From assembly GCF_945605565.1 (NCBI RefSeq), contig NZ_OX216966.1, positions 5,200,001 to 5,264,000 on the forward strand: a stretch of 64,000 bases of DNA. The letters run 5' to 3'. Below the pieces are notes generated by a model. It saw nothing but the letters and a program-made list of their open reading frames with translations, searched no databases and was not told where the DNA came from. Made by a program: the position numbers and the translations under genes. The DNA is from Paenibacillus dendritiformis. Its GTDB lineage: Bacteria > Bacillota > Bacilli > Paenibacillales > Paenibacillaceae. Positions 1 through 64,000 of the stretch are shown here, piece after piece; position 1 is the first letter of the stretch; every line of letters begins with the position of its first letter.

Positions 1-69
1 CTAGGTTGGATTTCTGCTAACGAAGCTTTCATGAATGAGCTGTCGCACTTAGCTTGACAAGCCGTCTAA

Positions 70-822
70 CTAATAAATCGCTATTGGCCCATAAGGACCA
101 TCGATAATTTCTATTTTCGTTTCAAAAATATCTGTCAAAACTTCTGGATCCATAACCTCTTCTACTGTTCCAAAAGTGGCAATTTGTCCATCTTTCATGG
201 CACAAATTCGATCAGAATATTTGGCTGCAAAATTTATATCATGCATAACAGTCAGAATTGTTCTTCCAAATTCATTAGCAGCATGCCTCAAATGCTCCAT
301 CATTTGAACAGAACGAGCAATATCAAGATTGTTCAATGGCTCGTCCAAAAGTACATATTCCGTCTCTTGGCACAAAACCATTGCTACATATGCCCTTTGC
401 CTTTGACCACCAGACAGCTCATCTAAATATCTATTTTCTAGATCAGTCAAGTCTAAAAAATCGATATATTTTGAAATAATAGCCTCATCTTCTTTAGTTA
501 ATCTTCCCTTTGAATAAGGAAATCGTCCAAATCCAACTAGTTGTCTAATAGTAAGCCTAGTTACAAAATGATTTTCTTGTCGTAATATAGTCAAAATTTT
601 TGCTAAGTCTTTTGATTTAGATTCAGAAACATCCATATTTGCTACCTGAATTTGGCCTTCATCCATATTCAAAAGTCTTCCAATCATCAAAAGTGTCGTA
701 GACTTTCCAGCACCATTTGGTCCAATTAAAGAAGTAAGACCAGCCTTTGGTATTTCAATATTCAAAGGTCCTATTTTTACCTTATCAGTATACCATTTTC
801 TAACATTATCAATCTTTATCAT
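70..822 (-). CDS. yclP: Siderophore ABC transporter ATPase (YclP type)
   Basis: ATP-binding subunit that powers import of an iron-siderophore across the membrane, working with the two permeases and lipoprotein encoded just upstream. The 250-residue protein has a Walker A (GPNGAGKST, about residues 34-42), an ABC signature (LSGGQ, 136-140) and a Walker B (YVLLDEP, 156-162), the standard length and order for FecE/YclP ATPases. It overlaps the end of the permease gene by 4 bases (ATGA), so it is the last gene of a four-gene operon read leftward. The operon is AT-rich compared with the genes to its right. Assignment to a petrobactin/catecholate substrate is by family resemblance of all four subunits to B. 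subtilis YclNOPQ and is an inference. Confidence 0.9.
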   Translation of the reverse strand: MIKIDNVRKWYTDKVKIGPLNIEIPKAGLTSLIGPNGAGKSTTLLMIGRLLNMDEGQIQVANMDVSESKSKDLAKILTILRQENHFVTRLTIRQLVGFGRFPYSKGRLTKEDEAIISKYIDFLDLTDLENRYLDELSGGQRQRAYVAMVLCQETEYVLLDEPLNNLDIARSVQMMEHLRHAANEFGRTILTVMHDINFAAKYSDRICAMKDGQIATFGTVEEVMDPEVLTDIFETKIEIIDGPYGPIAIY

Positions 823-1883
823 AGAGCCCTCTTCCTTAAAACTGCGATTAAAAATATGATTCCACCAAATAATTCAATAATAACGGAAACAACGCCTTGA
901 GCATTGAATACATGATACATTAAAAAATATGCACCCGTTATTATCAAAAACCCTATAGCAAGAGCCATTGGAAAAATATATCGATGATCATAGGTTGGCG
1001 CTGCTTGATAACTCAACGTTGCAACTAAAAATCCATAGAAAGTAAGCGGTCCAATCAAAGCTGTTGAAATTGACATCAAAACAGAAACTAATATAAGCGT
1101 ATAAATGATACTAGATTGATGTTTAACTCCAAAAGAAGTAGAGACATCCTTTCCAAGTGACAATACATTTAATTTTTTAGAATTAGCAAGAAGTAATAAT
1201 GCTACAATTATTACCAGTGGAATTACAATAGGAAAATATTCAGAATCCGCATTATTGACAGAACCAAACAATCTTGCCTGTAAAATATCAAACTCAGACG
1301 GCGCAAGAAGTCTTCTCATAAAAGTTGACACAGAATTCAGCCCTGCGCCAATAATAATTCCAACCAAAAGCATAAGTTGCAGATTTCCATACTTTCCAGA
1401 AAGCAACCATCCATAAAGCATCAAACTCATTAAGACCATCACAATAACTTGAAATACAAATGGTCCAGTACCACTAAAATTTATCAATGCACTAGCACCA
1501 AAGAAAAATATCGTACTCGTCTGAATTGAGGAGTAAAGTGATTCAAAGCCTAAAAGTGAAGGGGTTATAATCCTATTATTCGTAATCGATTGGAAAGCAA
1601 CAGTCGACAAACTCTGACAAATCGCAGCAATAATCATGGCAATAAGAGCTACCATCCTTCTTTTAACAACTGGGATAAAAGAAGGGGAATCTACCGGAAC
1701 TGGATTGTTATAAATTAAAAGTCCATATGAAGAAAGAATGCCCAAAACAATCAATGTGATAAGCAAAATCCAATAACGTTTTTCTTCTTTCTTAGAACGA
1801 AAAGCTCTAGCTGATCTATTCTCATTATGAAGGCTAGAATCGATTACGACATTTTCATTATTTCTATATTCCAATGCGTTCAT
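819..1883 (-). CDS. yclO: Siderophore ABC transporter permease (YclO type)
   Basis: FecCD-family inner-membrane permease, 354 residues, second of a pair that forms the transport channel of the importer. It shows a charged N-terminal tail of about 35 residues followed by multiple hydrophobic helices, and the conserved loop with 'LGKDVSTSFGV' (about residue 245) that contacts the ATPase. The start is an ATG preceded by AAGGAGG. It overlaps the upstream permease by 4 bases and the downstream ATPase by 4 bases, indicating translational coupling. The long polar N-terminus before the first helix is a little unusual for the family. Confidence 0.88.
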   Translation of the reverse strand: MNALEYRNNENVVIDSSLHNENRSARAFRSKKEEKRYWILLITLIVLGILSSYGLLIYNNPVPVDSPSFIPVVKRRMVALIAMIIAAICQSLSTVAFQSITNNRIITPSLLGFESLYSSIQTSTIFFFGASALINFSGTGPFVFQVIVMVLMSLMLYGWLLSGKYGNLQLMLLVGIIIGAGLNSVSTFMRRLLAPSEFDILQARLFGSVNNADSEYFPIVIPLVIIVALLLLANSKKLNVLSLGKDVSTSFGVKHQSSIIYTLILVSVLMSISTALIGPLTFYGFLVATLSYQAAPTYDHRYIFPMALAIGFLIITGAYFLMYHVFNAQGVVSVIIELFGGIIFLIAVLRKRAL

Positions 1884-2905
1884 CTTAGCCTCCTTGGTTT
1901 TCTTTGTCTCAATAAAATAGCAATAAATACGACTGCCCCCACTGTTCCAAGTATTAAAGAAACAGGTACTTCAAAAGGCATTATAATTGTTCGAGAAATG
2001 ATGTCACAAACCGTTATAGTACCCATTCCTATCACACATACCCAAGGCAAATTACTTCTAAGATCATCTCCCCTAAACATGGAAACAATATTAGGTACTA
2101 TTAAACCTAGAAAAGGCAAGTTTCCAATGACAGCTGCAACAATTCCAACTGCAAAAGAAATAAGACCCGTACCCAAAAGAACGATCCTATTGTAATTTAC
2201 TCCAAGACTTGTTGCAACATCTTCCCCTAGTCCAGCTAGAGTCAGTCTATTAGCATAAATAAAAATAAGAAAAGTAACGATAACAATGAGCCATAAATAT
2301 TCATATCTTCCAACTTGAACTGCCGCAAAAGAACCTACAAACCAAGATTCAATATTTTGCGTCATTTGAAAAAGGAGTCCAATAAAAGTGGACACTGCAG
2401 AAATGACTGCTCCAAGCATCAGTCCAATAATTGGGACAATTAAAGACGAACGGAGTTTAACTCTTCTTAAAAATAAAAAGAAAATCATAGTTCCCATAAA
2501 AGAAAAAACAATTGCACCAGTCATTCTTAGAACTAACGTTGGTGCAGGAAATAATAAGTAAACAACAAGAAGTCCCAAACCCGCCCATTCAATAGTTCCT
2601 GTTGTGGTAGGTTCAACTAAACGATTCTGTGTAATAAGTTGCATTACGAGTCCTGCCATGGCCATGGCAGCTCCAGTAAGCATTAATGCAGCTGTTCTTG
2701 GAACACGAGTTATGAAAAACATATCCATTCCATCCTCTTGTCCGCGTATATCATAAACTCCAGTAAATAGGGATATAATTCCTAAAATAATAACAACTAT
2801 AATCGCTAATATAAATGGTTTTGTCCATAGCTTATTGTGGTTATAAAGCTGGGGTTGAGAATTTTTCTCAACCCCGGAAATTTTTTGTATTGTCTTTTTC
2901 AGCAC
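1880..2905 (-). CDS. yclN: Siderophore ABC transporter permease (YclN type)
   Basis: FecCD-family permease, 341 residues, partner of the following permease gene. Residues such as 'LVEPTTTGTIEWAGLG' and 'LAGLGEDVATSLGVNY' (ATPase-contacting loop) and 'NLPFLGLIVPNIV' are characteristic of the YclN branch. The GTG start is chosen because AAGGAG lies 9 bases upstream. The first about 30 residues are polar, and the DNA coding for residues about 11-19 is a perfect 11-bp inverted repeat, so this N-terminal region carries RNA structure as well as coding sequence. It lies 19 bases after the substrate-binding lipoprotein gene. Confidence 0.88.
   Translation of the reverse strand: MLKKTIQKISGVEKNSQPQLYNHNKLWTKPFILAIIVVIILGIISLFTGVYDIRGQEDGMDMFFITRVPRTAALMLTGAAMAMAGLVMQLITQNRLVEPTTTGTIEWAGLGLLVVYLLFPAPTLVLRMTGAIVFSFMGTMIFFLFLRRVKLRSSLIVPIIGLMLGAVISAVSTFIGLLFQMTQNIESWFVGSFAAVQVGRYEYLWLIVIVTFLIFIYANRLTLAGLGEDVATSLGVNYNRIVLLGTGLISFAVGIVAAVIGNLPFLGLIVPNIVSMFRGDDLRSNLPWVCVIGMGTITVCDIISRTIIMPFEVPVSLILGTVGAVVFIAILLRQRKPRRLR
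2851..2875 (-). promoter_or_regulatory. Perfect intra-operon hairpin inside the yclN start region
   Basis: GGGGTTGAGAA and TTCTCAACCCC form a perfect 11-bp stem with a 3-base loop just after the yclQ-yclN junction. It lies within coding sequence. A hairpin here could protect the upstream yclQ message from 3' decay or lower expression of the permeases; this role is inferred. Confidence 0.6.
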
Positions 2906-2924
2906 TATGTTATACTCCTTTAGA

Positions 2925-3938
2925 CTACTTAGCTAAAGTATTTGCAAGGTTCTTAAATAACTCTATATAGGTTTGGATTGATTCATTTGTGTAAGTGTCA
3001 TTTGGTGCATAAACGATCTGTCCTTTAGTTACAGCAGTTACTTTTTGAAGAGCAGGTGAATTATCAATAACATCCTGAGCAGGTACTGAATCAGTTGAAG
3101 CAGATATTGCAGCATCACGATCTAGTACAAAAATCCAATCAGGATTACTTTTTGCAATAGCTTCAACAGAAACTTCATCCCCTTGATGATCTGAAGAAGA
3201 ACCGTCAACTTCTAATGCTGGAGTCCATCCGAAAATTTCATACATTGGTCCCCAAACACGTCCAGAATGAGGAGCTGAAAAACCAATATTTCCACCAGAA
3301 ACTACAACACTCATAACTGTATCCGTTCCATTATATGCAGACTTAGCATCTTCGACAGCTTTATCAAAATCAGCTACCAATTGTTTAGCTTCTTCATTTT
3401 TATCAAAAATTTGTCCTAAAGTAATTGTAGAATTTTTAAGTCCATTTACTAAGTTTTCCCCAGGTTTATCAGTTTTCTCAGAAACGTCAAAATTAAGATC
3501 GATAACAGCTGCATTTGGCACTAATTTTTTTATATCTTCATAATAGTTACCAAATCTTTGACCGATAATTACAAGATCAGGGTCTGCAGCTGCTATAATT
3601 TCAAGATTTGGTTCGCGGTGATTTCCAATATTTTGAACCGAATCATCCTTTACATATGATGAATCCGCAGGCATTACATCTTTTGGTACAGCCACTAATT
3701 CAATTTTCCAATCAGCTAAAGTTTCAAAAGTTCTACTATCCAAAGCAATTACCTTCTTTGGGTTTACAGGAACAGTAACCGTTCCATGAGCATCAGTGAT
3801 TTCAACCGTCGAAGCTTCAGTAGAATGATTTTCTTGCCCATTAGTTTCCGTTTTACCATTTTCATTGCTTGGACTTGAGCAAGCTGCCAACATCAAAACA
3901 AAAATTGCTAAAAAAACAGTTAATTTAAATTTCCCCAT
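2925..3938 (-). CDS. yclQ: Siderophore-binding lipoprotein (YclQ type)
   Basis: Extracellular substrate-binding component of the iron-siderophore importer, 337 residues. A lipoprotein signal is evident (MGKFKLTVFLAIFVLMLAAC, Cys at residue 20) followed by a Ser/Asn/Glu-rich linker and a periplasmic-binding fold of the TroA/FhuD class, with conserved segments 'NPKKVIALD', 'NIGNHREPNLE' and 'DPDLVIIG'. It is the first gene of the operon, with a good ribosome site (AAGGGGAG) before the ATG, and a Fur box lies about 150 bases upstream. The closest recalled relatives are catecholate/petrobactin binders such as YclQ; the true ligand cannot be read from sequence. Confidence 0.9.
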   Translation of the reverse strand: MGKFKLTVFLAIFVLMLAACSSPSNENGKTETNGQENHSTEASTVEITDAHGTVTVPVNPKKVIALDSRTFETLADWKIELVAVPKDVMPADSSYVKDDSVQNIGNHREPNLEIIAAADPDLVIIGQRFGNYYEDIKKLVPNAAVIDLNFDVSEKTDKPGENLVNGLKNSTITLGQIFDKNEEAKQLVADFDKAVEDAKSAYNGTDTVMSVVVSGGNIGFSAPHSGRVWGPMYEIFGWTPALEVDGSSSDHQGDEVSVEAIAKSNPDWIFVLDRDAAISASTDSVPAQDVIDNSPALQKVTAVTKGQIVYAPNDTYTNESIQTYIELFKNLANTLAK

Positions 3939-4086
3939 TTCCTATACTCTCCCCTTATATAAGCTTTATAGACAAACAGATTATTGAATTGATGAAATTA
4001 TTACCTATGTATGTTTTTATGCGCGACTTGAAAAATAATTATCTCTACTTCACTATAGTGCACAGCGACAATACAAAAACAACAAC

Positions 4087-4099
4087 GATAATGATTATC
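4087..4099 (-). promoter_or_regulatory. Fur box upstream of the siderophore operon
   Basis: GATAATGATTATC is a perfect 6-1-6 palindrome matching the core of the Fur consensus, about 150 bases before yclQ. A TTGAAA element lies just upstream on the minus strand (about 4103-4108), so Fur bound here would block the promoter when iron is plentiful. Which -10 is used is not clear. Confidence 0.8.
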
Positions 4100-4159
4100 A
4101 ATTTCAACTTTAAATTTAGTATATCAATTCAAAATATATTGTCAACTACTTTTTGACAG

Positions 4160-4360
4160 CTTAAATAAATTCATGGAACACTAGGCTATATGAGCCCAGT
4201 GTTACGTGAATTGTACCCATTCTCATAATCATTTAACTACAGTTTCAGATGCTGAAGGCTATGAAAGTTCAACTGGTTAATGAACTCCGTTTTCATGATA
4301 TTAAATGTGGCTTCAGCAACTCAAGACCCACATGAGAAGCTACCACTCGGCAAATCTACC
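4160..4360 (-). pseudogene. Decayed IS3-family transposase C-terminal fragment
   Basis: Reading the minus strand gives 'VAEATFNIMKTEFINQLNFH' followed by a degraded continuation with in-frame stops that still recalls the 'ELNDYVNWYN..R.H..LGY.SP' tail of IS3-family (IS150-type) OrfB integrases. Upstream residues resemble the 'RKGNSYDNA' stretch before the catalytic Glu. No intact transposase or terminal repeats remain. It lies between the AT-rich siderophore operon and the GC-rich nrdJ gene, so it may mark an old insertion junction. Confidence 0.65.
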
Positions 4361-4377
4361 CCAATAATCCCGATCAT

Positions 4378-4424
4378 AAAACCAGCCTGTAGCTGCTTAA
4401 ATGCTGCCGCTACAGGCTGGTTTT
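4378..4424. terminator. Bidirectional-type terminator hairpin
   Basis: Perfect 16-bp stem (AAAACCAGCCTGTAGC with GCTACAGGCTGGTTTT) around a 15-base loop, with A-rich and T-rich ends on both sides. It sits in the transposase-relic region with no intact gene on its left to terminate. Confidence 0.7.
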
Positions 4425-4557
4425 ACACTTTGAATGTTCATGCACCCACATTCATTAATGCGTATTAACATGCTGTGAAAATCCATTTTTTTCAATATTT
4501 TTGACGAATTATTCTCACTTACTGGGCAAAAAGTTTCACCTGTTATGCAAAATCACA

Positions 4558-4579
4558 AGTCCCCCCATCCAGGGGGACT
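4558..4579 (-). terminator. Likely nrdJ terminator
   Basis: AGTCCCCC / GGGGGACT stem with a 6-base loop, 10 bases past the nrdJ stop codon on the minus strand. The trailing T-run is weak (TGTGATTTTG). Confidence 0.55.
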
Positions 4580-4588
4580 ATCGTCTAT

Positions 4589-7177
4589 CTACGAGCAGCG
4601 GCTGTATCCGCAGTTCGCGCAGGTCTTGCAGCCCTCGACGTTCAGGAGCGAGGCGGTGCCGCAGGACGGGCACAGGTCGCGCGAGGCAGATGCGCTTCCG
4701 CTCTCCTTCAGTCCGATGACCGGCGCCTCGATCGTCGCGGCGATCGGAGCCGGATCCGCCTCGGCGCCGAGTCCGAGCGCTTCCTGCTGGTGAATCTCCA
4801 GCGCTTTGGCTACCGCATCGGCAATCGACTCGACGCGGTTGGCGCCGAAGCCGATCGCGCCGGAGCCGCCGATGCCCTTCAAATGCTTGATGAGCAGCTC
4901 GACCTTGTTGCCGTGATCGCCGTAGCGGAGGAACAGCGAGCAGACGCGGCCGAGCGCTTCCGCCATCGCGAACACATCGGAACCGGCCTTGCCCACGTTC
5001 AGGAAAATCTCGCCCGGAATGCCGTTCATATCATTTATCGTAATATAGGCCATGCCGAACGGTGTGTTCACCTTGTAGGTCGCTCCGCGCAATACTTGCG
5101 GACGGCGCTTGTACACATTGCTGCCCCCACCGTTGTTCGGCGCTGCCGCCTGCACAGCCACCGGTGCTGTTGACACTTCTGCCGCCTCTTCTGCCGGAGC
5201 CCCGGCTTCTTCGGTCTGGTCAGCTTGTCCGTCTTCCTTGTTGTCTGCCTTATCGGTCGACAGAACCTGAACATCGCGGCTGCCGTCGCGGTAGATCGTG
5301 ACGCCCTTGCAGCCGAGATCGAAGGCCAGCTCGTACAACCGCTTCGTCTCTTCTACCGTGAAGTCGTTCGGGCAGTTCGCCGTCTTCGAGATCGAGCTGT
5401 CCACCCAGCGCTGGATCGCCGCCTGCGCACGGATATGATCCTCGGCGGACAGATCCATCGCCGTGATGAAGTAATCCGGCAGCTCTTGGCCCGGATGCGC
5501 GTCCATCCATTCCTGCGCGATCGGCACGAACTGCTCGTCGAAGCCGAGGCGGCTTTGCCGGAAATATTTGAAGGCGAAGTACGGCTCGATGCCGGTCGAG
5601 GTGCCGACCATCGTGCCGGTGCTGCCCGTCGGCGCCTGCGTAATGACGGTCACATTGCGCATGCCCTGCTGGCGAATCGCTTCACCGACCTCCGGATACA
5701 CCTCGAGCATGTTCTTCATGAAGCCGCTCTGCAGATACGGCTCCGCCTCGAATGCCGGGAACGCTCCCTTCTCGCCCGCGATCTCCGCCGATGCGAGATA
5801 CGATTCGCGCGCGATAAAGCCGAACAGCTTATCGAGGAACTCCAGCGATTCCGGGCTGCCGTAGCGGATCCCCAGCTTGATCATCAGCTCGGCCAAGCCC
5901 ATTGAACCGAGGCCGACCCGGCGCTCGTTCTGCTGGTTCTCTCTATTTTTCTCGAAATGATATGGCGTCTTGTCGATCACGTTGTCCAGGAAGCGCACCG
6001 CATAGCGCGTCACGGTAGACAGTTCGTCCCACGCGACATCATGCTTCTCCTCGTCATAGAACTTGGACAGATTGAGCGCGGACAGGTTGCAGACGCCCCA
6101 TGCCGGCAATCCTTGCTCACCGCACGGGTTCGTGCAGATGATCGGGTTGAAATACCAGCTGTTCGACATCTGGTTGTAGTATTCCATGAACACAACACCA
6201 GGCTCGGCCGATTTCCATGCCGATTCGATAATCGTATGCCAGATCTCGCGGGCCTTGACGGTGCGGTAAGGAATAACCGCCTTGCCGGCCTGCTTCCATT
6301 TATCGAGGTCTCCGTCCCACAGCTCGTCATACTCCGGATCGGAGGTATCCGGGAAGACCAGCTCCCAATCCAGATCTTCCTTGACCGCCTTCATGAAGGC
6401 GTTGCTGACGCAGACGGACAGATTGGCGTTCGTCACCTGGCCCATGGTCTGCTTCACCGTGATGAAATCAACCACGTCCGGATGCCAATCGTTCATCATC
6501 AGCATGAGCGCGCCGCGGCGGCTGCCCCCCTGCTCGATGAGTCCGGTCGTATAGCTGAACAATCCGCCCCAGGAGACGGCGCCGCTGGAGGAACCGTTGA
6601 CCCCGCGCACGATCGCGCGGCGCGGACGAAGCGACGACAGGTTGATGCCGACGCCCCCGCCGCGGGCCATAATCTCGGTCATCTCCGACAACGTCTCCAT
6701 AATGCCGCCGCGGCTGTCCTTCGGCGACGGGATCACGTAACAGTTGAACAGGGTCAATTCCTCGCTCGCCCCGGCTCCTGCCGCGATACGGCCCCCAGGG
6801 ACGAGCTTCCAATCATCCAATATATAACGGAATTTTTCCGTCCATTCGTGTTGTTTTTCCGGGGTTGGTTCTACCGATGCCATCGCAGCCGCCAGCCGAT
6901 CCCACATTTCTTCCGGCGTCTTCTCTATCGTCAAGGTCAGCTTCTCTACCGTGGACTGAACTACCTCTCCGCTTCTCAGCTTGACGGAGACGAAGCGGCC
7001 GTCACGCGCTACCACTTCTCCGACTTCCTTCGCCGGGAACTTCGGATCGTCTTTGGTCAGCACCAGGACGACATCCCCTATTTTGGTGTTGTTCGTGTCC
7101 GCATCCTTCCATGCGTAGCGATCCAGAAATATTTTTTCGCTCAAGCCTTCCAAGCGCTGCTTATGCCCCGTATTCAA
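4589..7177 (-). CDS. nrdJ: Adenosylcobalamin-dependent ribonucleotide reductase (class II)
   Basis: Reduces ribonucleotides to deoxyribonucleotides using a radical made from adenosylcobalamin, so it needs no oxygen and no small subunit. Seen in the sequence: the glycyl-barrel active-site segments 'FNCYVIPSPKDSRGG' (Cys about 146) and 'NPCGEQ' (about 350-355), the 'GVTIYRDGSRDVQVL' segment typical of NrdJ, and a C-terminal zinc-ribbon-like tail with CPSCG and CANCG. I place the start at TTG 7177, because AGGAGG (7187-7192) is 9 bases upstream; the earlier in-frame TTG at 7186 directly abuts that site. Length is then 862 residues, normal for the family. An NrdR-type box lies upstream, and the window also encodes the cobalamin pathway that supplies its cofactor. 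Confidence 0.95.
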   Translation of the reverse strand: MNTGHKQRLEGLSEKIFLDRYAWKDADTNNTKIGDVVLVLTKDDPKFPAKEVGEVVARDGRFVSVKLRSGEVVQSTVEKLTLTIEKTPEEMWDRLAAAMASVEPTPEKQHEWTEKFRYILDDWKLVPGGRIAAGAGASEELTLFNCYVIPSPKDSRGGIMETLSEMTEIMARGGGVGINLSSLRPRRAIVRGVNGSSSGAVSWGGLFSYTTGLIEQGGSRRGALMLMMNDWHPDVVDFITVKQTMGQVTNANLSVCVSNAFMKAVKEDLDWELVFPDTSDPEYDELWDGDLDKWKQAGKAVIPYRTVKAREIWHTIIESAWKSAEPGVVFMEYYNQMSNSWYFNPIICTNPCGEQGLPAWGVCNLSALNLSKFYDEEKHDVAWDELSTVTRYAVRFLDNVIDKTPYHFEKNRENQQNERRVGLGSMGLAELMIKLGIRYGSPESLEFLDKLFGFIARESYLASAEIAGEKGAFPAFEAEPYLQSGFMKNMLEVYPEVGEAIRQQGMRNVTVITQAPTGSTGTMVGTSTGIEPYFAFKYFRQSRLGFDEQFVPIAQEWMDAHPGQELPDYFITAMDLSAEDHIRAQAAIQRWVDSSISKTANCPNDFTVEETKRLYELAFDLGCKGVTIYRDGSRDVQVLSTDKADNKEDGQADQTEEAGAPAEEAAEVSTAPVAVQAAAPNNGGGSNVYKRRPQVLRGATYKVNTPFGMAYITINDMNGIPGEIFLNVGKAGSDVFAMAEALGRVCSLFLRYGDHGNKVELLIKHLKGIGGSGAIGFGANRVESIADAVAKALEIHQQEALGLGAEADPAPIAATIEAPVIGLKESGSASASRDLCPSCGTASLLNVEGCKTCANCGYSRCS

Positions 7178-7263
7178 AGAACACAACCTCCTATATATTG
7201 ATCGATACTTGAATGATTACCACCGCACACGACAATTGAAGCATTGTACAATGTATGTATTTT

Positions 7264-7279
7264 CCACAATATATTGTGT
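7264..7279 (-). promoter_or_regulatory. NrdR-type operator
   Basis: CACAATATATTGTG (7265-7278) is a perfect palindrome that fits the NrdR box consensus (ACAC-ATATAT-GTGT), about 90 bases before the nrdJ start. A weaker ACAAT...ATTGT match at 7232-7247 lies 32 bases centre to centre, the usual spacing of paired NrdR boxes. NrdR would repress nrdJ when dNTPs are sufficient. The region from 7193 to 7534 otherwise holds only the divergent promoters of nrdJ and the helicase gene. Confidence 0.75.
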
Positions 7280-7534
7280 GCGAAAATCATTGTACTATAC
7301 TACATATAGAATTTCTAATGAGAAAAAAGGAAATATGGCGAATGGATGAGAACCGGGGAACTCCATGCTTCGTTTTTCTCTAGCAATCTCTCTATTTTGT
7401 CTCTTGCTTTTTCCGGAGGAAGATATACCACCCCCGCCCCCGACCCTCCTGGAGTCTCGTCTGTCTCCGTCTTGCAGCCGGTTATGAAAGCATGCAATAA
7501 CGACCATACTACCTCTATAGAGGAGGTCGAGAGG

Positions 7535-9403
7535 ATGAACAGACATCAGCAGCCGAATCATGGCTTTTCCAGTCCGCCGCCATCGGCCTTGGCCAGCTCG
7601 GACAGCGGCTCGATCATGCGATCCGCCGCGAATTCCTGGCCGCTCTCGTCGCGCCCCATGCCCGGATCGCTGTCTATCGTGACGGATCGGGGCTGGCTGG
7701 AGGAACTGTCGGCCCGCATCGACAAGAACGGCCCCTGGGATGACTGGACACTGTTCCAACTGGCCTATGAGGCGGAGCAAGCCAAGCGCATTCGCGCGTT
7801 CGACGAACTGCAATGCCTGACCCATATTACGAACGTAGAGCCGCTCCCCCATCAGGTAGAGACCGCCAAGAAGGTGCTTCACGAGATGCGCGGCCGCGCG
7901 ATTCTGGCTGACGAGGTCGGCCTCGGGAAGACGATCGAAGCCGGGCTCGTGCTCAAAGAATATTTGATTCGCGGGCTCGTCAAGCGCGCGCTCATTCTCG
8001 TCCCCGCCTCCCTGGTGCTGCAGTGGGTGCGCGAGCTGCATCACAAGTTCGGCATCGCGGCGGTGGCCCAGAAGAAGAAATATCAATGGCAATCCGACAT
8101 CGTCGTTGCCTCGATGGATACCGCCAAGCGCGATCCGCATAAATCGATTCTGATGGAGCAGGAATTCGACATGCTTATCGTCGACGAGGCGCATAAGCTC
8201 AAAAACCGCAAGACGACCAATTACCAGTTCATTCAGCATTTGCGCAAAAAATATTGTCTGCTGCTGACGGCTACGCCGGTCCAGAACGACATGAACGAGT
8301 TATATAATCTGATTACCCTTCTGAAGCCCGGACAGCTTGGGGCGCAGGGCGAATTCAGCAGCAACTTCGTCGCCGACAAGCGCCTTCCGAAGAACGAGGG
8401 CCAGCTTCAGGGCGAGCTGTCGAAGGTGATGGTGCGCAATCGGCGCGGCGAGGGCAGCGTACAATTCACGCGGCGCATCGTCCGCAATGTGCCTTTGTCG
8501 CTGTCCGCGGACGAGCAGGCCTTGTACGAGGGAGTCACCCGCTTCATCAAGGAGCAGTACCAGATGAACGGCCGCGATATCGGCAGCATGTTCTCGCTCA
8601 TCACGCTGCAGCGGGAAGTATGCTCCAGCCGCGATGCGGTCTTCCTGACCCTCGTCAATCTCGCCAAAAAGCTGCCTGAGGATTCGCCGATCCGCGATCA
8701 TATCTGGGATCTCGTCGATCTTATCAAAGCGATTACGTCCAACACGAAGGCGGAAGCCGCTATGGACATTATCCGGCAGACGAACGAGAAGGTGATCGTG
8801 TTCACCGAATACCGGGCGACGCAGGAATATTTGCTGCAATATTTCCGCAAGGCCGGCATCGTGGCGGTGCCTTACAGCGGCGGCATGAACCGGGGCAAGA
8901 AGGACTGGATGATGGACCTGTTCCGCGGCCGGGCCCAGGTGATGATCGCGACCGAAGCCGGCGGGGAGGGCATCAATCTGCAATTTTGCCACCATATGAT
9001 CAATTTCGACCTGCCCTGGAACCCGATGCGCGTCGAGCAGAGAATCGGGCGGGTTCACCGCCTCGGCCAGATGAACGATGTGCGGATTTACAATTTATCG
9101 ACCCGCGGCACGATCGAGGAGCATATTTTGAACCTGCTGCATGAAAAAATCAATATGTTCGAAATGGTCATCGGCCGGCTGGATATGATCCTGGAACGGT
9201 TCGAGAAGCAGGACTCCCTGGAGAAGAGCCTGACCCGCATTCTGCTGGAAGCGGGCAGCGACGAGGAGATCCGCCATCATGTCGAGCATCTCGGAGCGTC
9301 GCTGAACGCCATCCGCGCGGAAGTCGAAGCCGAAGCGGATGACGGGCAGAAGGCGGCGATCGGACAACTGCTGGACCAGATCAGTACGGAAGCGGAGGCT
9401 TGA
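7535..9403 (+). CDS. yqhH: SNF2-family DEAD/DEAH helicase (YqhH type)
   Basis: Superfamily 2 Swi2/Snf2 ATPase, expected to move along or remodel nucleic acid-protein complexes. The start is ATG 7535, with AGGAGG 8 bases upstream, giving 622 residues; an in-frame upstream extension lacks a ribosome site. Helicase motifs are clear: I 'DEVGLGKT' (126-133), II 'DEAH' (217-220), III 'LTATP', and in the second domain 'TEAGGEGINLQ' with motif VI 'QRIGRVHRLGQ'. The C-terminus is a charged helical region. The following gene is a YqhG homologue, the same pairing as yqhH-yqhG in B. subtilis, which supports the assignment. The molecular task of this pair is not established. Confidence 0.88.
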   Translation: MNRHQQPNHGFSSPPPSALASSDSGSIMRSAANSWPLSSRPMPGSLSIVTDRGWLEELSARIDKNGPWDDWTLFQLAYEAEQAKRIRAFDELQCLTHITNVEPLPHQVETAKKVLHEMRGRAILADEVGLGKTIEAGLVLKEYLIRGLVKRALILVPASLVLQWVRELHHKFGIAAVAQKKKYQWQSDIVVASMDTAKRDPHKSILMEQEFDMLIVDEAHKLKNRKTTNYQFIQHLRKKYCLLLTATPVQNDMNELYNLITLLKPGQLGAQGEFSSNFVADKRLPKNEGQLQGELSKVMVRNRRGEGSVQFTRRIVRNVPLSLSADEQALYEGVTRFIKEQYQMNGRDIGSMFSLITLQREVCSSRDAVFLTLVNLAKKLPEDSPIRDHIWDLVDLIKAITSNTKAEAAMDIIRQTNEKVIVFTEYRATQEYLLQYFRKAGIVAVPYSGGMNRGKKDWMMDLFRGRAQVMIATEAGGEGINLQFCHHMINFDLPWNPMRVEQRIGRVHRLGQMNDVRIYNLSTRGTIEEHILNLLHEKINMFEMVIGRLDMILERFEKQDSLEKSLTRILLEAGSDEEIRHHVEHLGASLNAIRAEVEAEADDGQKAAIGQLLDQISTEAEA

Positions 9404-9404
9404 C

Positions 9405-10427
9405 ATGATGAACACCGAGCAAGTGCGCGACTATGTCTTGCGGTATTTGGAGGCGACGGACTGCCACATTCTTGAGAAGTCGCCGGCCCATGTGACCGTG
9501 AAGCTGTCCGAGCGCGCCGATCGCGTGCTGACGAACCGCCCCTATTATTGGGGCTTCATCGATCGCACGGGAGCGGAGGCGGAGACGATGCGCTTCACGT
9601 TCGTGTTCGATCCGGCCGCGATGCCGCCGGAGCCGCCGCGCGCCGTCTCCTATGGATCGGCGCCCGGCGAATCCGTGCTCGGGCGCTACTTCGGCGTGGC
9701 GCCCGCATTCACCGGCGGCGGGGGCGGCCCCGGGCGCATCCCGCGCGACGACGTCACCTACGGGAGCAAGCGCCTCGAACAGATTATGCAGGCGGCCCAT
9801 ACCGAGGGCCGCTTCATTCAGCTGTTCGTGGAACCGCCGGCCGCGGGCGGCGTTCGCGGAGCACGCCGCGTGAAGCAATCCGCCCCGCACGAGCCGTGGC
9901 TGCTCCTGAACTTCAAGCTGGAGTTCGCCTGCGATCTGAAGCGCGAGGAGATCCATTCCTACGGCATCTCGCTCGTCAGCGGCAAGATGCGTCTCGGCTA
10001 CATGGAGGAGGTGCTGCGGATGGACGTGACGCCGAAGCTGCCGCCGCATGTTCACGTCCTGCCGTGGCGGCTGTCCCTGCCCGCGGCATTGTCCTATGTG
10101 GAGGAGCACCTCGCGGAGGTCATCTCGAGCCATGACGACGCTTGGGCGCGCGAAGCGCGCGTCCGGCTGGAGGAAGAATTAAGCCGTCTCGCCTCCTATT
10201 ATGAGCCGCTCATCCGCGAGGCGGCGAGCCAACAGCCGAGCCGCATGCGCCAAGAGGAAGCTCCCGCTCCGCCTCCGAACGGGGAGGATCGGGAGGAAGA
10301 GGCGCGGCCCATGACCATCGAGGAGCAATATGAGGTACGCCAGCAGGAAGTCCGGTGGCAGTTCGAGCCGCGCATCGAAGTAAGTCTCATTAGCGCCGGG
10401 CTCGTTCACGTGCCGATGAGCCCGTAG
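9405..10427 (+). CDS. yqhG: YqhG family protein
   Basis: Protein of unknown function that travels with the SNF2 helicase YqhH. The start at ATG 9405 (or the adjacent ATG 9408) is chosen because GGAGG sits at 9394-9398; it begins 1 base after the helicase stop, so the two are translationally coupled. The 340-residue protein is soluble, with 'MNTEQVRDYVLRYLEATDCH' at its N-terminus, a central acidic/aromatic region and a Pro/Glu-rich linker near residue 290. The conserved opening and the pairing identify the family; no catalytic motif is visible. A partner or regulator of the helicase is a reasonable guess only. Confidence 0.8.
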   Translation: MMNTEQVRDYVLRYLEATDCHILEKSPAHVTVKLSERADRVLTNRPYYWGFIDRTGAEAETMRFTFVFDPAAMPPEPPRAVSYGSAPGESVLGRYFGVAPAFTGGGGGPGRIPRDDVTYGSKRLEQIMQAAHTEGRFIQLFVEPPAAGGVRGARRVKQSAPHEPWLLLNFKLEFACDLKREEIHSYGISLVSGKMRLGYMEEVLRMDVTPKLPPHVHVLPWRLSLPAALSYVEEHLAEVISSHDDAWAREARVRLEEELSRLASYYEPLIREAASQQPSRMRQEEAPAPPPNGEDREEEARPMTIEEQYEVRQQEVRWQFEPRIEVSLISAGLVHVPMSP

Positions 10428-10466
10428 CGGCACCCAAGGGGTTATGATTGAAATACCCGCGAGGTC

Positions 10467-10537
10467 CTGACAAGGTACCTACCGTCGAGGCAGAGCACGG
10501 TTCCGGCGCCTCCCGGGTTCTGCCCGGGCCTTGTCAG
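10467..10537. other. Predicted multi-branched RNA fold downstream of yqhG
   Basis: CTGACAAGG (10467-10475) pairs perfectly with CCTTGTCAG (10529-10537). Inside lie two further hairpins: ACCGT/ACGGT and CCCGGG/CCCGGG (10512-10517 with 10523-10528), giving a compact three-way junction. There is no T-run, so it is not a standard terminator. The rest of the 10428-10793 gap shows nothing I recognise. Confidence 0.4.
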
Positions 10538-10793
10538 ATTGTCGGATCGCGATGTCCGTGACGGTCGGCTATAATGCGCGGCCAATTGCCATTTTGCGGC
10601 AAAAATAGAACCGGCACGGCAAGGCGTGTCATCCCCTGTTCCGACAGCCTTTTTATAGCTTGTCCCGTACAATGAAATGGTTGAAAGCTGGAGCCGGATG
10701 GGTATTAATGTGTACATCGTACTGGACCGGTGCACGGCACCACGAGAAGAAGGCAAGCATGTTGGAATGTCATAGCCAAGAGAGGTGTTGGAG

Positions 10794-11993
10794 ATGCAAA
10801 AAACGCCTTGGTGGACAAGGTTAGCCAGTCTGATGACGACGGCGGCGCTGACCTCGCTCGCCGCGGGAGGAGTCACGTTCGCAGTGTTGGCCGCATCGGA
10901 TTCGCTGTACCCGCTTCGCGGCGAACAGCCCCCCGTAACCTTGCCGAAGGCGCAGTCCGCTTATGTGGAAGCGGAAGAAGCGCCGATAGATGTCTACTCG
11001 CTAATGCTGGTGGTGATGCGCAGCGATTCGGATCGCCATTATCCGGAACGCACCCTCGCCGGGAACCTGCAGGCACGATCCGTGCGGGACATCGCGGATC
11101 GCTTCAAGCAGCAATTGGCGAAGAACGAACCGTTCACCGATTGGAGCGAGGCCCAGCTGGAGACGATACCCCTCGGTCCCGGCATGCACGGGTGGCTCGT
11201 TCGCGTCTTATCTGGCCAGGAACAGATCGGCTATATGATTCTGGAAGCGACCGAGGAGGGGGACATCCGGCTGGCGGAATACGGCCGCGGCAGCGCCATG
11301 CCGTACCAGGAGACCACCTTGCATCAAGCGATCGCCCATCGGCTGCAAGCCGAAGATGGGGCTTCTTCCGCGGGCCATGTCGCGTTGGCAGATGTCAAGC
11401 CGTATTTCTTCGACCCGCTGGTAACGGTGTGGCGTTTCGAATGGAGCAGCGGAGCGGTGGAGTGGCTTGATGCGCAGAGCGGAGAATGGCTGCCTCCTAC
11501 CTTCGAGCCGGATCGGCTGGCAGCGCCATGGAGCAACGACGGTCAAGCCGTTACGGCCTCCAGCGCGGCACAACCGAAGGATGCCGCCGCTGCCGTCCTC
11601 CTGTTGGATACCGTTCCCGGGCGCGAAGAGAGCCGCGGGCCGGCGGGCAGCGGAGGAGAAGATGCCGTACCTGCCCCCAGCTCCTACCGGGATCCGTTCG
11701 ACCCGTACCACAATATTTTGTGGATGGCCCGGGAGCCTCAGCTTCGCAAGCCGGAAGCCGGAGCCCCTGCCGATTACAAGACGAAGCGGTGGATATATGT
11801 GCAGCAGCGCGCCGGGCTCGATATGAAGATGCCGTTCGCTTATATCGGAATGCAGCGATGGGAGCCTGTCGGGGAGGCTGCCGATCAGGCGGTATCCAAG
11901 TACGTGATTATATCCAGCACCGACAGGGAAGCGATGCGCTGGATTCCGGCGGAAGATGCGCTCGTGAACGGATACTTCGTCCCGCAATCCTAA
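10794..11993 (+). CDS. Membrane-anchored exported protein of unknown function
   Basis: The start is ATG 10794, 8 bases after AGAGAGG; an in-frame GTG 9 bases earlier overlaps that site. The 399-residue protein has one N-terminal hydrophobic segment (about residues 9-35) acting as signal anchor, then a soluble extracytoplasmic region with alternating acidic and hydrophobic stretches and an Ala/Gly/Pro-rich linker near residues 270-300. I recognise no domain. It stands alone between yqhG and yqzE and ends at a hairpin shared with yqzE. Codon use matches its neighbours. Confidence 0.75.
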   Translation: MQKTPWWTRLASLMTTAALTSLAAGGVTFAVLAASDSLYPLRGEQPPVTLPKAQSAYVEAEEAPIDVYSLMLVVMRSDSDRHYPERTLAGNLQARSVRDIADRFKQQLAKNEPFTDWSEAQLETIPLGPGMHGWLVRVLSGQEQIGYMILEATEEGDIRLAEYGRGSAMPYQETTLHQAIAHRLQAEDGASSAGHVALADVKPYFFDPLVTVWRFEWSSGAVEWLDAQSGEWLPPTFEPDRLAAPWSNDGQAVTASSAAQPKDAAAAVLLLDTVPGREESRGPAGSGGEDAVPAPSSYRDPFDPYHNILWMAREPQLRKPEAGAPADYKTKRWIYVQQRAGLDMKMPFAYIGMQRWEPVGEAADQAVSKYVIISSTDREAMRWIPAEDALVNGYFVPQS

Positions 11994-12013
11994 TCTCGAT
12001 TCATCCGCATGCA

Positions 12014-12048
12014 AAAAGGCACCCTCTGCCCTCAGGAGTGTGCCTTTT
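12014..12048. terminator. Bidirectional terminator between convergent genes
   Basis: AAAAGGCAC (12014-12022) pairs with GTGCCTTTT (12040-12048). It serves the plus-strand gene ending at 11993 and overlaps the last codons of yqzE on the minus strand. Confidence 0.7.
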
Positions 12049-12313
12049 CATCTTGCGGAGGCCGCGGTCCTTTGCGCCAGCGCATCAGCTTCAAGCGAGC
12101 CGCTCGGCGAAGGAGAGGCTGCCCTGCCCGCCTCCACTTCCCAGCCCACATCTGTACGCTGAATGGCACCATGCCGAACCATTTCGTCGGCCACGGCTCC
12201 TTTGCGCGATTTTTGCGCTCCATTCTGCGTTCGCGCCGGGCCTCGACGGGGGTGTCGATATAAGTGACGACGCGCTCTGTAATATATTTGATCAGGTCTT
12301 GACCTTTGGCCAT
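12032..12313 (-). CDS. yqzE: YqzE family protein
   Basis: Small protein of unknown function conserved in Bacilli, where it is usually found near competence pilus genes. The motif 'YITERVVTYIDTPVEARR' followed by 'KEPWPTKWFGMVPFSVQMW' is the YqzE signature: a charged helix, then one hydrophobic segment. The start is ATG 12313, because GGAGG precedes it by 8 bases; the upstream in-frame extension has no ribosome site. At 93 residues it is longer than the about 60 of B. subtilis YqzE because of a basic, Arg/Lys-rich C-terminal tail. No com genes lie nearby here. Confidence 0.8.
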   Translation of the reverse strand: MAKGQDLIKYITERVVTYIDTPVEARRERRMERKNRAKEPWPTKWFGMVPFSVQMWAGKWRRAGQPLLRRAARLKLMRWRKGPRPPQDEKAHS

Positions 12314-12456
12314 GACGGCCACCTCCATCCTGCCCTGATGGTTATTAGTGTGCCCCGCTCCCCTCCCGGCCAAACGCGCCGTCTCGGAATGAAGCGTTGT
12401 CATATTGCGCACGATAAGAACAATCGATTCTATACAATGAAGGTGGTTCACGCGAT

Positions 12457-13227
12457 ATGCCTAATCTCCTTAGGTCCCGACGGACGAGGCGATGGCTTCA
12501 TGCCATCATAGCGGTGCTCATCGGCGTGTCATTCCTGCCCCTGTCCGCCTACGCACAGCAAGAAGCCGCTTCGTATATGCATATTCCCGAACCGGTTGGC
12601 GCTTGGCCGCCTGCCGACAAACCCCCGGTCTACAGCGGCGCGTTTCCTTCCCCTCACGTGCTGATTGATGCGGGACACGGCGGGATTGACGGCGGAACGA
12701 GCTACGGGGATATTTTAGAGAAAAACATCAATCTCGCCATTGCCCGCAAGCTCTATTTATTGCTAAAAGCGCGCGGCGTTCCGGTCATTCTCAACCGCAC
12801 CGGCGATTATGCCCTAAGCGATGACAACCGCTGGTCAGGCGCACGCTCGCGCCATTCCAAGGATTTGTCGCACCGGAGGCAGCTAAGCAGGGAAGTGCCC
12901 GTGTCGATGTTCGTCAGCCTTCATGTCAATTGGTCCAAGCGTGCGAAGGCAACCGGTCCGCTTGTCCTGCATCAGAATGAAGGCCGGAGCCGCTTGCTGG
13001 CCTCCCTCATTCAAGATTCATTGAACCCGTTCTTCTCGACGAGCACTCTTCCCAAGCATGGGAAGACATATTACCTGCTCCGGCACGTCGATCAGCCTGC
13101 TGTTATCGTCGAGCTGGGTTATCTGAGCAACCCACAGGATCGCCGCATGCTGACCGATCCCCGGTCGCAGACGGCGATTGCGGCCCGGCTCTGCGAAGCG
13201 ATTGTGCATTATCACGCCATATACTGA
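12457..13227 (+). CDS. N-acetylmuramoyl-L-alanine amidase (Amidase_3)
   Basis: Zinc amidase that cleaves the bond between muramic acid and the stem peptide of peptidoglycan. The 256-residue protein has a signal peptide (cut after about residue 32, 'LSAYAQQ'), then an Amidase_3 domain with metal ligands in 'IDAGHGGIDGG' (His about 74), the Glu of 'DILEKNINLAIA' and the His of 'FVSLHVNW', and the catalytic Glu in 'IVELGYLSNPQD'. It has no SH3 or SPOR cell-wall binding domain, as in CwlD-type enzymes of spore cortex maturation; whether it plays that role is not shown. It has its own promoter region divergent from yqzE and a strong terminator after it. Confidence 0.9.
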   Translation: MPNLLRSRRTRRWLHAIIAVLIGVSFLPLSAYAQQEAASYMHIPEPVGAWPPADKPPVYSGAFPSPHVLIDAGHGGIDGGTSYGDILEKNINLAIARKLYLLLKARGVPVILNRTGDYALSDDNRWSGARSRHSKDLSHRRQLSREVPVSMFVSLHVNWSKRAKATGPLVLHQNEGRSRLLASLIQDSLNPFFSTSTLPKHGKTYYLLRHVDQPAVIVELGYLSNPQDRRMLTDPRSQTAIAARLCEAIVHYHAIY

Positions 13228-13230
13228 CTG

Positions 13231-13268
13231 CAAAGCGCCGGTAGGAACGATTTCCTTCCGGCGCTTTG
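13231..13268 (+). terminator. Terminator of the amidase gene
   Basis: CAAAGCGCCGG (13231-13241) pairs perfectly with CCGGCGCTTTG (13258-13268), immediately after the stop codon. Confidence 0.7.
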
Positions 13269-13326
13269 CACATGATGTCAACGGCCGCATCCGACGCTCC
13301 TCCATCCCCATAACATGTTGATGAGC

Positions 13327-13560
13327 TCATCGCAGGCGAATCTCCGCCGCATGCTGCGGCGAACCGGGAATGTGCTCCTTGGCGGCATGGGCTGTCTGCG
13401 GATGCCGTTCTTCCCCCACCGCCGCTCCATAGGCGTCTCCGGCCAATCCGGCTGCCGGAATCATCAGCGCGAGGCCGATGGCAAGGCGTCTCATTCCTCT
13501 GCCCTGAAGCAATTTTCGCAATATTTCCTTAGCCCGTTTACCTATCCCCTTTTTCATCAT
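13327..13560 (-). CDS. Small putative secreted protein
   Basis: A 77-residue open frame with a good ribosome site (GGAGGG, 7 bases before the second of two ATGs). It begins with about 25 basic residues, then a hydrophobic stretch ending 'AAGLAGDAYGAAVG', which looks like a signal peptide and cleavage site, then a short His/Gln-rich tail. No family is recognised. It could be a small exported peptide or a fortuitous frame; the ribosome site and signal-like layout favour a real gene. The 13561-13882 stretch upstream holds only a terminator and no other gene. Confidence 0.4.
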   Translation of the reverse strand: MMKKGIGKRAKEILRKLLQGRGMRRLAIGLALMIPAAGLAGDAYGAAVGEERHPQTAHAAKEHIPGSPQHAAEIRLR

Positions 13561-13661
13561 TCATCCCTCCATAGCTTGGGCCAGATTCTGCATATCTTTA
13601 CTATGCGTCATTTGCGCCAAAGCTATCCTGATGGAGGCGAATGGCCCGGTGCCCATAAAAA

Positions 13662-13697
13662 TAACCCCTCTAGGATGCGTTATCCTAAGGGGTTATC
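13662..13697 (-). terminator. Terminator of the 13.9 kb minus-strand gene
   Basis: ATAACCCCTCTAGGAT and ATCCTAAGGGGTTAT form a long stem with a 5-base loop. On the minus strand it is followed by TTTTTAT, so it ends transcripts from the gene at 13883-14284. Confidence 0.7.
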
Positions 13698-13882
13698 AGT
13701 ATTCCTGAATCATGATTAAGTTCACCCAATCGTGTAGAATGAAATGCATGAACGGAGGGCTTACCCATCCGTGAGATGACAGGTTCATATCCAATTGTTC
13801 GAAAATTCCATGTACAGTGAATGAATCGCATCAATGTCCTTGTTCAAGCCCGGTTGCATCATCATTCCGCGATCAAAAGCAG

Positions 13883-14284
13883 TTACGCCGTGCGTTGATG
13901 AACACGATGCATAATGACGTAGCCTTCGACGATACGGTATTGTATCGTGCCCGCTTGCTCCATCGCCTGCAAGACGCAGGTCAAGGCGTCAACTGCATCC
14001 GAGATGACATCCAGCTCGATGCCGCGCGTATCCTGCAAGTACCGTTTGTTCAGTACTTCCCGGTATGGAACAGACAGTCGGGCGCATGCTTCCTGGAAAA
14101 TCATTTCTTGCTCCTTCGCACGGGAGATTGCATGGCGAATGCGCTCTTGCTCCCGGCGCGTGCCTGGACGCTTGGCGTCATGGATGAAGGACATCCGGTA
14201 GGTCAAGCGGCGTTCGTTGATCGCGCGGCTTGCCCGGTATCCGCCCAAATGGTTCAACCAATTGTGCACGAGTCGTGTATTCAT
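13883..14284 (-). CDS. Conserved-looking small soluble protein, unknown
   Basis: The 133-residue product starts at ATG 14284, preceded by GGAGG; the longer frame upstream lacks a ribosome site. It is basic and largely helical, with many Arg/Glu pairs ('TRREQERIRHAISRAKEQEM') and a segment 'LSVPYREVLNKRYLQD' recalling phage ArpU/sigma-region-4-like helices, but the match is too weak to name. It is a single gene with its own terminator. Function unknown. Confidence 0.6.
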   Translation of the reverse strand: MNTRLVHNWLNHLGGYRASRAINERRLTYRMSFIHDAKRPGTRREQERIRHAISRAKEQEMIFQEACARLSVPYREVLNKRYLQDTRGIELDVISDAVDALTCVLQAMEQAGTIQYRIVEGYVIMHRVHQRTA

Positions 14285-14651
14285 TTGTATTACCTCCAAA
14301 CCTTTCAACCTGCCGGTCACTCTGCTGCCAGCAGGAAATCTCAAATTATTGTCGTTGTGTACAGTCCCCTTTGAAATAGACTATATTCTTGACTTCATTA
14401 TAGTAACCGTAATCGAACACGATGAAACAGACTCGCTGATCGTGAGCTTCAAGCGAGCGCAGCGGCTATGCTTACAACAATCTTGATGGCATGACAGACG
14501 GAATGGGCAGCAGAAAAGGGTGATTCCGAAGTGAGATGTGGCAAGGTGTGTAAGATTCTAAAATGCGTAGGAGAGTGAAATTTACGATTATAAGTAGTAA
14601 TTATATACGTTCATTTGTGAAATGTCAATAAATATAAATGAAAAAGAAAAA
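14285..14651. other. Intergenic stretch without a recognisable gene
   Basis: Promoter-length AT-rich DNA between the small soluble protein and the microprotein terminator. A TATAAT-like element for the 13883-14284 gene can be seen near 14393-14400 on the minus strand. I see no other gene or structure. Confidence 0.4.
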
Positions 14652-14685
14652 AAGGAAATCCGCTTCCTATTGCGGGGATTTCCTT
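14652..14685 (-). terminator. Terminator of the Fur-type microprotein gene
   Basis: AAGGAAATCC (14652-14661) pairs with GGATTTCCTT (14676-14685); on the minus strand it is followed by a long T-run. The microprotein stop codon lies in its loop. Confidence 0.85.
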
Positions 14686-14774
14686 GTTCTCCGGTCCTGC
14701 TTCAGACACATATAGAGGCATATCCCAGCAACGACAAACAGTGCCGCCGTCATAACTTGCTGCACAATAATCAT
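14667..14774 (-). CDS. 35-residue single-pass membrane microprotein under a Fur-type promoter
   Basis: Too short for usual gene calling, but every signal of a gene is present: a strong promoter, a Fur palindrome, a ribosome site (GGGGTGGG before the ATG) and a terminator that overlaps the stop. The product starts MIIVQQVMTAALFVVAGICL, one membrane helix, then a short basic tail (KQDRRTRKSPQ) with two Cys in or just after the helix. B. subtilis has Fur-controlled small basic proteins (FbpA, B, C) that help an sRNA spare iron; this one is not a recognisable homologue of them. It may also resemble small FeoB-associated membrane proteins. The role is unknown; an iron-sparing or uptake-modulating function is inferred from regulation alone. 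Confidence 0.7.
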   Translation of the reverse strand: MIIVQQVMTAALFVVAGICLYMCLKQDRRTRKSPQ

Positions 14775-14821
14775 GGTCCCACCCCGGTTTCATCCGTTTT
14801 TTAAACAAACATAATTAGAAA

Positions 14822-14836
14822 TGATAATCATTATCA
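14822..14836 (-). promoter_or_regulatory. Fur box of the microprotein gene
   Basis: TGATAATCATTATCA is a perfect 7-1-7 palindrome matching the Fur core. It starts 2 bases downstream of the -10 element, over the transcription start, an ideal place for iron-dependent repression. Confidence 0.85.
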
Positions 14837-14838
14837 CC

Positions 14839-14867
14839 ATTATACAAAGGGAGGCCTCTTTTTTCAA
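14839..14867 (-). promoter_or_regulatory. Sigma-A promoter of the microprotein gene
   Basis: On the minus strand TTGAAA and TATAAT are separated by exactly 17 bases, close to the vegetative consensus. Fur bound at 14822-14836 would occlude it. Confidence 0.8.
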
Positions 14868-14908
14868 GCGGCTTGCTCCGATTTGATGTATTTTTCCCTG
14901 TTGTGAGT

Positions 14909-14953
14909 TTGACATTCGCCAGGCTCCATCATATAGTTTTATTATCGAACTAT
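14909..14953 (+). promoter_or_regulatory. Promoter and likely MarR operator
   Basis: TTGACA (14909-14914), 17 bases, TATAGT (14932-14937). An inverted repeat ATAGTT-N9-AACTAT (14933-14953) overlaps the -10 and start site, a typical place for autorepression by the MarR protein encoded next. Confidence 0.7.
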
Positions 14954-15012
14954 TTCATTATGAAACAATATAGACAACTCTGCCGTGCATACACTTATGA
15001 GGAGGAAACACA

Positions 15013-15465
15013 TTGAATACCGATTCCAATACCAATTCCAAACAATGGATTGATCGTTATATCGCTGCCTACTTTGATGTAACGAAGCATTTGTTCGCCG
15101 ATATTCGGGAAGCCATTCAGGAAGAATTGACGCCTGAACAATTCCAGATTCTTCTGTTCATCAGCGAATCCCGCCGCTGCAATCCCACCGAGCTGGCGGA
15201 TGCTTTTCTCGTCGGCAAAAGCTCGATCACTGCGATTATTACGAGGCTCGCCGATCGGGGGCTTATCGACCGCACTCGTGATGAATCCGATCGAAGGCAG
15301 GTGTATCTGTCCCTTACCTCCCGCGGCGTATCGGTGCTGAAGGAAGCGGAGCAGAAAGTGCAGGACATGGTATCTTCCTATCTGGTTCACTTCGAAGAGC
15401 AGGAGGTGGAAGCCTTCATCAGCACCTTCGAAAAATTAGCATATCTGATAAGGAGAGAGGAGTAG
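15013..15465 (+). CDS. MarR family transcriptional regulator (YdgG type)
   Basis: Winged-helix repressor, 150 residues, expected to control itself and the exporter gene 6 bases downstream. The TTG start is supported by GAGGAGG 7 bases upstream. The MarR core is visible: 'ELADAFLVGKSSITAIITRL' is the recognition helix-turn-helix (about residues 57-76), followed by the wing 'DRTRDESDRRQVYLSLTSRG'. The pairing with an MMPL exporter repeats ydgG-ydgH of B. subtilis. The ligand is unknown; an inverted repeat over the promoter is the probable operator. Confidence 0.88.
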   Translation: MNTDSNTNSKQWIDRYIAAYFDVTKHLFADIREAIQEELTPEQFQILLFISESRRCNPTELADAFLVGKSSITAIITRLADRGLIDRTRDESDRRQVYLSLTSRGVSVLKEAEQKVQDMVSSYLVHFEEQEVEAFISTFEKLAYLIRREE

Positions 15466-15471
15466 CGCTTC

Positions 15472-18400
15472 ATGAAATTCATACTGAAGGCAAGATGGGC
15501 GATTATCGCCGTATGGATCATCGTCGCGGCAGGCCTGATGATCGCCGCCCCGTCCCTGAATGATCTGGTCAAGCAAAAAGGGACGATCACCGTTCCTGAC
15601 GGTTACCCTTCAACGGAAGCCCAGGCGATTCTGGATGAAGCCGCCGCACGGAACGGCGTCAAGGAGCAATCTCAGATTGCGCTCGTCTTCCACAACCCGG
15701 ACGGGCTGCAAGCCGATGAGATCGCGGAGATCAAGGAGACAATTCAGCGCCTGGAGCAGCATAAGGCCGATCTGGGCATCGAGTCGATCCTGAATCCGTA
15801 CGCGCAGCCGGAGCTGGAGAAAAAGCTCGTCTCCCGCGACGGCAAGACTGTCATGACATCCATCGGGGCCAGCGTGAATTCGACGGACGACACCATCAGC
15901 CGCATAAACAAGGATATGGAGTCCGTCGGCGTCGAGCATTATATTACCGGCAGACACTCCATCGACAAGGACACGATTCAGAGCTCCCAAGACGGTCTGA
16001 AGAAGTCGGAATATATTACCGTTGCCTTCATTCTTATTATTCTCATTCTCGTCTTCCGTTCCGTCATTGCGCCGCTCATCCCGCTCGTGGCGGTCGGCGT
16101 CAGTTATTTGATATCCCAGTCCATCGTTGCCTTCCTGGTCGATTCGGCGGACTTCCCCGTCTCTACCTTCACCCAGATCTTCATGGTCGCCGTCATGTTC
16201 GGGATCGGAACCGATTATTGCATTCTGCTCCTCAGCCGCTTCAAGGAGGAAGTGCCGCGGCATGAACATATCGGCGATGCGATTGCCGCCACGTACCGCA
16301 CTGCCGGCAAAACGGTATTGTTCTCCGGGCTGGCCGTACTGGTCGGCTTCACCGCCATCGGCCTGTCCACATTCATTCTGTATCGGTCAGCGGTCGCCGT
16401 CGCCATCGGCATCGCTGTCATGCTGATCGCACTGGTCACGATCGTTCCATTCTTCATGTACCTATTGGGCACCCGCATCTTCTGGCCGAGCCGGAACAGC
16501 TCGCTCGAACATAAGGAGAGCCGCATCTGGGGAGCGGTCGGTTCCTTCTCCCTCAAGCGTCCGTGGGCCGCCCTGCTCATCGTGGCCGCGGTAACGATTC
16601 CGTTCCTGGCCACCTATAACGGGCAGCTCTCCTATAACAGTCTGGAGGAGATTGGCGACAAATACGATTCGGTCAAAGCCTTCAACATTATCGCCGACAG
16701 CTTCGAGCCGGGCGAATCGCTTCCGACCCAGATTGTCGTTCACAGCGGGAAGCCGCTCGAGATTGCCGAGCATATGGCCTTGGCCGAAAAGATCAGCCGG
16801 GAGGCAGAGAAGGTGCCTGGCGTCGCCAGCGTGCGGAGCCTAAGCCGGCCTTCCGGGGAGGCTATCCCCGATCTGAAGATTACGGAGCAGGCCAAGACAT
16901 TGGAAAAAGGACTTGGCGAAGGCAGCCAGGGCCTGACCGATATTAAGAGCGGACTCTCCCAAGCCAGCAGCGCCTTGTCCGAGAACGCGCCGAAGCTGAA
17001 GGAAGCAACTGACAGCGCCGGACAGCTTACCGCGGGCACGAAGGCGCTCAAGGAAGGCATCAGCGAGCTGAATGCCGGTCTGGCCCGAATTCAGCAAGGG
17101 ATTGCGGACGGCTCGTCCGGCGCCGGACAGCTGAAGGCCGGATTGTCGCAAGCCACAGCAAGCGCCCTGCAATTGGCGAACGCCAACGAGAAGCTGCTCG
17201 CTTCGTACAAAAAGATCGGCGACGGCATTCAGCAGACGGACAACGGTCTGAAGCAGATGCAGCTGCAGCTGGACGGCGCCGCGAAGGCGCTGCAGTCGCT
17301 GGACAGCCGCTTCAACCGCCTGGAAGAGAACTATCCCGATCTGCTGCGCGATGAAGATTACTTGACCATTCGCGGCACCGTCACCGAGACTGGCAAGGGA
17401 ACCGCCCAACTGGCAGGCGCTCTCGGCGAACTGAGCGGCCGCTTCGGCCCATTGTCCTCAGGATTGAACCAGGCCAATGAGGGCTTCGCCCAAGCCGTTG
17501 CCGGACAGAAGGCGCTCGCTTCCGGACTGGATGAACTCATTGCTGGCCTGTCCGATCTCGAGAACGGGCTCACTCAAGCAGCTCATGGCCAAGGTCAAAT
17601 TATTGGCAAGGTCCCGTCAGTCATCGAAGGCCTGACCCGGATCGAGAACGGCCAGCAGCAGATGGGCGACGGCTTCCAGCAATTGACCAGTCAATTGACG
17701 GAGCTGACCGACGGGCTTCAGCAGGGCATCGACGGCCTGGAGCAAGTCTCCGGCGGCTTGAATTCTGCCTCCCAGTACTTAAGCGAGGTCGGCAGCACGG
17801 AAGACAGCGAGTTCAGCGGCTGGTTCGTGCCGAAGGAAGTGCTGGAGAATCCAGACTTCCAGCAGGCCATCGATCTGTATGTCTCCCCGGATCGCACCGT
17901 AATGACGCTCGACGTCGTATTCTCGGTCAACCCGTACGGCATCGAGGCAATCGAACAAATGCCGAATGTGCAAGCGGCGGCAGAGCGCGCGGTGGCCGGC
18001 ACCGCTTGGGAACAGACGGATATCGCCATCGGCGGTGTCTCGAGCACCTTCGCCGATCTGAAGCAGATCTCAGGGGAAGACTATACCCGTACCGTCATCT
18101 TCATGATGGCCGGCATTCTGATCATTCTCATTCTTCTGCTGCGCTCCATCATTATGCCGCTGTATTTGATCGCCTCGCTCATCTTGACGTACTATACGTC
18201 TCTGGGCGTAACCGAGCTCATCTTCGTCGATATGCTCGGATACTCGGGCATCAGTTGGCCGACGCCGTTCTTCAGCTTCGTCATACTCGTCGCGCTCGGC
18301 GTCGACTACAGCATCTTCTTGATGGACCGCTTCAACGAGAATAAGCATATGGATGCCAGCACAGCCATTCTGCATGCGATGAAGAATATGGGCACCGTCA

Positions 18401-18630
18401 TTATATCGGCGGTTATCATTCTGGGGGGAACCTTCGCCTCCTTCTATCCGTCCGGCGTGCTCAGCATGCTGCAGATTGCGACCGTCGTTCTGTCCGGTCT
18501 CCTGCTCTATGCCATTCTGCTGCTGCCGTTCTTCGTGCCCGTCATGGTCAAATTGTTCGGTTCGGCCAGCTGGTGGCCGTTCCGGGCAAGCCAGGCAGAT
18601 GAATCCAATCGCGATCGGATCGCGATGTGA
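15472..18630 (+). CDS. MMPL/RND-family membrane exporter (YdgH type)
   Basis: Large proton-driven membrane protein, 1052 residues. Two homologous halves are visible, each with a helix bundle of the MMPL family: helices near residues 170-340 with 'FGIGTDYCILLLSRFKEE', and near 870-1040 with the matching 'LGVDYSIFLMDRFNEN'. Between them is a long extracytoplasmic region with repeated coiled-coil segments ('GLSQA..L', 'LASGLDELIAGLSDLENGL'), as in YdgH and in phage-infection-protein-like exporters. The substrate may be a lipid or a toxic amphiphile. Regulation by the adjacent MarR repressor is likely from the operon arrangement. Confidence 0.88.
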   Translation: MKFILKARWAIIAVWIIVAAGLMIAAPSLNDLVKQKGTITVPDGYPSTEAQAILDEAAARNGVKEQSQIALVFHNPDGLQADEIAEIKETIQRLEQHKADLGIESILNPYAQPELEKKLVSRDGKTVMTSIGASVNSTDDTISRINKDMESVGVEHYITGRHSIDKDTIQSSQDGLKKSEYITVAFILIILILVFRSVIAPLIPLVAVGVSYLISQSIVAFLVDSADFPVSTFTQIFMVAVMFGIGTDYCILLLSRFKEEVPRHEHIGDAIAATYRTAGKTVLFSGLAVLVGFTAIGLSTFILYRSAVAVAIGIAVMLIALVTIVPFFMYLLGTRIFWPSRNSSLEHKESRIWGAVGSFSLKRPWAALLIVAAVTIPFLATYNGQLSYNSLEEIGDKYDSVKAFNIIADSFEPGESLPTQIVVHSGKPLEIAEHMALAEKISREAEKVPGVASVRSLSRPSGEAIPDLKITEQAKTLEKGLGEGSQGLTDIKSGLSQASSALSENAPKLKEATDSAGQLTAGTKALKEGISELNAGLARIQQGIADGSSGAGQLKAGLSQATASALQLANANEKLLASYKKIGDGIQQTDNGLKQMQLQLDGAAKALQSLDSRFNRLEENYPDLLRDEDYLTIRGTVTETGKGTAQLAGALGELSGRFGPLSSGLNQANEGFAQAVAGQKALASGLDELIAGLSDLENGLTQAAHGQGQIIGKVPSVIEGLTRIENGQQQMGDGFQQLTSQLTELTDGLQQGIDGLEQVSGGLNSASQYLSEVGSTEDSEFSGWFVPKEVLENPDFQQAIDLYVSPDRTVMTLDVVFSVNPYGIEAIEQMPNVQAAAERAVAGTAWEQTDIAIGGVSSTFADLKQISGEDYTRTVIFMMAGILIILILLLRSIIMPLYLIASLILTYYTSLGVTELIFVDMLGYSGISWPTPFFSFVILVALGVDYSIFLMDRFNENKHMDASTAILHAMKNMGTVIISAVIILGGTFASFYPSGVLSMLQIATVVLSGLLLYAILLLPFFVPVMVKLFGSASWWPFRASQADESNRDRIAM

Positions 18631-18653
18631 CACCTGAATACGTTCTTCCCTCC

Positions 18654-18686
18654 CCGTCCGGATGCGATTGTTCCGGACGGTTTTTT
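18654..18686 (+). terminator. Terminator of the marR-MMPL operon
   Basis: CCGTCCGG pairs with CCGGACGG, followed by TTTTTT, 24 bases after the exporter stop. Confidence 0.85.
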
Positions 18687-18739
18687 CATGCATAACCCCT
18701 CTTCCATCCGGCAATCGTAGTTCCAAGGAGGCGATATAT

Positions 18740-19045
18740 GTGAAAATCGTACTGATCGCTGCGTTCATTGCTGTTCCATTCGTGATGGCGGGGCTTGCCC
18801 ATCGGTATCGTGCGCTTGCCACCGCGTTACATCTATTGGCGGTGCTGAGCTTCTTCGTGGCCGGCTCTATCTTCGCGTCCGTTATCTATGACGTGATCAA
18901 GCAGGGCACCGAGTTAACGACGCAGGTGCATGCCGTTTTTTTATATCCGTCATTTCGGATTGCCGGAGCTTATGCAGGCCTATATATTCCCTACCGGCTG
19001 CTGCGGGAGCTTGCATTCCATCTGGATGACAAGAGGCGAATCTAG
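18740..19045 (+). CDS. Small integral membrane protein, unknown
   Basis: The 101-residue protein begins at GTG 18740, which has AAGGAGG 8 bases upstream; the upstream in-frame ATG lies within the preceding terminator. It has three predicted membrane helices (about residues 2-18, 25-50, 60-85) joined by short loops and a charged C-terminus (HLDDKRRI). No family is recognised. It follows the exporter terminator and so is likely a separate transcript. Confidence 0.65.
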   Translation: MKIVLIAAFIAVPFVMAGLAHRYRALATALHLLAVLSFFVAGSIFASVIYDVIKQGTELTTQVHAVFLYPSFRIAGAYAGLYIPYRLLRELAFHLDDKRRI

Positions 19046-19221
19046 GGAGCTTGCCCAATGCGAATGCGGGACGGCAAGCAGCGAGAGGTGCAGCTGACTA
19101 CGGTTCCGTTCGCTGCCAAGCTGAACTCCATTCCTTCCTAATCAGCGTCAACTCTCTCCTCGCTGCCGCCATGAAGATCCGCAAGCTCATCCCTTGCGGA
19201 TCTCCGGTCACGCGTTATGCC

Positions 19222-19524
19222 TTATTTTTCTTCCGTCACGACCGTCGCATTGTAGATGACAATCCGCTTCCCGTCCAAGTCAAACAGAACTTTATTGCCA
19301 TATTCCGTATCCTTAATATCAATCTTGCCTTCATACTCCTGAATCAAGGTTCCGTCACTGCTGTATACCTTCACCGTTCTCTCCAATCCACCGGCTTGAT
19401 TGGACCGGAAATTTTTTAACGACCGCTGTCCCGCCGCCGTGTTGAAGTACCAGACGATCATCAACGCAATAAACGCGACGATAGCTGCCGCGATGCCGAG
19501 TCCGATCTTGGCTCCTCTGCTCAT
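19222..19524 (-). CDS. Small membrane-anchored protein, unknown
   Basis: A 100-residue protein with a clear ribosome site (AAAGGAGGGG) before ATG 19524. One N-terminal helix (residues 7-28, 'IGLGIAAAIVAFIALMIVWY') anchors a small extracytoplasmic domain of beta-type sequence ('TVKVYSSDGTLIQEYEGKID', 'GKRIVIYNATVVTEEK'). It resembles short conserved Paenibacillus proteins but I cannot name a family. An 11-bp perfect inverted repeat without a T-run at 19175-19203 lies just past its stop. It is divergent from the germinant receptor operon. Confidence 0.7.
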   Translation of the reverse strand: MSRGAKIGLGIAAAIVAFIALMIVWYFNTAAGQRSLKNFRSNQAGGLERTVKVYSSDGTLIQEYEGKIDIKDTEYGNKVLFDLDGKRIVIYNATVVTEEK

Positions 19525-19664
19525 CCATTTCCCCTCCTTTTTTATCTTATTTCATACGCGCTTCCCCTCTATCGGTTCCCGTCCAATCTTCCTTGGTGTT
19601 CGAATAAAATCGTTCCCAGTGAGCCAAACTTCTCTCATATGAACAATCGTGAGGGTGAGCAAGG

Positions 19665-21140
19665 ATGACAGCACAAAACGGAAAAGTGAATGAACAGATG
19701 TCGGTCAATGTGCAGCAGCTGCAATCCATCTTCTCGCAAGCTCCCGACCTGATCTTCCGGAGCGTCGATACGCCGAACGGGCCTGAAGCCATGCTTGTCT
19801 ATTTCGACGGCTTGGTCGATTTGAATTCCATCAACAATCATGTTCTGTACCCGCTGATTGAAGAACTGTCCAGTACGGAATATTCCCTGCCTGTCACGGT
19901 CGGCAATGTGGAATCGACATCCGACATGAACCAGGTGGAGAAGATGCTTCTTAGCGGTAAAAGCGTGCTCTTCCTGCCAGGCTCAACCGAAGCCTACATC
20001 TTCGATACGTGCGGATGGCCACAGCGGTCAATTACAGATCCGTCGATCGAAGCGTCTATCAAAGGATCGCACCAAGGATTCGTCGAGACCGCCATTCAGA
20101 ATATCGCCCTGATTCGGCGCTATATCCCGAACCGGGAGCTCAAAATCAAGCAGTTGAAGGTCGGGACAAGAGGAGAAAACACCTTGTCCATCATCTACCT
20201 TCGCGATGTGGCCGATCCGGCCGTGCTTCAGGAGCTGACCCGGCGCGTCGAGGGGCTGGACATCGACTGCATCATCAATACAGGGGAGCTATCCGAGCTG
20301 ATTGAAGACAGCGGCTACTCCCCGTTCCCGCAGCTGTTGATGACGGAACGGCCCGATTCCGCTGCCTCTCATATTTTGCAGGGCCGCTATGTTGTCGTTG
20401 TCGATCGTTCGCCGAGCGTGCTTATCGCTCCGGTGTCGTTCGTGTCGTTCTTCCAGAGCGTGGATGACTACAGCATGCGCTGGATCAATGCTTCCTTCAT
20501 TCGGCTGCTGCGTTTTTTTGCGTTTTTTGTCGCGCTATTTTTGCCTGCGCTCTATATCGCGTTCATCACGTTTAATTTCGAGGTCATTCCGATCCAGCTT
20601 ATTTTATCCGTGGCGGAATCGAGAGAACGCGTTCCTTTTCATCCGTTCCTGGAGGCGTTCATTATGGAAGTGACCTTGGAGATGATGCGAGAGGCGGGAA
20701 TCCGGCTCCCGGCGCCAATCGGACAGACGGTCGGACTCGTTGGCGGCATTATTATCGGGCAGACTGCCGTCCAGGCGGGCATCGTCAGCAACATCATGGT
20801 TATCGTCGTCGCCTCCACCGCAATCGCATCCTTCATCATTCCCAACATTGATATGGGAACGGCGATTCGCTTCCTGCGGTTTCCCATGATGCTGATTGCC
20901 TTTCTGTACGGCTTCGTCGGCATCGTATGCGCGGCTATGCTTCTTATCTCTCACCTCTGCTCGCTGACTTCGCTCGGGGCCGCTTACGGAAGTCCGTTGG
21001 CTCCCGTCCGCTTTGCCGATCTGAAGGATACGGTCATTCGCTTCCCGCTGAGGTTGATGAAGACGCGTCCGACCGGCCCGGGTCCACAGCAGCTCAAACG
21101 GCAAGGTGAGAATCCACCTGAAGGAGGCAGCCCGAAGTGA
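19665..21140 (+). CDS. GerA-family spore germination protein, A subunit
   Basis: Subunit A of a spore inner-membrane germinant receptor, 491 residues. The N-terminal about 270 residues are cytosolic, in two lobes, followed by membrane helices from about residue 280 ('FFAFFVALFLPALYIAFITF'). Family hallmarks 'RYIPNRELKIKQLKVG', 'VDRSPSVLIAPVSF' and 'ESREPFHP'-like 'ESRERVPFHPFLEAFIMEV' are present. The C-terminus is a Pro/Gly-rich tail. It opens a three-gene A-B-C operon with 4-base overlaps. Receptors of this kind sense amino acids, sugars or nucleosides and trigger germination; the germinant is not predictable here. Expression in Bacilli is by forespore sigma-G; I could not confirm that promoter. 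Confidence 0.93.
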   Translation: MTAQNGKVNEQMSVNVQQLQSIFSQAPDLIFRSVDTPNGPEAMLVYFDGLVDLNSINNHVLYPLIEELSSTEYSLPVTVGNVESTSDMNQVEKMLLSGKSVLFLPGSTEAYIFDTCGWPQRSITDPSIEASIKGSHQGFVETAIQNIALIRRYIPNRELKIKQLKVGTRGENTLSIIYLRDVADPAVLQELTRRVEGLDIDCIINTGELSELIEDSGYSPFPQLLMTERPDSAASHILQGRYVVVVDRSPSVLIAPVSFVSFFQSVDDYSMRWINASFIRLLRFFAFFVALFLPALYIAFITFNFEVIPIQLILSVAESRERVPFHPFLEAFIMEVTLEMMREAGIRLPAPIGQTVGLVGGIIIGQTAVQAGIVSNIMVIVVASTAIASFIIPNIDMGTAIRFLRFPMMLIAFLYGFVGIVCAAMLLISHLCSLTSLGAAYGSPLAPVRFADLKDTVIRFPLRLMKTRPTGPGPQQLKRQGENPPEGGSPK

Positions 21141-22231
21141 ACCAGTACCGCATCACCTTCATGCAGTTCGCCTTGTTGGTTCATAGCATTCAATTAGCGA
21201 CAAGTGTCCTGACCCTTCCCCGCCAGCTCGCGGAGATCGCGTCTACGGACGGGTGGATATCTCTTATCCTGTCTTGGTTAGTCAATCTGTTGTTCAGCAT
21301 TCTCATCGTTGTCGTCATGAGACAATACCCGGAAGATACGCTGCCGGATTTGCTGGATCGGCTGTTCGGTCGAGTTATTGGCAAGCTCGTGCTTGCGCTG
21401 GTCGCCCTGCATTTCACATTTTTATCCTGGTCGATATTTATCGCAACGATGCTGTATATTAAATCGTGGTTCCTGATGATGACACCAATACCATACATCT
21501 TGCTCCTGTTCGTCATCCCCGCCTATGTGACAGCACGAAAGCATATTACCCATATCGTCAGATATTGTGAAGTTATGTTTTATTTGACGATTTGGATGGC
21601 TCCGGTGCTATTGCTCCCATTGCGAGAAGGGTATTTTTCGCATTTTCTCCCTGTTCTCAAGGAAGGCTGGGGGCCCGTATTTCAGGCGATGCCGACCACG
21701 ACAACCGCCTATCTCGGATTTGAGATCGTATTTTTCGTGTATCCGTTTTTAACACGCAAAGATCTGGCCATCCAAGGCATCGTGGTCGGCAATACATTGA
21801 CCATGCTGGTTTATGTCTTTGCCACGATTGTCTGCTTCGGTTTTTTTAGCCCGGACGAGATCACGCAATACAACCAACCGATATTGAACCTGTTGAAGGT
21901 GATCGAGTTCCGGTTCCTTGAACGGTTCGACATCATTTTCCTGGCCCTCTATCTGTTTGTGATCTCGACGTCTCTGGTTCCATATTTGTACGGCGCTTCC
22001 CTCAGCGGCGCGAAGCTGTTCGGGACGAAGAACCATGGCCCGTATGTACTTGTTATATGCATGGGCACGTTGTTGGCAGCGACGTGGATCAGGCCTTCCT
22101 GGCTCGAGTCCCTTCGCTATAATCAATGGGCCGGCTATTCCGGGTTAATCATCTCGTATCTCTTGCCGCTTCTGCTATACCTGGCAATCAAAATCTATCA
22201 GAAGCTGTCACCGAAGGAGGCAACCCAATGA
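21137..22231 (+). CDS. GerA-family spore germination protein, B subunit (permease-like)
   Basis: Subunit B of the germinant receptor, 364 residues, a ten-helix protein of the amino acid-polyamine-organocation transporter fold and the likely germinant-binding subunit. It starts at GTG 21137 and overlaps the A gene by 4 bases. Typical segments include 'QLATSVLTLPRQLAEIAS' in helix 1 and 'YLGFEIVFFVYPFL' in helix 6. It ends in a 4-base overlap with the C subunit gene. Confidence 0.92.
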   Translation: MNQYRITFMQFALLVHSIQLATSVLTLPRQLAEIASTDGWISLILSWLVNLLFSILIVVVMRQYPEDTLPDLLDRLFGRVIGKLVLALVALHFTFLSWSIFIATMLYIKSWFLMMTPIPYILLLFVIPAYVTARKHITHIVRYCEVMFYLTIWMAPVLLLPLREGYFSHFLPVLKEGWGPVFQAMPTTTTAYLGFEIVFFVYPFLTRKDLAIQGIVVGNTLTMLVYVFATIVCFGFFSPDEITQYNQPILNLLKVIEFRFLERFDIIFLALYLFVISTSLVPYLYGASLSGAKLFGTKNHGPYVLVICMGTLLAATWIRPSWLESLRYNQWAGYSGLIISYLLPLLLYLAIKIYQKLSPKEATQ

Positions 22232-23352
22232 TGCGCCGAGCGATTACGATTGTTATTCTGCTGCTGATTGTGCTCCCGCTTCCCGGGTGCGCAAGTTATA
22301 CGACGATCGAGAATATGACGCTGTCGCTGCTTCTCGGCATCGATCTGGATGAAGAAGGCAATCTCTTGCTGGCGATCTCGAGTCCGGTCTTCTCGAAGGA
22401 GGCCGAGGACAATGAAGAAGAATTCGAGGTCCGTTCGACCACCTTGCGCCATTCCCGCGAAGAATTCGACAAGCGTGCGCTCGGGATGACAATTGCAGGC
22501 AAGACACAGATTGTTGTCGTCGGCAAGCGGCTTGCTGCAGAGGAAAATTGGGCGGCACTGCTTGATCCATTCTATCGGGACACCAGGAGCACCGTGTCCG
22601 CCCGGGTGGTCTACTTCGATGGCCCCATTAGCGACCTGATTCGTTATTCGGCCAAGGACAAGCCTCGCCTGCCCTTGTATTTGTCGAAGCTGGTGGATAC
22701 GGGACTTCAGCGGAATGAGACAACCAAAACGACAATCCAGGAGTTCCATCGCCACCTGCATGAGAAAGGGTTGACGCCGAGCATAACCGCCCTCCGCAAA
22801 GATGAAGAATTAGCCTTGACAGGCACCGCCTTGCTGGATAAATCATCCCGGTTCAAAATGCTGGCCAATTCCGACGAGACGAAGCTGATATACATACTAA
22901 GAAATAAAACAAAGGGCGAATTTCCGTTTACGCTTCGTCTACCAATGTCTCCAGGGAAAGGACCCGAGAATGTCGACATGAAGCAGCTCAGCATCAATCT
23001 CCACAGCATTAAGCCGAAGATTCAAGCACGGTACGCCCAGGGCCGCTTCGTGTTCGATGTGAACGTTCGCTCCATCGTATATGTGACGGAACGTCTATTC
23101 CCGTTTGATGTCATGTCGCCGTACCATGAATTGGAGCAGAAAATTGCCGCGAATCTGGAGGAGCAGTTCAACAGTCTGATTCGCAAGCTGCAAAAAGCGC
23201 GTATTGATCCGGCCGGGTTCGGCATGTATGCAAGAGCCCACGCGTATCCGCAATGGAAGAAAGCCAAAGAACATTGGGAGGATTATTTCGAAGAGGCGAC
23301 CGTGAATGTGAAGGTCAAAGTAAAAATCGTCGGCATGGGCGCCGTAAAATAA
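22228..23352 (+). CDS. GerA-family spore germination lipoprotein, C subunit
   Basis: Subunit C of the germinant receptor, 374 residues, attached to the outer face of the spore inner membrane by a lipid. The ATG at 22228 is chosen because AAGGAGG lies 6-7 bases upstream and it overlaps the B stop; the longer frame is inside the B gene. A lipobox 'VLPLPGC' ends at Cys about 24. The family segments 'LLLGIDLDEEGNLLLAISSP' and the C-terminal 'FGMYARAHAYPQWKKAKEHW' are clear. Length is normal. Confidence 0.93.
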   Translation: MMRRAITIVILLLIVLPLPGCASYTTIENMTLSLLLGIDLDEEGNLLLAISSPVFSKEAEDNEEEFEVRSTTLRHSREEFDKRALGMTIAGKTQIVVVGKRLAAEENWAALLDPFYRDTRSTVSARVVYFDGPISDLIRYSAKDKPRLPLYLSKLVDTGLQRNETTKTTIQEFHRHLHEKGLTPSITALRKDEELALTGTALLDKSSRFKMLANSDETKLIYILRNKTKGEFPFTLRLPMSPGKGPENVDMKQLSINLHSIKPKIQARYAQGRFVFDVNVRSIVYVTERLFPFDVMSPYHELEQKIAANLEEQFNSLIRKLQKARIDPAGFGMYARAHAYPQWKKAKEHWEDYFEEATVNVKVKVKIVGMGAVK

Positions 23353-23368
23353 ACGGAGATCAATAAAA

Positions 23369-23420
23369 CAGGGCTGCCCCGCCGCACCGTCGGGAAACAT
23401 GCGGCGGCGAATCAGCCCTG
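23369..23420. terminator. Bidirectional terminator between ger operon and antiporter
   Basis: CAGGGCTG (23369-23376) pairs with CAGCCCTG (23413-23420), with a further GC-rich pairing inside. It separates the convergent germination operon and antiporter gene. Confidence 0.6.
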
Positions 23421-23431
23421 CCTTATATCAG

Positions 23432-24610
23432 CTACATATTAACACTGTTTTTTTGCTCCACCGGCACGGCATTGTCTTTCTTGTTGAAAAACATCTTCAG
23501 CATAGGAGGCGTTACCAGCGTCGTGATAATCACCATGATGATGATCGACGTGAAATATTCCGGCTGCAGCAGCCCCGACTGCAAGCCGGTGGCCGCAATA
23601 ATAAGAGCGACTTCCCCTCGGGAGATCATCCCTGCGCCAATAGCCAGCGAGGAGCGGCTGTCGAAGCCGGTTACGCGCGCGCCGAGCCAGCCCCCGGCCA
23701 TCTTCGTCACGATAGCGATGATCGTAATGACAGCGAGCAGGCCCAATTGGCTGCCGATACCGTCGAATGACACGTTCAGCCCAATGCTGACGAAGAACAC
23801 CGGAACGAAGATGGAATACGCGATCGGCTCGACCTTGTGCTCGACATCATGCTTGTATGGGGTCAGCGACACTGCGATGCCGGCGGCGAAGGCGCCGATA
23901 ATGCCGGCCATCTGCATCCATTCGGCAAAATAGGCAAAGCCGAAGCAAATAATTAACGCCGCGCTGATCACCGCTTCGGTGACTTTGAGCGGAGCCAGCC
24001 ACTTCATTACGCGCGGCACGACCAGCCAGCCGGCCACAAAAGTAATGGCGAAGAACAGGAGCTTCTTGCCGACCAGCAGTCCGAGGGAGACGTCTCCCCC
24101 TTGGCCGACGATGCTCATAATGAACGCCAGCAGGATAACGACCAGCACATCGTCGACGACAGCCGCCCCAAGTATCGTCGTCCCTTCTCTCGAATTGAGC
24201 TTGTTCATTTCTTTAAGCACCTGGACGGAGATGCTCACGGATGTCGCGCAAAAGATAACGCCGAAAAACAGCGCATAATTCGAAGAAAAACCGAACGCGA
24301 TTGCTGCCCCGTAACCGCCAATAAAAGGCAGAATGATGCCGCCAACGGCAACCGCAAACGCCGATTTCCAGTTTTTGCGCAGCTGATCGATATCGGTCTC
24401 CAGTCCGGCAATGAACATCAGCAGCAAGACGCCGATTTCCGATACCTGGGTGATGAAGCTGTCCTTCTCAATCCAGCCTAGCACGGCCGGACCGAGCAGG
24501 ATGCCGACGATCAGCTTCCCCAATACAGCAGGCTGCCCCAGACGGACCGATATGTCGCCTGCCACCTTGGTGCACAGCAGAATCAAGGCAAGATACAGAA
24601 TAAATTCCAT
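23432..24610 (-). CDS. Na+(K+)/H+ antiporter, CPA2 family (GerN-like)
   Basis: Monovalent cation:proton antiporter of 392 residues with about 12-13 helices. The start is ATG 24610; the longer frame has no ribosome site. The family's 'GQPAVLGKLIVGILLGPAVLGW' opening and the paired acidic residues 'AVVDDVLVVILL' (ion-binding Asp-Asp) are evident, and it lacks the C-terminal TrkA-N domain of KefB proteins. This matches GerN/NapA-type antiporters, one of which is needed for inosine germination in B. cereus. Its position, convergent with a germinant receptor operon, fits such a role, but that is inferred. Confidence 0.85.
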   Translation of the reverse strand: MEFILYLALILLCTKVAGDISVRLGQPAVLGKLIVGILLGPAVLGWIEKDSFITQVSEIGVLLLMFIAGLETDIDQLRKNWKSAFAVAVGGIILPFIGGYGAAIAFGFSSNYALFFGVIFCATSVSISVQVLKEMNKLNSREGTTILGAAVVDDVLVVILLAFIMSIVGQGGDVSLGLLVGKKLLFFAITFVAGWLVVPRVMKWLAPLKVTEAVISAALIICFGFAYFAEWMQMAGIIGAFAAGIAVSLTPYKHDVEHKVEPIAYSIFVPVFFVSIGLNVSFDGIGSQLGLLAVITIIAIVTKMAGGWLGARVTGFDSRSSLAIGAGMISRGEVALIIAATGLQSGLLQPEYFTSIIIMVIITTLVTPPMLKMFFNKKDNAVPVEQKNSVNM

Positions 24611-24659
24611 TGCGATTCCCCCACTCTTTACAAATTTTAACATTTCTAAAAAAGACAAA

Positions 24660-24686
24660 GAGGAGCCCTAAATTGCCAGGCTCCTC
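24660..24686 (-). terminator. Terminator of the SulP gene
   Basis: GAGGAGCC (24660-24667) pairs with GGCTCCTC (24679-24686); on the minus strand T-rich sequence follows. Confidence 0.75.
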
Positions 24687-24784
24687 CAAAATAAAACATA
24701 TTTTTTTAGACGAATTATATCTATTATACTCCACTTTGTCGTAAGTTGCAAACCATTTCTCAGTAAATAAGATTAAAAATAAGG

Positions 24785-26236
24785 TTAATGGCTGGCAGTA
24801 GCCGGGAGACCGACCTGCTGCAGCAGTTTTTGGCTCTCTTCATTCAAGCCGCTGATCCGAACCGTCTTGTCCAGCTGCTTGTATTTCAACATAACCTTGC
24901 CGATGGCGGTAACCGCCGAATGATCCCAGACATGAGATTTCGAGAAATCAATCGTAATCTGTTCCGGGTCCTGCTCCGCCTTGAAGTGCTCCAGGAAGTG
25001 GCTCGTCGTGGCAAAGAAAAGCTGTCCCTTGACCTGATACACGACATGGCCGGTCCCGAGACGTTCCGCTTGGATGCGGATCCGGGCGCTCTTCCAGGCG
25101 AATAATACCGCGCTCAGGAGCACGCCCGCGAGCACGCCCTTGGACAGATCATGCGTCGCTACCACGATCGCGACCGTAACGACCATCACGAAGGCGTCGC
25201 CGCGCGGAATACGAGGCAACTGGCGGATGGAATTCCAGTCAAAGGTGCCGATGCAGACCATAATCATGACACCGACGAGCGCAGCCATCGGAATCCGTTC
25301 TACGATATCCCCCAGCGCCAGGATAAGAAACAACAGGAATACGCCAGCAACGAAGGTGGAGAGCCGGCCTCTTCCGCCGGATTTCACATTAATGACAGAT
25401 TGGCCGATCATGGCGCAACCCGCCATCCCGCCGAAAAAACCGGTGACGACGTTCGCGATCCCTTGGCCGCGCATCTCCTTATTTTTGTCGCTCCCGGTGG
25501 CCGTCATCTCATCCACAATCGTCGCCGTCAGCAACGATTCAAGCAGGCCGACGATCGCCATGGACAGCGAATAAGGGAAAATAATCGCCAGCGTCTCCCA
25601 GCTCACCATCACTTGCGGGATATGAAATAGCGGGAGGGCACTCGTAATGCTCCCCATATCGCCTACCGTCTTCCCTTCAATCCCTGCCGCAATCGTCAGG
25701 GCGGAGACGGCGATGATAGCGACGAGTGCCGAAGGAACGGCCTTCGTAAGACGCGGCAAGCCATAGATGATGAGCAATGTCAATGCGACCAGAGCGTACA
25801 TCATCCATCCCTGGCCTGCAAAATGAGGCAGCTGGGCCAGGAAAATGAGAATGGCCAGCGCGTTCACGAAGCCCGTCATGACGGAATGCGGGACAAACGT
25901 AATAAATCTTCCCAGCTTCAGCATGCCCATAACGAATTGAAGCACCCCTGCCAAAATCGAAGCAGCGAACAAATACTCTATCCCATGGTCCTTGACCAGA
26001 GTCACCATAAGCAGGGCCATCGCTCCGGTAGCGGCCGATATCATCCCTGGACGCCCGCCTACGATCGAGATAACGACGGCAATGCAGAAGGAGGCGTACA
26101 ACCCGACCATCGGATCCACCCCCGCAATGATCGAAAAGGCGATCGCCTCGGGGATAAGCGCCAACGCTACCGTCATGCCGGACAAAATATCGCTGCGGAT
26201 ATTGCCGAACCATTCCTTATTTACTTTTGAGTTCAC
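24785..26236 (-). CDS. SulP family anion transporter with STAS domain
   Basis: Membrane transporter of 483 residues for sulfate, bicarbonate or a related anion. The N-terminal about 370 residues form the helical transport domain, with the family signature '[32 protein letters not shown]' region near residue 18 and '[15 protein letters not shown]' further on. A cytosolic STAS domain follows (about 390-480, '[22 protein letters not shown]'). It starts at GTG 26236. No cys genes are nearby, so the substrate is open. Confidence 0.88.
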
Positions 26237-26363
26237 CTTTCCAAATCCTCTCTCTCATGATGTATGGCTTTCCCCTCTCAGAAAAGCCGGGTCCGTTGCA
26301 CACAAACATAAATTATACACAGTGGTGACGATTTGTACACCCTGCAACTTAGAAGAACAACTC

Positions 26364-26401
26364 AAAAAGGCTGTCCTTCGTCTACCGACGACAGAACAGC
26401 C
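26364..26401 (-). terminator. Terminator of the Hfq-like gene
   Basis: A long imperfect stem (GGCTGTCCTTCGTC with GACGACAGAACAGCC) followed on the minus strand by TTTTTGAG. It lies 40 bases after the stop of the hfq-like gene. Confidence 0.7.
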
Positions 26402-26441
26402 CCACAACGAAAACGGAGAAAGCGGGTGAAAACGAAACTTG

Positions 26442-26675
26442 CTACTTGAACAAGGAGAGGCGTTGGGACGGGATGATGGTTGATACAGCTGATTTGTTGA
26501 TAAGGCTAAACTTCGAATCGATTTTGAGCACAATCGTATACACATCGAATGATGTAATCATGCCCTTCATCTGTATTCCATTTTTCGTAATGAGTGTGAC
26601 GGGCACTTCCTGCTGTATCGCTTCCGTAAGAAACTGCTCTTGCAAGCTTCGATCGGTCGATTTCTTCAAGTGCAA
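26442..26675 (-). CDS. Divergent Hfq-like Sm protein
   Basis: A 77-residue protein with the Sm fold layout of Hfq: N-terminal helix 'LQEQFLTEAIQQEVPVTL', Sm1 'KNGIQMKGMITSFDVYTIVL' and Sm2 'NKSAVSTIIPSQR'. Canonical Hfq reads 'NG.QL.G.I..FD.F.vll' and ends Sm2 with 'YKHAIST'; here the YKHA motif is replaced by NKSA, so the proximal-face RNA contact is altered. It lies alone and not beside miaA/mutL, where the main Firmicute hfq is normally found, so it is probably a second paralogue. Translation may start at TTG 26675 or TTG 26669; the ribosome site AGGAAGGGG fits either. Confidence 0.75.
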   Translation of the reverse strand: MHLKKSTDRSLQEQFLTEAIQQEVPVTLITKNGIQMKGMITSFDVYTIVLKIDSKFSLINKSAVSTIIPSQRLSLFK

Positions 26676-26922
26676 TCATCCCCTTCCTTATAAAGTCAAC
26701 CTACTGCTAAGTTTACCAGATTTCAGACAGATAGAAAAATAGTTCACAAGATGTCTTTCTCCTCCGTGCCACAACGGTTTCCATATTATATCGTCAGCTT
26801 TGGCGAAAATCATTTGGCCTGGAATCATTTTTAGGATTCCGGTTCCTTATTTCCCCATACATAATCCCCAGGTCCACTCCCATACTAAGTGTGATCTGCT
26901 GAATGCTGGGAGGTGAATGCAC

Positions 26923-27126
26923 GTGGAAACAAGAAGTCTGGGCGCGCACGAGACATTGGAGCTTCATGAGCTCCTCACTTTTAAGAATGCATGCATGACC
27001 AAAACGGCAACGATGTTCAACCTGGTGTCCTGCCAGGAGCTCAAGGGGCTAATGCAGCAAGACATTCAACATTCGGCCCAAGCGATTAAGGATTATCAAG
27101 GACTGTTGTCCCGAGCCCACAGCTAA
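26923..27126 (+). CDS. Small CotF-associated spore coat protein
   Basis: A 67-residue helical protein beginning at GTG 26923 (9 bases after GGGAGG; the ATG at 26917 is only 3 bases from it). 'GAHETLELHELLTFKNACMTKT' and the terminal 'IKDYQGLLSR' resemble the short coat-like proteins commonly paired with CotF-domain proteins. It is directly upstream of a CotF-family gene with a 19-base gap, so the two are probably co-transcribed during sporulation. Confidence 0.65.
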   Translation: METRSLGAHETLELHELLTFKNACMTKTATMFNLVSCQELKGLMQQDIQHSAQAIKDYQGLLSRAHS

Positions 27127-27145
27127 CGACGAAAGGAGGTACACC

Positions 27146-27451
27146 ATGAATACGATAATGGAAAATCTGACCGGTATGTCAGGCATGACCGATCAGGCCG
27201 TTGCGACAGACATGTTGATTGCAGCCAAGTCCGGAATTAAAGATCTGGCTACCGCGCTGACCGAAGCAGCCACTCCGGAGGTGCGCACGGTCTTGCGCAA
27301 TCACCTCGATACAGCCATTCAAGCCCATGAGCAAATAACCGCATACATGATGAAGAATGGTTATTACCACCCGTATAACCTGCAGGAACAGCTTCAGATC
27401 GATATGAACAACGCCAACACGGCACTGAACATGGTACAGCGGAACGGATAA
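27146..27451 (+). CDS. CotF family spore coat protein
   Basis: A 101-residue helical protein with a strong ribosome site (AAAGGAGG). Its 'TDMLIAAKSGIKDLATALTEAATPEVR' and 'AHEQITAYMMKNGYYHPYN' segments match the coat F domain, a four-helix ferritin-like fold found in spore coat proteins. The usual family role is structural. A terminator follows 16 bases later. Confidence 0.8.
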   Translation: MNTIMENLTGMSGMTDQAVATDMLIAAKSGIKDLATALTEAATPEVRTVLRNHLDTAIQAHEQITAYMMKNGYYHPYNLQEQLQIDMNNANTALNMVQRNG

Positions 27452-27467
27452 CCACCCGTTCCAGATT

Positions 27468-27508
27468 GGGGAACGGTCCTGTCGCATCGGGGCTTTGTTC
27501 CCCTTTTT
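27468..27508 (+). terminator. Terminator of the coat protein pair
   Basis: GGGGAAC (27468-27474) pairs with GTTCCCC (27497-27503), followed by TTTTT. The rest of the gap up to 27781 shows only AT-rich promoter-like DNA. Confidence 0.75.
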
Positions 27509-27781
27509 CCTGCACTTTCTCTTGCCAATAAGTTAGGCCATCCTAACGAAATTCAATTCCTCCCATCTTGTAAAATATAACCGTCCTTCGTAATTGAGTT
27601 GGCACCCGTTACGATCCGGAATTCGGTATATTCATCCAATTATTATACAAAAAGGCAATGATCGTCAACCTCAACATGATATTGACCGAGACGGAGATCG
27701 CATTTTCTCGTGTCTTGTCCGCGCTTGTTGCCACATAGAATAAGAACAAGAGCTGCAAGTGGCGTGGAGGTGATAATTGCT

Positions 27782-27940
27782 ATGTTGTCTGCCGCAAGAG
27801 GCTGCCTCTTCTTGATTGCCGTAGCCTTGTGCATACTCATGCTGGCCATTCTGGCGGGCGGAGCTCTCTTCCTGTCCTTATTCTTCGTGCTTCCGATCTT
27901 GTTCCTCGCCATCTGGAAAGCGTCCCGGAGTCGAAGATGA
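27782..27940 (+). CDS. Small hydrophobic membrane protein
   Basis: A 52-residue protein with an excellent ribosome site (GGAGGTGAT) 7 bases before ATG 27782. It is almost entirely hydrophobic, with two predicted helices ('CLFLIAVALCILMLAILAGG' and 'FLSLFFVLPILFLAIW'), and ends in the basic tail KASRSRR. No family is recognised. It could be a sporulation or stress membrane peptide; the function is unknown. Confidence 0.55.
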   Translation: MLSAARGCLFLIAVALCILMLAILAGGALFLSLFFVLPILFLAIWKASRSRR

Positions 27941-28096
27941 TCCCGGTCGCGTGCCCCGGCGCGGCTCGTCAAGCGCTCCTGCGCGCCGGGGCCATTGATC
28001 CGCTCCATTCTTTAATCCAATCGAATGAGATCCTGGATTCTCCCCAATACTACAGGCAAGCTGGCACCGGATACTACTTCGGCATCATATATAGCG

Positions 28097-28121
28097 CAAG
28101 CCCCGGGGATTCCGGGGCTTG
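28097..28121. terminator. Hairpin terminator between convergent genes
   Basis: CAAGCCCCGG pairs with CCGGGGCTTG around a 5-base loop, just past the stop of hmoA (minus strand) and downstream of the small membrane protein. T-runs are weak on both sides. Confidence 0.55.
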
Positions 28122-28138
28122 GGTATTTGATCTTGATA

Positions 28139-28465
28139 TCAGGATTGTTGGTATGCGCCTTTTACCGCTTTTACGTAGTAGACGGCATGCTCCGAATTAA
28201 TAATATGTTCCGGCTTTGGTTTTCCCCGGCTCTGTCTATGCCCTTCCAAATGCACTTCGCTCGTCTCCCAATTTTTCCACGCTTCTTCGGATTCCCAGCG
28301 AATCATGACGACGACTTCCTCGTCGCCTCTTCTCGCTTTTTTGACGAGAACGCTCAAGTCGATAAATCCTTCAAATTTTTCGATCGCGCCTTCTCCCGAG
28401 AATCGCTGCACAACCAAGTCGGAAGTGCCTTCTTTCACCGTAATCGTTTTTGTTTCTATGAACAT
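28139..28465 (-). CDS. hmoA: Haem-degrading monooxygenase (HmoA type)
   Basis: Dimeric ferredoxin-fold ABM-domain enzyme of 108 residues that opens the haem ring to release iron. The segments 'VKEGTSDLVVQRFSGEG', 'RRGDEEVVVMIRWESEEAWK' and 'GKPKPEHII' match B. subtilis HmoA (YetG) closely as I recall it. The Trp and His of the haem pocket ('WESEEAWKNWETSEVHLEGH') are present, while the Asn near residue 6-7 of IsdG is Lys here, as in HmoA-like members. AAGGAGAGG precedes the ATG, and a Fur-type box sits inside the promoter, fitting an iron-starvation role. Confidence 0.85.
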   Translation of the reverse strand: MFIETKTITVKEGTSDLVVQRFSGEGAIEKFEGFIDLSVLVKKARRGDEEVVVMIRWESEEAWKNWETSEVHLEGHRQSRGKPKPEHIINSEHAVYYVKAVKGAYQQS

Positions 28466-28508
28466 TTATTTTCCTCTCCTTCTAAATAAATCATATCACG
28501 CTCCTTCC

Positions 28509-28538
28509 ATTATAAATGATGATGATTATTATTTTCAA
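28509..28538 (-). promoter_or_regulatory. hmoA promoter with embedded Fur box
   Basis: Minus strand TTGAAA (28533-28538), 18 bases, TATAAT (28509-28514). The spacer is filled by a Fur-like 19-mer (28518-28536) that differs from GATAATGATAATCATTATC at three positions by my count. Fur would block RNA polymerase directly. Confidence 0.7.
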
Positions 28539-28693
28539 TTCGTGGGCCTCAAGCGCCGAACGTCTGCTGAATGTCCGCCTCGCTGGCCGGCAGCGAAATG
28601 GCCCAGCTTCGCCGGGTCATTCGGGGAATAGGTGACATTGAGCACTTGCCTTTTTTTCCGGCACAGAAATTCAATACGTTCTTTTCGGTCCAT
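28535..28693 (-). CDS. Possible small basic protein upstream of hmoA
   Basis: A 52-codon frame starting at ATG 28693 after AGAGGAGAG. The product is rich in Arg and Lys (starts MDRKERIEFLCRKKRQVLNV) and ends just inside the hmoA promoter. An overlapping frame gives a plausible different C-terminus, so a frameshifted relic is equally possible. No family recognised. Confidence 0.3.
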   Translation of the reverse strand: MDRKERIEFLCRKKRQVLNVTYSPNDPAKLGHFAAGQRGGHSADVRRLRPTN

Positions 28694-28906
28694 GCTCTCC
28701 TCTGAACTCCCGATTGATGGGGATAAAGACTTCTTCTATTAGCATAGACGACACGGATTGAATGGGGAAAAGGTATATGGGCCCTTTTTCGGTGAGCCGC
28801 TGGACCTGTTGTCTTCCCGGCCCTGACTCGATATACTCTTGGGTTGAGAAGAGACGGACCCCTAGTTGATGTGGAACGTCCAGACTGAGGGTAAGGGGGC
28901 ACGACG

Positions 28907-29419
28907 ATGAACTACATGTATCTCAAGATCGAAGATCCGGACAATGAGCTCACCTATTATTTTGAAGTTGACGGCGAGCGCGTCGCCTACAGACAGATTG
29001 AGCTGTCGGAGAACCGTGAATGCAGGCTGTCGATCGCGCCCGACTTCCATTTGAGCGAAGTGCTTATCGACTTCGAAGAAAAAGACATGATCGCCAGGGA
29101 AGAATTCGAACGGGCATGGGCGGCGGCCGTGCAGCCATATCAACCCGCCTGGGAGCAGGCGAAGCGGGAATACCGCATCGGGGATGCGGTCACCGGTGGA
29201 ATTGCCATGTTCTATCCGCAGGGGGTCATCATCCAGATAGGCCCGGGACGGTACGGCGCTGCCTGCCGCGAAGAGCTCGCTTCCGCTACCCTGCCGGAAT
29301 ACTTGTATCCCGGCCACCGCGCCGACGGCATCGTGCTCGGGTACGATGAAGACAACTTCTGGCTCGTACTGGGGGCTGTCCAAGTGTCGGAAGAAAACAT
29401 CGCCATCGAATGGGGTTAA
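28907..29419 (+). CDS. Conserved-looking soluble protein, unknown
   Basis: A 170-residue acidic protein with AAGGGGGC before the ATG. The sequence alternates short beta-type segments ('YYFEVDGERVAYRQIELS', 'VTGGIAMFYPQGVIIQIG') with a central helix ('REEFERAWAAAVQPYQPAWEQ'). It has no signal peptide or membrane segment. The C-terminal half resembles an OB/S1-like or beta-barrel domain, but I cannot place it in a named family. It is a single gene. Confidence 0.65.
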   Translation: MNYMYLKIEDPDNELTYYFEVDGERVAYRQIELSENRECRLSIAPDFHLSEVLIDFEEKDMIAREEFERAWAAAVQPYQPAWEQAKREYRIGDAVTGGIAMFYPQGVIIQIGPGRYGAACREELASATLPEYLYPGHRADGIVLGYDEDNFWLVLGAVQVSEENIAIEWG

Positions 29420-29581
29420 TATCCGCGGCTCGCAGCTGCCGCCATTCGCCTCATGATCAGGTATCGCTCCGGTACCTTTCAAAAACGTAATGCACTCGTC
29501 ACCTAATTACATTCCGCAAGGAAGCAGGTTGACTTATGATGAATGTGCCGCATAAGCATACGAAATTGAAGGTGATGCATT

Positions 29582-29983
29582 ATGAAGAAGTTTATCATTA
29601 TTATGGTCTCCATTGCCGTTATCGCATCTATCGTAGTGGCAGGCTTTCTTATTTTCGGAGTCGATGCAGCCAAAATGAAAGCCGAATGGGGCACAACCAA
29701 AATGTATGTCCATATTACCGAAAACGGCAAGGAAGAAATCATCGGCGAGGACAGCAACGATCCGTTTTCACGTTACTACTATACACTGACCGCCTATGAC
29801 GAGGAAGGCAACGAAGCGAAGGTATCCTTTAGCGCCCATAAAAATTTGCGGCTCGATTCGTTCCTTCTCGTGTATGTCAAGGATGGCGAGGATGGCAGCG
29901 GGATTCGGCAAATCGGAAGATATGACGAGGTAACGAAGGAGGCCATTCCGGCCAAGGCCAGAGAGAAATTGGGAGTGAAATGA
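29582..29983 (+). CDS. YxeA family (DUF1093) exported protein
   Basis: A 133-residue protein with an N-terminal signal/anchor segment (residues 4-26) and an extracytoplasmic OB-like domain. The family features 'YVHITENGKEEIIGEDSND', 'YYYTLTAYDEEGNEAKVSFSA' and 'LRLDSFLLVYVKDGED' are typical of YxeA proteins, which are of unknown function and often sit near antimicrobial-peptide response genes. Here the neighbour is a resistance gene pair, but it is on the other side of a shared terminator. Confidence 0.8.
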   Translation: MKKFIIIMVSIAVIASIVVAGFLIFGVDAAKMKAEWGTTKMYVHITENGKEEIIGEDSNDPFSRYYYTLTAYDEEGNEAKVSFSAHKNLRLDSFLLVYVKDGEDGSGIRQIGRYDEVTKEAIPAKAREKLGVK

Positions 29984-29986
29984 ACC

Positions 29987-30012
29987 AAGCCCTGCCGAAC
30001 CCGGCAGGGCTT
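29987..30012. terminator. Bidirectional terminator yxeA-family/cat
   Basis: AAGCCCTGCCG (29987-29997) pairs perfectly with CGGCAGGGCTT (30002-30012), between two convergent genes. Confidence 0.7.
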
Positions 30013-30018
30013 ACATCG

Positions 30019-30678
30019 TCACTCTACGTTCAGCCAATCCCCGTAATGCTGCGCCAAGCCTTCCAATTCATTGATAAAAACGCTGGCATGATATCCATCA
30101 CAAACGGCATGATGCACCTGCAATGAAACGGGCAATAGCGTTTGACCATTCTGCTCGAAATATTTTCCGCTCGTAACAATGGGCAGCAAATACCGCCCAT
30201 CGCCGAATATATTCAGGTTAAAGCCGGTAAAGCTGATCCATGGAATACACGACACCGAAAATGTATTGAGCGGCTCGTTCTCTTTGACGCGGATGCCCTT
30301 GACCTCGCCATACCTTCTCATATCTTCCAGATAGTTCTGGTAAAATCGATTAAAATCGTCCGAATAATCGGTCCACATCGCAGAAAAGGTGCAGTCGTCC
30401 TTGTGGAAAAACGTAAAAAGCGGAACCATGCTCTCCCAATAGCCTAATCGGCCTTTCGGGTCGTAGCAAGTCCGAAATTCACGATGCGCATTGACCGTTT
30501 TGGTAACCATATAGAGAAAAGCAGGGTATAGCTTGACCCCTTGCGCCCGCAGAACAGGCAGCAATGAGGTAATGTTGATGTTCGCCGACATACTGAACGT
30601 GCATCTCGCGGCATGCAAATAATGTTCAAAGTAAGGCTTTCTTCCCCAATTCTCCATGTCGATAGGATGGAATTTCAT
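30019..30678 (-). CDS. cat: Chloramphenicol acetyltransferase, type A
   Basis: Trimeric enzyme that acetylates chloramphenicol with acetyl-CoA and inactivates it. The active-site motif 'HHAVCDGYH' (His about 189) is intact, as are 'RCTFSMSANINIT' and 'FTGFNLNIFGDG'. The ATG at 30678 is preceded by AGGAGG; a longer in-frame extension runs through the regulatory hairpin and is not used. Length of 219 residues is normal. The region before the gene carries a hairpin that pairs with the ribosome site and a 9-codon leader, the layout of drug-inducible cat genes. It is divergent from a Tet-type efflux gene. Confidence 0.92.
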   Translation of the reverse strand: MKFHPIDMENWGRKPYFEHYLHAARCTFSMSANINITSLLPVLRAQGVKLYPAFLYMVTKTVNAHREFRTCYDPKGRLGYWESMVPLFTFFHKDDCTFSAMWTDYSDDFNRFYQNYLEDMRRYGEVKGIRVKENEPLNTFSVSCIPWISFTGFNLNIFGDGRYLLPIVTSGKYFEQNGQTLLPVSLQVHHAVCDGYHASVFINELEGLAQHYGDWLNVE

Positions 30679-30687
30679 TGTATATGA

Positions 30688-30742
30688 CCTCCTAAAATAG
30701 ATGTTCCCTACTCTAGGAGGCGTAATCACGTGATCTAACCAT
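30688..30742 (-). promoter_or_regulatory. cat translational attenuator with leader peptide
   Basis: TAGGAGG of the cat ribosome site pairs perfectly with CCTCCTA (30688-30694 with 30714-30720, 19-base loop). A leader frame, MVRSRDYAS then TAG (30713-30742), ends inside the left arm; an in-frame ATG upstream could extend it to 18 codons from 30766. In known inducible cat genes a ribosome stalled in such a leader by the drug opens the hairpin. The short leader's own ribosome site (AAAAGGAG) is only 2 bases from its ATG, so the longer version is possible. Confidence 0.65.
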
Positions 30743-30960
30743 AACTCCTTTTCTCTTCCGCATATTCATTTCGCTCACCTCACTGTCCAGCATATCATAC
30801 TGCCATACCGAGGCTCTACCGCTCTGGCACGTTCCAGGGCTCGCTTGCCGGAGATGCCGTTATGCTCTTGACGATGGCAAGCATTTCATTTGTTTTGGCA
30901 ACCTATGCTATAATAGCTGTGATTTTATCCAATTTCATTCCTTATTTTGGAGGTATATCA

Positions 30961-30999
30961 ATGCGGCGAAATACAATTCGAAAAGGGCACAACCTGTAA
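30961..30999 (+). CDS. Leader peptide of the tetracycline efflux gene
   Basis: A 12-codon frame (MRRNTIRKGHNL) with GGAGG 7 bases before its ATG and TATAAT at 30909-30914 upstream. Its stop codon overlaps the first of two AAGGGG elements that compete for one CCCCTT element. Tet(L), Tet(K) and Tet(M) type genes are known to have such leaders. Confidence 0.65.
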   Translation: MRRNTIRKGHNL

Positions 31000-31053
31000 G
31001 GGGATACGTATCACTGGCCCTATAAACTGCGTTTCCCCTTCCTGTTAAAGGGG
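30998..31053 (+). promoter_or_regulatory. Switchable hairpins masking the tet ribosome site
   Basis: AAGGGG (31048-31053) is the ribosome site of the efflux gene and can pair with CCCCTT (31035-31040) across a 7-base loop. The same CCCCTT can instead join a longer stem with the AAGGGGATACG at the leader stop (30998-31008 with 31030-31040, 10 of 11 bases paired), freeing the ribosome site. Which fold dominates should depend on ribosomes on the leader. Confidence 0.65.
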
Positions 31054-31057
31054 TTAT

Positions 31058-32446
31058 ATGCAAGTGCAACAACATCAAAAAATCCGCACTCCCCAATTTA
31101 TGGTGTGGTTCAGCGTATTGACTTTTTTCAGCGTGATGAACGAAACGATGTTTAACGTTTCCTTGCCGGATATTGCCGCCGATTTCGGTATTAGGCCGTC
31201 GGCAGCCAATTGGGTCAATACTTGCTTCTCTCTTTCCTTCGCCATTGGGATTGCGGTGTACGGCAAACTTTCGGAGCATGCCGGCATGAAGAAGCTGCTG
31301 TTATTCGGAATGCTGGCCTACGGCTTCGGTTCGATCATCGGCCTGCTGGGTCATGCCTGGTATCCGGGGGTGCTCATTGCGCGCTTATGTCAGGGAGCCG
31401 GCGCTTCCGCCATTCCTTCGCTCATTATGGTCATCATCGCCAAGACCGTCGAGCCTGGACAACAGGGCAAGGCGTTCGGCCTGATTGGTTCTGTCGTTGC
31501 CTTTGGCGAAGGGCTTGGACCGGTTATCGGCGGCGCGATTTCCAGCTATATTCATTGGTCTATGCTGTTCGCTCTGCCGCTGCTGTCGCTGCTCGCCCTT
31601 CCCTTGGTGCTGCGAACGCTGCCTGACGAGACATCGGATCGCAAAGCCCTGGATCTGCCGGGCGCGGCCCTGCTGTCCCTGGGCATTATCGCGTTCGCGC
31701 TGTTCACCACGCTGTACCAGTGGGGTTACTTGGCTGCGTGCATCGCTCTATTCGTGCTTCTCGCTCTTCATCTGCGCCGGACGCCGTCCCCCTTCCTGGA
31801 ACCGTTCCTGTTCCGGAAGAAAACATATATCGCGGGCGTTCTGACCGGAGCCGTGCTGCTCGGCACCGTCGCCGGTTTTATTGCCATGGTGCCTTATCTG
31901 ATGCGAACGGTTCATCATATGCCTACCGGGCTGATCGGAAGCGGCATTTTGTTCCCGGGCACGTTAAGCGTTATTGTGTTCGGAATAGTTGGGGGTGCGC
32001 TCGTCGACCGCAAGGGGCATATCGTGGCCATGGTCTGCGGATTAAGCATGATCATCGCCGGATTTTTGATCGTCATGCTCTATCCGGATCGGTCGCCGTG
32101 GCTGATCGCCGCTGCCATGATTTTAACATTTGGCGGTCTTGCGTTTGTGAAAACCGTGATTTCAGCAAGCGTGGCCATGACGCTGGCAGCGGATGAAGCC
32201 GGCTCCGGCATGGGGATGCTCAATTTTGCCTGCTTCCTGGCGGAAGGCATCGGCATTGCCGCCGTCGGCGGACTGCTGACGAGACCGTGGCTGAACGTCA
32301 GCCTATGGCCTGCGGTGAGCGGAACCGCTTCTCTCTACAGCAATATAACGCTGATTTTTGCTGGGCTCGTCGCCGCCGGCGGCATCCTGTTCATCGCCGC
32401 ATCTGTCCGCGGGCGAAGAACTTCCGGGCAACCGAAGAAGCAATAG
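31058..32446 (+). CDS. Tet(L)/Tet(K)-type 14-helix MFS drug efflux pump
   Basis: Proton-coupled exporter of 462 residues, probably for tetracycline. It aligns from memory along its length with Tet(L): 'FFSVMNETMFNVSLPDIAADF' (helix 1), motif A 'YGKLSEHAGMKKLLLFG', 'GKAFGLIGSVVAFGEGLGPVIGG' (antiporter motif C), 'GTVAGFIAMVPYLM' and 'MGMLNFACFLAEGIGIAAVGG'. It is divergent at many positions, so it is likely an intrinsic relative and not a recent plasmid copy. Translation appears to be controlled by the leader and hairpins just upstream. The neighbouring divergent gene is cat. Confidence 0.88.
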   Translation: MQVQQHQKIRTPQFMVWFSVLTFFSVMNETMFNVSLPDIAADFGIRPSAANWVNTCFSLSFAIGIAVYGKLSEHAGMKKLLLFGMLAYGFGSIIGLLGHAWYPGVLIARLCQGAGASAIPSLIMVIIAKTVEPGQQGKAFGLIGSVVAFGEGLGPVIGGAISSYIHWSMLFALPLLSLLALPLVLRTLPDETSDRKALDLPGAALLSLGIIAFALFTTLYQWGYLAACIALFVLLALHLRRTPSPFLEPFLFRKKTYIAGVLTGAVLLGTVAGFIAMVPYLMRTVHHMPTGLIGSGILFPGTLSVIVFGIVGGALVDRKGHIVAMVCGLSMIIAGFLIVMLYPDRSPWLIAAAMILTFGGLAFVKTVISASVAMTLAADEAGSGMGMLNFACFLAEGIGIAAVGGLLTRPWLNVSLWPAVSGTASLYSNITLIFAGLVAAGGILFIAASVRGRRTSGQPKKQ

Positions 32447-32459
32447 AATAGACGCACTC

Positions 32460-32496
32460 CACGACCCAGTCGCCTCAGAAGGAAGACTGGGTTGTG
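32460..32496 (+). terminator. Inverted repeat after the efflux gene
   Basis: CACGACCCAGTC pairs with GACTGGGTTGTG (one G-U pair). There is no T-run, so termination is likely but weak. Confidence 0.45.
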
Positions 32497-32600
32497 ATCT
32501 GTCCCGGCAGATCGCGGATAGATATGGATAGACAACATTTACCTGCATGTGAGACAATAATGCAGAAAATTTATCTATCGATACCGGGAGTGAACCAGCA

Positions 32601-34670
32601 GTGATTGAATGTAAAGAGTGCGGGACGCAGGTTAGTGAATCCGTCGGTTATTGTCCCCGATGCGGTTCCCGGCTGCCCTACAAAAATAAACGCCATACGG
32701 GCTTCAGGAGACGGAATCTGATCGCCACCTTGCTCAGTCTCGTCATTGTATGCTCAATCATCCTGCTTGCCGATTACCTGAACGCACCGGACAAGTACAC
32801 CGAATGGTTCAATACGAACACTCCCGCTTCCACGGACGCCACCGAATCGGAGGAGATGCCTGACGGCAGCCTCGAGGAAGAAGCCTGGGATAAGCAGCTT
32901 GAGGCCTATCTGGCAGACGGTCAAAAAGACCTCGCGCTTCAGCTCCTGCAGCAGCAAATTGCCGCTCAGGGAGCGAGTGCGCAGCTCTATGGCAGGGCGG
33001 CGGCACGATTCAGCCAGCACCGCTATCCTGCGGAAGCCGCCGCGATCTGGCTGGAAGGGATGATGGAGACAGGCGCGCCCGAGTTGGCGGAGCAAATGCG
33101 GCAGGCCATGACACCCAGCGATCTGATAGAGACGGGCACGCTCAAGGAGTTCCTGAAGACGGCCTACGGCAAACCTGTTGAGCAGATTACATGGGAGGAT
33201 CTGTATCAGCTCAAGTCTTTGAGCATTAGCGAGGAAAGCATCTCCTACCTTATCGAATCGGAAGACAAGGAGGTGGACGATGCCGAGGCTTCCGATCTGC
33301 TGTCCATGCCTTTGCCGCGAAAATTCTCGGATCAGCCCTGGGCAACGGGAGAGCTTGCTCTATTTTGGGGTCTGCGGTCGCTGCAATGGGATGTCTCCGC
33401 TAACCTCCTGGATGAGCGGCTCCTTCTGGCTCTGCCCGACATGAAGCAATTGCGCTTGGCGTACGGATTCAGACAGAATCCGTTGGCATGGGCCAGCCTT
33501 AGCGGGCTGGAGGAGCTGTCCCTGCAAGGCAGCGGACTTGAAAGCCTTGAAGGAATTGGGCAGCTTCAGAATCTGAGGAAACTGGAGCTGAATCGGACCA
33601 AGGTGGACACTCTCGAACCACTTTCTGCCTTAAGCGGGCTGGAATCGCTAACGCTGCGGAACAACGATCTGATTGGGTCCGTAGAGCAGGTATCCCAATT
33701 CAGCAGCTTGCGGGAGCTGACGCTGGAGGGAGAGGAACTGTTCATGCTCCAGCCGCTGGCGGAGCTGACACAGCTTGAAGCCCTTGCCCTGCACCGCACC
33801 GGAACCAAGGATATCTCCTTCGCCGCGCAATTGCCGGCGCTCACGTCGCTCACGCTGGAAGGCAACAGCAAGCTGAGCAATCTGGCTCCGCTGGCCCGCT
33901 TGACGGAGCTGACGCATTTGGAGCTTGATGCCGGCCATTCAGATAAGCTGGACGGGCTGGCCAAGCTGACGAAGCTGGAGTCGCTGCATCTGAGAGGTGT
34001 CAATGATTTGAGCCCGCTGGCTCATCTGAAGAAGCTGCGCAGTCTGGAGCTGAGAAGATCGTCCGGAACAAACGATCTGCGCCCGCTCGCCGGACTTACC
34101 CGATTGGAGGAGCTGTCGCTCATCGACAATGTCGGCGGAATTGACGAGGCCGGCTCTATTTTCAAGCTGGGCAAGCTCAAGCGGCTGCGGCTCATGGACA
34201 GCAACGTATATAGCGACATGTCCGGCATCAGCTCCCTGCGGGAGCTGGAGGAGCTGCACATCCAGAACTCGGAGGTGTATCTCAATCTGGCGTCCCTAAC
34301 CGGGTTGGGCAAGTTGAAGAAGCTCGCCATCAACAACAGCTGGCTGATTGCTAACGTCTATATCGAGCGGCAAGGGTTTATGACCAGCTATTATTATGAT
34401 GACCGGAACTGGGACGAGGAGCTCGGCCAATGGAAAGCCCCGCCGCAGCTTAAGGCGCTGGAGCTGACCGGGAACAAACTGACGAAGCTGTCGTTCGCGG
34501 CCAGACTGGGCAAGCTGACGTACCTGAATCTGGAGGATAACAGCATTACGAGCATCGAGCCGCTCTTGAAGCTGCCGCAGCTGCGGCTGGTCAATCTGCG
34601 GGAGAATCCCGTACTGGACTGGTCGCCTGCCGATCAGATGCAGGATACCGTGTTTTTGCGCAACATGTAG
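32601..34670 (+). CDS. Zinc-ribbon, single-pass, leucine-rich-repeat protein
   Basis: A 689-residue protein with an unusual order of parts. Residues 1-25 form a zinc ribbon (CKECG...CPRCG), a membrane helix follows at about 40-60, then an acidic helical region (about 80-250), then about 15 leucine-rich repeats of the 22-residue SDS22/internalin type (about 270-685, for example 'LSGLEELSLQGSGLESLEGI'). With the zinc ribbon at the N-terminus and no signal peptide, the ribbon is probably cytosolic and the repeats outside the cell. The GTG start at 32601 follows GGGAG. Such repeats usually bind proteins; the partner is unknown. It is a single gene. Confidence 0.85.
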   Translation: MIECKECGTQVSESVGYCPRCGSRLPYKNKRHTGFRRRNLIATLLSLVIVCSIILLADYLNAPDKYTEWFNTNTPASTDATESEEMPDGSLEEEAWDKQLEAYLADGQKDLALQLLQQQIAAQGASAQLYGRAAARFSQHRYPAEAAAIWLEGMMETGAPELAEQMRQAMTPSDLIETGTLKEFLKTAYGKPVEQITWEDLYQLKSLSISEESISYLIESEDKEVDDAEASDLLSMPLPRKFSDQPWATGELALFWGLRSLQWDVSANLLDERLLLALPDMKQLRLAYGFRQNPLAWASLSGLEELSLQGSGLESLEGIGQLQNLRKLELNRTKVDTLEPLSALSGLESLTLRNNDLIGSVEQVSQFSSLRELTLEGEELFMLQPLAELTQLEALALHRTGTKDISFAAQLPALTSLTLEGNSKLSNLAPLARLTELTHLELDAGHSDKLDGLAKLTKLESLHLRGVNDLSPLAHLKKLRSLELRRSSGTNDLRPLAGLTRLEELSLIDNVGGIDEAGSIFKLGKLKRLRLMDSNVYSDMSGISSLRELEELHIQNSEVYLNLASLTGLGKLKKLAINNSWLIANVYIERQGFMTSYYYDDRNWDEELGQWKAPPQLKALELTGNKLTKLSFAARLGKLTYLNLEDNSITSIEPLLKLPQLRLVNLRENPVLDWSPADQMQDTVFLRNM

Positions 34671-34707
34671 CTGCATCTGCCGCTTCGAAGCGTACTTATC
34701 GATTATG

Positions 34708-34737
34708 CAGGGTCCCCCTCGCAAGCCGGGGGCCCTG
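34708..34737 (+). terminator. Terminator of the LRR gene
   Basis: CAGGGtCCCCC pairs with GGGGGcCCTG, then TTTG, shortly after the stop. The remainder up to 34971 shows no gene. Confidence 0.65.
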
Positions 34738-34971
34738 TTTGCATCCACGATGGAACCCTTATCGTCTAATCAAGATTGACACCGTAAAATATTGAGGGTT
34801 ATTATAGGGCTACGAAGTCTTTAATTTGGAGCGAATATAACGACTCCCCCATGAAATCATAAACAACTCAAATTAAGCCCTACACTCCCCCCTTTTCCTT
34901 GAAGATCGCTCCACAACAGCCTGTGTTCCCGCAACCGTAATAACAAGTGAATGACAGGAGGCTATTTACGT

Positions 34972-35568
34972 ATGGAAAACCCATGGCATGAGCGTTTTCG
35001 TTCAGACGACTATTATTATGGAGAAGAAGCGAATGTATTTATTCAGCAACAAGCCTTTCGGCTAGAGGCATGCAAGAAGATCATCGCATTTGCGGAAGGA
35101 GAAGGGAGGAATGCGGTGTTTTTGGCAACGAGAGGGCATGATGTGACCGCCCTTGACTATGCAGAGAGCGGCCTGCTTAAAACGAAAAAGCTGGCTCAAA
35201 AGCATACGGTCAACGTGCATACCAAAAAGGTAGACCTATTGGCAGATCACATCCCGCACGAGGAATACGATGCGGCCATCATGGTATTTGGACATTTTCA
35301 TCAAGAGGCACAGAAAACGGTTCTTACGAAGCTGAAAAATGCGGTAAAACCCGGCGGGATGATCATGATTGAAGTATACTCCAAGGAGCAATTGCATTAT
35401 GGGACAGGCGGCCCTCCGGATCTTGACATGCTCTATGATCCAACAGATATTCTGGCTTGGTGCGAAGGCCATAAGGTGATCCATTTCTTCTATGGAGAGC
35501 AAGAGCGGGTGGAAGGCAAGGGGCATACCGGTCTTGCCCATGTCATTCAGCTTGTAGTAAAAAAATAA
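34972..35568 (+). CDS. Class I SAM-dependent methyltransferase
   Basis: A 198-residue enzyme of the TehB/UbiE-like group. The start is ATG 34972, 10 bases after AGGAGG; the extension from 34951 overlaps that site. The SAM-binding region is 'IAFAEGEGRNAVFLATRGHDVTALDYAESGL' in essence (GEGRN at about 43-47, acidic residue at the end of strand 2), and 'VKPGGMIMIEVYSKEQL' is motif III. The substrate is unknown; similar proteins are annotated as tellurite resistance methyltransferases. It is a single gene. Confidence 0.82.
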   Translation: MENPWHERFRSDDYYYGEEANVFIQQQAFRLEACKKIIAFAEGEGRNAVFLATRGHDVTALDYAESGLLKTKKLAQKHTVNVHTKKVDLLADHIPHEEYDAAIMVFGHFHQEAQKTVLTKLKNAVKPGGMIMIEVYSKEQLHYGTGGPPDLDMLYDPTDILAWCEGHKVIHFFYGEQERVEGKGHTGLAHVIQLVVKK

Positions 35569-35631
35569 GGTAAGCACACATGTACGGGGCCTGCCAATGC
35601 GTAGATTACACCGATTCGCGGCCCCCTCCCC

Positions 35632-36228
35632 TTATGTGTTGGATGAATGGCAAAATTCATGAATAATATGTGCCTTCATTTCTTCAACCGGAAACTGCTC
35701 CGGATAGGTAGATATCATTAACATAAGGCCCTGAAGCACAGATGAAAAGTATAATGACCGTTTTCTGGGCTCCTTTACTCCGAGGTTTTCGAACATCTCA
35801 CATTGCAAATGAAACTGTCTGGCGCTTTCTTCGATCAGCAGTTTACTGTATTTCGATAGCACTTCGTCTGATTCCGGCTGCGTCTGCAAATGAAGATAGA
35901 ATTGAAAGACTTCCGGTTTTTGTTGGACATTGTTGATAGCGCCCTCAACAATATGCTTCAGTTGCTCGGCAGGCGACTCCTGCGAGGACGCCGCTTCCAT
36001 AACCTGAATCAATTCATCGATTCTGGCCTGGATCATGGTCGATAGGAGCTCTTCTTTCCCTTTATAGTAATTGTACAGCAGACCTTTGGATATGTTCGCA
36101 TGCTTCGCTACGTCTTCGATCGAAGTCGCGTGATACCCTTGCTTCATGAACAATTCCATGGCGGCTATTCGAATTTTCTCTTTGGCCATCTTACGTATTC
36201 GTTCATTTTCTTTGTGTGTACGCGGCAT
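35632..36228 (-). CDS. TetR family transcriptional regulator
   Basis: A 198-residue repressor with an N-terminal helix-turn-helix ('GYHATSIEDVAKHANISKGLLYNYYKGKEELL', about residues 27-58) and a helical ligand-binding domain. The start is ATG 36228, after GGAAGGGTGA; an in-frame TTG upstream overlaps the previous gene. It begins 4 bases after the hydrolase gene stop, so it is second in a two-gene operon whose promoter holds an inverted repeat, its likely operator. The ligand is unknown. Confidence 0.87.
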   Translation of the reverse strand: MPRTHKENERIRKMAKEKIRIAAMELFMKQGYHATSIEDVAKHANISKGLLYNYYKGKEELLSTMIQARIDELIQVMEAASSQESPAEQLKHIVEGAINNVQQKPEVFQFYLHLQTQPESDEVLSKYSKLLIEESARQFHLQCEMFENLGVKEPRKRSLYFSSVLQGLMLMISTYPEQFPVEEMKAHIIHEFCHSSNT

Positions 36229-36232
36229 GATT

Positions 36233-36982
36233 TCACCCTTCCACAAAACCGATGATTTGGCGAAAAAGCTCGTCAGGATGGGTTAACGTGATCATATGAT
36301 CCGCGCCGGGAACTGTGACAAGTTGAAGGTTGGGGATTCTCCGGAGGCATTCGGCCATACGTATGTTGTCCGGCAGTTCCACGTCTCCTATAATAAGTAT
36401 GCTCTTCACCGTTATGTCTTCCAGCCTGTCGATAGCCGGCGGCTCGGGCCAAACCGATTCGAAGGTCCCCCATTCCGACGTCTTCTGTAGATGATGCCGA
36501 AACATGTCAAGCATCAGCTCCCAATGCGGGCTAGACTTAATGATGCGATACGACGGAGCATCGAAGGATAGCTCGACAACCTTGTCTATATCGGGAAAGG
36601 CCGCATTGATCTTTTGCATCCATTCTAGGAATTCCGGGGAGAAGCTGAAGCCTGACAAGGCGGGACCGACAAGCACAAGCTCAGATACTCTGTCAGGATG
36701 TTCCAGCGCGAAGTCGGTGGCGATTCGCCCGCCCATAGAATGACCTACAAGCGCAGCCTTACCGATCTCCAGATGATCAAGCAAAGCAAGCAGATCTTGC
36801 ACATAGTTAGCCGGTTCTGCAGGCGATGGCGACTTCCCGGCACCCCGTCCGTCATAGGCGACCACCTTATAGCGCTTTGCCAAAAGGGGCGCGACAAACG
36901 TCCAATCCCGTAGATCTGCGCCGCCGCTGTGAAGGAGAACGACAGGCTTTCCGTTTCCGTTCACCTCATAGTACAAGTCCAT
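36233..36982 (-). CDS. Alpha/beta hydrolase
   Basis: A 249-residue alpha/beta-fold esterase or related hydrolase. The nucleophile elbow 'VGHSMGG' (Ser about 98) is clear, with the oxyanion segment 'VVLLHSGGADLRDW' before it and the catalytic His in 'VPGADHMITLTHPDEL'; the acid is likely the Asp of 'IIGDVELPDN'. It is first in the operon with a TetR regulator, which suggests it acts on a toxic or signal ester that the regulator senses. Substrate unknown. Confidence 0.87.
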   Translation of the reverse strand: MDLYYEVNGNGKPVVLLHSGGADLRDWTFVAPLLAKRYKVVAYDGRGAGKSPSPAEPANYVQDLLALLDHLEIGKAALVGHSMGGRIATDFALEHPDRVSELVLVGPALSGFSFSPEFLEWMQKINAAFPDIDKVVELSFDAPSYRIIKSSPHWELMLDMFRHHLQKTSEWGTFESVWPEPPAIDRLEDITVKSILIIGDVELPDNIRMAECLRRIPNLQLVTVPGADHMITLTHPDELFRQIIGFVEG

Positions 36983-37008
36983 TGTCTAATCCCTCCATTC
37001 ATAACCTG

Positions 37009-37038
37009 ATTTTATTATTGAATGAATGTTTAGTCAAT
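37009..37038 (-). promoter_or_regulatory. Promoter and TetR-type operator
   Basis: Minus strand TTGACT, 17 bases, TAAAAT. The palindrome ATTGA-N12-TCAAT (37017-37038), containing the TTCATTCA/TGACTAAA style of many TetR sites, overlaps the -35 and spacer. Autoregulation by the TetR gene of this operon is expected. Confidence 0.7.
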
Positions 37039-37168
37039 GAAAAAGCTGAACCTAACATTTCCGACGTAAAAGTCCGTTGCTTTGATTAGTAATGCCTGTT
37101 AGGCTGAACTCGAACCACTTCCGGACATAAGCAGGCGCGAGTGTCTGCCGAAAGCTAAAAAAAGTCTT

Positions 37169-37200
37169 CCGGCTCTAAGCTTCCGCACGCTTGGAGCCGG
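37169..37200 (-). terminator. Terminator of the cobalamin operon
   Basis: CCGGCTC (37169-37175) pairs with GAGCCGG (37194-37200) with an inner AAGC/GCTT pairing; on the minus strand a run of seven T follows. It lies about 35 bases past the cbiO stop. Confidence 0.8.
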
Positions 37201-37234
37201 TTGGTTGCTTGCCGGAAGCGCCATGCCCATGACC

Positions 37235-38047
37235 TTATTTGACTTCCCTTGCCTTGTCGGAGCGCCGGAACAACTCGTCTTCCGTCTTGCATAACGGCAG
37301 TCCTATCCGGGCGTGCAGCTTGACGAGCCACGGCTGAGCCAGTCCGGCTTCCCGCACCAGGGCGGCGTCGGAGAACACCTCGGTCTCCGGGCCTTCCGAC
37401 AGGACGCCCCCTTGCTTCAATATATACACGTAATTGCAGATTTCATAAATCAAATCAATATCATGGCTGGAAATCAATATTTTTTTACCTGCTTCGGCCA
37501 AATCCCGGATCAGCTCCATCATCATCTGTCTGCCTTCCGGATCGAGCCCTGCCGTAGGCTCGTCAAGCAGCAGCCATTGCGTATCGAGCACCAGCGCCCC
37601 GGCAATCGCTACCCGCTTCTTCTGTCCGTAGCTCAAATACTGCACCGGCTTATCGCGGAAGTCCGCCGCGCCCACCGTCGCCAACGCTTGATTGACCCGT
37701 ACCGCGACTTCAACTTCTCCCATCCCCAGATTCCGGAGCGCAAAAGCGACATCATCCGCCACGTTCGAATAAAAAATTTGCTGATCCGGGTCCTGAAAAA
37801 CAATCCCGACTTCGGTGCGCAAGGACAACAGCTCCTTCTTGCTATAGCGGAGCGGCTGCCCATGGAACATCACTTCCCCGCTTGACGGCTTCAGAAGACC
37901 GAGCAGCAGCTTGAACAGCGTCGATTTCCCCGAGCCATTGGCCCCGACGAGTCCGATAATATTGCCTTTGGCCAGATCAATCGAGACATCATCCAGTGCC
38001 CGCTTGCCGTCTTCATATTCAAAGCAGAGATGATTCGTGGATAACAT
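37235..38047 (-). CDS. cbiO: Cobalt ECF transporter ATPase
   Basis: ATPase of the cobalt-specific energy-coupling factor transporter, 270 residues. Walker A 'GANGSGKST', the Q-loop 'FQDPDQQIF', signature '[13 protein letters not shown]' and Walker B '[16 protein letters not shown]' are present. The start is ATG 38047 after GGGTGGG; the 8-residue extension lacks support. It is the last gene of the 15-gene cobalamin operon, forming a module with cbiM, cbiN and cbiQ that brings in the cobalt used by the chelatase. Confidence 0.93.
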
Positions 38048-38080
38048 CCGCCCACCCTCTTTCGTAATCAAGGCTGTTCA

Positions 38081-38758
38081 TTACACGTGGAAGTCGCCTT
38101 GGTACAGCTTCACATCAAGCGCAACCGACATGTCGCGATAGCGCCGCATGACGCGCTGGAACAATACATTTACCAGCATCGCCAGCGAGTTGTAGCTGTT
38201 TTTGAGCCCGCGATAGCCGAACCGGAGCTGCTGCGCATGGCGGATAGCTGCCGCTTCTTCGACAAAAATAAAGATAAAACGGTAAATCAGAATCATAAAT
38301 TCAACAAGCAGAACGGGAATATGGATGGTTCTCATCACCTTGACCAGCTGCTGCACCGGTACGGTTAGGACAAAAAAGAGGGTGCAAGCGAGACAAGCCG
38401 TGCTTCTGAACAAGACATGCGCCGCAGCCTGCATGGTCGCATCTGACATCCCCAAATACAAGGACCCGGCCTGCACCTTCCATAACAGCCCATCCGCAGA
38501 CGGCGACACGGATATCAGAATCGAAATGATGCTGAACAGTAAAAAAGAAAACGGCAGCATAAACCATTTGACGTACTGGCGGCAGGTCATTCTGGCGACA
38601 TACATCGTTAGCGGAATAAGCAGCAGACAGATGGCAGCCTGCAGCACCGCCGATCCGTTCAAGGACAGGATCAGCAGCAGCATATACCCGAATGTTTTGA
38701 TGTAGGGAGATACGCCGATCCAGCGGTTGTGACAGGCATATTTATCAATGGTCAGCAT
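38081..38758 (-). CDS. cbiQ: Cobalt ECF transporter T component
   Basis: Transmembrane coupling subunit of 225 residues that links CbiM/CbiN to the ATPase. Four to six helices are seen, and the coupling-helix motifs with Ala-Arg-Gly style sequence appear as 'RRYRDMSVALDVKLY' near the C-terminus. The start is ATG 38758; it overlaps the cbiN end by 14 bases. The long in-frame extension upstream is antisense-like shadow within cbiN. Confidence 0.88.
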   Translation of the reverse strand: MLTIDKYACHNRWIGVSPYIKTFGYMLLLILSLNGSAVLQAAICLLLIPLTMYVARMTCRQYVKWFMLPFSFLLFSIISILISVSPSADGLLWKVQAGSLYLGMSDATMQAAAHVLFRSTACLACTLFFVLTVPVQQLVKVMRTIHIPVLLVEFMILIYRFIFIFVEEAAAIRHAQQLRFGYRGLKNSYNSLAMLVNVLFQRVMRRYRDMSVALDVKLYQGDFHV

Positions 38759-39044
38759 GTTCCCGCTTCCGTCTGCCGCGTTGCACTCCGATGACGTAGG
38801 CGATAATCCCGGTGCCGATGCAGCCTTGCAGCGTGAACAGCAAGCTTTCGATCTCGCCGCTCTTCGGCTCATATACGGGAGTGAACCATGGCTCGTAGTC
38901 CGGATGGAGTTCCGAGATCGCCGCTTCCGCCTCCCCGTCCGATCCTTCATACGCGGCATCTCGATTCAGCAAAAAAGGACTTACGATTAAGATAACGACC
39001 AGCAGCAATAGAACGAGATTGATATTGATCTTTTTCATTGCCAT
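38745..39044 (-). CDS. cbiN: Cobalt transporter small subunit
   Basis: A 99-residue protein with two membrane helices (about 5-25 and 70-90) and a short outside loop containing 'HPDYEPWFTPVYEPKSGEIESLLFTLQ', the CbiN family signature region. It loads metal into CbiM. It overlaps the cbiM stop; the second ATG at 39038 (forming ATGA with that stop) is an equally good start. Confidence 0.92.
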   Translation of the reverse strand: MAMKKININLVLLLLVVILIVSPFLLNRDAAYEGSDGEAEAAISELHPDYEPWFTPVYEPKSGEIESLLFTLQGCIGTGIIAYVIGVQRGRRKREHADH

Positions 39045-39784
39045 TGCGCCGCCTTTTCAGGAAGATTTTTGTGGATCAGATTGTACATCATGGTCGTTAG
39101 CAAGCCTTCCGCAATCGCTATCGGCACTTGGGTCGTGCAGAAAATGGCCATAAATTTGAGGATCGAGGCCATCATGCCGGAGGCCGGATCCGAAAAAACA
39201 ATCCCAAGCTGCACCGAAGTCACCAAATAAGTGGCAAGATCGGCGATAAATGCGCACAGGAAGACGGCCAAGCCTTGACGGCAGCCCATTTTCCGGGCCA
39301 ATCGATAGACGAGAAACCCGACGATGGGTCCGACGACAGCCATCGACACCGCATTGGCTCCAAGGGTGGTGATGCCTCCATGAGCAAGCAGCAGCGCCTG
39401 GAACAGCAGCACAATCGCGCCGAATACGCTCACGACAAGCGGCCCGAACAGCACGGTTGCCAGTCCGACGCCGGTGGGATGCGAGCAAGAGCCCGTCACC
39501 GACGGGATTTTCAGCGCGGATAATACAAAAATAAAGGCGCCGCATAAGGCAAGCAGCAATTTATTATGCGGATCGGCGGCCACCAGCTTGCGAATGCGGA
39601 GCAATCCGACAATCAGGAACGGAATAAACGCGATGCTCCAAAGGATGGACCACGCGGGCGGCAGGAAGCCCTCCATAATGTGCATCGCATGCGCCGTCTG
39701 CGGATTCGTGATGGCAAAATAAAGTACAGCAACGAGAACAAGCGGGATAAATTTGAAATAGTTAGCCGATACCCGGTTTCGCAT
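39035..39784 (-). CDS. cbiM: Cobalt ECF transporter substrate-binding subunit
   Basis: Membrane S component that binds Co(II), 249 residues. A cleavable N-terminal signal is followed by 'AHAMHIMEGFLPP'; after cleavage the exposed Met-His-Ile motif coordinates cobalt, a hallmark of CbiM. 'SCSHPTGVGLATVLFGP' carries further conserved residues. About seven helices are predicted. Together with cbiN, cbiQ and cbiO it makes a complete importer. Confidence 0.94.
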   Translation of the reverse strand: MRNRVSANYFKFIPLVLVAVLYFAITNPQTAHAMHIMEGFLPPAWSILWSIAFIPFLIVGLLRIRKLVAADPHNKLLLALCGAFIFVLSALKIPSVTGSCSHPTGVGLATVLFGPLVVSVFGAIVLLFQALLLAHGGITTLGANAVSMAVVGPIVGFLVYRLARKMGCRQGLAVFLCAFIADLATYLVTSVQLGIVFSDPASGMMASILKFMAIFCTTQVPIAIAEGLLTTMMYNLIHKNLPEKAAQWQ

Positions 39785-39793
39785 TTCATGTCC

Positions 39794-40492
39794 CTACCTT
39801 TCTTTTTTCACAATAATCGTGGAAAAATAAGAAAGCTTTTCATCGTCATGCAGTTGGTTCAAGCCAAACGTTATCTTTTCGGAAGCCATGGATGCATCAC
39901 TGACAAGCACCGCCTGCTCCAGCAAATCGTGCTGTTCCAGAAGCCGGAGCACCAGCGGCATATTGCTGGCTGCCTTCATGAATACAATCGTGTCGAAGCC
40001 GGTCAGCGCCTGGTGAAGCGCCTCCTCCCCGGAAGTGACCGGAATGACCGCCAGCGATTCCTCATCCATGACAAGCGGCCAGCCGACGCGCGAGGCCATA
40101 TAGGAGAAGGAGGAAATCCCCGCAATCGTCTCGGTCTCGAGCTCCGTCCGCAGCAGCTCCAGCAAGTAGCTGTACGTGCTATAGACCATCGGATCTCCGA
40201 TCGTAATAAATCCGGCATTTTTGCCCGATAGCACATCCGCCTTGATCTCCGCCGCGATGCCTTCCCAGGCCTGCTCCTTTTCCTCCTTGTTGTAGGTCAT
40301 GGGAAAATGGCGCTGCTTCACCGTCAGCCTCTCCGGCAAATACGGAGCCACGATTTTCAGCGCGAGGCTGGCCCCGCCTTTTTTCGCTTCCGGCGTATAG
40401 AGTACGTCCAACCGCTCCAGCGTATGAACGGCTTTCATCGTCAATAGCTCGCTGTCTCCCGGACCTGTCCCGATCCCATAAAACTTAGCCAT
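39794..40492 (-). CDS. cbiL: Cobalt-precorrin-2 C20-methyltransferase
   Basis: SAM-dependent methylase of 232 residues that adds the methyl at C20 of the ring. The tetrapyrrole methylase fold is marked by 'GIGTGPGDSELLTMKAV' at the N-terminus and 'NAGFITIGDPMVYSTYSYLLE' in the middle; 'YTPEAKKGGASLALKI' is typical of CbiL. It overlaps the cbiK stop by 8 bases. Confidence 0.93.
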   Translation of the reverse strand: MAKFYGIGTGPGDSELLTMKAVHTLERLDVLYTPEAKKGGASLALKIVAPYLPERLTVKQRHFPMTYNKEEKEQAWEGIAAEIKADVLSGKNAGFITIGDPMVYSTYSYLLELLRTELETETIAGISSFSYMASRVGWPLVMDEESLAVIPVTSGEEALHQALTGFDTIVFMKAASNMPLVLRLLEQHDLLEQAVLVSDASMASEKITFGLNQLHDDEKLSYFSTIIVKKER

Positions 40493-41279
40493 GTGCTACC
40501 ATCTCCTTCTCCATCGCCATACGGATATGGTCGATAAACTGCGCCTGAATCAGCGGATTCTCGCCCAGCCCCTGCAAATAGGCGGCCGCTTCGAATCCTT
40601 GCTGCGTCAATTGCGATTTCCAGGAGTCCTCTTCGTCCGAAGCCATATCGTTGATCGCATGATCTCCGGCCACCAGCATGAACGGCATCAAATGGACCTT
40701 CCGGACCTTCGCCGCCTTGAGCTGCCCGATGACGCTCTCCAGCGGCGGGTAGCCCTCCACGGTGCCCAAGTAGATGGGCTCCCCGGCCAGCATATGGTCA
40801 AGACAAGCGTAGGCGCTGAACGCATGATGCTCCGAGCCATGCCCCATCAAGACCAGCGCTTCTTCCGCGGCCAGGCGCGGCGCTTGCGCCTTGACGGCCT
40901 GTATCGCTTTGCCGTAATCTTCATAGCTGTCGAGCAAAGGCTTGCTGATCAGCAATTGTTCAAATTGCTCCCGGTACGGCAGAGCCTGAGAGACGATTTT
41001 CTCGAACTCCTCGCCGTTAATGAGATGCAGGGATTGAATAATGACCTTGGCGTAACCGGCCGCTTTCAATTTTTCAAGCGCCTGCGCGGGCGTGTCGATA
41101 TACAGCCCATCGCGCACCGCCAGTTTTTTTCTAATTTTGTTGGACGTAAAAGCCCGGAACACATCGTAGTCGGGAAATGTGTCTCTAATCTTGTTTTCGC
41201 AAGCTTCGATCGTTTTGGCGCGCGTCTCCGGATAGCTCGTTCCGAAGCTGACGACCAGTATCGCTTGTTTCTGTGTCAT
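40485..41279 (-). CDS. cbiK: Sirohydrochlorin cobaltochelatase
   Basis: Inserts Co(II) into sirohydrochlorin, the committed step of the oxygen-independent (early cobalt) route. The 264-residue protein begins 'AILVVSFGTSYPETRAKTIEA' and carries the two metal-site His residues in 'LMGHGSEH' and 'LVAGDHAINDM', as in CbiK of Salmonella. It overlaps the cobA/hemD stop by 4 bases. Confidence 0.93.
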   Translation of the reverse strand: MTQKQAILVVSFGTSYPETRAKTIEACENKIRDTFPDYDVFRAFTSNKIRKKLAVRDGLYIDTPAQALEKLKAAGYAKVIIQSLHLINGEEFEKIVSQALPYREQFEQLLISKPLLDSYEDYGKAIQAVKAQAPRLAAEEALVLMGHGSEHHAFSAYACLDHMLAGEPIYLGTVEGYPPLESVIGQLKAAKVRKVHLMPFMLVAGDHAINDMASDEEDSWKSQLTQQGFEAAAYLQGLGENPLIQAQFIDHIRMAMEKEMVAHG

Positions 41280-42775
41280 GTCGGCATAACCTCCCCGGCT
41301 TCTTCTAACAGCAGTGCAATCAGCGAATCCGGCTGCGCCGTCTCCGCCTCGCGATAGACCTCCAAGCCCTGCTCGCGTATCGTTCGGCTCGTCATCGGGC
41401 CGATGGACAGCAATTTCATCGAGCGGAGCCGGGCTTGTTCTTCCGCACTCAATACGGAGAGCAGATGCTCTACCGAAGCGGAACTGGAAAAGCAGACGGC
41501 ATCAAACTTGCTCAAGTCAACAGGCCGCTCCGTCTCCAACACTTCCCGATACAGCGGCAAAGCAGCGAACTCGGCCGCTCCGACCAGTTCATCGGCCAAC
41601 TGTGCCGCATGCTTCTCGCATCCGGCGAGCAGCACCTTCGTCCCATGCCGCCAATTCCCGGCGCAGGCTTGACGGATGAGGTCCGCCGACCGTCTCGACA
41701 CGAGGACATCAGCGGCAAGGCCATATTCGCGCAGCTTCTCCTTCGTCAGCTTGCCGATCGCCGTCAGCCTGATCCCGCTCAGCGCACGGTTATCCTTCCC
41801 GGACTCCAACATCGCCTCGATGAACAAGGAGACGGCTTCCGCCGAAGTGAACAGGATTTCTGCGAACTCTGGCAAGGACGCCAGCACCGCGCTCATTTGA
41901 GCCGGATCTGGAAGTTTTTCAATCTGAATACCCGGATAAAGGGTGACCTCTCCGCCCAAAGCCGTAATCTGGGCGGCCAGTTCGCTTCGCCCGGCACGTG
42001 CCCGCGGAAGGAGAATATGCTTCCGGAACAGCGGTGCTTTCTCGAAAAAGTTCAATTTATCCCGCAGCTTCACCACATCGCCGACGACGATCAACCCGGG
42101 CGCCCCGATGTTGGCTTCCGCCACCTTGGCGCAGATTGTCGTCAGATCTCCGGTCACGGTCCGCTGACGGGAGCGGGATGCCCATTCGACCACGGCTGCG
42201 GCCGTGTCGGGGCGGCGTCCATGCTGGATCAAGTTCGCGCAGATCGATGGAAGCTGGGTCATCCCCATCAGGAAGATCAAGGTGCCGTCCAGCCGGGCCA
42301 AGCTTGTCCAATCGAGCGGATCGCTGCCTTCCTTCAAGTGTCCGGTGATCACGTGGAAGCTGGAGGCGCAGTCCCGATGCGTCACCGGGATGCCGGCATA
42401 GGCCAGCCCGCCGATCGCCGAGGTGATGCCGGGGACGACTTCGAAAGGAATGCCTGCGGCATGCAGGGTCTCGCCTTCCTCTCCTCCGCGCCCGAACACA
42501 TAAGGATCGCCGCTTTTTAGGCGAATGACTAATTTGTTCCGTTTCGCCTGATTCACGAGAATTTGCTCGATTTCCGCTTGCGGAATCGGGTGGTGAGACG
42601 GCTCCTTGCCCACGTATATCAGCTCGCAGTCTGGTTTGCGATCCTTCAGCAGCGCCGGATTCACGAGGCGGTCATAGACGATCACATCCGCCTGCCGTAT
42701 GAACTCCAGGGCTTTCACGGTTAACAGACCGGCTTCGCCTGGTCCGGCTCCGACAAGAACTACCTTGCCGCTCAT
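41276..42775 (-). CDS. cobA-hemD: Uroporphyrinogen-III methyltransferase / synthase fusion
   Basis: A 499-residue two-domain enzyme. Residues 1-240 are the SAM uroporphyrinogen-III C-methyltransferase (CobA/SUMT) with 'VGAGPGEAGLLTVKALEFI', 'RLKSGDPYVFGRGGEE' and 'VVPGITSAIGGLAYAGIPVTHR'. Residues about 255-495 are a HemD uroporphyrinogen-III synthase domain ('EILFTSAEAVSLFIEAM', 'LTAIGKLTKEKLREYG'). The fusion makes uroporphyrinogen III and turns it into precorrin-2, feeding cobalamin (and potentially sirohaem). Such CobA-HemD fusions are common in Firmicutes. Confidence 0.93.
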   Translation of the reverse strand: MSGKVVLVGAGPGEAGLLTVKALEFIRQADVIVYDRLVNPALLKDRKPDCELIYVGKEPSHHPIPQAEIEQILVNQAKRNKLVIRLKSGDPYVFGRGGEEGETLHAAGIPFEVVPGITSAIGGLAYAGIPVTHRDCASSFHVITGHLKEGSDPLDWTSLARLDGTLIFLMGMTQLPSICANLIQHGRRPDTAAAVVEWASRSRQRTVTGDLTTICAKVAEANIGAPGLIVVGDVVKLRDKLNFFEKAPLFRKHILLPRARAGRSELAAQITALGGEVTLYPGIQIEKLPDPAQMSAVLASLPEFAEILFTSAEAVSLFIEAMLESGKDNRALSGIRLTAIGKLTKEKLREYGLAADVLVSRRSADLIRQACAGNWRHGTKVLLAGCEKHAAQLADELVGAAEFAALPLYREVLETERPVDLSKFDAVCFSSSASVEHLLSVLSAEEQARLRSMKLLSIGPMTSRTIREQGLEVYREAETAQPDSLIALLLEEAGEVMPT

Positions 42776-42788
42776 CGGTGTTCCCCCT

Positions 42789-43535
42789 TTATTTCATATA
42801 TATTGTGTATTGTGCTAGCTCGTTGACGTCTGTAATGACATTCGGGTATTGCAGCGCCGGCCGCCGAATGACGACGCAAGGAATGCCGAGCTCCCGGCAA
42901 GCGGCGATTTTCTCGGCAAAGCCGCCCTTCGGCCCGCTTTCCTTCGTAATCATCACGTCCGCGCCGGTCTGGCGGAACAGCTCGGTATTCAATGCTTGGG
43001 AAAACGGTCCCTTCATCGCGATAATCTGATCAGCCAGCAGACCGAGCTGTTCGCAGGCCGCGATGACGTCCGACACAGGCAGCACTCTCGCGATGACATG
43101 CTTGCCGGGGAGCTTCGCCACATACTCCGGCAAGTTTTTGCTTCCGGTCGTCAGAAAAATGCGGTCGCCCAACGCCGCTGCGGCGCGGCATGCTTCATCA
43201 ATGTCACGGACGAGATGAAGATGGTCTGCCTCGCCGGATGACCTCTCATAGCGAACATAAGGAATATTCATGCTGCCGGCGGCGTTCATCGCATTCGCGG
43301 ACACTTCCACAGCGAACGGATGGGTCGCATCGACGACCAGGGAGACCGCCTTCTCGCGCATCACCCGGCACATGCCGGCTGCATCCAGCCGCTGGCAGAT
43401 GACCTGATCGGCATGCTGCTTCGCCAGCTGTTCCCCGTATTCGGTGGCCACGGACACGATATAGTCATGCCCGCGAGCGTGCAGCCAATCGCAAATATCG
43501 AGACTATCCGAGGTTCCGCCGAATATCAGGATCAT
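42789..43535 (-). CDS. cbiJ: Cobalt-precorrin-6A reductase
   Basis: NADPH-dependent reductase of 248 residues acting on cobalt-precorrin-6A. 'ILIFGGTSDSLDICDWL' is the start of the Rossmann-like fold, and 'DATHPFAVEVSANAMNA', 'FLTTGSKNLPEY' and 'GPFSQALNTELFRQTGADVMITKESG' are the CobK/CbiJ family landmarks. It overlaps cbiH by 4 bases. Confidence 0.92.
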   Translation of the reverse strand: MILIFGGTSDSLDICDWLHARGHDYIVSVATEYGEQLAKQHADQVICQRLDAAGMCRVMREKAVSLVVDATHPFAVEVSANAMNAAGSMNIPYVRYERSSGEADHLHLVRDIDEACRAAAALGDRIFLTTGSKNLPEYVAKLPGKHVIARVLPVSDVIAACEQLGLLADQIIAMKGPFSQALNTELFRQTGADVMITKESGPKGGFAEKIAACRELGIPCVVIRRPALQYPNVITDVNELAQYTIYMK

Positions 43536-44257
43536 AGCGTATAACCCCGTGGCGTGATCATGCGGCCACCGGAGACATAGGTTTCCTTGTTGCCGACGAT
43601 CACCATCGTCGTCATATCCACCTCTTCATAGTCGATGTCCGCCATCGTCGTCAGTATTTTTCGTTCTTCCTTGCGGCCGACATCCTTCACGATCCCGACC
43701 GGAGTGGAAGGCGATTTATAGGCCATCATCATTTCCAGGGCATGCTGCAGATGGTTCGCCCGGCCCTTGCTTCTCGGATTGTAGAAGCAGACGACAAAAT
43801 CGGCTTCCGCCGCCAGCTTCACCCGCTTCTCGATGACCTCCCAAGGCGTCATCAGATCGCTTAAGCTGATATGGCAAAAATCATGCATCAGGGGCGCTCC
43901 CAGTCTTGCCGCCGCGCCGATGCTCGCCGTGACGCCGGCCACGATTTCTACCTCAATCGCTGCTTGCTCTTTATCCACAATCTCGAGAATGAGGCCGGCC
44001 ATGCCGTAAATCCCGGCATCTCCGCTCGATACGACCGCTACCGTTTTGCCGGTCTTCGCAATATCGACAGCTTCCTGGCAGCGGTCGATTTCCTTCCGCA
44101 TCCCCGTTTTGACGACTTCTTTCCCCTGGATCAGCTCTTCGATCAGCCGGATATACGTAATGTAGCCCACGATCACATCCGCTTTTTGAATGGCGGCGAG
44201 CGCCTCTCCGGTCATCATGTCTCTCTCGCCCGGCCCAATTCCTACCACATAAATCAT
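43532..44257 (-). CDS. cbiH: Cobalt-precorrin-3 C17-methyltransferase
   Basis: Methylates C17 and drives ring contraction. The 241-residue protein has the tetrapyrrole methylase landmarks 'VVGIGPGERDMMTGEALAAI', 'VAVVSSGDAGIYGMAGL' and 'DFVVCFYNPRSKGR', the last typical of CobJ/CbiH. It overlaps cbiG by 4 bases. Confidence 0.93.
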   Translation of the reverse strand: MIYVVGIGPGERDMMTGEALAAIQKADVIVGYITYIRLIEELIQGKEVVKTGMRKEIDRCQEAVDIAKTGKTVAVVSSGDAGIYGMAGLILEIVDKEQAAIEVEIVAGVTASIGAAARLGAPLMHDFCHISLSDLMTPWEVIEKRVKLAAEADFVVCFYNPRSKGRANHLQHALEMMMAYKSPSTPVGIVKDVGRKEERKILTTMADIDYEEVDMTTMVIVGNKETYVSGGRMITPRGYTL

Positions 44258-45315
44258 GCCTTCACCCCATCGCTTAGTTTCGTTCTCTCTCCCATCGCCA
44301 TCGTGATTCCATTGACGGCGAACCTTGGCGTCAACACCCGGCCCCCGCTGGCAAGATCAGCCGCGGATAGCGCGACGCTGCCTACCTTCACAGTCTGTCT
44401 GACGAACTCGGATACCGGATACTTGCCCTCGACTTCACGCAGTTGATCGGCCGTATACGTGATGAAGGGGCAATTCCATTGTTCCGCCAAGTGCTTGATC
44501 GCCGGTTCATCCTTTTTGACATCGATACTGGCCATGACGGCAAAGGAATGCGGATCGGTATCATGCCGGAGGCAAAAATCAGCAAACGCCTGCCTCATCT
44601 GTTCAGGCTCGGTGTGCTTGCGGCATCCGACGCCAAGCACCCGTGTCCGGGGAACCAGCTTCACCGTGTGCACCTTCAATTCCGGCAGGCGATACCGATG
44701 CGTGACCCACACCAAGGCTTCGGCCTGTTCCGGAAGCTCATGCGGATTGGTGATTGGCGTGAAGCCCCGCCGGTCGATCTCTACCGGCACTTCTTCGTAC
44801 AGGCACACGGTTTTCCCGGCGGCCAATAGCCCGTTGATTCGCTTGCAGTTCTCGCGAAAATCCGGGATCCATCCCGGGACGGACGGCACGATCATGTCGA
44901 GCGCCGCCACCTGCTGAACGTCTGTTGCCGTCGTAATTACGGGGGCTGCTCCCGTCAGCTCCGCCAGCTTGCGGGCCAAGTCATTGGCTCCGCCCACATG
45001 TCCGGACAATAGACTGATCGCGTGCTGTCCTTTCTCATCCATCACCACGACCGCCGGATCATACAGCTTGTCTGTGATGACGGGAGCCAGTGTCCGGACG
45101 GCAATCCCTGCCGCCATAATGCAGACCAGCGCATCATATTGCTGGAAAAGGAGTCGCATCCCCGTTGCGAAATCCGGTTCAAGCGCAGCAAACCCTTCGG
45201 ATTGCAGCTTCGCGGGCACATAGCAATCGGCCGCCAGCGCCTCCTTGATGGAGGCGGCAAGCGCCTTGCCAATGGCCGTCACCGCAATAATGGCGGTGTT
45301 CTTATCTGTACTCAT
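44254..45315 (-). CDS. cbiG: Cobalt-precorrin-5A hydrolase
   Basis: Opens the lactone ring of cobalt-precorrin-5A and releases acetaldehyde. The 353-residue protein has an N-terminal CbiG domain ('[17 protein letters not shown]', '[26 protein letters not shown]' regions) and a C-terminal domain with '[19 protein letters not shown]' and '[20 protein letters not shown]'. It overlaps cbiF by 14 bases. Confidence 0.93.
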
Positions 45316-46051
45316 GCGAGAAATCCTTGTCGTACAGCTTGGAATAATAATAGGTCTCGCCCAGAAAATCCCCTACCATAATGAGCGCCGTTTTCGTGAT
45401 GCCCTGCTCCTTGACTTTGGCGGCAATATCGCGCAGGGTTCCGGTCACTTGCTTTTCATCCGCCCAAGTTGCTTTATAGATGACGGCTGCCGAGGTATCC
45501 TCCGGATATCCGCCTGCCACCAGTTCGGCCACCACGTCCTCGACCGCTTGCACCGACAGGAAAATAACCATCGAGGTGCGGTGCGCGGCGAAGGATCGCA
45601 GCGATTCCCTGTCCGGAACCGGCGTTCTGCCCTCCATGCGCGTAATAATCACGCTTTGGCTCACTTCCGGCACGGTATACTCGACGCCGAGCTGCGAGGC
45701 CGCGCCCAGGAATGAACTTACCCCCGGGGTGCAGGTGAACTCGATATCCCGTTTTTTCATTTCCTCGATTTGTTCCCGGATCGACCCATAGATCGAAAAG
45801 TCTCCGGTCTGCAGGCGGACAACTTGCTTCCCGGCCCGCACGCCTTGTTCCATGCAATCGATAATCTCCATCAAATCCATCATGGCGCTGTTGTAGATTT
45901 CGCAGCCTTCCTTGCAGTACTCCAGCAAATCCGGGTTCACCAGCGAACCGGCATAAATGACGACATCCGCCTCTTTCAGGAGGTTGTATCCTCGCAATGT
46001 AATGAGTTCTTTATGTCCGGGTCCCGCCCCGACAAAATGCACTTTCGTCAT
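45302..46051 (-). CDS. cbiF: Cobalt-precorrin-4 C11-methyltransferase
   Basis: SAM methylase of 249 residues. The ATG at 46051 has AAAGGAG upstream; the longer frame lies inside cbiT. Landmarks are '[19 protein letters not shown]', '[18 protein letters not shown]', '[18 protein letters not shown]' and '[28 protein letters not shown]', all typical of CobM/CbiF. It starts in a 4-base overlap with the cbiT stop. Confidence 0.93.
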
Positions 46052-46623
46052 GCTGTCCCGCTCCTTTCTTTTTGGCAAGCGATAATGAAGGTCGGATTTT
46101 GGGGCTTGAAATAATGCCCTTGTCCAAGTTCTTGCCATTTCGACACCTGCATTTGAATGATCTCGACTTCATGCCAGGGCCCTTGTTCGAGATAGGCTGC
46201 CGCTTCGAGGGCATTTTCCATCAAGATGAAATTGAGCACAAGCTGACCGCCCGGCTGAAGCAAGGCATGGCTCCAATCGATGATCTCCGTTAATTGCCCC
46301 CCGCTGCCGCCGACAAAAATAGCGTCGAACACGATATTGTCCAGCGGGATGGGAGCCTCTGCCGCCACGATCTCCACATTGTCCAGCCCGAACTGCCGCC
46401 GGTTCTGTTCGATTAAGGACAGCGCCTCTTCGTTCCGTTCTATCGCGGTTACCGCCACATGGGGGAACATCTTCGCAACCTGGAGCGCTACGCTGCCCGT
46501 GCCGGCTCCGACGTCGAGAACACGTCGGCTTGTCTCGTCCAAAGCTAATTTGTCAATGGATACGGCGCGGACCTCCGCCTTGGTCATCGGTGTCTTGCCG
46601 CGAATAAATGCTTCATCCCTCAT
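46048..46623 (-). CDS. cbiT: Cobalt-precorrin-6B C15-methyltransferase (decarboxylating)
   Basis: Class I methyltransferase of 191 residues that methylates C15 and removes the C12 acetate carboxyl, paired with CbiE. The opening '[20 protein letters not shown]' and SAM motif '[16 protein letters not shown]' with '[11 protein letters not shown]' are diagnostic of CbiT. It overlaps cbiE by 11 bases. In some species CbiE and CbiT are fused (CobL); here they are separate. Confidence 0.94.
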
Positions 46624-47218
46624 CCAAAATCACCACCACATTCATATCATAGTGAGCCGCCACTTGCTCCGGCTTCAACCGATGCAACCGTTCCTCGGGA
46701 TAGCTGAGGTTTTCTCCGATAATGAGCGTTTTGTGCAGCTTCCTTTGCAGAATTTCCTCAGCGATTTCCGCAGGGCCAATCTTGCTGTCCGTGACCATCG
46801 CCACTTTCGGATGCGCAAGCAGAAAGTCGAAGTCAGGCTGCTTGCCGTGGCTGCTCGTAATATACAGGTCGTTCATGGCAATGCCGCAGCGGCTGCATAA
46901 ATATTGAATCGAGCTGATCCCGGGTACAATCTGAAGCTGTTCCTGTGGAAATCTGTCCAATGCCCATTTTCCGATGCCATACATTAACGGGTCTCCGGAG
47001 GCGAGCAGCACGATGTCCTGGCCGATCCTCTCGCGCAGAAAGGCTTCCAGCTCCGACAACTGCGAGGGCAGCAGCTTGCGTTCGGCCGGGTTGTCCGGCG
47101 GAATATCGCTGAGCTGCCGCTTCGAGCCGACAATCACGTCCGCCTTCTGTATGAGCAAGGCGCCTGCACTGGTCAGCAGCTCCGGACTGCCCGGGCCAAT
47201 ACCGACAATATGAATCAT
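46613..47218 (-). CDS. cbiE: Cobalt-precorrin-7 C5-methyltransferase
   Basis: Tetrapyrrole methylase of 201 residues. I start it at ATG 47218, which forms an ATGA overlap with the cbiD stop and sits 8 bases from AGGAGG; the ATG at 47224 is only 2 bases from that site. Landmarks are '[19 protein letters not shown]', 'VVGSKRQL' and '[19 protein letters not shown]', typical of CbiE. Confidence 0.92.
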
Positions 47219-48336
47219 GGCCATGCCTCCTTGATGGTTGAGATGTCGCAGGTGGAAGCCAGCATTCCGCGATCCGTCGAGAACGTAATGACATCGATAT
47301 CCACTGCCGGTTTGCTGTATTTCAAAAACTGTACTGCCCGTTCTTTCACTTTGTCCGTAATGGTCTGAAAAACCTCGCTATACCCTTCCGCCACCATAAT
47401 TTCACCCGCCGCTTCCGTGGTCGCGCAGGCCGCAATTCGCTGGAGCAGGGGAAGGGGCGCGCCGGCCAGCGCCAGGTTCGCCACCATGATCTCTGCCCGC
47501 GCATCCGCGTCCTTGCTGTACGTGGTGAAAATGCCGGCGGATACTTTTATTAACTTGCCGAAATGGCCCACCATCAGCACATGTTCAAACGCGAGGCGCT
47601 GCGTCTCCTTGAGCATGTAGCCGACGAAATTGCTCATCGAGACCACGTATTTGCCGTCGATGCCAAGCTGCTCTTCGACAAAGCGCTCCCCGTAATTCCC
47701 GGGAACGAGAATGATTTTCCGGAAGCCCTGCGCTTTTTTCATTTCCAGCTCGATGGACAGCGACTGCTTCCATCCTTCATCGGACATCGGAGTTACGATT
47801 CCGGTCGTCCCCAGAATCGAGATTCCGCCGATAATCCCGAGGCGGCTGTTCATGGTGCGCTCGGCGCGCTCTTCGCCTTCCGGCGCGAAAATAACAACAT
47901 CCGCCCCGCGGTCAGGGCCAATCTCTTCCCGTACGGCCGCGGTAATCATGCGGCGCGGCACCGGATTGATAGCCGCTTCCCCAACCGGGACCGCGATGCC
48001 CTTCTGCGTCACGCGCCCTATGCCTTGCCCGCCGTCGATGCGGATCTCCCCGCCGGCATTCAAGGTGACCTGCGCAAAAATCCACATCCCATGCGTCGCA
48101 TCGATATCATCACCGCCGTCTTTTTGCACGGCGGCCGTGGCCGTATGCCGATCGAACTGCTGCTTGTCCACCGGAAGCTGCAGGGTCGTTCCGTTCGGCG
48201 TGATGATCGTCACCCCGGCGATCTTCTCCTGCTTGATGATCATGGCCGCTGCCGCTTTGGCCGCCGCTGCCGCGCAAGTGCCTGTCGTATAGCCCTTGCG
48301 CAATTTTTTCCCCTCGTAATATACGTAATCTTCCAT
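47215..48336 (-). CDS. cbiD: Cobalt-precorrin-5B C1-methyltransferase
   Basis: Methylates C1 in the anaerobic route. The 373-residue protein has the CbiD signatures '[20 protein letters not shown]' at the N-terminus, '[20 protein letters not shown]' in the middle and '[20 protein letters not shown]' later. Presence of cbiD, cbiG and cbiK together marks the oxygen-independent pathway. It begins 14 bases after cbiC. Confidence 0.94.
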
Positions 48337-48350
48337 CGGGCCACCTCTTC

Positions 48351-48983
48351 TTACATCGCGTACAGCACGGCGTTCATAATGGCCGCCGCCAGATTGCTTC
48401 CGCCCTTCCGCCCGCGGGCCACGACCGCCGGAATGTCGCTTTCATAAAGCGCTTCTTTGGATTCGGCCGCCCCGACAAATCCAACCGGCACGCCGACGAC
48501 CGCCTCCACGTCCAACTCGCCTGCAACCGCCATCTCCAGAATTTGATAGACGGCGGTAGGCGCATTGCCGATGACAAACAATTTCTTGCCTTCTTCTTTG
48601 GCGGCAAGCTGAATTCCGGCCATGGAGCGGGTGATGCCTTGCTGACGAGCCACCTCCGCCGTTTCCGGTTCATTGACGTAGCAGCGGTAGCGACAGCCGT
48701 ATTGCTCCAGCAGCTTTTTATTGATGCCGCTCAGGGCCATATTCGTATCGGTAAAAATGATGCCGCCCTCCCGGATCGTTTCGCGTATTTTCGTCAAGGC
48801 ATCATGGGTGAAGACGAGATTATCCAAATAGTCAAAATCCGCCGTCGTATGAATCGCCCGCTTCATGACCAGCTCCTCTTCCCGGTTGCGGAACGTATAG
48901 TCCGGTCTTGTTTCCGTAATGATGTCCTGTATGATTTCAAAGCTTTTTTCTTCAATCCGCTTGGGGTTTTTGATGTAATCCAT
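48351..48983 (-). CDS. cbiC: Cobalt-precorrin-8 methylmutase
   Basis: Moves the methyl group from C11 to C12 to give cobyrinic acid. The 210-residue protein carries '[15 protein letters not shown]' with the catalytic His, '[14 protein letters not shown]' and '[23 protein letters not shown]', the CbiC/CobH core. It is the first gene of the operon, with AAAAGGAG before its ATG, directly behind a cobalamin riboswitch. Confidence 0.95.
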
Positions 48984-49033
48984 CTTTCCCTCTCCTTTTC
49001 GTGAGTTTCAATACAACCGCTAAAAAAGGGAAC

Positions 49034-49063
49034 AAAAAAACACGAAACCTGAAGGTCCCGTGT
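49034..49063 (-). terminator. Riboswitch-controlled terminator before cbiC
   Basis: ACACG..ACCT..AGGT..CGTGT forms a nested stem and is followed on the minus strand by a run of T. An alternative perfect hairpin, AGTGTGTTC with GAACACACT (49089-49113), lies just upstream. Ligand-dependent choice between structures would stop or allow transcription into the operon. Confidence 0.7.
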
Positions 49064-49114
49064 CCATACGAAGAAAAGGCCGTATCCAAGTGTGTTCGCC
49101 AAATGAACACACTG

Positions 49115-49330
49115 GTGCCTGGGTTCTCTGCAATAGACAACTGTTCCCTTAGAAGTTGCTGCAAGGCTGAACAGAGGAGGTCTCCTGACTTGACATCATT
49201 CTACTTTCCCGCCTTCCCAGAAATAATTCCAGTGACATGAATGGGATTTCGTCCGCTTCACAGTAGCTAGGGCCTGTAGAGGAATCGCACCTCTTTCCCT
49301 GATCTCCGCTCAGTTTTCTATTCAATTTTT
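49115..49330 (-). promoter_or_regulatory. Cobalamin riboswitch
   Basis: Read on the minus strand, the conserved elements appear in order: AGGGAAAGAGGTGCGATTCC, then ACAGGCCC with GCTACTGT, then CACTGG and GGGAAGGC, and finally the B12 box AAGTCAGGAGACCTCC near 49176-49191. This is the class I cobalamin riboswitch layout. It lies in the leader of cbiC and should lower operon expression when adenosylcobalamin is abundant. The exact ends are approximate. Confidence 0.9.
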
Positions 49331-49445
49331 ATCAGGTTCAATTTTTTTCACTTGAATTGCGTGAATCTCTTAGATGAATCATAGCTTGACTTCCATCGTG
49401 CCGCCTGTGACAGAACTCACTGCACGCCGGTTTGCCGGATGACAA

Positions 49446-49488
49446 AAAGAGCGTTTCAAGCCTGCTGACGGGCTCAAACGCTCTTTAT
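49446..49488. terminator. Terminator of the chemoreceptor gene
   Basis: AAAGAGCGTTT pairs with AAACGCTCTTT around an inner AGCC/GGGCT pairing. It lies between the minus-strand chemoreceptor and the riboswitch promoter region and can work both ways. Confidence 0.8.
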
Positions 49489-49520
49489 GAAATCTTTGCG
49501 ATAGCAATGTCCAGCCTTTG

Positions 49521-50441
49521 TTACATCATTTCGCTCAGGGTTTTCGCCTGCGCATCCAGATTACCCGCTGCTTTGCCGATTTTGGCAAATTCCTCGGTAG
49601 CTTGCTGAATTTGATGCTGACATTCGACGATTCCGTTCCGGGAGTTTTTCGTCCCCCCGCCAACCTGTCCTACCTTATCGGCGATTCTCTCGATGGCGGC
49701 TTGGACATTTTTGGCCGCCTCTTGGACGTGCTCGGCCAGCTTCCGTACCTCGGCGGCCACCACCTGAAACCCGAGGCCATGCTCCCCGGCATGGGCCGCC
49801 TCAATCGCCGCGTTCAGGCCCAGCAGATGGGTTTGCGAAGCAAAATCCCGGATCATCTGAACAATTCCTGTGATGGATTTGTGTTCAACTTCCAATTGCC
49901 GCAGAAGGGTTAAGTTGTCTTCACTGTCCGTCACCGCGCGCTGAATAGCTGCCTCAACCTGCTGGTTGCGCTCCACGCCTTCTTCCGTGCGCTTCAGCAA
50001 ATCTTCCGCCATCAGCCGCAGCTCATCCTTCATTCGGGAGGCGGCGTTTTCCCTTGGCGTGATGTCGGTCGCCACCTTCAAGACGGCTACTGTGCAGCCC
50101 TTATCGTCAAGGACCGGCATATACGTTGCTTCCAGCCATACCAGGTCCCCATTCTTCGCTACCCGGGCGATCTTCTGTTGAAATTTTATACCGTTCCGCA
50201 AATTCTCCCAAAACGTATCATACTCTGCACTTCCGATAAACTGTTGCGTGCAAAACATCCGGTGATGTTTTCCGACAAGTTCTGACGCTGTATACCCCAT
50301 TGTCTGGGCAAACAGATGGTTCGCCCAAAGTACTTCACCCTCGATGTTAAACTCGATCATGGCGAGCGACTGCTCTATTGCGGCCAGCACCGCTTGCTCC
50401 TCCAGCACTTGTGTACTTTTCTGCCTGATCCCACTATTCAT
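49521..50441 (-). CDS. Soluble PAS-domain methyl-accepting chemotaxis protein
   Basis: A 306-residue cytosolic chemoreceptor. An N-terminal PAS domain (about 15-130: '[31 protein letters not shown]' in essence, with '[13 protein letters not shown]' at its end) is followed by a short MCP signalling domain with the hairpin-tip region '[41 protein letters not shown]'. There is no membrane helix and the signalling domain is shorter than in classical receptors. The PAS may hold haem or FAD for redox or oxygen sensing; unproven. It starts right after the remains of a histidine kinase gene. Confidence 0.88.
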
Positions 50442-50650
50442 TCATGCGCATCTCCCTTTTTTCATGCCATTGCAGCAGGCCTGCCATCCATACCTGCTTG
50501 CCCCCGGTTCGATTCCGACCTCTATATCCCCGCCCATGAGATGGCGCAACCGCTGGCTGATGGCCAAGCCCCAGTCCGGCACCTCGATATTTGCACATTG
50601 ATGAATGATCAGCTTGTTGCGTGTGGACATACCGCGAATAAGATCTACCA
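50442..50650 (-). pseudogene. Frameshifted histidine kinase ATPase-domain relic
   Basis: The minus strand encodes 'QADHSSMCKYRGAGLGL' and, after removal of one G from a G-run, continues 'AISQRLRHLMGGDIEVGIEPG'. This is the N/G2-box end of a HATPase domain of hybrid-type sensor kinases (typical form QADSSTTRKYGGTGLGLAI). Only this end survives and a single-base shift breaks it. It abuts the chemoreceptor start. Confidence 0.7.
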
Positions 50651-50786
50651 ATTTTTATGTAAATAAACTCTATTTTTATGAATTGGTATTACTTTCGTCC
50701 TGTTTTCTAAGCTGATGTTCAATATGCCTTAGGACTTTTTAATTATATAACATAGATCTCCACCATTTTTGAAACAAAAAATTTGG

Positions 50787-50833
50787 GGCTGTCCCATCTG
50801 CAGTGTTTCGCTGCAGTGATGAGACAACCCCTC
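50787..50833. terminator. Long stem-loop of terminator type
   Basis: GGGGCTGTC...CTGCAG and CTGCAG...GACAACCCC form a long imperfect stem. The nearest genes point away, so it may be part of a dispersed repeat. The stretch 50652-51033 otherwise has no gene. Confidence 0.45.
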
Positions 50834-51033
50834 ATTCTCCAAGCTCGGCTTGCCGAAATAATGCAAAAATACAGGTTTCCACTATGAGGTGTCGCACGTT
50901 AGAGGGATTCCTGCAAAACTGCAGGAATTTCAGGCTTTGTCATAGATAGGAAGCAAAAATCGGCGAAAATAATGTATTTTAACAGGAGTTTAATCAAATA
51001 CGGGCATAAATAGCGCAAATTCCTGCATTCATC

Positions 51034-51203
51034 AGGCTGTTGGAAAACCCCTGTTTTTTGCGAAGGGGTGGAGATTGTCCATTTTCCTACTCAAAACTTG
51101 GCACGCATAGCGTTTTCAATCGATTTTTTCTACGGAGAGACGAGATCCACCAGATAAAAAATGAATTGGAGAAAATTCCCACAGGCTTCTCAACGGCCTG
51201 ATT
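51034..51203. repeat. Imperfect direct repeat, copy 1 (about 170 bp)
   Basis: Highly similar to 51579-51750. Shared landmarks are GGGGTGGAGATTGTCC, TCCTACTCAAAACTTGGCAC and TTTTTTCTACGGAGAGACG. It encodes no protein in any frame that is conserved between the copies. Confidence 0.8.
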
Positions 51204-51300
51204 TTACGGGATCCAAGAGACCACGTCGGATCCTGGGGGCATCATCACCTCCAGGAGGTATCATCGCCTCGTTGCCTCTCGGGGCTTGAACGTGTGGAGG

Positions 51301-51588
51301 GAATTGCTGCTATTTTACAGGAATTTCGGCTCAATGAGTCCACATTTCGAGGAATTGCTGCACAGTTACATCATTTTAGGCCCTTTTGAGCTAAGTTGAA
51401 GAGAAACGGGTGAAATTGCTGCAGTTTTGCAGGATTCCCTTTCTGGTAAAGTCGTCCATATCGAATTGCTGTATTTGCGCAGGATTTTGCCTACTGAATC
51501 AACGTGTCTTGAGAAATCGTGTAGTTTTGCGGATTTTGCCTACCGGATAGACGTGTCTAGGGAAATGGTGCAGTTTTCAGGTCGTTGG
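51301..51588. repeat. Degenerate tandem repeat, period about 50 bp
   Basis: Units beginning GAATTGCTGC or variants start at about 51301, 51352, 51412, 51463, 51513 and 51562. Each carries a following 'TTTTGCAGGATTTTGCCT'-like segment. Spacing is 49-51 bases with one 60-base unit. Single units also appear near 50865 and 50913. The function is unknown; it lies between the two copies of the larger direct repeat. Confidence 0.7.
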
Positions 51589-51750
51589 AAACCCCCTGTT
51601 TTTTACGAAGGGGTGGAGATTGTCCATTTTCCTACTCAAAACTTGGCACGCACAGTGTTTTAAATCGATTTTTTCTACGGAGAGACGTGATCCACCTACA
51701 TAAAAAATGAAGTGCCAAAAAACCCCTTGGACTTTCTCAACAGCCTGATT
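51579..51750. repeat. Imperfect direct repeat, copy 2 (about 170 bp)
   Basis: Second copy of 51034-51203, starting 545 bases later in the same orientation, with scattered substitutions and small indels. Confidence 0.8.
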
Positions 51751-51991
51751 CATGCAGGATTTTCATTTCACCAGCTCCGTCTCACAACCTCGTCTAAACC
51801 CGTCCCTATTCCGCCGCTTTGCCGTCCGCCGTCTTCCTGCCACTCTCTTATCTGTACATCCCGTCTTGCCCCGCATCCTTGCGCACTTCCTATGGGATAG
51901 CCTCATCACAATCGGGTTTGTCATAGAAAATTTGCTTTTGTGGCGCATCGGAAACGTTTTCAACTTTGCCGCAAGGCCGAAGGCCCGTTTC

Positions 51992-52747
51992 GTTTCAATC
52001 CAGGCATCCGCGTAGGATACAACTATAACTGTTTCCCCAATGCTTACCTTACGGATAATTTCAATCCACGCATCCGCGTAGGATGCGACCGCGCCATAAT
52101 TGAGCCCACTCGTCATATTGTTTATTTCAATCCACGCATCCACGTAGGATGCGACTTATCATACATATAAAACCGAACGCACGTTCGAGATTTCAATCCA
52201 CGCATCCACGTAGGATGCGACCACCAAGCCGTGCAGACCGCGCCGAGTTTCCAAAATTTCAATCCACGCATCCACGTAGGATGCGACCCACCGGGGAGAG
52301 CTGATGATGTCCCAGCCATGAGATTTCAATCCACGCATCCACGTAGGATGCGACCTAGCGTTGGAGCAGCCCCGCCACCTGCAGTACAATTTCAATCCAC
52401 ACATCCGCGTAGGATGCGACAGTATTCCTGTACTTTTTTATTATGGTCATCAGATTTCAATCCACACATCCGCGTAGGATGCGACCGGAAACTCGAAGGC
52501 CGGAGTTTATCCCCAAGATATTTCAATCCACACATCCGCGTAGGATGCGACGAATCAAATGTTCTATACGTTAAAAAACATTATATTTCAATCCACGCAT
52601 CCGCGTAGGATGCGACTGTACTGACCGAATGACGGACAACGAAAAATAGATTTCAATCCACGCATCCGCGTAGGATGCGACTATAGTCAAATGAAACTAG
52701 ATTCATATATTTATTATTTCAATCCACGCATCCGCGTAGGATGCGAC
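51992..52747 (-). CRISPR. CRISPR array, 12 repeats and 11 spacers, type I-C-like repeat
   Basis: The 32-base repeats start at 51992, 52058, 52124, 52190, 52256, 52323, 52389, 52454, 52520, 52585, 52650 and 52716; spacers are 33-35 bases. On the plus strand a repeat begins ATTTCAATCC and ends GGATGCGAC, with a 7-bp internal stem (CGCATCC/GGATGCG). This is the reverse complement of the type I-C style that ends ATTGAAA. The first repeat (51992) is degenerate, as expected for the leader-distal end, and AT-rich DNA follows the last repeat, so transcription should run leftward from 52748. No cas genes are in the window. Three repeat variants occur in blocks. Confidence 0.95.
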
Positions 52748-53000
52748 ACCGAAAAAATTACATAAAATATAACAATACAATCAATTTTTCGCTAAAATTT
52801 CGAGGCAAATGAGAGATTTAGCTCGAAATAGCTTTAAACTAATTAACTTTCACAAACTGAATTGGATAACATTGCAATAATTTTGGTGCGAATCCCCCAG
52901 GGATTTCATGTGCACTTCACATTCGCACCGAGTATTCATTTATTTTTACTCTCCATTTCAAATAGGCTCTAAACTCCTTTTCAGTATACCACAGGGGGAG
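52748..53000 (-). promoter_or_regulatory. CRISPR leader
   Basis: AT-rich, non-coding DNA next to the intact end of the array. A second, recognisably related copy follows the solitary repeat at 54817 (shared pieces: ATTGGATAA, GCGAATCCCC, TTCATGTG-ACTTCACATT, and TTTTC-AGTATA). Conservation beside two repeats supports a leader role. Confidence 0.7.
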
Positions 53001-53181
53001 CTAAATGATGGATAATTCAGACTAACTCATGCAGAATTCGCGTTAGCGAAAATGAATCCCGACTAGTCAGAAACTCCAGTGGAATGGCTATACAGCATAG
53101 ACTCGACCGGATTCCCACCTGTTCCCCACCCCTTATAATCAGGTATAATAAAGGAAATGATGGTAGGAAGGAGAGGCTTGT

Positions 53182-54231
53182 ATGGGGACGGAAACTGATG
53201 AACACAACACGGTACATCACCGCCACGATACGTCATATCGCTTCCTGTTGTCCAGTAAAAAGCTCTTTGTCGAACTGCTTCGCTCTTTTGTTCAAAAAGA
53301 ATGGGTGAAGCGCATAGATGAAACGAACGTGCAGGAAATCCCCCATTCGTTTGTTCTTCAAGACTTCAAGCGGAAGGAAGCCGATTTGGTGTACCGCGTG
53401 AAGCTGAACGGACAAGATGTCGTATTTTATTTGTTGCTGGAAATGCAGTCCACAGTGGACTTCCTCATGCCGTACCGTCTTCTGCTTTATCAGGTGGAGA
53501 TCTGGCGCTATCTTATGAAAGACCAGGAAAAGACAAAGGGTAAGCCGAAAGCATTCCGGCTGCCTCCCATTGTGCCGATTGTGCTTTACAATGGAAAGAG
53601 ACGCTGGACCGCCAGCAGACAATTTCGCCAGTTGTTAGCCAATGAGACGATGTTCGGTTCGGAACTTCTTAATTTTGAATATGTGCTTATTGATGTTGCT
53701 CGATATACGGAAGAAGAGTTGTTGGCTCTTTCCAATACGATCGGTTCTGTCTTTTTGCTTGATCAGACGGAGGATCAGACGCAACTGCTGAATCGGCTCG
53801 GCAAGCTGATGCATACCGTACAGCAATTGCCAGAGGATAGCCAACAGCAATTGGTCGCCTGGATGGCGAATATATTGAGTCAGAAATTGCCGGAAAATGA
53901 ACCGCATTTGCGCGAGCTTATCCAAAACGAAAAAGGAGGCGTATCGGTTATGGGGCTTGAAAAAACCTTGGATGCCATTAAACGCGAGGGAAGACGCGAA
54001 GGCCGAAGAGAAGGCTTACGGGAAGGTATACAGGAAGGCCGGAAAGAAGGGATACGAGAAGGGATTCGAGAAGGGATCCGAGAAGGCAAACAAGAAGGCA
54101 AGCGGGAAGCAAAAGAGGAAGTTGTCCAGCAAATGATTGCCGAAAATCTGGATCCTGAATTGATCGCCAGAGTCACGGGCTTTTCACTCGATATTATTAC
54201 ACAGTTACGGGAAAAATCTAAATCTAAGTGA
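53182..54231 (+). CDS. Rpn family recombination-promoting nuclease / transposase-like protein
   Basis: A 349-residue PD-(D/E)XK-type protein of the Rpn (transposase_31) family. AAGGAGAGG precedes ATG 53182. The opening 'HDTSYRFLLSSKKLFVELLRSF' and the nuclease core, 'KEADLVYRV' (Asp) then 'YLLLEMQSTVD' (Glu-x-Gln), are diagnostic. The C-terminus has a repeated Glu-Gly-Arg/Ile tract ('EGIREGIREGIREGKQEG', about 280-310) followed by 'NLDPELIARVTGFSLD'. Family members cut DNA and promote RecA-independent recombination in E. coli. It lies immediately right of the CRISPR leader, and a shortened copy follows. Confidence 0.88.
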   Translation: MGTETDEHNTVHHRHDTSYRFLLSSKKLFVELLRSFVQKEWVKRIDETNVQEIPHSFVLQDFKRKEADLVYRVKLNGQDVVFYLLLEMQSTVDFLMPYRLLLYQVEIWRYLMKDQEKTKGKPKAFRLPPIVPIVLYNGKRRWTASRQFRQLLANETMFGSELLNFEYVLIDVARYTEEELLALSNTIGSVFLLDQTEDQTQLLNRLGKLMHTVQQLPEDSQQQLVAWMANILSQKLPENEPHLRELIQNEKGGVSVMGLEKTLDAIKREGRREGRREGLREGIQEGRKEGIREGIREGIREGKQEGKREAKEEVVQQMIAENLDPELIARVTGFSLDIITQLREKSKSK

Positions 54232-54240
54232 TTCATATTC

Positions 54241-54269
54241 CGGCCGTTTCTTTTGAACGGCCCTTTTTT
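54241..54269 (+). terminator. Terminator of the rpn gene
   Basis: GGCCGTT (54242-54248) pairs with AACGGCC (54256-54262), followed by a T-run. Confidence 0.8.
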
Positions 54270-54323
54270 ACTCTTTGTAACTAAGTACACCTTTCGAATT
54301 AAAAATACCGCTTGTCTTTTACA

Positions 54324-54701
54324 ATGAGCCAGCAGCAATTTGTCGCCTGGATGGCGAATATTTTGAGTCAGAATTTGCCGGATAATGGACCGCATTTGCG
54401 CGAGCTTATCCAAAACGAAAAAGGAGGCGTGTCGGTTATGGGGCTTGAAAAAACCTTGGATGCCATTAAACGCGAGGGAAGACGCGAAGGCCGAAGAGAA
54501 GGCTTACGGGAAGGTATACAGGAAGGCCGGAAAGAAGGGATTCGAGAAGGGATCCGAGAAGGCAAACAAGAAGGCAAGCGGGAAGCAAAAGAGGAAGTTG
54601 TCCAGCAAATGATTGCCGAAAATCTGGATCCTGAATTAATCGCCAGAATTACGGGCTTTTCACTCGATATTATTGCGCAGTTACGGGAGAAATCTAAATG
54701 A
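54324..54701 (+). pseudogene. 5'-truncated second copy of the rpn gene
   Basis: Nearly identical to the last about 140 codons of the gene at 53182-54231, starting at the 'QQQFVAWMANILSQ' segment. It lacks the whole nuclease core and has one fewer 4-residue EGIR unit in the repeat tract. The similarity runs about 25 bases past the stop codon, then ends. It has a start codon in frame but no good ribosome site. Confidence 0.85.
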
Positions 54702-54816
54702 TTCATAGTCTCGGCCGCTTCCCACTGTCGTACTACGACCTTCCAACTATCAGTAATGTCGGGCTTCCACCTAGAATGCTACTCATTGGAGAGCTCGAAT
54801 TTCTAGATGATGGTGG

Positions 54817-54848
54817 CTTTCAATCCACGCATCCTGATAGGATGCGAC
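54817..54848 (-). repeat. Solitary CRISPR repeat
   Basis: A 32-base match to the array repeat, differing mainly in the loop (CCTGATAGG in place of CCGCGTAGG) and first base. The stem CGCATCC/GGATGCG is intact. There is no second repeat and no spacer; a leader-like sequence follows on its right. Confidence 0.85.
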
Positions 54849-55045
54849 CGCGAAAAAACAACAAAAAATATACCAAAATAATCATTCAACTAGATTGGAT
54901 AATATTTCTAATTCAATTGTATGTTTATTGCGAATCCCCTGGAGACTTCATGTGAACTTCACATTCCCACCTGCCGATGAAGAGCAGGTATTCCTCTTCC
55001 TGCCAGAACGCCCTCATCCTTTTCCAGTATAGCAAGGATTTCCCT
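54849..55045 (-). promoter_or_regulatory. Second CRISPR leader-like sequence
   Basis: Related to 52748-53000, with the same order of shared pieces after the repeat (GATTGGATAATA, GCGAATCCCCTGG, CTTCATGTGAACTTCACATT, CCTTTTCCAGTATA). An about 40-base insertion-like difference around a GAGCAGG segment separates the two. Confidence 0.65.
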
Positions 55046-55054
55046 GAACTAAAA

Positions 55055-55078
55055 AAGCCGCTGAATAATCAGCGACTT
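55055..55078 (-). terminator. Terminator of the 55.1 kb secreted protein gene
   Basis: AAGCCGCTGA pairs with TCAGCGACTT (one mismatch); on the minus strand a run of T follows. Confidence 0.7.
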
Positions 55079-55103
55079 AATTACGTTTAATTACGTTTGT
55101 ACA

Positions 55104-55427
55104 TTAAATAACTCTAATTTTGTAGATGTCAACGAGTTCACCCGTATCCACATCTTTAATGGATACATACACCGTTCCTCTTTTTAAACCTTTCACTTTA
55201 CCATAACTAGTAAGGCGAATTATCTCTCCCGAATCGCCGATCGGTTCAATAGCATAAAGATATGAGTCTTCATAAGGCAAATAATCAGTTTCACCTACTG
55301 CTAGTCTCATTTCTTTGTAGCTTTTTGATGCTTGAATTTCGTGCATGTCTTTTGCAGCAAAGGATGGGGCAGTCGCACCCAATGACAATGCAACCCCTAA
55401 TAAAGAAGCAATTAAGATTTTGTTCAT
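55104..55427 (-). CDS. Small secreted protein with a bacterial Ig-like fold
   Basis: A 107-residue exported protein starting at ATG 55427, behind AAGGGAGG. The signal peptide 'MNKILIASLLGVALSLGATA' ends at about 'SFAAK'. The mature part, about 80 residues, ends 'LTSYGKVKGLKRGTVYVSIKDVDTG', which has the G-x-V-x-G-x-K-x-G-x-x-x-V pattern of BIG_2 Ig-like domains. A cell-surface or secreted structural role is likely; the partner is unknown. Confidence 0.75.
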   Translation of the reverse strand: MNKILIASLLGVALSLGATAPSFAAKDMHEIQASKSYKEMRLAVGETDYLPYEDSYLYAIEPIGDSGEIIRLTSYGKVKGLKRGTVYVSIKDVDTGELVDIYKIRVI

Positions 55428-55775
55428 GTTAGTTCCTCCCTTAAAATGGTATTTCAACTACAAGGTCATTGTATCCCCTTATTTTCCAAGGATCAATATA
55501 TTTAGTATAACTGTAAGGTTATTGTAAGGTTCCACTGCCTCTGAATCACAACGACTTGAGATTTGTATCACTTTTCTCGAAATATACTTCTTGAACATCC
55601 ACCCTTTTGGTTAAGTCAAAACGGCCGCCTTTCAATCCTCTTTCTGCGAAAATGCCCCTGATTAACACAGCAAAATCCGTTTCCCTCAAACGCGAAATCA
55701 CTTTATACTAACGGTTTACTTTAAAAGATGACGCTAACGCGTTACAATATTATGGTAAGGGAGAGGAGAGATGGA
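55428..55775. other. Intergenic region between divergent genes
   Basis: AT-rich promoter DNA for the secreted protein gene and the DUF4261 gene. A stretch near 55630 (CTTTCAATCC then GCG..ATGC) vaguely recalls a decayed CRISPR repeat. Nothing else is recognised. Confidence 0.35.
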
Positions 55776-56894
55776 ATGACAGCCCAACAACAGGCGGCAA
55801 TGCAATCCATGATAGAATGGCTTTCTGATGAACATGAACTCGGCCGCGAACCTAACAAGATTGAGATCGCAGGTGAATTTGATCTGCACGATATGCATTA
55901 CTACATATTCAAGTATAAAAAGACAATGCTCGGAAAATGGCTTCTTGGCGTCTGTGGCGGCTATGAAGCTCCAGATGACACGGAGCATTGCGGCCACGTG
56001 TTCAGTGAGATGCAGCCCTATGATCCGGCTACTGCGGAGCAGGAAGCGATTGCGATGGTCGAAATGATCCGCGAGTACTGGATGAAGCAAGCGGCAGCAC
56101 TTGAGGCCGAGCAAGAACAATCTGATCCTTCCGAGTCGAAGAAGGAATCATCCGGCCTTTTTAACGGTTTCGTTCTGCTCAACACTTCGGAGTGCGACCT
56201 TGAACAGATCAAGGCGAATCTGCTGCAGGACTGGAACATTTCTTGTCCATCCGCCGAGAACCCCGAGGAAGAAAAAGAGGGAACTATGGTCTTTGAGGTG
56301 GAAGGCTTCACCTTGGCCGTAAGCTTTGTCGATGCACCCGTGCCGGACGGCGAAGCCGAGCATTACGCGCAAGGCAACTACCTCTGGCCGGAGGCCGTTG
56401 AGATCACCAAAACGCATGTGGCCCAAATCATTTTGGCTGTATTTACCCGCTCCGGCTCCCCGCTGGACAGCGGAAGAATGTATACCAAGCTGGCCGCCAG
56501 TTGCTTAAAGCTCCCGAATGCAATCGGGCTTTATTCATCCGGCACCGTCTATCAGCCTGAATTCTTTGTGGAGCTGGCCGAGATGATGAAGTCGGATGAT
56601 GCATTCCCTTTACTAAATCTGGTTTATTTTGGCCTTGTCGGAACGGAAACAGGGGTGAGCGGATATACAATCGGGCTGGAGCATTTCGGCAAGGACGAAA
56701 TCGAAGTGCTTGACAGTCAGGCAACCCCTGCCGAGCTGCGCAACTTCCTGATTGATATTTCCGCTTATGTCATAGAGCAGGACGTCACTTTACGAGATGG
56801 CGAAACGATCGGTTTCACGGCTGAACAAAAGCTGCCGATTACCCGTTCTGAAGGCGTATATATCAACGGAGACAGCCTTAAAATCGAATTCTAA
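55776..56894 (+). CDS. DUF4261 domain protein
   Basis: A 372-residue cytosolic protein; the ATG at 55776 follows GGAGAGGAG and is preferred to the upstream in-frame start at 55728. The C-terminal half matches the DUF4261 pattern as I recall it ('FTLAVSFVDAPVPDGEAEHYAQGNYLWPEA' region, 'HVAQIILAVF', 'NAIGLYSSGTVYQPEFFVE'), a domain of unknown function seen in immunity or stress loci. The N-terminal about 120 residues form a separate small domain with Cys and His residues ('CGGYEAPDDTEHCGHVFSE'). It is a single gene with its own terminator. Confidence 0.78.
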   Translation: MTAQQQAAMQSMIEWLSDEHELGREPNKIEIAGEFDLHDMHYYIFKYKKTMLGKWLLGVCGGYEAPDDTEHCGHVFSEMQPYDPATAEQEAIAMVEMIREYWMKQAAALEAEQEQSDPSESKKESSGLFNGFVLLNTSECDLEQIKANLLQDWNISCPSAENPEEEKEGTMVFEVEGFTLAVSFVDAPVPDGEAEHYAQGNYLWPEAVEITKTHVAQIILAVFTRSGSPLDSGRMYTKLAASCLKLPNAIGLYSSGTVYQPEFFVELAEMMKSDDAFPLLNLVYFGLVGTETGVSGYTIGLEHFGKDEIEVLDSQATPAELRNFLIDISAYVIEQDVTLRDGETIGFTAEQKLPITRSEGVYINGDSLKIEF

Positions 56895-56902
56895 GACAGA
56901 AA

Positions 56903-56936
56903 AAAGAGCAGTGAAGCGTGATGCTTCCTGCTCTTT
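56903..56936 (+). terminator. Terminator of the DUF4261 gene
   Basis: AAAGAGCAG..AAGC pairs with GCTT..TGCTCTTT right after the stop codon. Confidence 0.8.
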
Positions 56937-56975
56937 GTTGTGGTCCGGTTCTCAATTGCAATCTGAAACGTTGCC

Positions 56976-57066
56976 ATTTCAATCCACATCCGTGTAGGAT
57001 TCGACGTGAAAGAGACTCGCGAAGCGCTCAACAAGCTTGAATCCATGCATCCCCGTAAGCTGCGAC
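56976..57066 (-). CRISPR. Decayed CRISPR relic: two degenerate repeats and one spacer
   Basis: A 30-base repeat-like sequence (56976-57005, begins ATTTCAATCCAC and ends GGATTCGAC, with a 2-base deletion) and a 32-base one (57035-57066, GAATCCATGCATCC then CTGCGAC) flank 29 bases. After it comes a short piece resembling the leader (GGCCCCTGATGTGTG, then TTTTCCCAGTATG near 57120). Too decayed to be active. Confidence 0.65.
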
Positions 57067-57326
57067 AAATATATCAGGCCCCTGATGTGTGCCTCACCTT
57101 TCTTTTCCCAGTATGTCCAGGCATATGGGTTACTGTACGGTGGGGAAAGATCTCCGCATAAAGACTCAAATACCTAAACATATCCTAACCTGAAAAAGTC
57201 TAAGGAAAGAAGTAAGAAAAGTAACAATCACTGAAACCTTGTAGAAGACGTCTTAAGACATAAAAGGAAATACACTCCAGTTTAATCCTAGAAAAATTAC
57301 CTAATTAAGGAGGTGTTTTCACTAAC

Positions 57327-57782
57327 ATGGGAAAAATGAAGTATGTCAAACTTAGTCTGCTAATTCTTTTTTTCACTTTACCCTTCAACGCGAACGCACA
57401 AACAACTAAAGGAGATGAAATGATAAAAACAGCGAAAGAAAAAGTGAATGTGTCCCAAGTGATAGAGCAGAAAATTGAGTCCTGCTTCGATAGAGAGTCC
57501 AAAATATTACCCCCTCTGCAAACAATGATTGATCAAGTAAAGGCTAAAAAGAAAGAAGAAAAAATCGAGGTCAGCATCATGCTTCGATACGATTCAAATG
57601 TAACTAAGGAGGCCTTCATAAGACAATATGATGACCTTTTTAATGAGTCCATTACAGACATTAACGGGTTTGGAGTCTATAGTTTTTTTACAAAACTACC
57701 CATTGAACAAATTCATAAGTTAGCTGATTTTGATGAGATATCCTCCATTTCAACAACAGATGATGTAGTTTCCGTGTATTAG
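57327..57782 (+). CDS. Small secreted protein with inhibitor-I9-like domain
   Basis: A 151-residue exported protein. The signal peptide spans about residues 1-24 ('LILFFTLPFNANAQ'). The C-terminal about 75 residues ('IEVSIMLRYDSNVTKEAF', 'YSFFTKLPIEQIHKLADFDE', 'ISSISTTDDVVSVY') have the beta-alpha-beta pattern and ending of the subtilisin propeptide/inhibitor I9 fold, suggesting a standalone protease inhibitor or chaperone. AAGGAGGTG lies 11 bases before the ATG. The gene is AT-rich. Confidence 0.65.
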   Translation: MGKMKYVKLSLLILFFTLPFNANAQTTKGDEMIKTAKEKVNVSQVIEQKIESCFDRESKILPPLQTMIDQVKAKKKEEKIEVSIMLRYDSNVTKEAFIRQYDDLFNESITDINGFGVYSFFTKLPIEQIHKLADFDEISSISTTDDVVSVY

Positions 57783-57803
57783 TACACGCTGTATTGAATG
57801 AAT

Positions 57804-57863
57804 AAAAACCGTTCCTTCATAAAGGGTGGTTCGCACCCCCAATTTACTCAGAACGGTTTTTTT
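57804..57863 (+). terminator. Terminator of the I9-like gene
   Basis: AAAACCGTTC pairs with GAACGGTTTT around an inner GGGTGGT/ACCCCC hairpin, followed by T. Confidence 0.75.
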
Positions 57864-57915
57864 AGTTTTGCAGGAAAGGCTGTTTTTCAGTGACTTTTAG
57901 AGTAGTCCACTAATC

Positions 57916-58027
57916 TCAAGGCGAGATTTGACCGGACCAGTCAATGGCATAAGTTGCATCATTGTAGGCTAGAATTCCGACTTTATAGGTGCCCCACTCA
58001 ATCGATACCTCACCGAACTCCCGTACC
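57916..58027 (-). pseudogene. Possible C-terminal gene fragment
   Basis: An open frame on the minus strand after the TerD-like gene ends 'VSIEWGTYKVGILAYNDATY' plus a short tail and looks protein-like, but has no start codon with a ribosome site outside the neighbouring gene. It may be the tail of a lost gene or chance. Confidence 0.25.
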
Positions 58028-60124
58028 CTACGAAGCCAGAAACGATCCCATAATCTCCTCCATATCGAACGGAGTGATTCCACGCTGGACCGAAAATACG
58101 GTCTGCGCCTCCTCTTCCCGCTCGACAAGCTGGCCGCGCGCCAGCGCATGCAGCCGGAACAACTCATACAGATTCGGCTTAGCTGCCGTAGTCATCGCTT
58201 TGCCCATGGCGACCATTCCCGTCTGATGCCCTTCCACATTGTTATAGAATTGAGGATTGCGAGTCAAAGCCAGATCGCACCAAATGACGGTGCGCTCCGC
58301 CAAATCGAGTATAGACGGAATAGCAATCTGCGTGTTGGCCGTCAAATCAAGGCGATCAACGACGGTCGCCGGATCGAACACCTCGCCCGATTTCGGATGC
58401 TGACGCATCATCCAGCCAGCGAAGCATTCCGGCAGCTCGCTATAGGCTTGCCCCGTGAAGGAATGCAGCGTGGCCACAATATAGCGTCCGCCGTACTGGA
58501 GGACAGAGGGAATGTTGATATCGATGAACTCGCAGGCGCCATGCGGTGCCGATACGATATCGCCGCTATGGGCCGCCTTATAGCGCGCAGACCTCAAATT
58601 CGTATAAGAGATATGCTCCTTGTAGTTCCAGGCGTCATCATACAAGACGGCAGAGAGATCGATATCGGTGCGGCCAGTCGGATTTCCGTCGATCACCCCT
58701 TCTTTCCACCACAGGAAAAAGCGAATCGTCTCCCCTGCCGGCATGGCCAGCTTGCTGCCGCGCACGAGCGTACGCAAGGACTTGCTGGCGGAACGCTGGG
58801 AGAAAGGCACCCTATAGTTCTGCAATTGCGGATCAAGATAGACATTCCCGAGAGCAGACAGCTTGGCGAAGCGGGCGAGCAATGTCTGTTCGCATACCTC
58901 CACTACGGCAGCGCATGCGTCCGGCGCGACGGGAGGCCGCGTATCTGGCGAAGAGAATGCTTTGGCCACATTGCCTTTCGGGAAAAACAGCCGCAGTTCA
59001 TTGCCATACTGGCGATACTTGAAATGCGTCATCACCTGCAGCAAGACCGGCGTCGCCACCCGATCCGCTACCGATGCAAAAAACGAGGCAATCCAGCCCG
59101 CCTCCGCTCCTTCCAGACGAAGCAGATGATCCAAGCGCCGGGCAAACTCGCCCGGCCGCTCCAATAGCTGGTCCACGGCCTGATCGGTATCGAAATAGCG
59201 CAGCGACTCCTCAAGACGATGGCCAAAAGTAGCGTAAGGCCGATTGTTGCGCAGCACATCAAACGCTTCTTGGCATCGTGGATAACGGCTCTTATATTCC
59301 GAAGGATGCAAGATCTCGCCCAGACGCACCCAGCGGTCGCGGTAGCGCAGCATATCTTCGGCCGGATGCGGGCATTGCTCCAGCAAGCCAAGCAGCAACC
59401 GCCGCTCTGCCCGCGTGAACTTGCGGAAGAGCGTGCTCGCCGCCAGGCTGACATCGCCGTCCGACCAGGCCACGGCCAGACGCAGCACATCTGTCGCCGT
59501 CCGCACATAGCGTTGAATGCGAGTCACATCCGCCTTGCCGCTGCGCAGCAAAGTAGCAACGATAAAGCCGACCTGCTCCTTATGCGGGATCGCATCCGGC
59601 AATAAAGCGTCAATGTCCTGGTCATGCTCCATGACCCAGGCCAGATCCTGTTTGTCGGTGTCCGAGATGGACGTATTCGCCTGCATCAGCTCACGCATGA
59701 GCTGGCGGAAGTGCTCCTCGCTGCCGAGCTCGATGATCTCCAGCTTCGTCTTGCCCCGCAAAATTTCCCGGGTGATCGACTCCATCTCAGGCACTTCATT
59801 CGTCACATAGTGATACCATGCATTCAAAAATAACTCGGCATCGCTTGCCTCCATGACCTGCTCCGGGAAATTCGGATACATCGGCCGATAGGCAACATGC
59901 GCGCCGACGAGCTTTTTCAAGCTATGGATCAATGCTTTGTACCATCTCAAAAACGAAACCTCCGACAGCGTGCGAAGAGCCGCAAGCAGCGCGGGGGAAC
60001 AGGTGAAGCCGAGTGCCGCTATATTTTTCATTGCCGTCGCCAACTGCGCGTCCGGAAGCTTGGATTGTTCCGGTACCACGATTACTTTTCGGCTTCTGCG
60101 CAAATAAATCTCGTTCTGCATCAT
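58028..60124 (-). CDS. Large TerD-like stress protein (MXAN_6230/SCO0854-like)
   Basis: A 698-residue cytosolic protein. The start is ATG 60124 (or the next codon, ATG 60121) after AAAAGGGG; the 65-residue extension lacks support. The C-terminal about 180 residues carry a TerD-type fold: 'GRTDIDLSAVLYDDAWN', 'AAHSGDIVSAPHGACEFIDINI' with the acidic pattern of calcium-binding TerD domains, and 'GGRYIVATLHSF'. The preceding about 450 residues are helical and resemble the MXAN_6230/SCO0854 family, whose members often carry a RING-like Cys cluster; I see none here. TerD proteins are linked to tellurite, phage and envelope stress. No other ter genes are in the window. Confidence 0.75.
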   Translation of the reverse strand: MMQNEIYLRRSRKVIVVPEQSKLPDAQLATAMKNIAALGFTCSPALLAALRTLSEVSFLRWYKALIHSLKKLVGAHVAYRPMYPNFPEQVMEASDAELFLNAWYHYVTNEVPEMESITREILRGKTKLEIIELGSEEHFRQLMRELMQANTSISDTDKQDLAWVMEHDQDIDALLPDAIPHKEQVGFIVATLLRSGKADVTRIQRYVRTATDVLRLAVAWSDGDVSLAASTLFRKFTRAERRLLLGLLEQCPHPAEDMLRYRDRWVRLGEILHPSEYKSRYPRCQEAFDVLRNNRPYATFGHRLEESLRYFDTDQAVDQLLERPGEFARRLDHLLRLEGAEAGWIASFFASVADRVATPVLLQVMTHFKYRQYGNELRLFFPKGNVAKAFSSPDTRPPVAPDACAAVVEVCEQTLLARFAKLSALGNVYLDPQLQNYRVPFSQRSASKSLRTLVRGSKLAMPAGETIRFFLWWKEGVIDGNPTGRTDIDLSAVLYDDAWNYKEHISYTNLRSARYKAAHSGDIVSAPHGACEFIDINIPSVLQYGGRYIVATLHSFTGQAYSELPECFAGWMMRQHPKSGEVFDPATVVDRLDLTANTQIAIPSILDLAERTVIWCDLALTRNPQFYNNVEGHQTGMVAMGKAMTTAAKPNLYELFRLHALARGQLVEREEEAQTVFSVQRGITPFDMEEIMGSFLAS

Positions 60125-60432
60125 GTCATACCCCTTTTCGATGGAACTGCATCGCCAGGAAAGCCGCCCCTCTAGTAACACCCAAGTTATTGTAGAAGGA
60201 AGAAAGACGATAGCCTGGCGAACGCAGTCTGGTATCTTCCGGAAAGCTGCTACCCTAAGCCAGGGTAAAGGAAGTAGAAGGAAGGTTAGCAATAGCCGGA
60301 AGATGGGAGCGCCGCTCAAGCTGTTGCCCGCTCGGCCTCTTGGTTACTATCTTCGCATCATTGGGAGCTCGCGAACAGGGCGCAAGTATGGCGAACTTGG
60401 AAAAATGATGCATGGATAGGTTTTTCCTTCGT
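60125..60432. other. Intergenic region before the aldo/keto reductase
   Basis: Purine-rich DNA between divergent genes with no open frame that has a ribosome site. It should hold the TerD-like gene promoter; no clear elements are seen. Confidence 0.35.
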
Positions 60433-60462
60433 TTGCCAGCGGCGATCCGCAACTGCTATACT
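60433..60462 (+). promoter_or_regulatory. Probable promoter of the aldo/keto reductase gene
   Basis: TTGCCA (60433-60438), 18 bases, TATACT (60457-60462), about 30 bases before the gene. Confidence 0.55.
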
Positions 60463-60493
60463 GTAGGCATATTGAACAAAGGAGTGAAGGGGA

Positions 60494-61429
60494 ATGACGC
60501 AGAAGACACGCATCGGCAAGACGGACTTATGGGTTAATCCGATTGGGCTTGGAGCCAACGCGGTCGGGGGACATAACATTCACCCGAACTTGAACGATGA
60601 GACAGGCAGGGAGGTCGTCCGTACGGCCTTCGATCAGGGCATCGACTTTGTGGACACGGCGTTCATCTACGGACCGGAGCGCTCGGAGCAGCTTATAGGC
60701 AAAGTGATGAAGGAGAGGGGCAACCGTTCGGACATCGTGATCGCCACCAAAGGGGCGCACAAGTTCGTGGACGGCAAGGTGGAGATCGACAACTCCCCCG
60801 CCTTCCTGACCGCCGCCGTAGAGAACAGCCTGCAGCGTCTTCAGACCGACTACATCGACTTGTTCTACATTCACTTTCCGGACGAACAGACGCCGAAGGA
60901 CGAGGCCGTTGGCACGCTGAAGAAGCTCAAGGACGAGGGGAAAATTCGGGCCATCGGCGTATCCAACTTCACCATCGAGCAATTGCGGGAAGCGAATAAG
61001 GACGGCTACGTCGACGTCATCCAGGAGGAATACAACCTGATCAAGCGCGACAAAGAGCGTGATCTTCTTCCTTACGCGGCGGAGAACGGCATTTCATTCA
61101 TCCCTTATTTCCCGCTGGCGTCAGGCTTGCTGGGCGGCAAGTATACGAAGGATTCGCAGTTCACGGACGGACGCGCCAACAGCCCGATGTTCCAGGGCGA
61201 GGCGTTCGCCGCGAATCTGGAGAAGGTAGAGCAAGTCCGGCAGATAGCGGAAGCGAAGCAGGCCGAAGTGGCCCATGTCGTGCTGGCCTGGTATTTGACG
61301 CGGGACGCTATCGACGCGCTCATTCCGGGCGCCAAGCGGCCGGATCAGGTACTGAACAACCTGAAGACCTTATCCGTTCGGCTGACTCCGGAGGAGATCG
61401 AGCGGATCGATCAGATTTTCAAAGCATAA
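60494..61429 (+). CDS. Aldo/keto reductase
   Basis: NADPH-dependent oxidoreductase with a TIM-barrel fold, 311 residues, acting on aldehydes or ketones. The catalytic tetrad is visible: Asp and Tyr in '[17 protein letters not shown]', Lys in '[10 protein letters not shown]', His in '[10 protein letters not shown]'. Cofactor loop residues '[14 protein letters not shown]' and '[14 protein letters not shown]' match the YhdN/IolS (AKR11) group. AAGGAGTGAAGGGG precedes the ATG. It is a single gene. Confidence 0.92.
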
Positions 61430-61445
61430 TTGCATATGGAGCTCC

Positions 61446-61494
61446 AGGGCTGTCCCACAAGTCAGAAAAAAATGACGAAGGGCAGCCCTTTTTG
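61446..61494 (+). terminator. Terminator of the aldo/keto reductase gene
   Basis: AGGGCTG (61446-61452) pairs with CAGCCCT (61483-61489), then TTTTT. Confidence 0.75.
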
Positions 61495-61671
61495 GCGGGA
61501 TTCACAGCAGCTCTGCTCTCATTCGTCACCAGTCTTCCAACCACCAACTATCCTCATTGTAGAATGGTTTACATTAAATAGTTATTTTGTCATGTCATGT
61601 TTACAAAACAAGAGGGGGATGGTAAATTATAGGTAATATATCATTGATTATGGGGAGAAGGTGCTTATCGG

Positions 61672-62964
61672 ATGGCACAAATATTGTCCATTGGTGAATT
61701 AATACAATGTCACAGATACAATAGAGGCATGACATTAGCGCAATTGTCAGAGCTGACAGGCATACATAAAGGGACCATCTCCAAAATTGAAAACGGTGAC
61801 GTGAAAAGACCGGAATATAAGACCATCCGTCCGCTTGCAGATACATTGCAAATCCCGCTAGAGACGTTAGTCGAACTGCACATCACCGTGGATAAGAGGG
61901 CGGACACCCTCCTCTTCGTGTTGCAGGACGTGATTCAGCATTCGGGTACTGCCGATCTGGTGACCAAAGTAGGCAGAAAATTTTTGGAATCCCCTAGTGA
62001 CGATAGTCACGCCTTGGTGGAACGGCTTTATGACTTCGCGGCCCACGTAGAAAATAAGGAGATTCAATTCGCCCTATATCAACTCATTGTTGACTACTCT
62101 CGCGATCACGGCATTATGCCTTTTTTGGCAAGAGGTTTATTCCAGGTGTATCTTATCGAACGGGACGACTTCACCAGGCTCAGATCGGTTTACGAGAGCG
62201 GCAAGCATATCGTTCAGTACGCCCAATTTTTAACCAGCGAAGACAGAGTCACTTTGTATTACAAATTGGCGATTCACGCGTTCAATTTATTTCTGTACCA
62301 GCAAAGCATCGAGCTCGGCCTCCAAGTTCTTCGGGAAGCAGCTCCGGATAATTTATTCTACATATATACGCTTTGTATATTGCGTGATTCTTATTTTCGT
62401 ATTGGTAACTATGAAAAGTCGGAGTATTACTCAAGCCTCTATATACAATATGATTCTCCTCACATGAAAACTAACGCGGTGCTTATGCAAGCAGCACTCA
62501 ATACGAAAAAGGGAAAAACCGATCATGCTGTCACACAGCTCACATCCTTTCTTGAAACGTGTGATCAGGATGCAGCTCTTCTTGCAATCAATCAATTAAT
62601 GAAAATCTATTTACAGGATAACCGCCTGGAAGAAGCAGATCAATTGCTTGCTTACCCAATATGTCCCCAATCCATCAGCACGAACAATCCCAATATCATC
62701 TCTCAATTAGCCGAATATTATTATCATCGAGCGGAGTATTTTGGTGCCATTGGTGACCTTCACAACGGTATATCCGATTTTTTGGAGAGCGCGATGCATT
62801 TCTCCAGAATTAATGATACGGACATGGAGAAAGAATGCATGAACCAGATCGTGCGCTGCCACCTAAAGCAAAACTCTGATATGACCGTATCCACATTAGA
62901 AAAACTGAAAGAGTATTATGAACGCAGTGCAGCTAAAGATAATAAATTGGAGGGATTCATGTGA
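61672..62964 (+). CDS. HTH-TPR peptide-sensing regulator of the RRNPP type (NprR-like)
   Basis: A 430-residue cytosolic regulator. Residues about 9-65 form an XRE-type helix-turn-helix ('MTLAQLSELTGIHKGTISKI'), and residues about 75-425 are helical repeats of TPR type ('NLFLYQQSIELGLQVLREA', 'RIGNYEKSEYYSSLYI', 'QLAEYYYHRAEYFGAIGDL'). This order and length match NprR/PlcR/AimR receptors, which bind a re-imported secreted peptide through the TPR part and change DNA binding. GGGGAGAAGG precedes the ATG. Its stop overlaps a 36-codon gene for a signal-peptide-bearing product, the expected pheromone. A near-identical regulator starts at 63463. Confidence 0.88.
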   Translation: MAQILSIGELIQCHRYNRGMTLAQLSELTGIHKGTISKIENGDVKRPEYKTIRPLADTLQIPLETLVELHITVDKRADTLLFVLQDVIQHSGTADLVTKVGRKFLESPSDDSHALVERLYDFAAHVENKEIQFALYQLIVDYSRDHGIMPFLARGLFQVYLIERDDFTRLRSVYESGKHIVQYAQFLTSEDRVTLYYKLAIHAFNLFLYQQSIELGLQVLREAAPDNLFYIYTLCILRDSYFRIGNYEKSEYYSSLYIQYDSPHMKTNAVLMQAALNTKKGKTDHAVTQLTSFLETCDQDAALLAINQLMKIYLQDNRLEEADQLLAYPICPQSISTNNPNIISQLAEYYYHRAEYFGAIGDLHNGISDFLESAMHFSRINDTDMEKECMNQIVRCHLKQNSDMTVSTLEKLKEYYERSAAKDNKLEGFM

Positions 62965-63071
62965 AGCGTTTCATCTGTAAGCTTTTCAGCGGACTGGTTT
63001 GCTCTGTTATCATCGGGGTGACAACATTTGCATCAGCTATGGGGAATGACTCTAGCGTTATACCGTGGTAA
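62961..63071 (+). CDS. Secreted propeptide, probable pheromone of the adjacent regulator
   Basis: A 36-codon gene starting at GTG 62961, overlapping the regulator stop (ATGTGA), with GGAGGG 6 bases upstream. The product has a basic start (MKRFICKLF), a hydrophobic core and a signal peptidase-like site ending 'TTFASA', leaving 'MGNDSSVIPW'. Basic N-terminus, export signal and a short variable C-terminal peptide directly after an HTH-TPR gene are what PapR, NprX, Phr and AimP precursors look like. The active form is probably a 5-7 residue C-terminal piece such as SVIPW or DSSVIPW; that is inference. A terminator follows at once, so regulator and peptide form a two-gene unit. Confidence 0.8.
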   Translation: MKRFICKLFSGLVCSVIIGVTTFASAMGNDSSVIPW

Positions 63072-63096
63072 GAGTACCTGATTGGTACTCTTTTTT
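63072..63096 (+). terminator. Terminator of the regulator-peptide unit
   Basis: GAGTACC (63072-63078) pairs with GGTACTC (63084-63090), then TTTTTT, 1 base after the peptide stop codon. Confidence 0.9.
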
Positions 63097-63203
63097 CGTT
63101 ATGTTTCCTTAAATTCAATTTATTGGGATTCGTTCGACACATTGTATACTCATAGTTAAGAAAGCGCCCCATTATCCAAGCTGATGTGAGGTGACGAACT
63201 ATT

Positions 63204-63395
63204 GTGTACAGTGATGATATTCTCCATAAAATTCACGGACTTCGACAGAAATTGATCTGCATCGCCAATCAAAAAGGGAAATTTACCGACGATGAAGTCG
63301 TTCAAGTTAGCCAACAGCTAGATATTTATATATTAGAGTTTCAAAAGTACTATAAAAAACAACAACAAAGAGACATAGTGAAAAAGAGCAGCTAG
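63204..63395 (+). CDS. Spo0E-like aspartyl-phosphate phosphatase
   Basis: A 63-residue two-helix protein of the Spo0E family, which removes phosphate from Spo0A~P and so delays sporulation. The signature 'SQQLDIYILEF' (SQELD motif) is present, preceded by 'IHGLRQKLICIANQKGKFTD' as first helix and turn. The GTG start follows GAGGTGA by 9 bases; TTGGGA-16-TATACT at 63123-63150 is a probable promoter. It lies between two peptide-sensing regulators, which suggests that peptide signalling controls entry into sporulation here. Confidence 0.85.
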   Translation: MYSDDILHKIHGLRQKLICIANQKGKFTDDEVVQVSQQLDIYILEFQKYYKKQQQRDIVKKSS

Positions 63396-63462
63396 GTTCA
63401 GTAGAATAGCTTGGTAAGTAAAAAAGCGATATCATTGAATATGGGGAGAAGGTGCTTAACGG

Positions 63463-64000
63463 ATGGCACAACTACTGTCCATTGGGGAGTTAATACAATG
63501 TTACAGACGCAATAGAGGCATGACATTATCGCAATTGTCAGAGTTGACAGGGATAAATAAAGAAACCCTATCCAAAATTGAAAACGGTGACGTGAAAAGA
63601 CCGGAATATAAGACCATCCATCCGCTTGCAGACACCTTGCAAATCCCGCTAGAGACGTTGGTCGATCTGCACATCACCAGGGACAAGAGGGCGGACACCC
63701 TTCTCTTCGTGTTGCAGGACGTGATTCAGCATTCGGGTACTGCCGAGCTGGTAACTAAAGTTGGCAGAAAATTTTTAGAATCCCCTCGTGACGATAGTCA
63801 CGCCTTGGTGGAACGGCTTTATGACTTCGCGGGCCACGTTGAAAATAAGGAGATTCAATTCGCTCTATATCAACTCATTGTTGACTACTCTCGCGATCAC
63901 GGCATTATGCCTTTTTTGGCAAGAGGTTTATTCCAGGTGTATCTTATCGAGAGGGACGACTTCACCAAGCTCAGATCCGTTTACGATAGCGGCAAGCATA
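63463..64000 (+). CDS. Second HTH-TPR regulator, partial (cut by window end)
   Basis: The first 179 codons of a paralogue of the regulator at 61672, with no stop before the window ends. The HTH ('MTLSQLSELTGINKETLSKI') and first TPR helices are nearly identical to the first copy, and the similarity includes the upstream 'ATGGGGAGAAGGTGCTTA' ribosome-site region. Differences are mostly conservative, for example H14Y, Y16R and E69D in the first 70 residues. Whether it too is followed by a peptide gene cannot be seen. Confidence 0.88.
   Translation, partial: MAQLLSIGELIQCYRRNRGMTLSQLSELTGINKETLSKIENGDVKRPEYKTIHPLADTLQIPLETLVDLHITRDKRADTLLFVLQDVIQHSGTAELVTKVGRKFLESPRDDSHALVERLYDFAGHVENKEIQFALYQLIVDYSRDHGIMPFLARGLFQVYLIERDDFTKLRSVYDSGKH

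Follow-up and report, generated by a model that had tools for sequence, protein, structure and literature searches.

Receptors of the RRNPP quorum-sensing type that carry a Spo0E-like phosphatase as the last domain of the same chain are found in a Paenibacillus-type genus, and while the modules and gene order from which they are built are known, this HTH–TPR–Spo0E domain architecture is new. One such protein straddles the end of the window, i.e., the whole stretch of 64,000 nucleotides analyzed here (G000:5200001-5264000, G000 being a 6.72 Mb genome in a single contig), where it follows a complete receptor–propeptide–spo0E unit. We put the chances at about even that this locus is a quorum-sensing unit lying beside a one-piece Spo0A~P phosphatase, presumably peptide-gated. 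Literature searches of open-access papers retrieved no published receptor–Spo0E fusion; the passages of the closest papers considered here do not mention one (PMC7425212; PMC10075063; PMC11115286), and the main text of the first contains no word starting with "fus".

The first receptor, R1, is an unfused HTH–TPR protein of 430 amino acids encoded on the plus strand at 61672..62964 (HTH_3, E 3.8e-10), whose residues 5-423 match phrog_32768 (E 3e-75). The GTG start of a 36-residue propeptide (62961..63071, plus strand) overlaps its stop codon; by a hydropathy rule, this small product has a basic N-terminus followed by a hydrophobic stretch, as expected of a secreted propeptide adjacent to an RRNPP receptor, and it ends in DSSVIPW. 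R1 falls within the size range of these receptors (250-500 amino acids), and their TPR fold is predicted in the AlphaFold model of P0001, a fused protein that shares 75% identity with R1. The gap after the propeptide holds an intrinsic terminator with a 9-pair stem and a T tail (63070..63092, plus strand) and, 5' of spo0E, a promoter-like site, TTGGGA-16-TATACT (63123..63150, plus strand), which is a consensus match only, such matches numbering 17 in the region vs. 12.9 (sd 3.8) in shuffled sequences. The stand-alone spo0E gene encodes 63 amino acids (63204..63395, plus strand; PF09388, E 1.1e-12) with the motif SQQLD. An Rfam search of the locus returned no family at the gathering threshold. 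The original prediction had reported R1, the propeptide, the terminator, spo0E and the start of a second receptor, R2, and all are real and correctly placed; its proposal of RRNPP-type quorum sensing around spo0E agrees with the HTH of R1, its own propeptide, the downstream spo0E and the NprR-like TPR superhelix of the P0001 model. The near identity that it saw upstream of the two receptors holds for 34 bases (61638..61671, plus strand, vs. 63429-63462; 32/34) and is lost further upstream (10/40), the shared stretch being a predicted leader with its ribosome-binding site, not a promoter.

Relatives of the R1 unit have the same layout, with propeptide tails such as GHHPW, GGIFPW and GSIHPW. Throughout the unfused units of the R1 receptor group, tails often finish in PW, DPGW or GW (L009, L049, L050, L057-L060, L067, L068, L073, L074, L076-L078 and others), and their common C-terminal tryptophan might be something that a shared groove reads.

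Extension of the sequence 10 kb past the window allowed R2 to be read to its end. The gene (63463..64836, i.e., to G000:5264836, plus strand) crosses the window edge at 64000 with its frame intact and encodes 457 amino acids. Within the last ~55 residues lies a Spo0E domain (64660-64788, plus strand; PF09388 at residues 400-442, E 1.2e-10), scoring 41.6 bits vs. a cut-off of 23 and retaining as SQQLD the SxxxD signature of Spo0E-like proteins (PMC11115286); it is predicted to be a Spo0E-like aspartyl phosphatase domain. R1 and R2 are 77% identical over 426 amino acids and 87% in the first 75 alignment columns, and the R2 domain shares 68% identity with the adjoining spo0E vs. 82% with the spo0E of a relative. 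Sequence searches of the PDB matched Spo0E structures weakly (2c0s, E 0.03; 2bzb, E 0.48) and gave no match for the TPR part.

A third receptor, R3, starts at 64990 on the plus strand of the extended sequence, past the window end, and also ends in a Spo0E domain. This gene is interrupted, its HTH being split from the remainder by a 96-bp insert that contains a stop (65274-65369; L009:9275-9370). The insert is 99-100% identical to ten other sites in G000; at L146, a copy lies directly 3' of a gene for a 395-residue transposase-like protein, presumably IS110-like, and L147 shares 702 bases on that side. R3 carries just the 96-bp piece, whose length preserves the frame. Downstream of R3 lies a gene for what we take to be a cyclase-family enzyme, and the R2–R3 gap holds a remnant of the first bases of such a gene, marking a duplicated unit. 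Some of the gaps before fused genes retain apparent opening bases of the downstream cyclase-like gene (L009:8838-8990; L101:3984-4136; L096:3639-3790), and these remnants reveal the way in which the tandem unit was duplicated. A fragment 80% identical to the first 123 residues of R2 with an internal TAG (L033, G000:5147508-5147876), lying some 52 kb before the window begins, is the remnant of another receptor copy.

The original prediction had suggested two pheromone channels and had recommended a search past 64000 for a second propeptide. R1 has indeed a complete channel of its own; no propeptide was found after R2 or R3 in the extended sequence, and in both the fused Spo0E occupies its place. 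Two complete channels, each with receptor and propeptide, are thereby refuted at this locus, and we give that explanation practically no weight.

The receptor–propeptide–spo0E order in the window, which had not been recognized at the outset, is already known: six Alo systems described from P. polymyxa follow it, and Alo13 has been shown to control spo0E (Voichek et al., 2020; PMC7425212). In phages, too, RRNPP systems have been reported next to spo0E (Bernard et al., 2023; PMC10075063). The Alo systems share with R1 the gene order, an HTH–TPR receptor and the bacterial family, but AloR13, whose gene was located by a published cloning primer and confirmed by the SHGRGG peptide tail, is 26% identical to R1 over only 117 of 430 residues near the N-terminus. 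As AloR membership calls for an identity of ≥30% to AloR13 at a mutual coverage of ≥80% (PMC10075063), R1 was rejected as an AloR. The Brevibacillus plasmid receptor BRLA_RS22615 matches R1 at full length (28% over 426 amino acids, E 1e-65), and on pBRLA33 of Brevibacillus laterosporus LMG 15441 an AloR (45% to AloR13) adjoins an R1-like receptor that is followed by a small gene. Since one AloR system and one novel "cluster 8" system have been named on a plasmid of LMG 15441 (PMC10075063), the R1-like receptor there is, by elimination, a putative cluster 8 member, and R1 is predicted to be an RRNPP cluster 8 receptor or its nearest kin. The R1-like receptor of pBRLA33 has a propeptide, in contrast to the fused receptors. 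Unfused receptors of the R1 kind with a spo0E gene also occur in the Brevibacillus phages SecTim467 and Sundance. In SecTim467 (L144), the array runs from an R1-like receptor through a small ORF with the tail DPGY and spo0E to an AloR-like receptor (38% to AloR13), so that two RRNPP subfamilies stand side by side, as on pBRLA33. G000 itself has a true AloR relative (L052, G000:4433132-4435044; 39% to AloR13) with a spo0E-like gene nearby.

PF09388 is found in the same protein in 16 of 99 relatives of R2 (P0001-P0011, P0015, P0028, P0033, P0069 and P0071), and the nearest named relatives of the fused proteins of G000 come from Paenibacillus thiaminolyticus and P. dendritiformis. A second fused locus in G000 (L045, 603068-604372), 34-37% identical to R2, has its HTH separated by a TAA, which would leave a TPR–Spo0E protein of 369 amino acids, Rap-like in outline; there are relatives of 442-443 amino acids that have an HTH, and PF09388 is present in 26 of 44 relatives. 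Searching 394 family genomes with the fused tail and reading the frames in the DNA revealed at least 17 fused loci, all in the Paenibacillus-type genus and distributed over 8 of the 19 genomes covered for it (G000, G001, G006, G008, G014, G016, G017 and G018). None lies outside the genus among the matches listed, which extend to about E 1e-9, so that weaker fusions elsewhere could escape. Two rows from other genera (G201 and G274) looked junction-spanning and were rejected, the genes being ordinary receptors. When the fused tail alone was compared with all proteins, six of only 11 candidates matched, all of them fused Paenibacillus-type proteins, silence elsewhere saying little with so few candidates; no fusion was found in viral contigs. 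Existing filters tend to miss such proteins, the "strict" mode of RRNPP_detector requiring a neighboring propeptide (PMC10075063) and a Spo0E ortholog search having kept proteins of 40-100 amino acids, which excludes fusions (PMC11115286).

The architecture appears to have arisen repeatedly. In a quick tree of 134 receptors, computed with the Spo0E part left out, the 37 fused rows lie dispersed (one of them, P0013, with a cut-short Spo0E part), and a single clade of fused receptors is rejected (p-AU 1.9e-42). Four junction types are distinguished, in different receptor clades and with junctions recurring at the same place in the protein: type A in R2 and its relatives, type B in P. popilliae, P. 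alvei and others, type C in L045, P. apiarius, P. alvei and others, and type D in one P. apiarius gene. The ten state changes on the tree were rejected as the number of fusions: shared junction sequences cut the count to four types, and the tree count was lowered because an exchange of gene ends can move a fused end onto another receptor. In L054 and L097, a type A junction sits on a receptor from a different clade. Because such exchange between receptor copies occurs and because types A and B may go back to a single fusion with a later small deletion, three independent fusion events are taken as the safe minimum, four being likely from the sequences compared. The best stand-alone match of type A fused domains is the spo0E of their own receptor group in 4/4 queries (78-83%), as it is for type C in 4/5 (50-63%); the remaining type C query and the type D gene find their best spo0E match elsewhere. 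The simplest history would be repeated deletion from the last helices of a receptor to the start of the downstream spo0E, in which the terminal helices, the propeptide gene and the pre-spo0E region of the receptor's own unit would be removed and a fusion left behind.

Receptor homologues with no associated propeptide had been named by the original prediction as evidence that would count against it, and here the result is mixed: by our rule a propeptide accompanies 39 of 50 unfused receptors vs. none of 12 fused ones, three of which are N-terminally interrupted (Fisher p 6e-7, ignoring relatedness). The figure of 39/50 is approximate, as the rule takes an off-frame ORF first in L065, L079, L088 and L011, where a better propeptide ORF is also listed, and as L066 is doubtful. 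In five genomes a fused gene follows a complete receptor–propeptide–spo0E unit: in G000, G001 and G006 the fused gene is of type A, in G016 and G017 of type C, and in G017 the two are 970 bases apart. No unfused receptor was found in the flanking DNA examined around the fused loci L045, L095, L097 and L139. A terminator separates propeptide and spo0E in 8/8 loci, the stems of types A and C being unlike in sequence, and none was detected in the gaps before fused genes (6/6). As there is no terminator between spo0E and R2, R2 may be read from the spo0E promoter and be part of its transcription unit; a promoter of its own is also possible, a weak promoter-like match lying before R2 (63378-63407), of a kind no commoner here than by chance. 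In P. polymyxa, AloR13 activates the downstream spo0E promoter and the peptide of its system shuts it down (PMC7425212); if R1 works like AloR13, its peptide would lower spo0E and R2 together.

In the AlphaFold models, the last TPR helix is predicted to continue into Spo0E, which forms two helices joined by a loop in those of P0001 and P0128. Fold matches of the P0001 model include NprR, Rap and AimR and also TPR proteins unrelated to these, NprR being the top-placed bacterial receptor among them. The SxxxD motif is present in 52 of 54 fused entries (52 distinct sequences), the exceptions being one entry cut short and one with T for S. When five intact type A genes were pooled, a simple method with few sites gave a dN/dS of 0.137 in the HTH and 0.180 in the TPR; Spo0E, at 0.078, is the most constrained part of the protein, and purifying selection is indicated for type A. 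In type C (four genes) the values are 0.215 for the HTH and 0.124 for the TPR, synonymous sites in Spo0E being saturated.

The fused proteins could instead be chance deletion products of tandem arrays, blind to peptide, that add to the Spo0E dosage or do nothing, with the TPR a leftover en route to decay. The interruption or partial state of 7 of the 17 loci, the missing propeptide beside all 12 fused genes considered and the falling HTH scores of some type C members are consistent with such a fate, but the TPR is still constrained (dN/dS 0.18 and 0.12 in types A and C), frames are intact at ten loci in seven genomes and junctions recur at the same protein position. We therefore regard peptide-blind proteins as unlikely, if still worth considering.

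Among type C proteins, HTH_3 scores are 21-33 bits in 7 of 9 fused members, mostly within one P. alvei-type subclade, vs. 40-53 in 9 of 9 unfused relatives; the remaining two fused proteins reach 51 and 54 bits. Some type C proteins may therefore be losing DNA binding. In C. difficile, Spo0A and the RRNPP regulator RstA are both pulled down by Spo0E, which affects RstA target genes and is predicted to contact the C-terminal TPR domain of RstA (DiCandia et al., 2024; PMC11115286); according to the authors, binding of Spo0E may extend to other RRNPP proteins. There, Spo0E acts together with an RRNPP regulator as two proteins instead of one chain. By analogy, the fused Spo0E domain could be a tethered form of the Spo0E–RstA contact that mainly tunes the receptor's own DNA binding and is not directed mainly at Spo0A. 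The HTH recognized in types A, B, D and part of C would fit such a cofactor, as would the pull-down, the predicted contact and the effect on targets; against it, some type C proteins have lower HTH scores yet retain SxxxD, and the HTH of L045 is cut off by a stop. We hold this alternative to be rather improbable.

On our best reading, a peptide-gated fused phosphatase would be convergent with Rap and NprR. Rap is a TPR receptor joining peptide sensing to the sporulation phosphorelay. NprR likewise couples the two and acts at Spo0F by its own surface (PMC4970707). Unlike Rap and NprR, which act on Spo0F, the fusion has a separate attached Spo0E domain, Spo0A-directed in relatives. The fused protein would dephosphorylate Spo0A~P via the Spo0E hairpin; re-imported peptide would bind the TPR groove and shift the pose or the access of the hairpin through the joining helix, relieving the block on sporulation, the gating, its sign and the peptide being what we infer. 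The fusion would thus do post-translationally, in one protein, what the receptor–peptide pair does via spo0E transcription. Another parallel is the arbitrium system, whose output in Bacillus phages is a lysogeny switch and whose receptor AimR, to our knowledge, has no phosphatase domain. Its AimR–AimP–aimX order similarly places receptor, propeptide and then controlled gene (PMC7425212).

A further possibility is that the fused receptors are listening-only, one-piece sporulation brakes: pheromone-gated Spo0A~P phosphatases that produce no signal themselves and respond to peptides from other strains. A named neighbor peptide was available for four type A fused receptors, and in three of them (R3, G006 and G001; R2 gave a tie) the peptide-side TPR half is nearest to a receptor of a pherotype unlike that of the neighbor peptide. 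In G001, this half is 79% identical to GHHPW receptors vs. 57% to its own GGIFPW neighbor. As a control, the nearest unfused receptor shares the last four tail residues in 15/33 cases, which is modest. This small sample hints that type A fused receptors may listen to other strains; the listening-only proposal as a whole we consider doubtful. If it is true, the same architecture would have been reached at least three times, a natural sign that Spo0E and RRNPP receptors function as a single machine.

The recurrent natural fusion is in itself independent evidence for a partnership between Spo0E and RRNPP receptors. Through fusion, signal sensing and the braking of sporulation could be combined in one protein; if this holds, quorum-sensing receptors have repeatedly merged with the phosphatase under the control of their unit, and would offer a single-chain handle on the question raised in 2024, namely whether Spo0E and RRNPP proteins cooperate in species other than C. 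difficile and whether they are gated by a pheromone.
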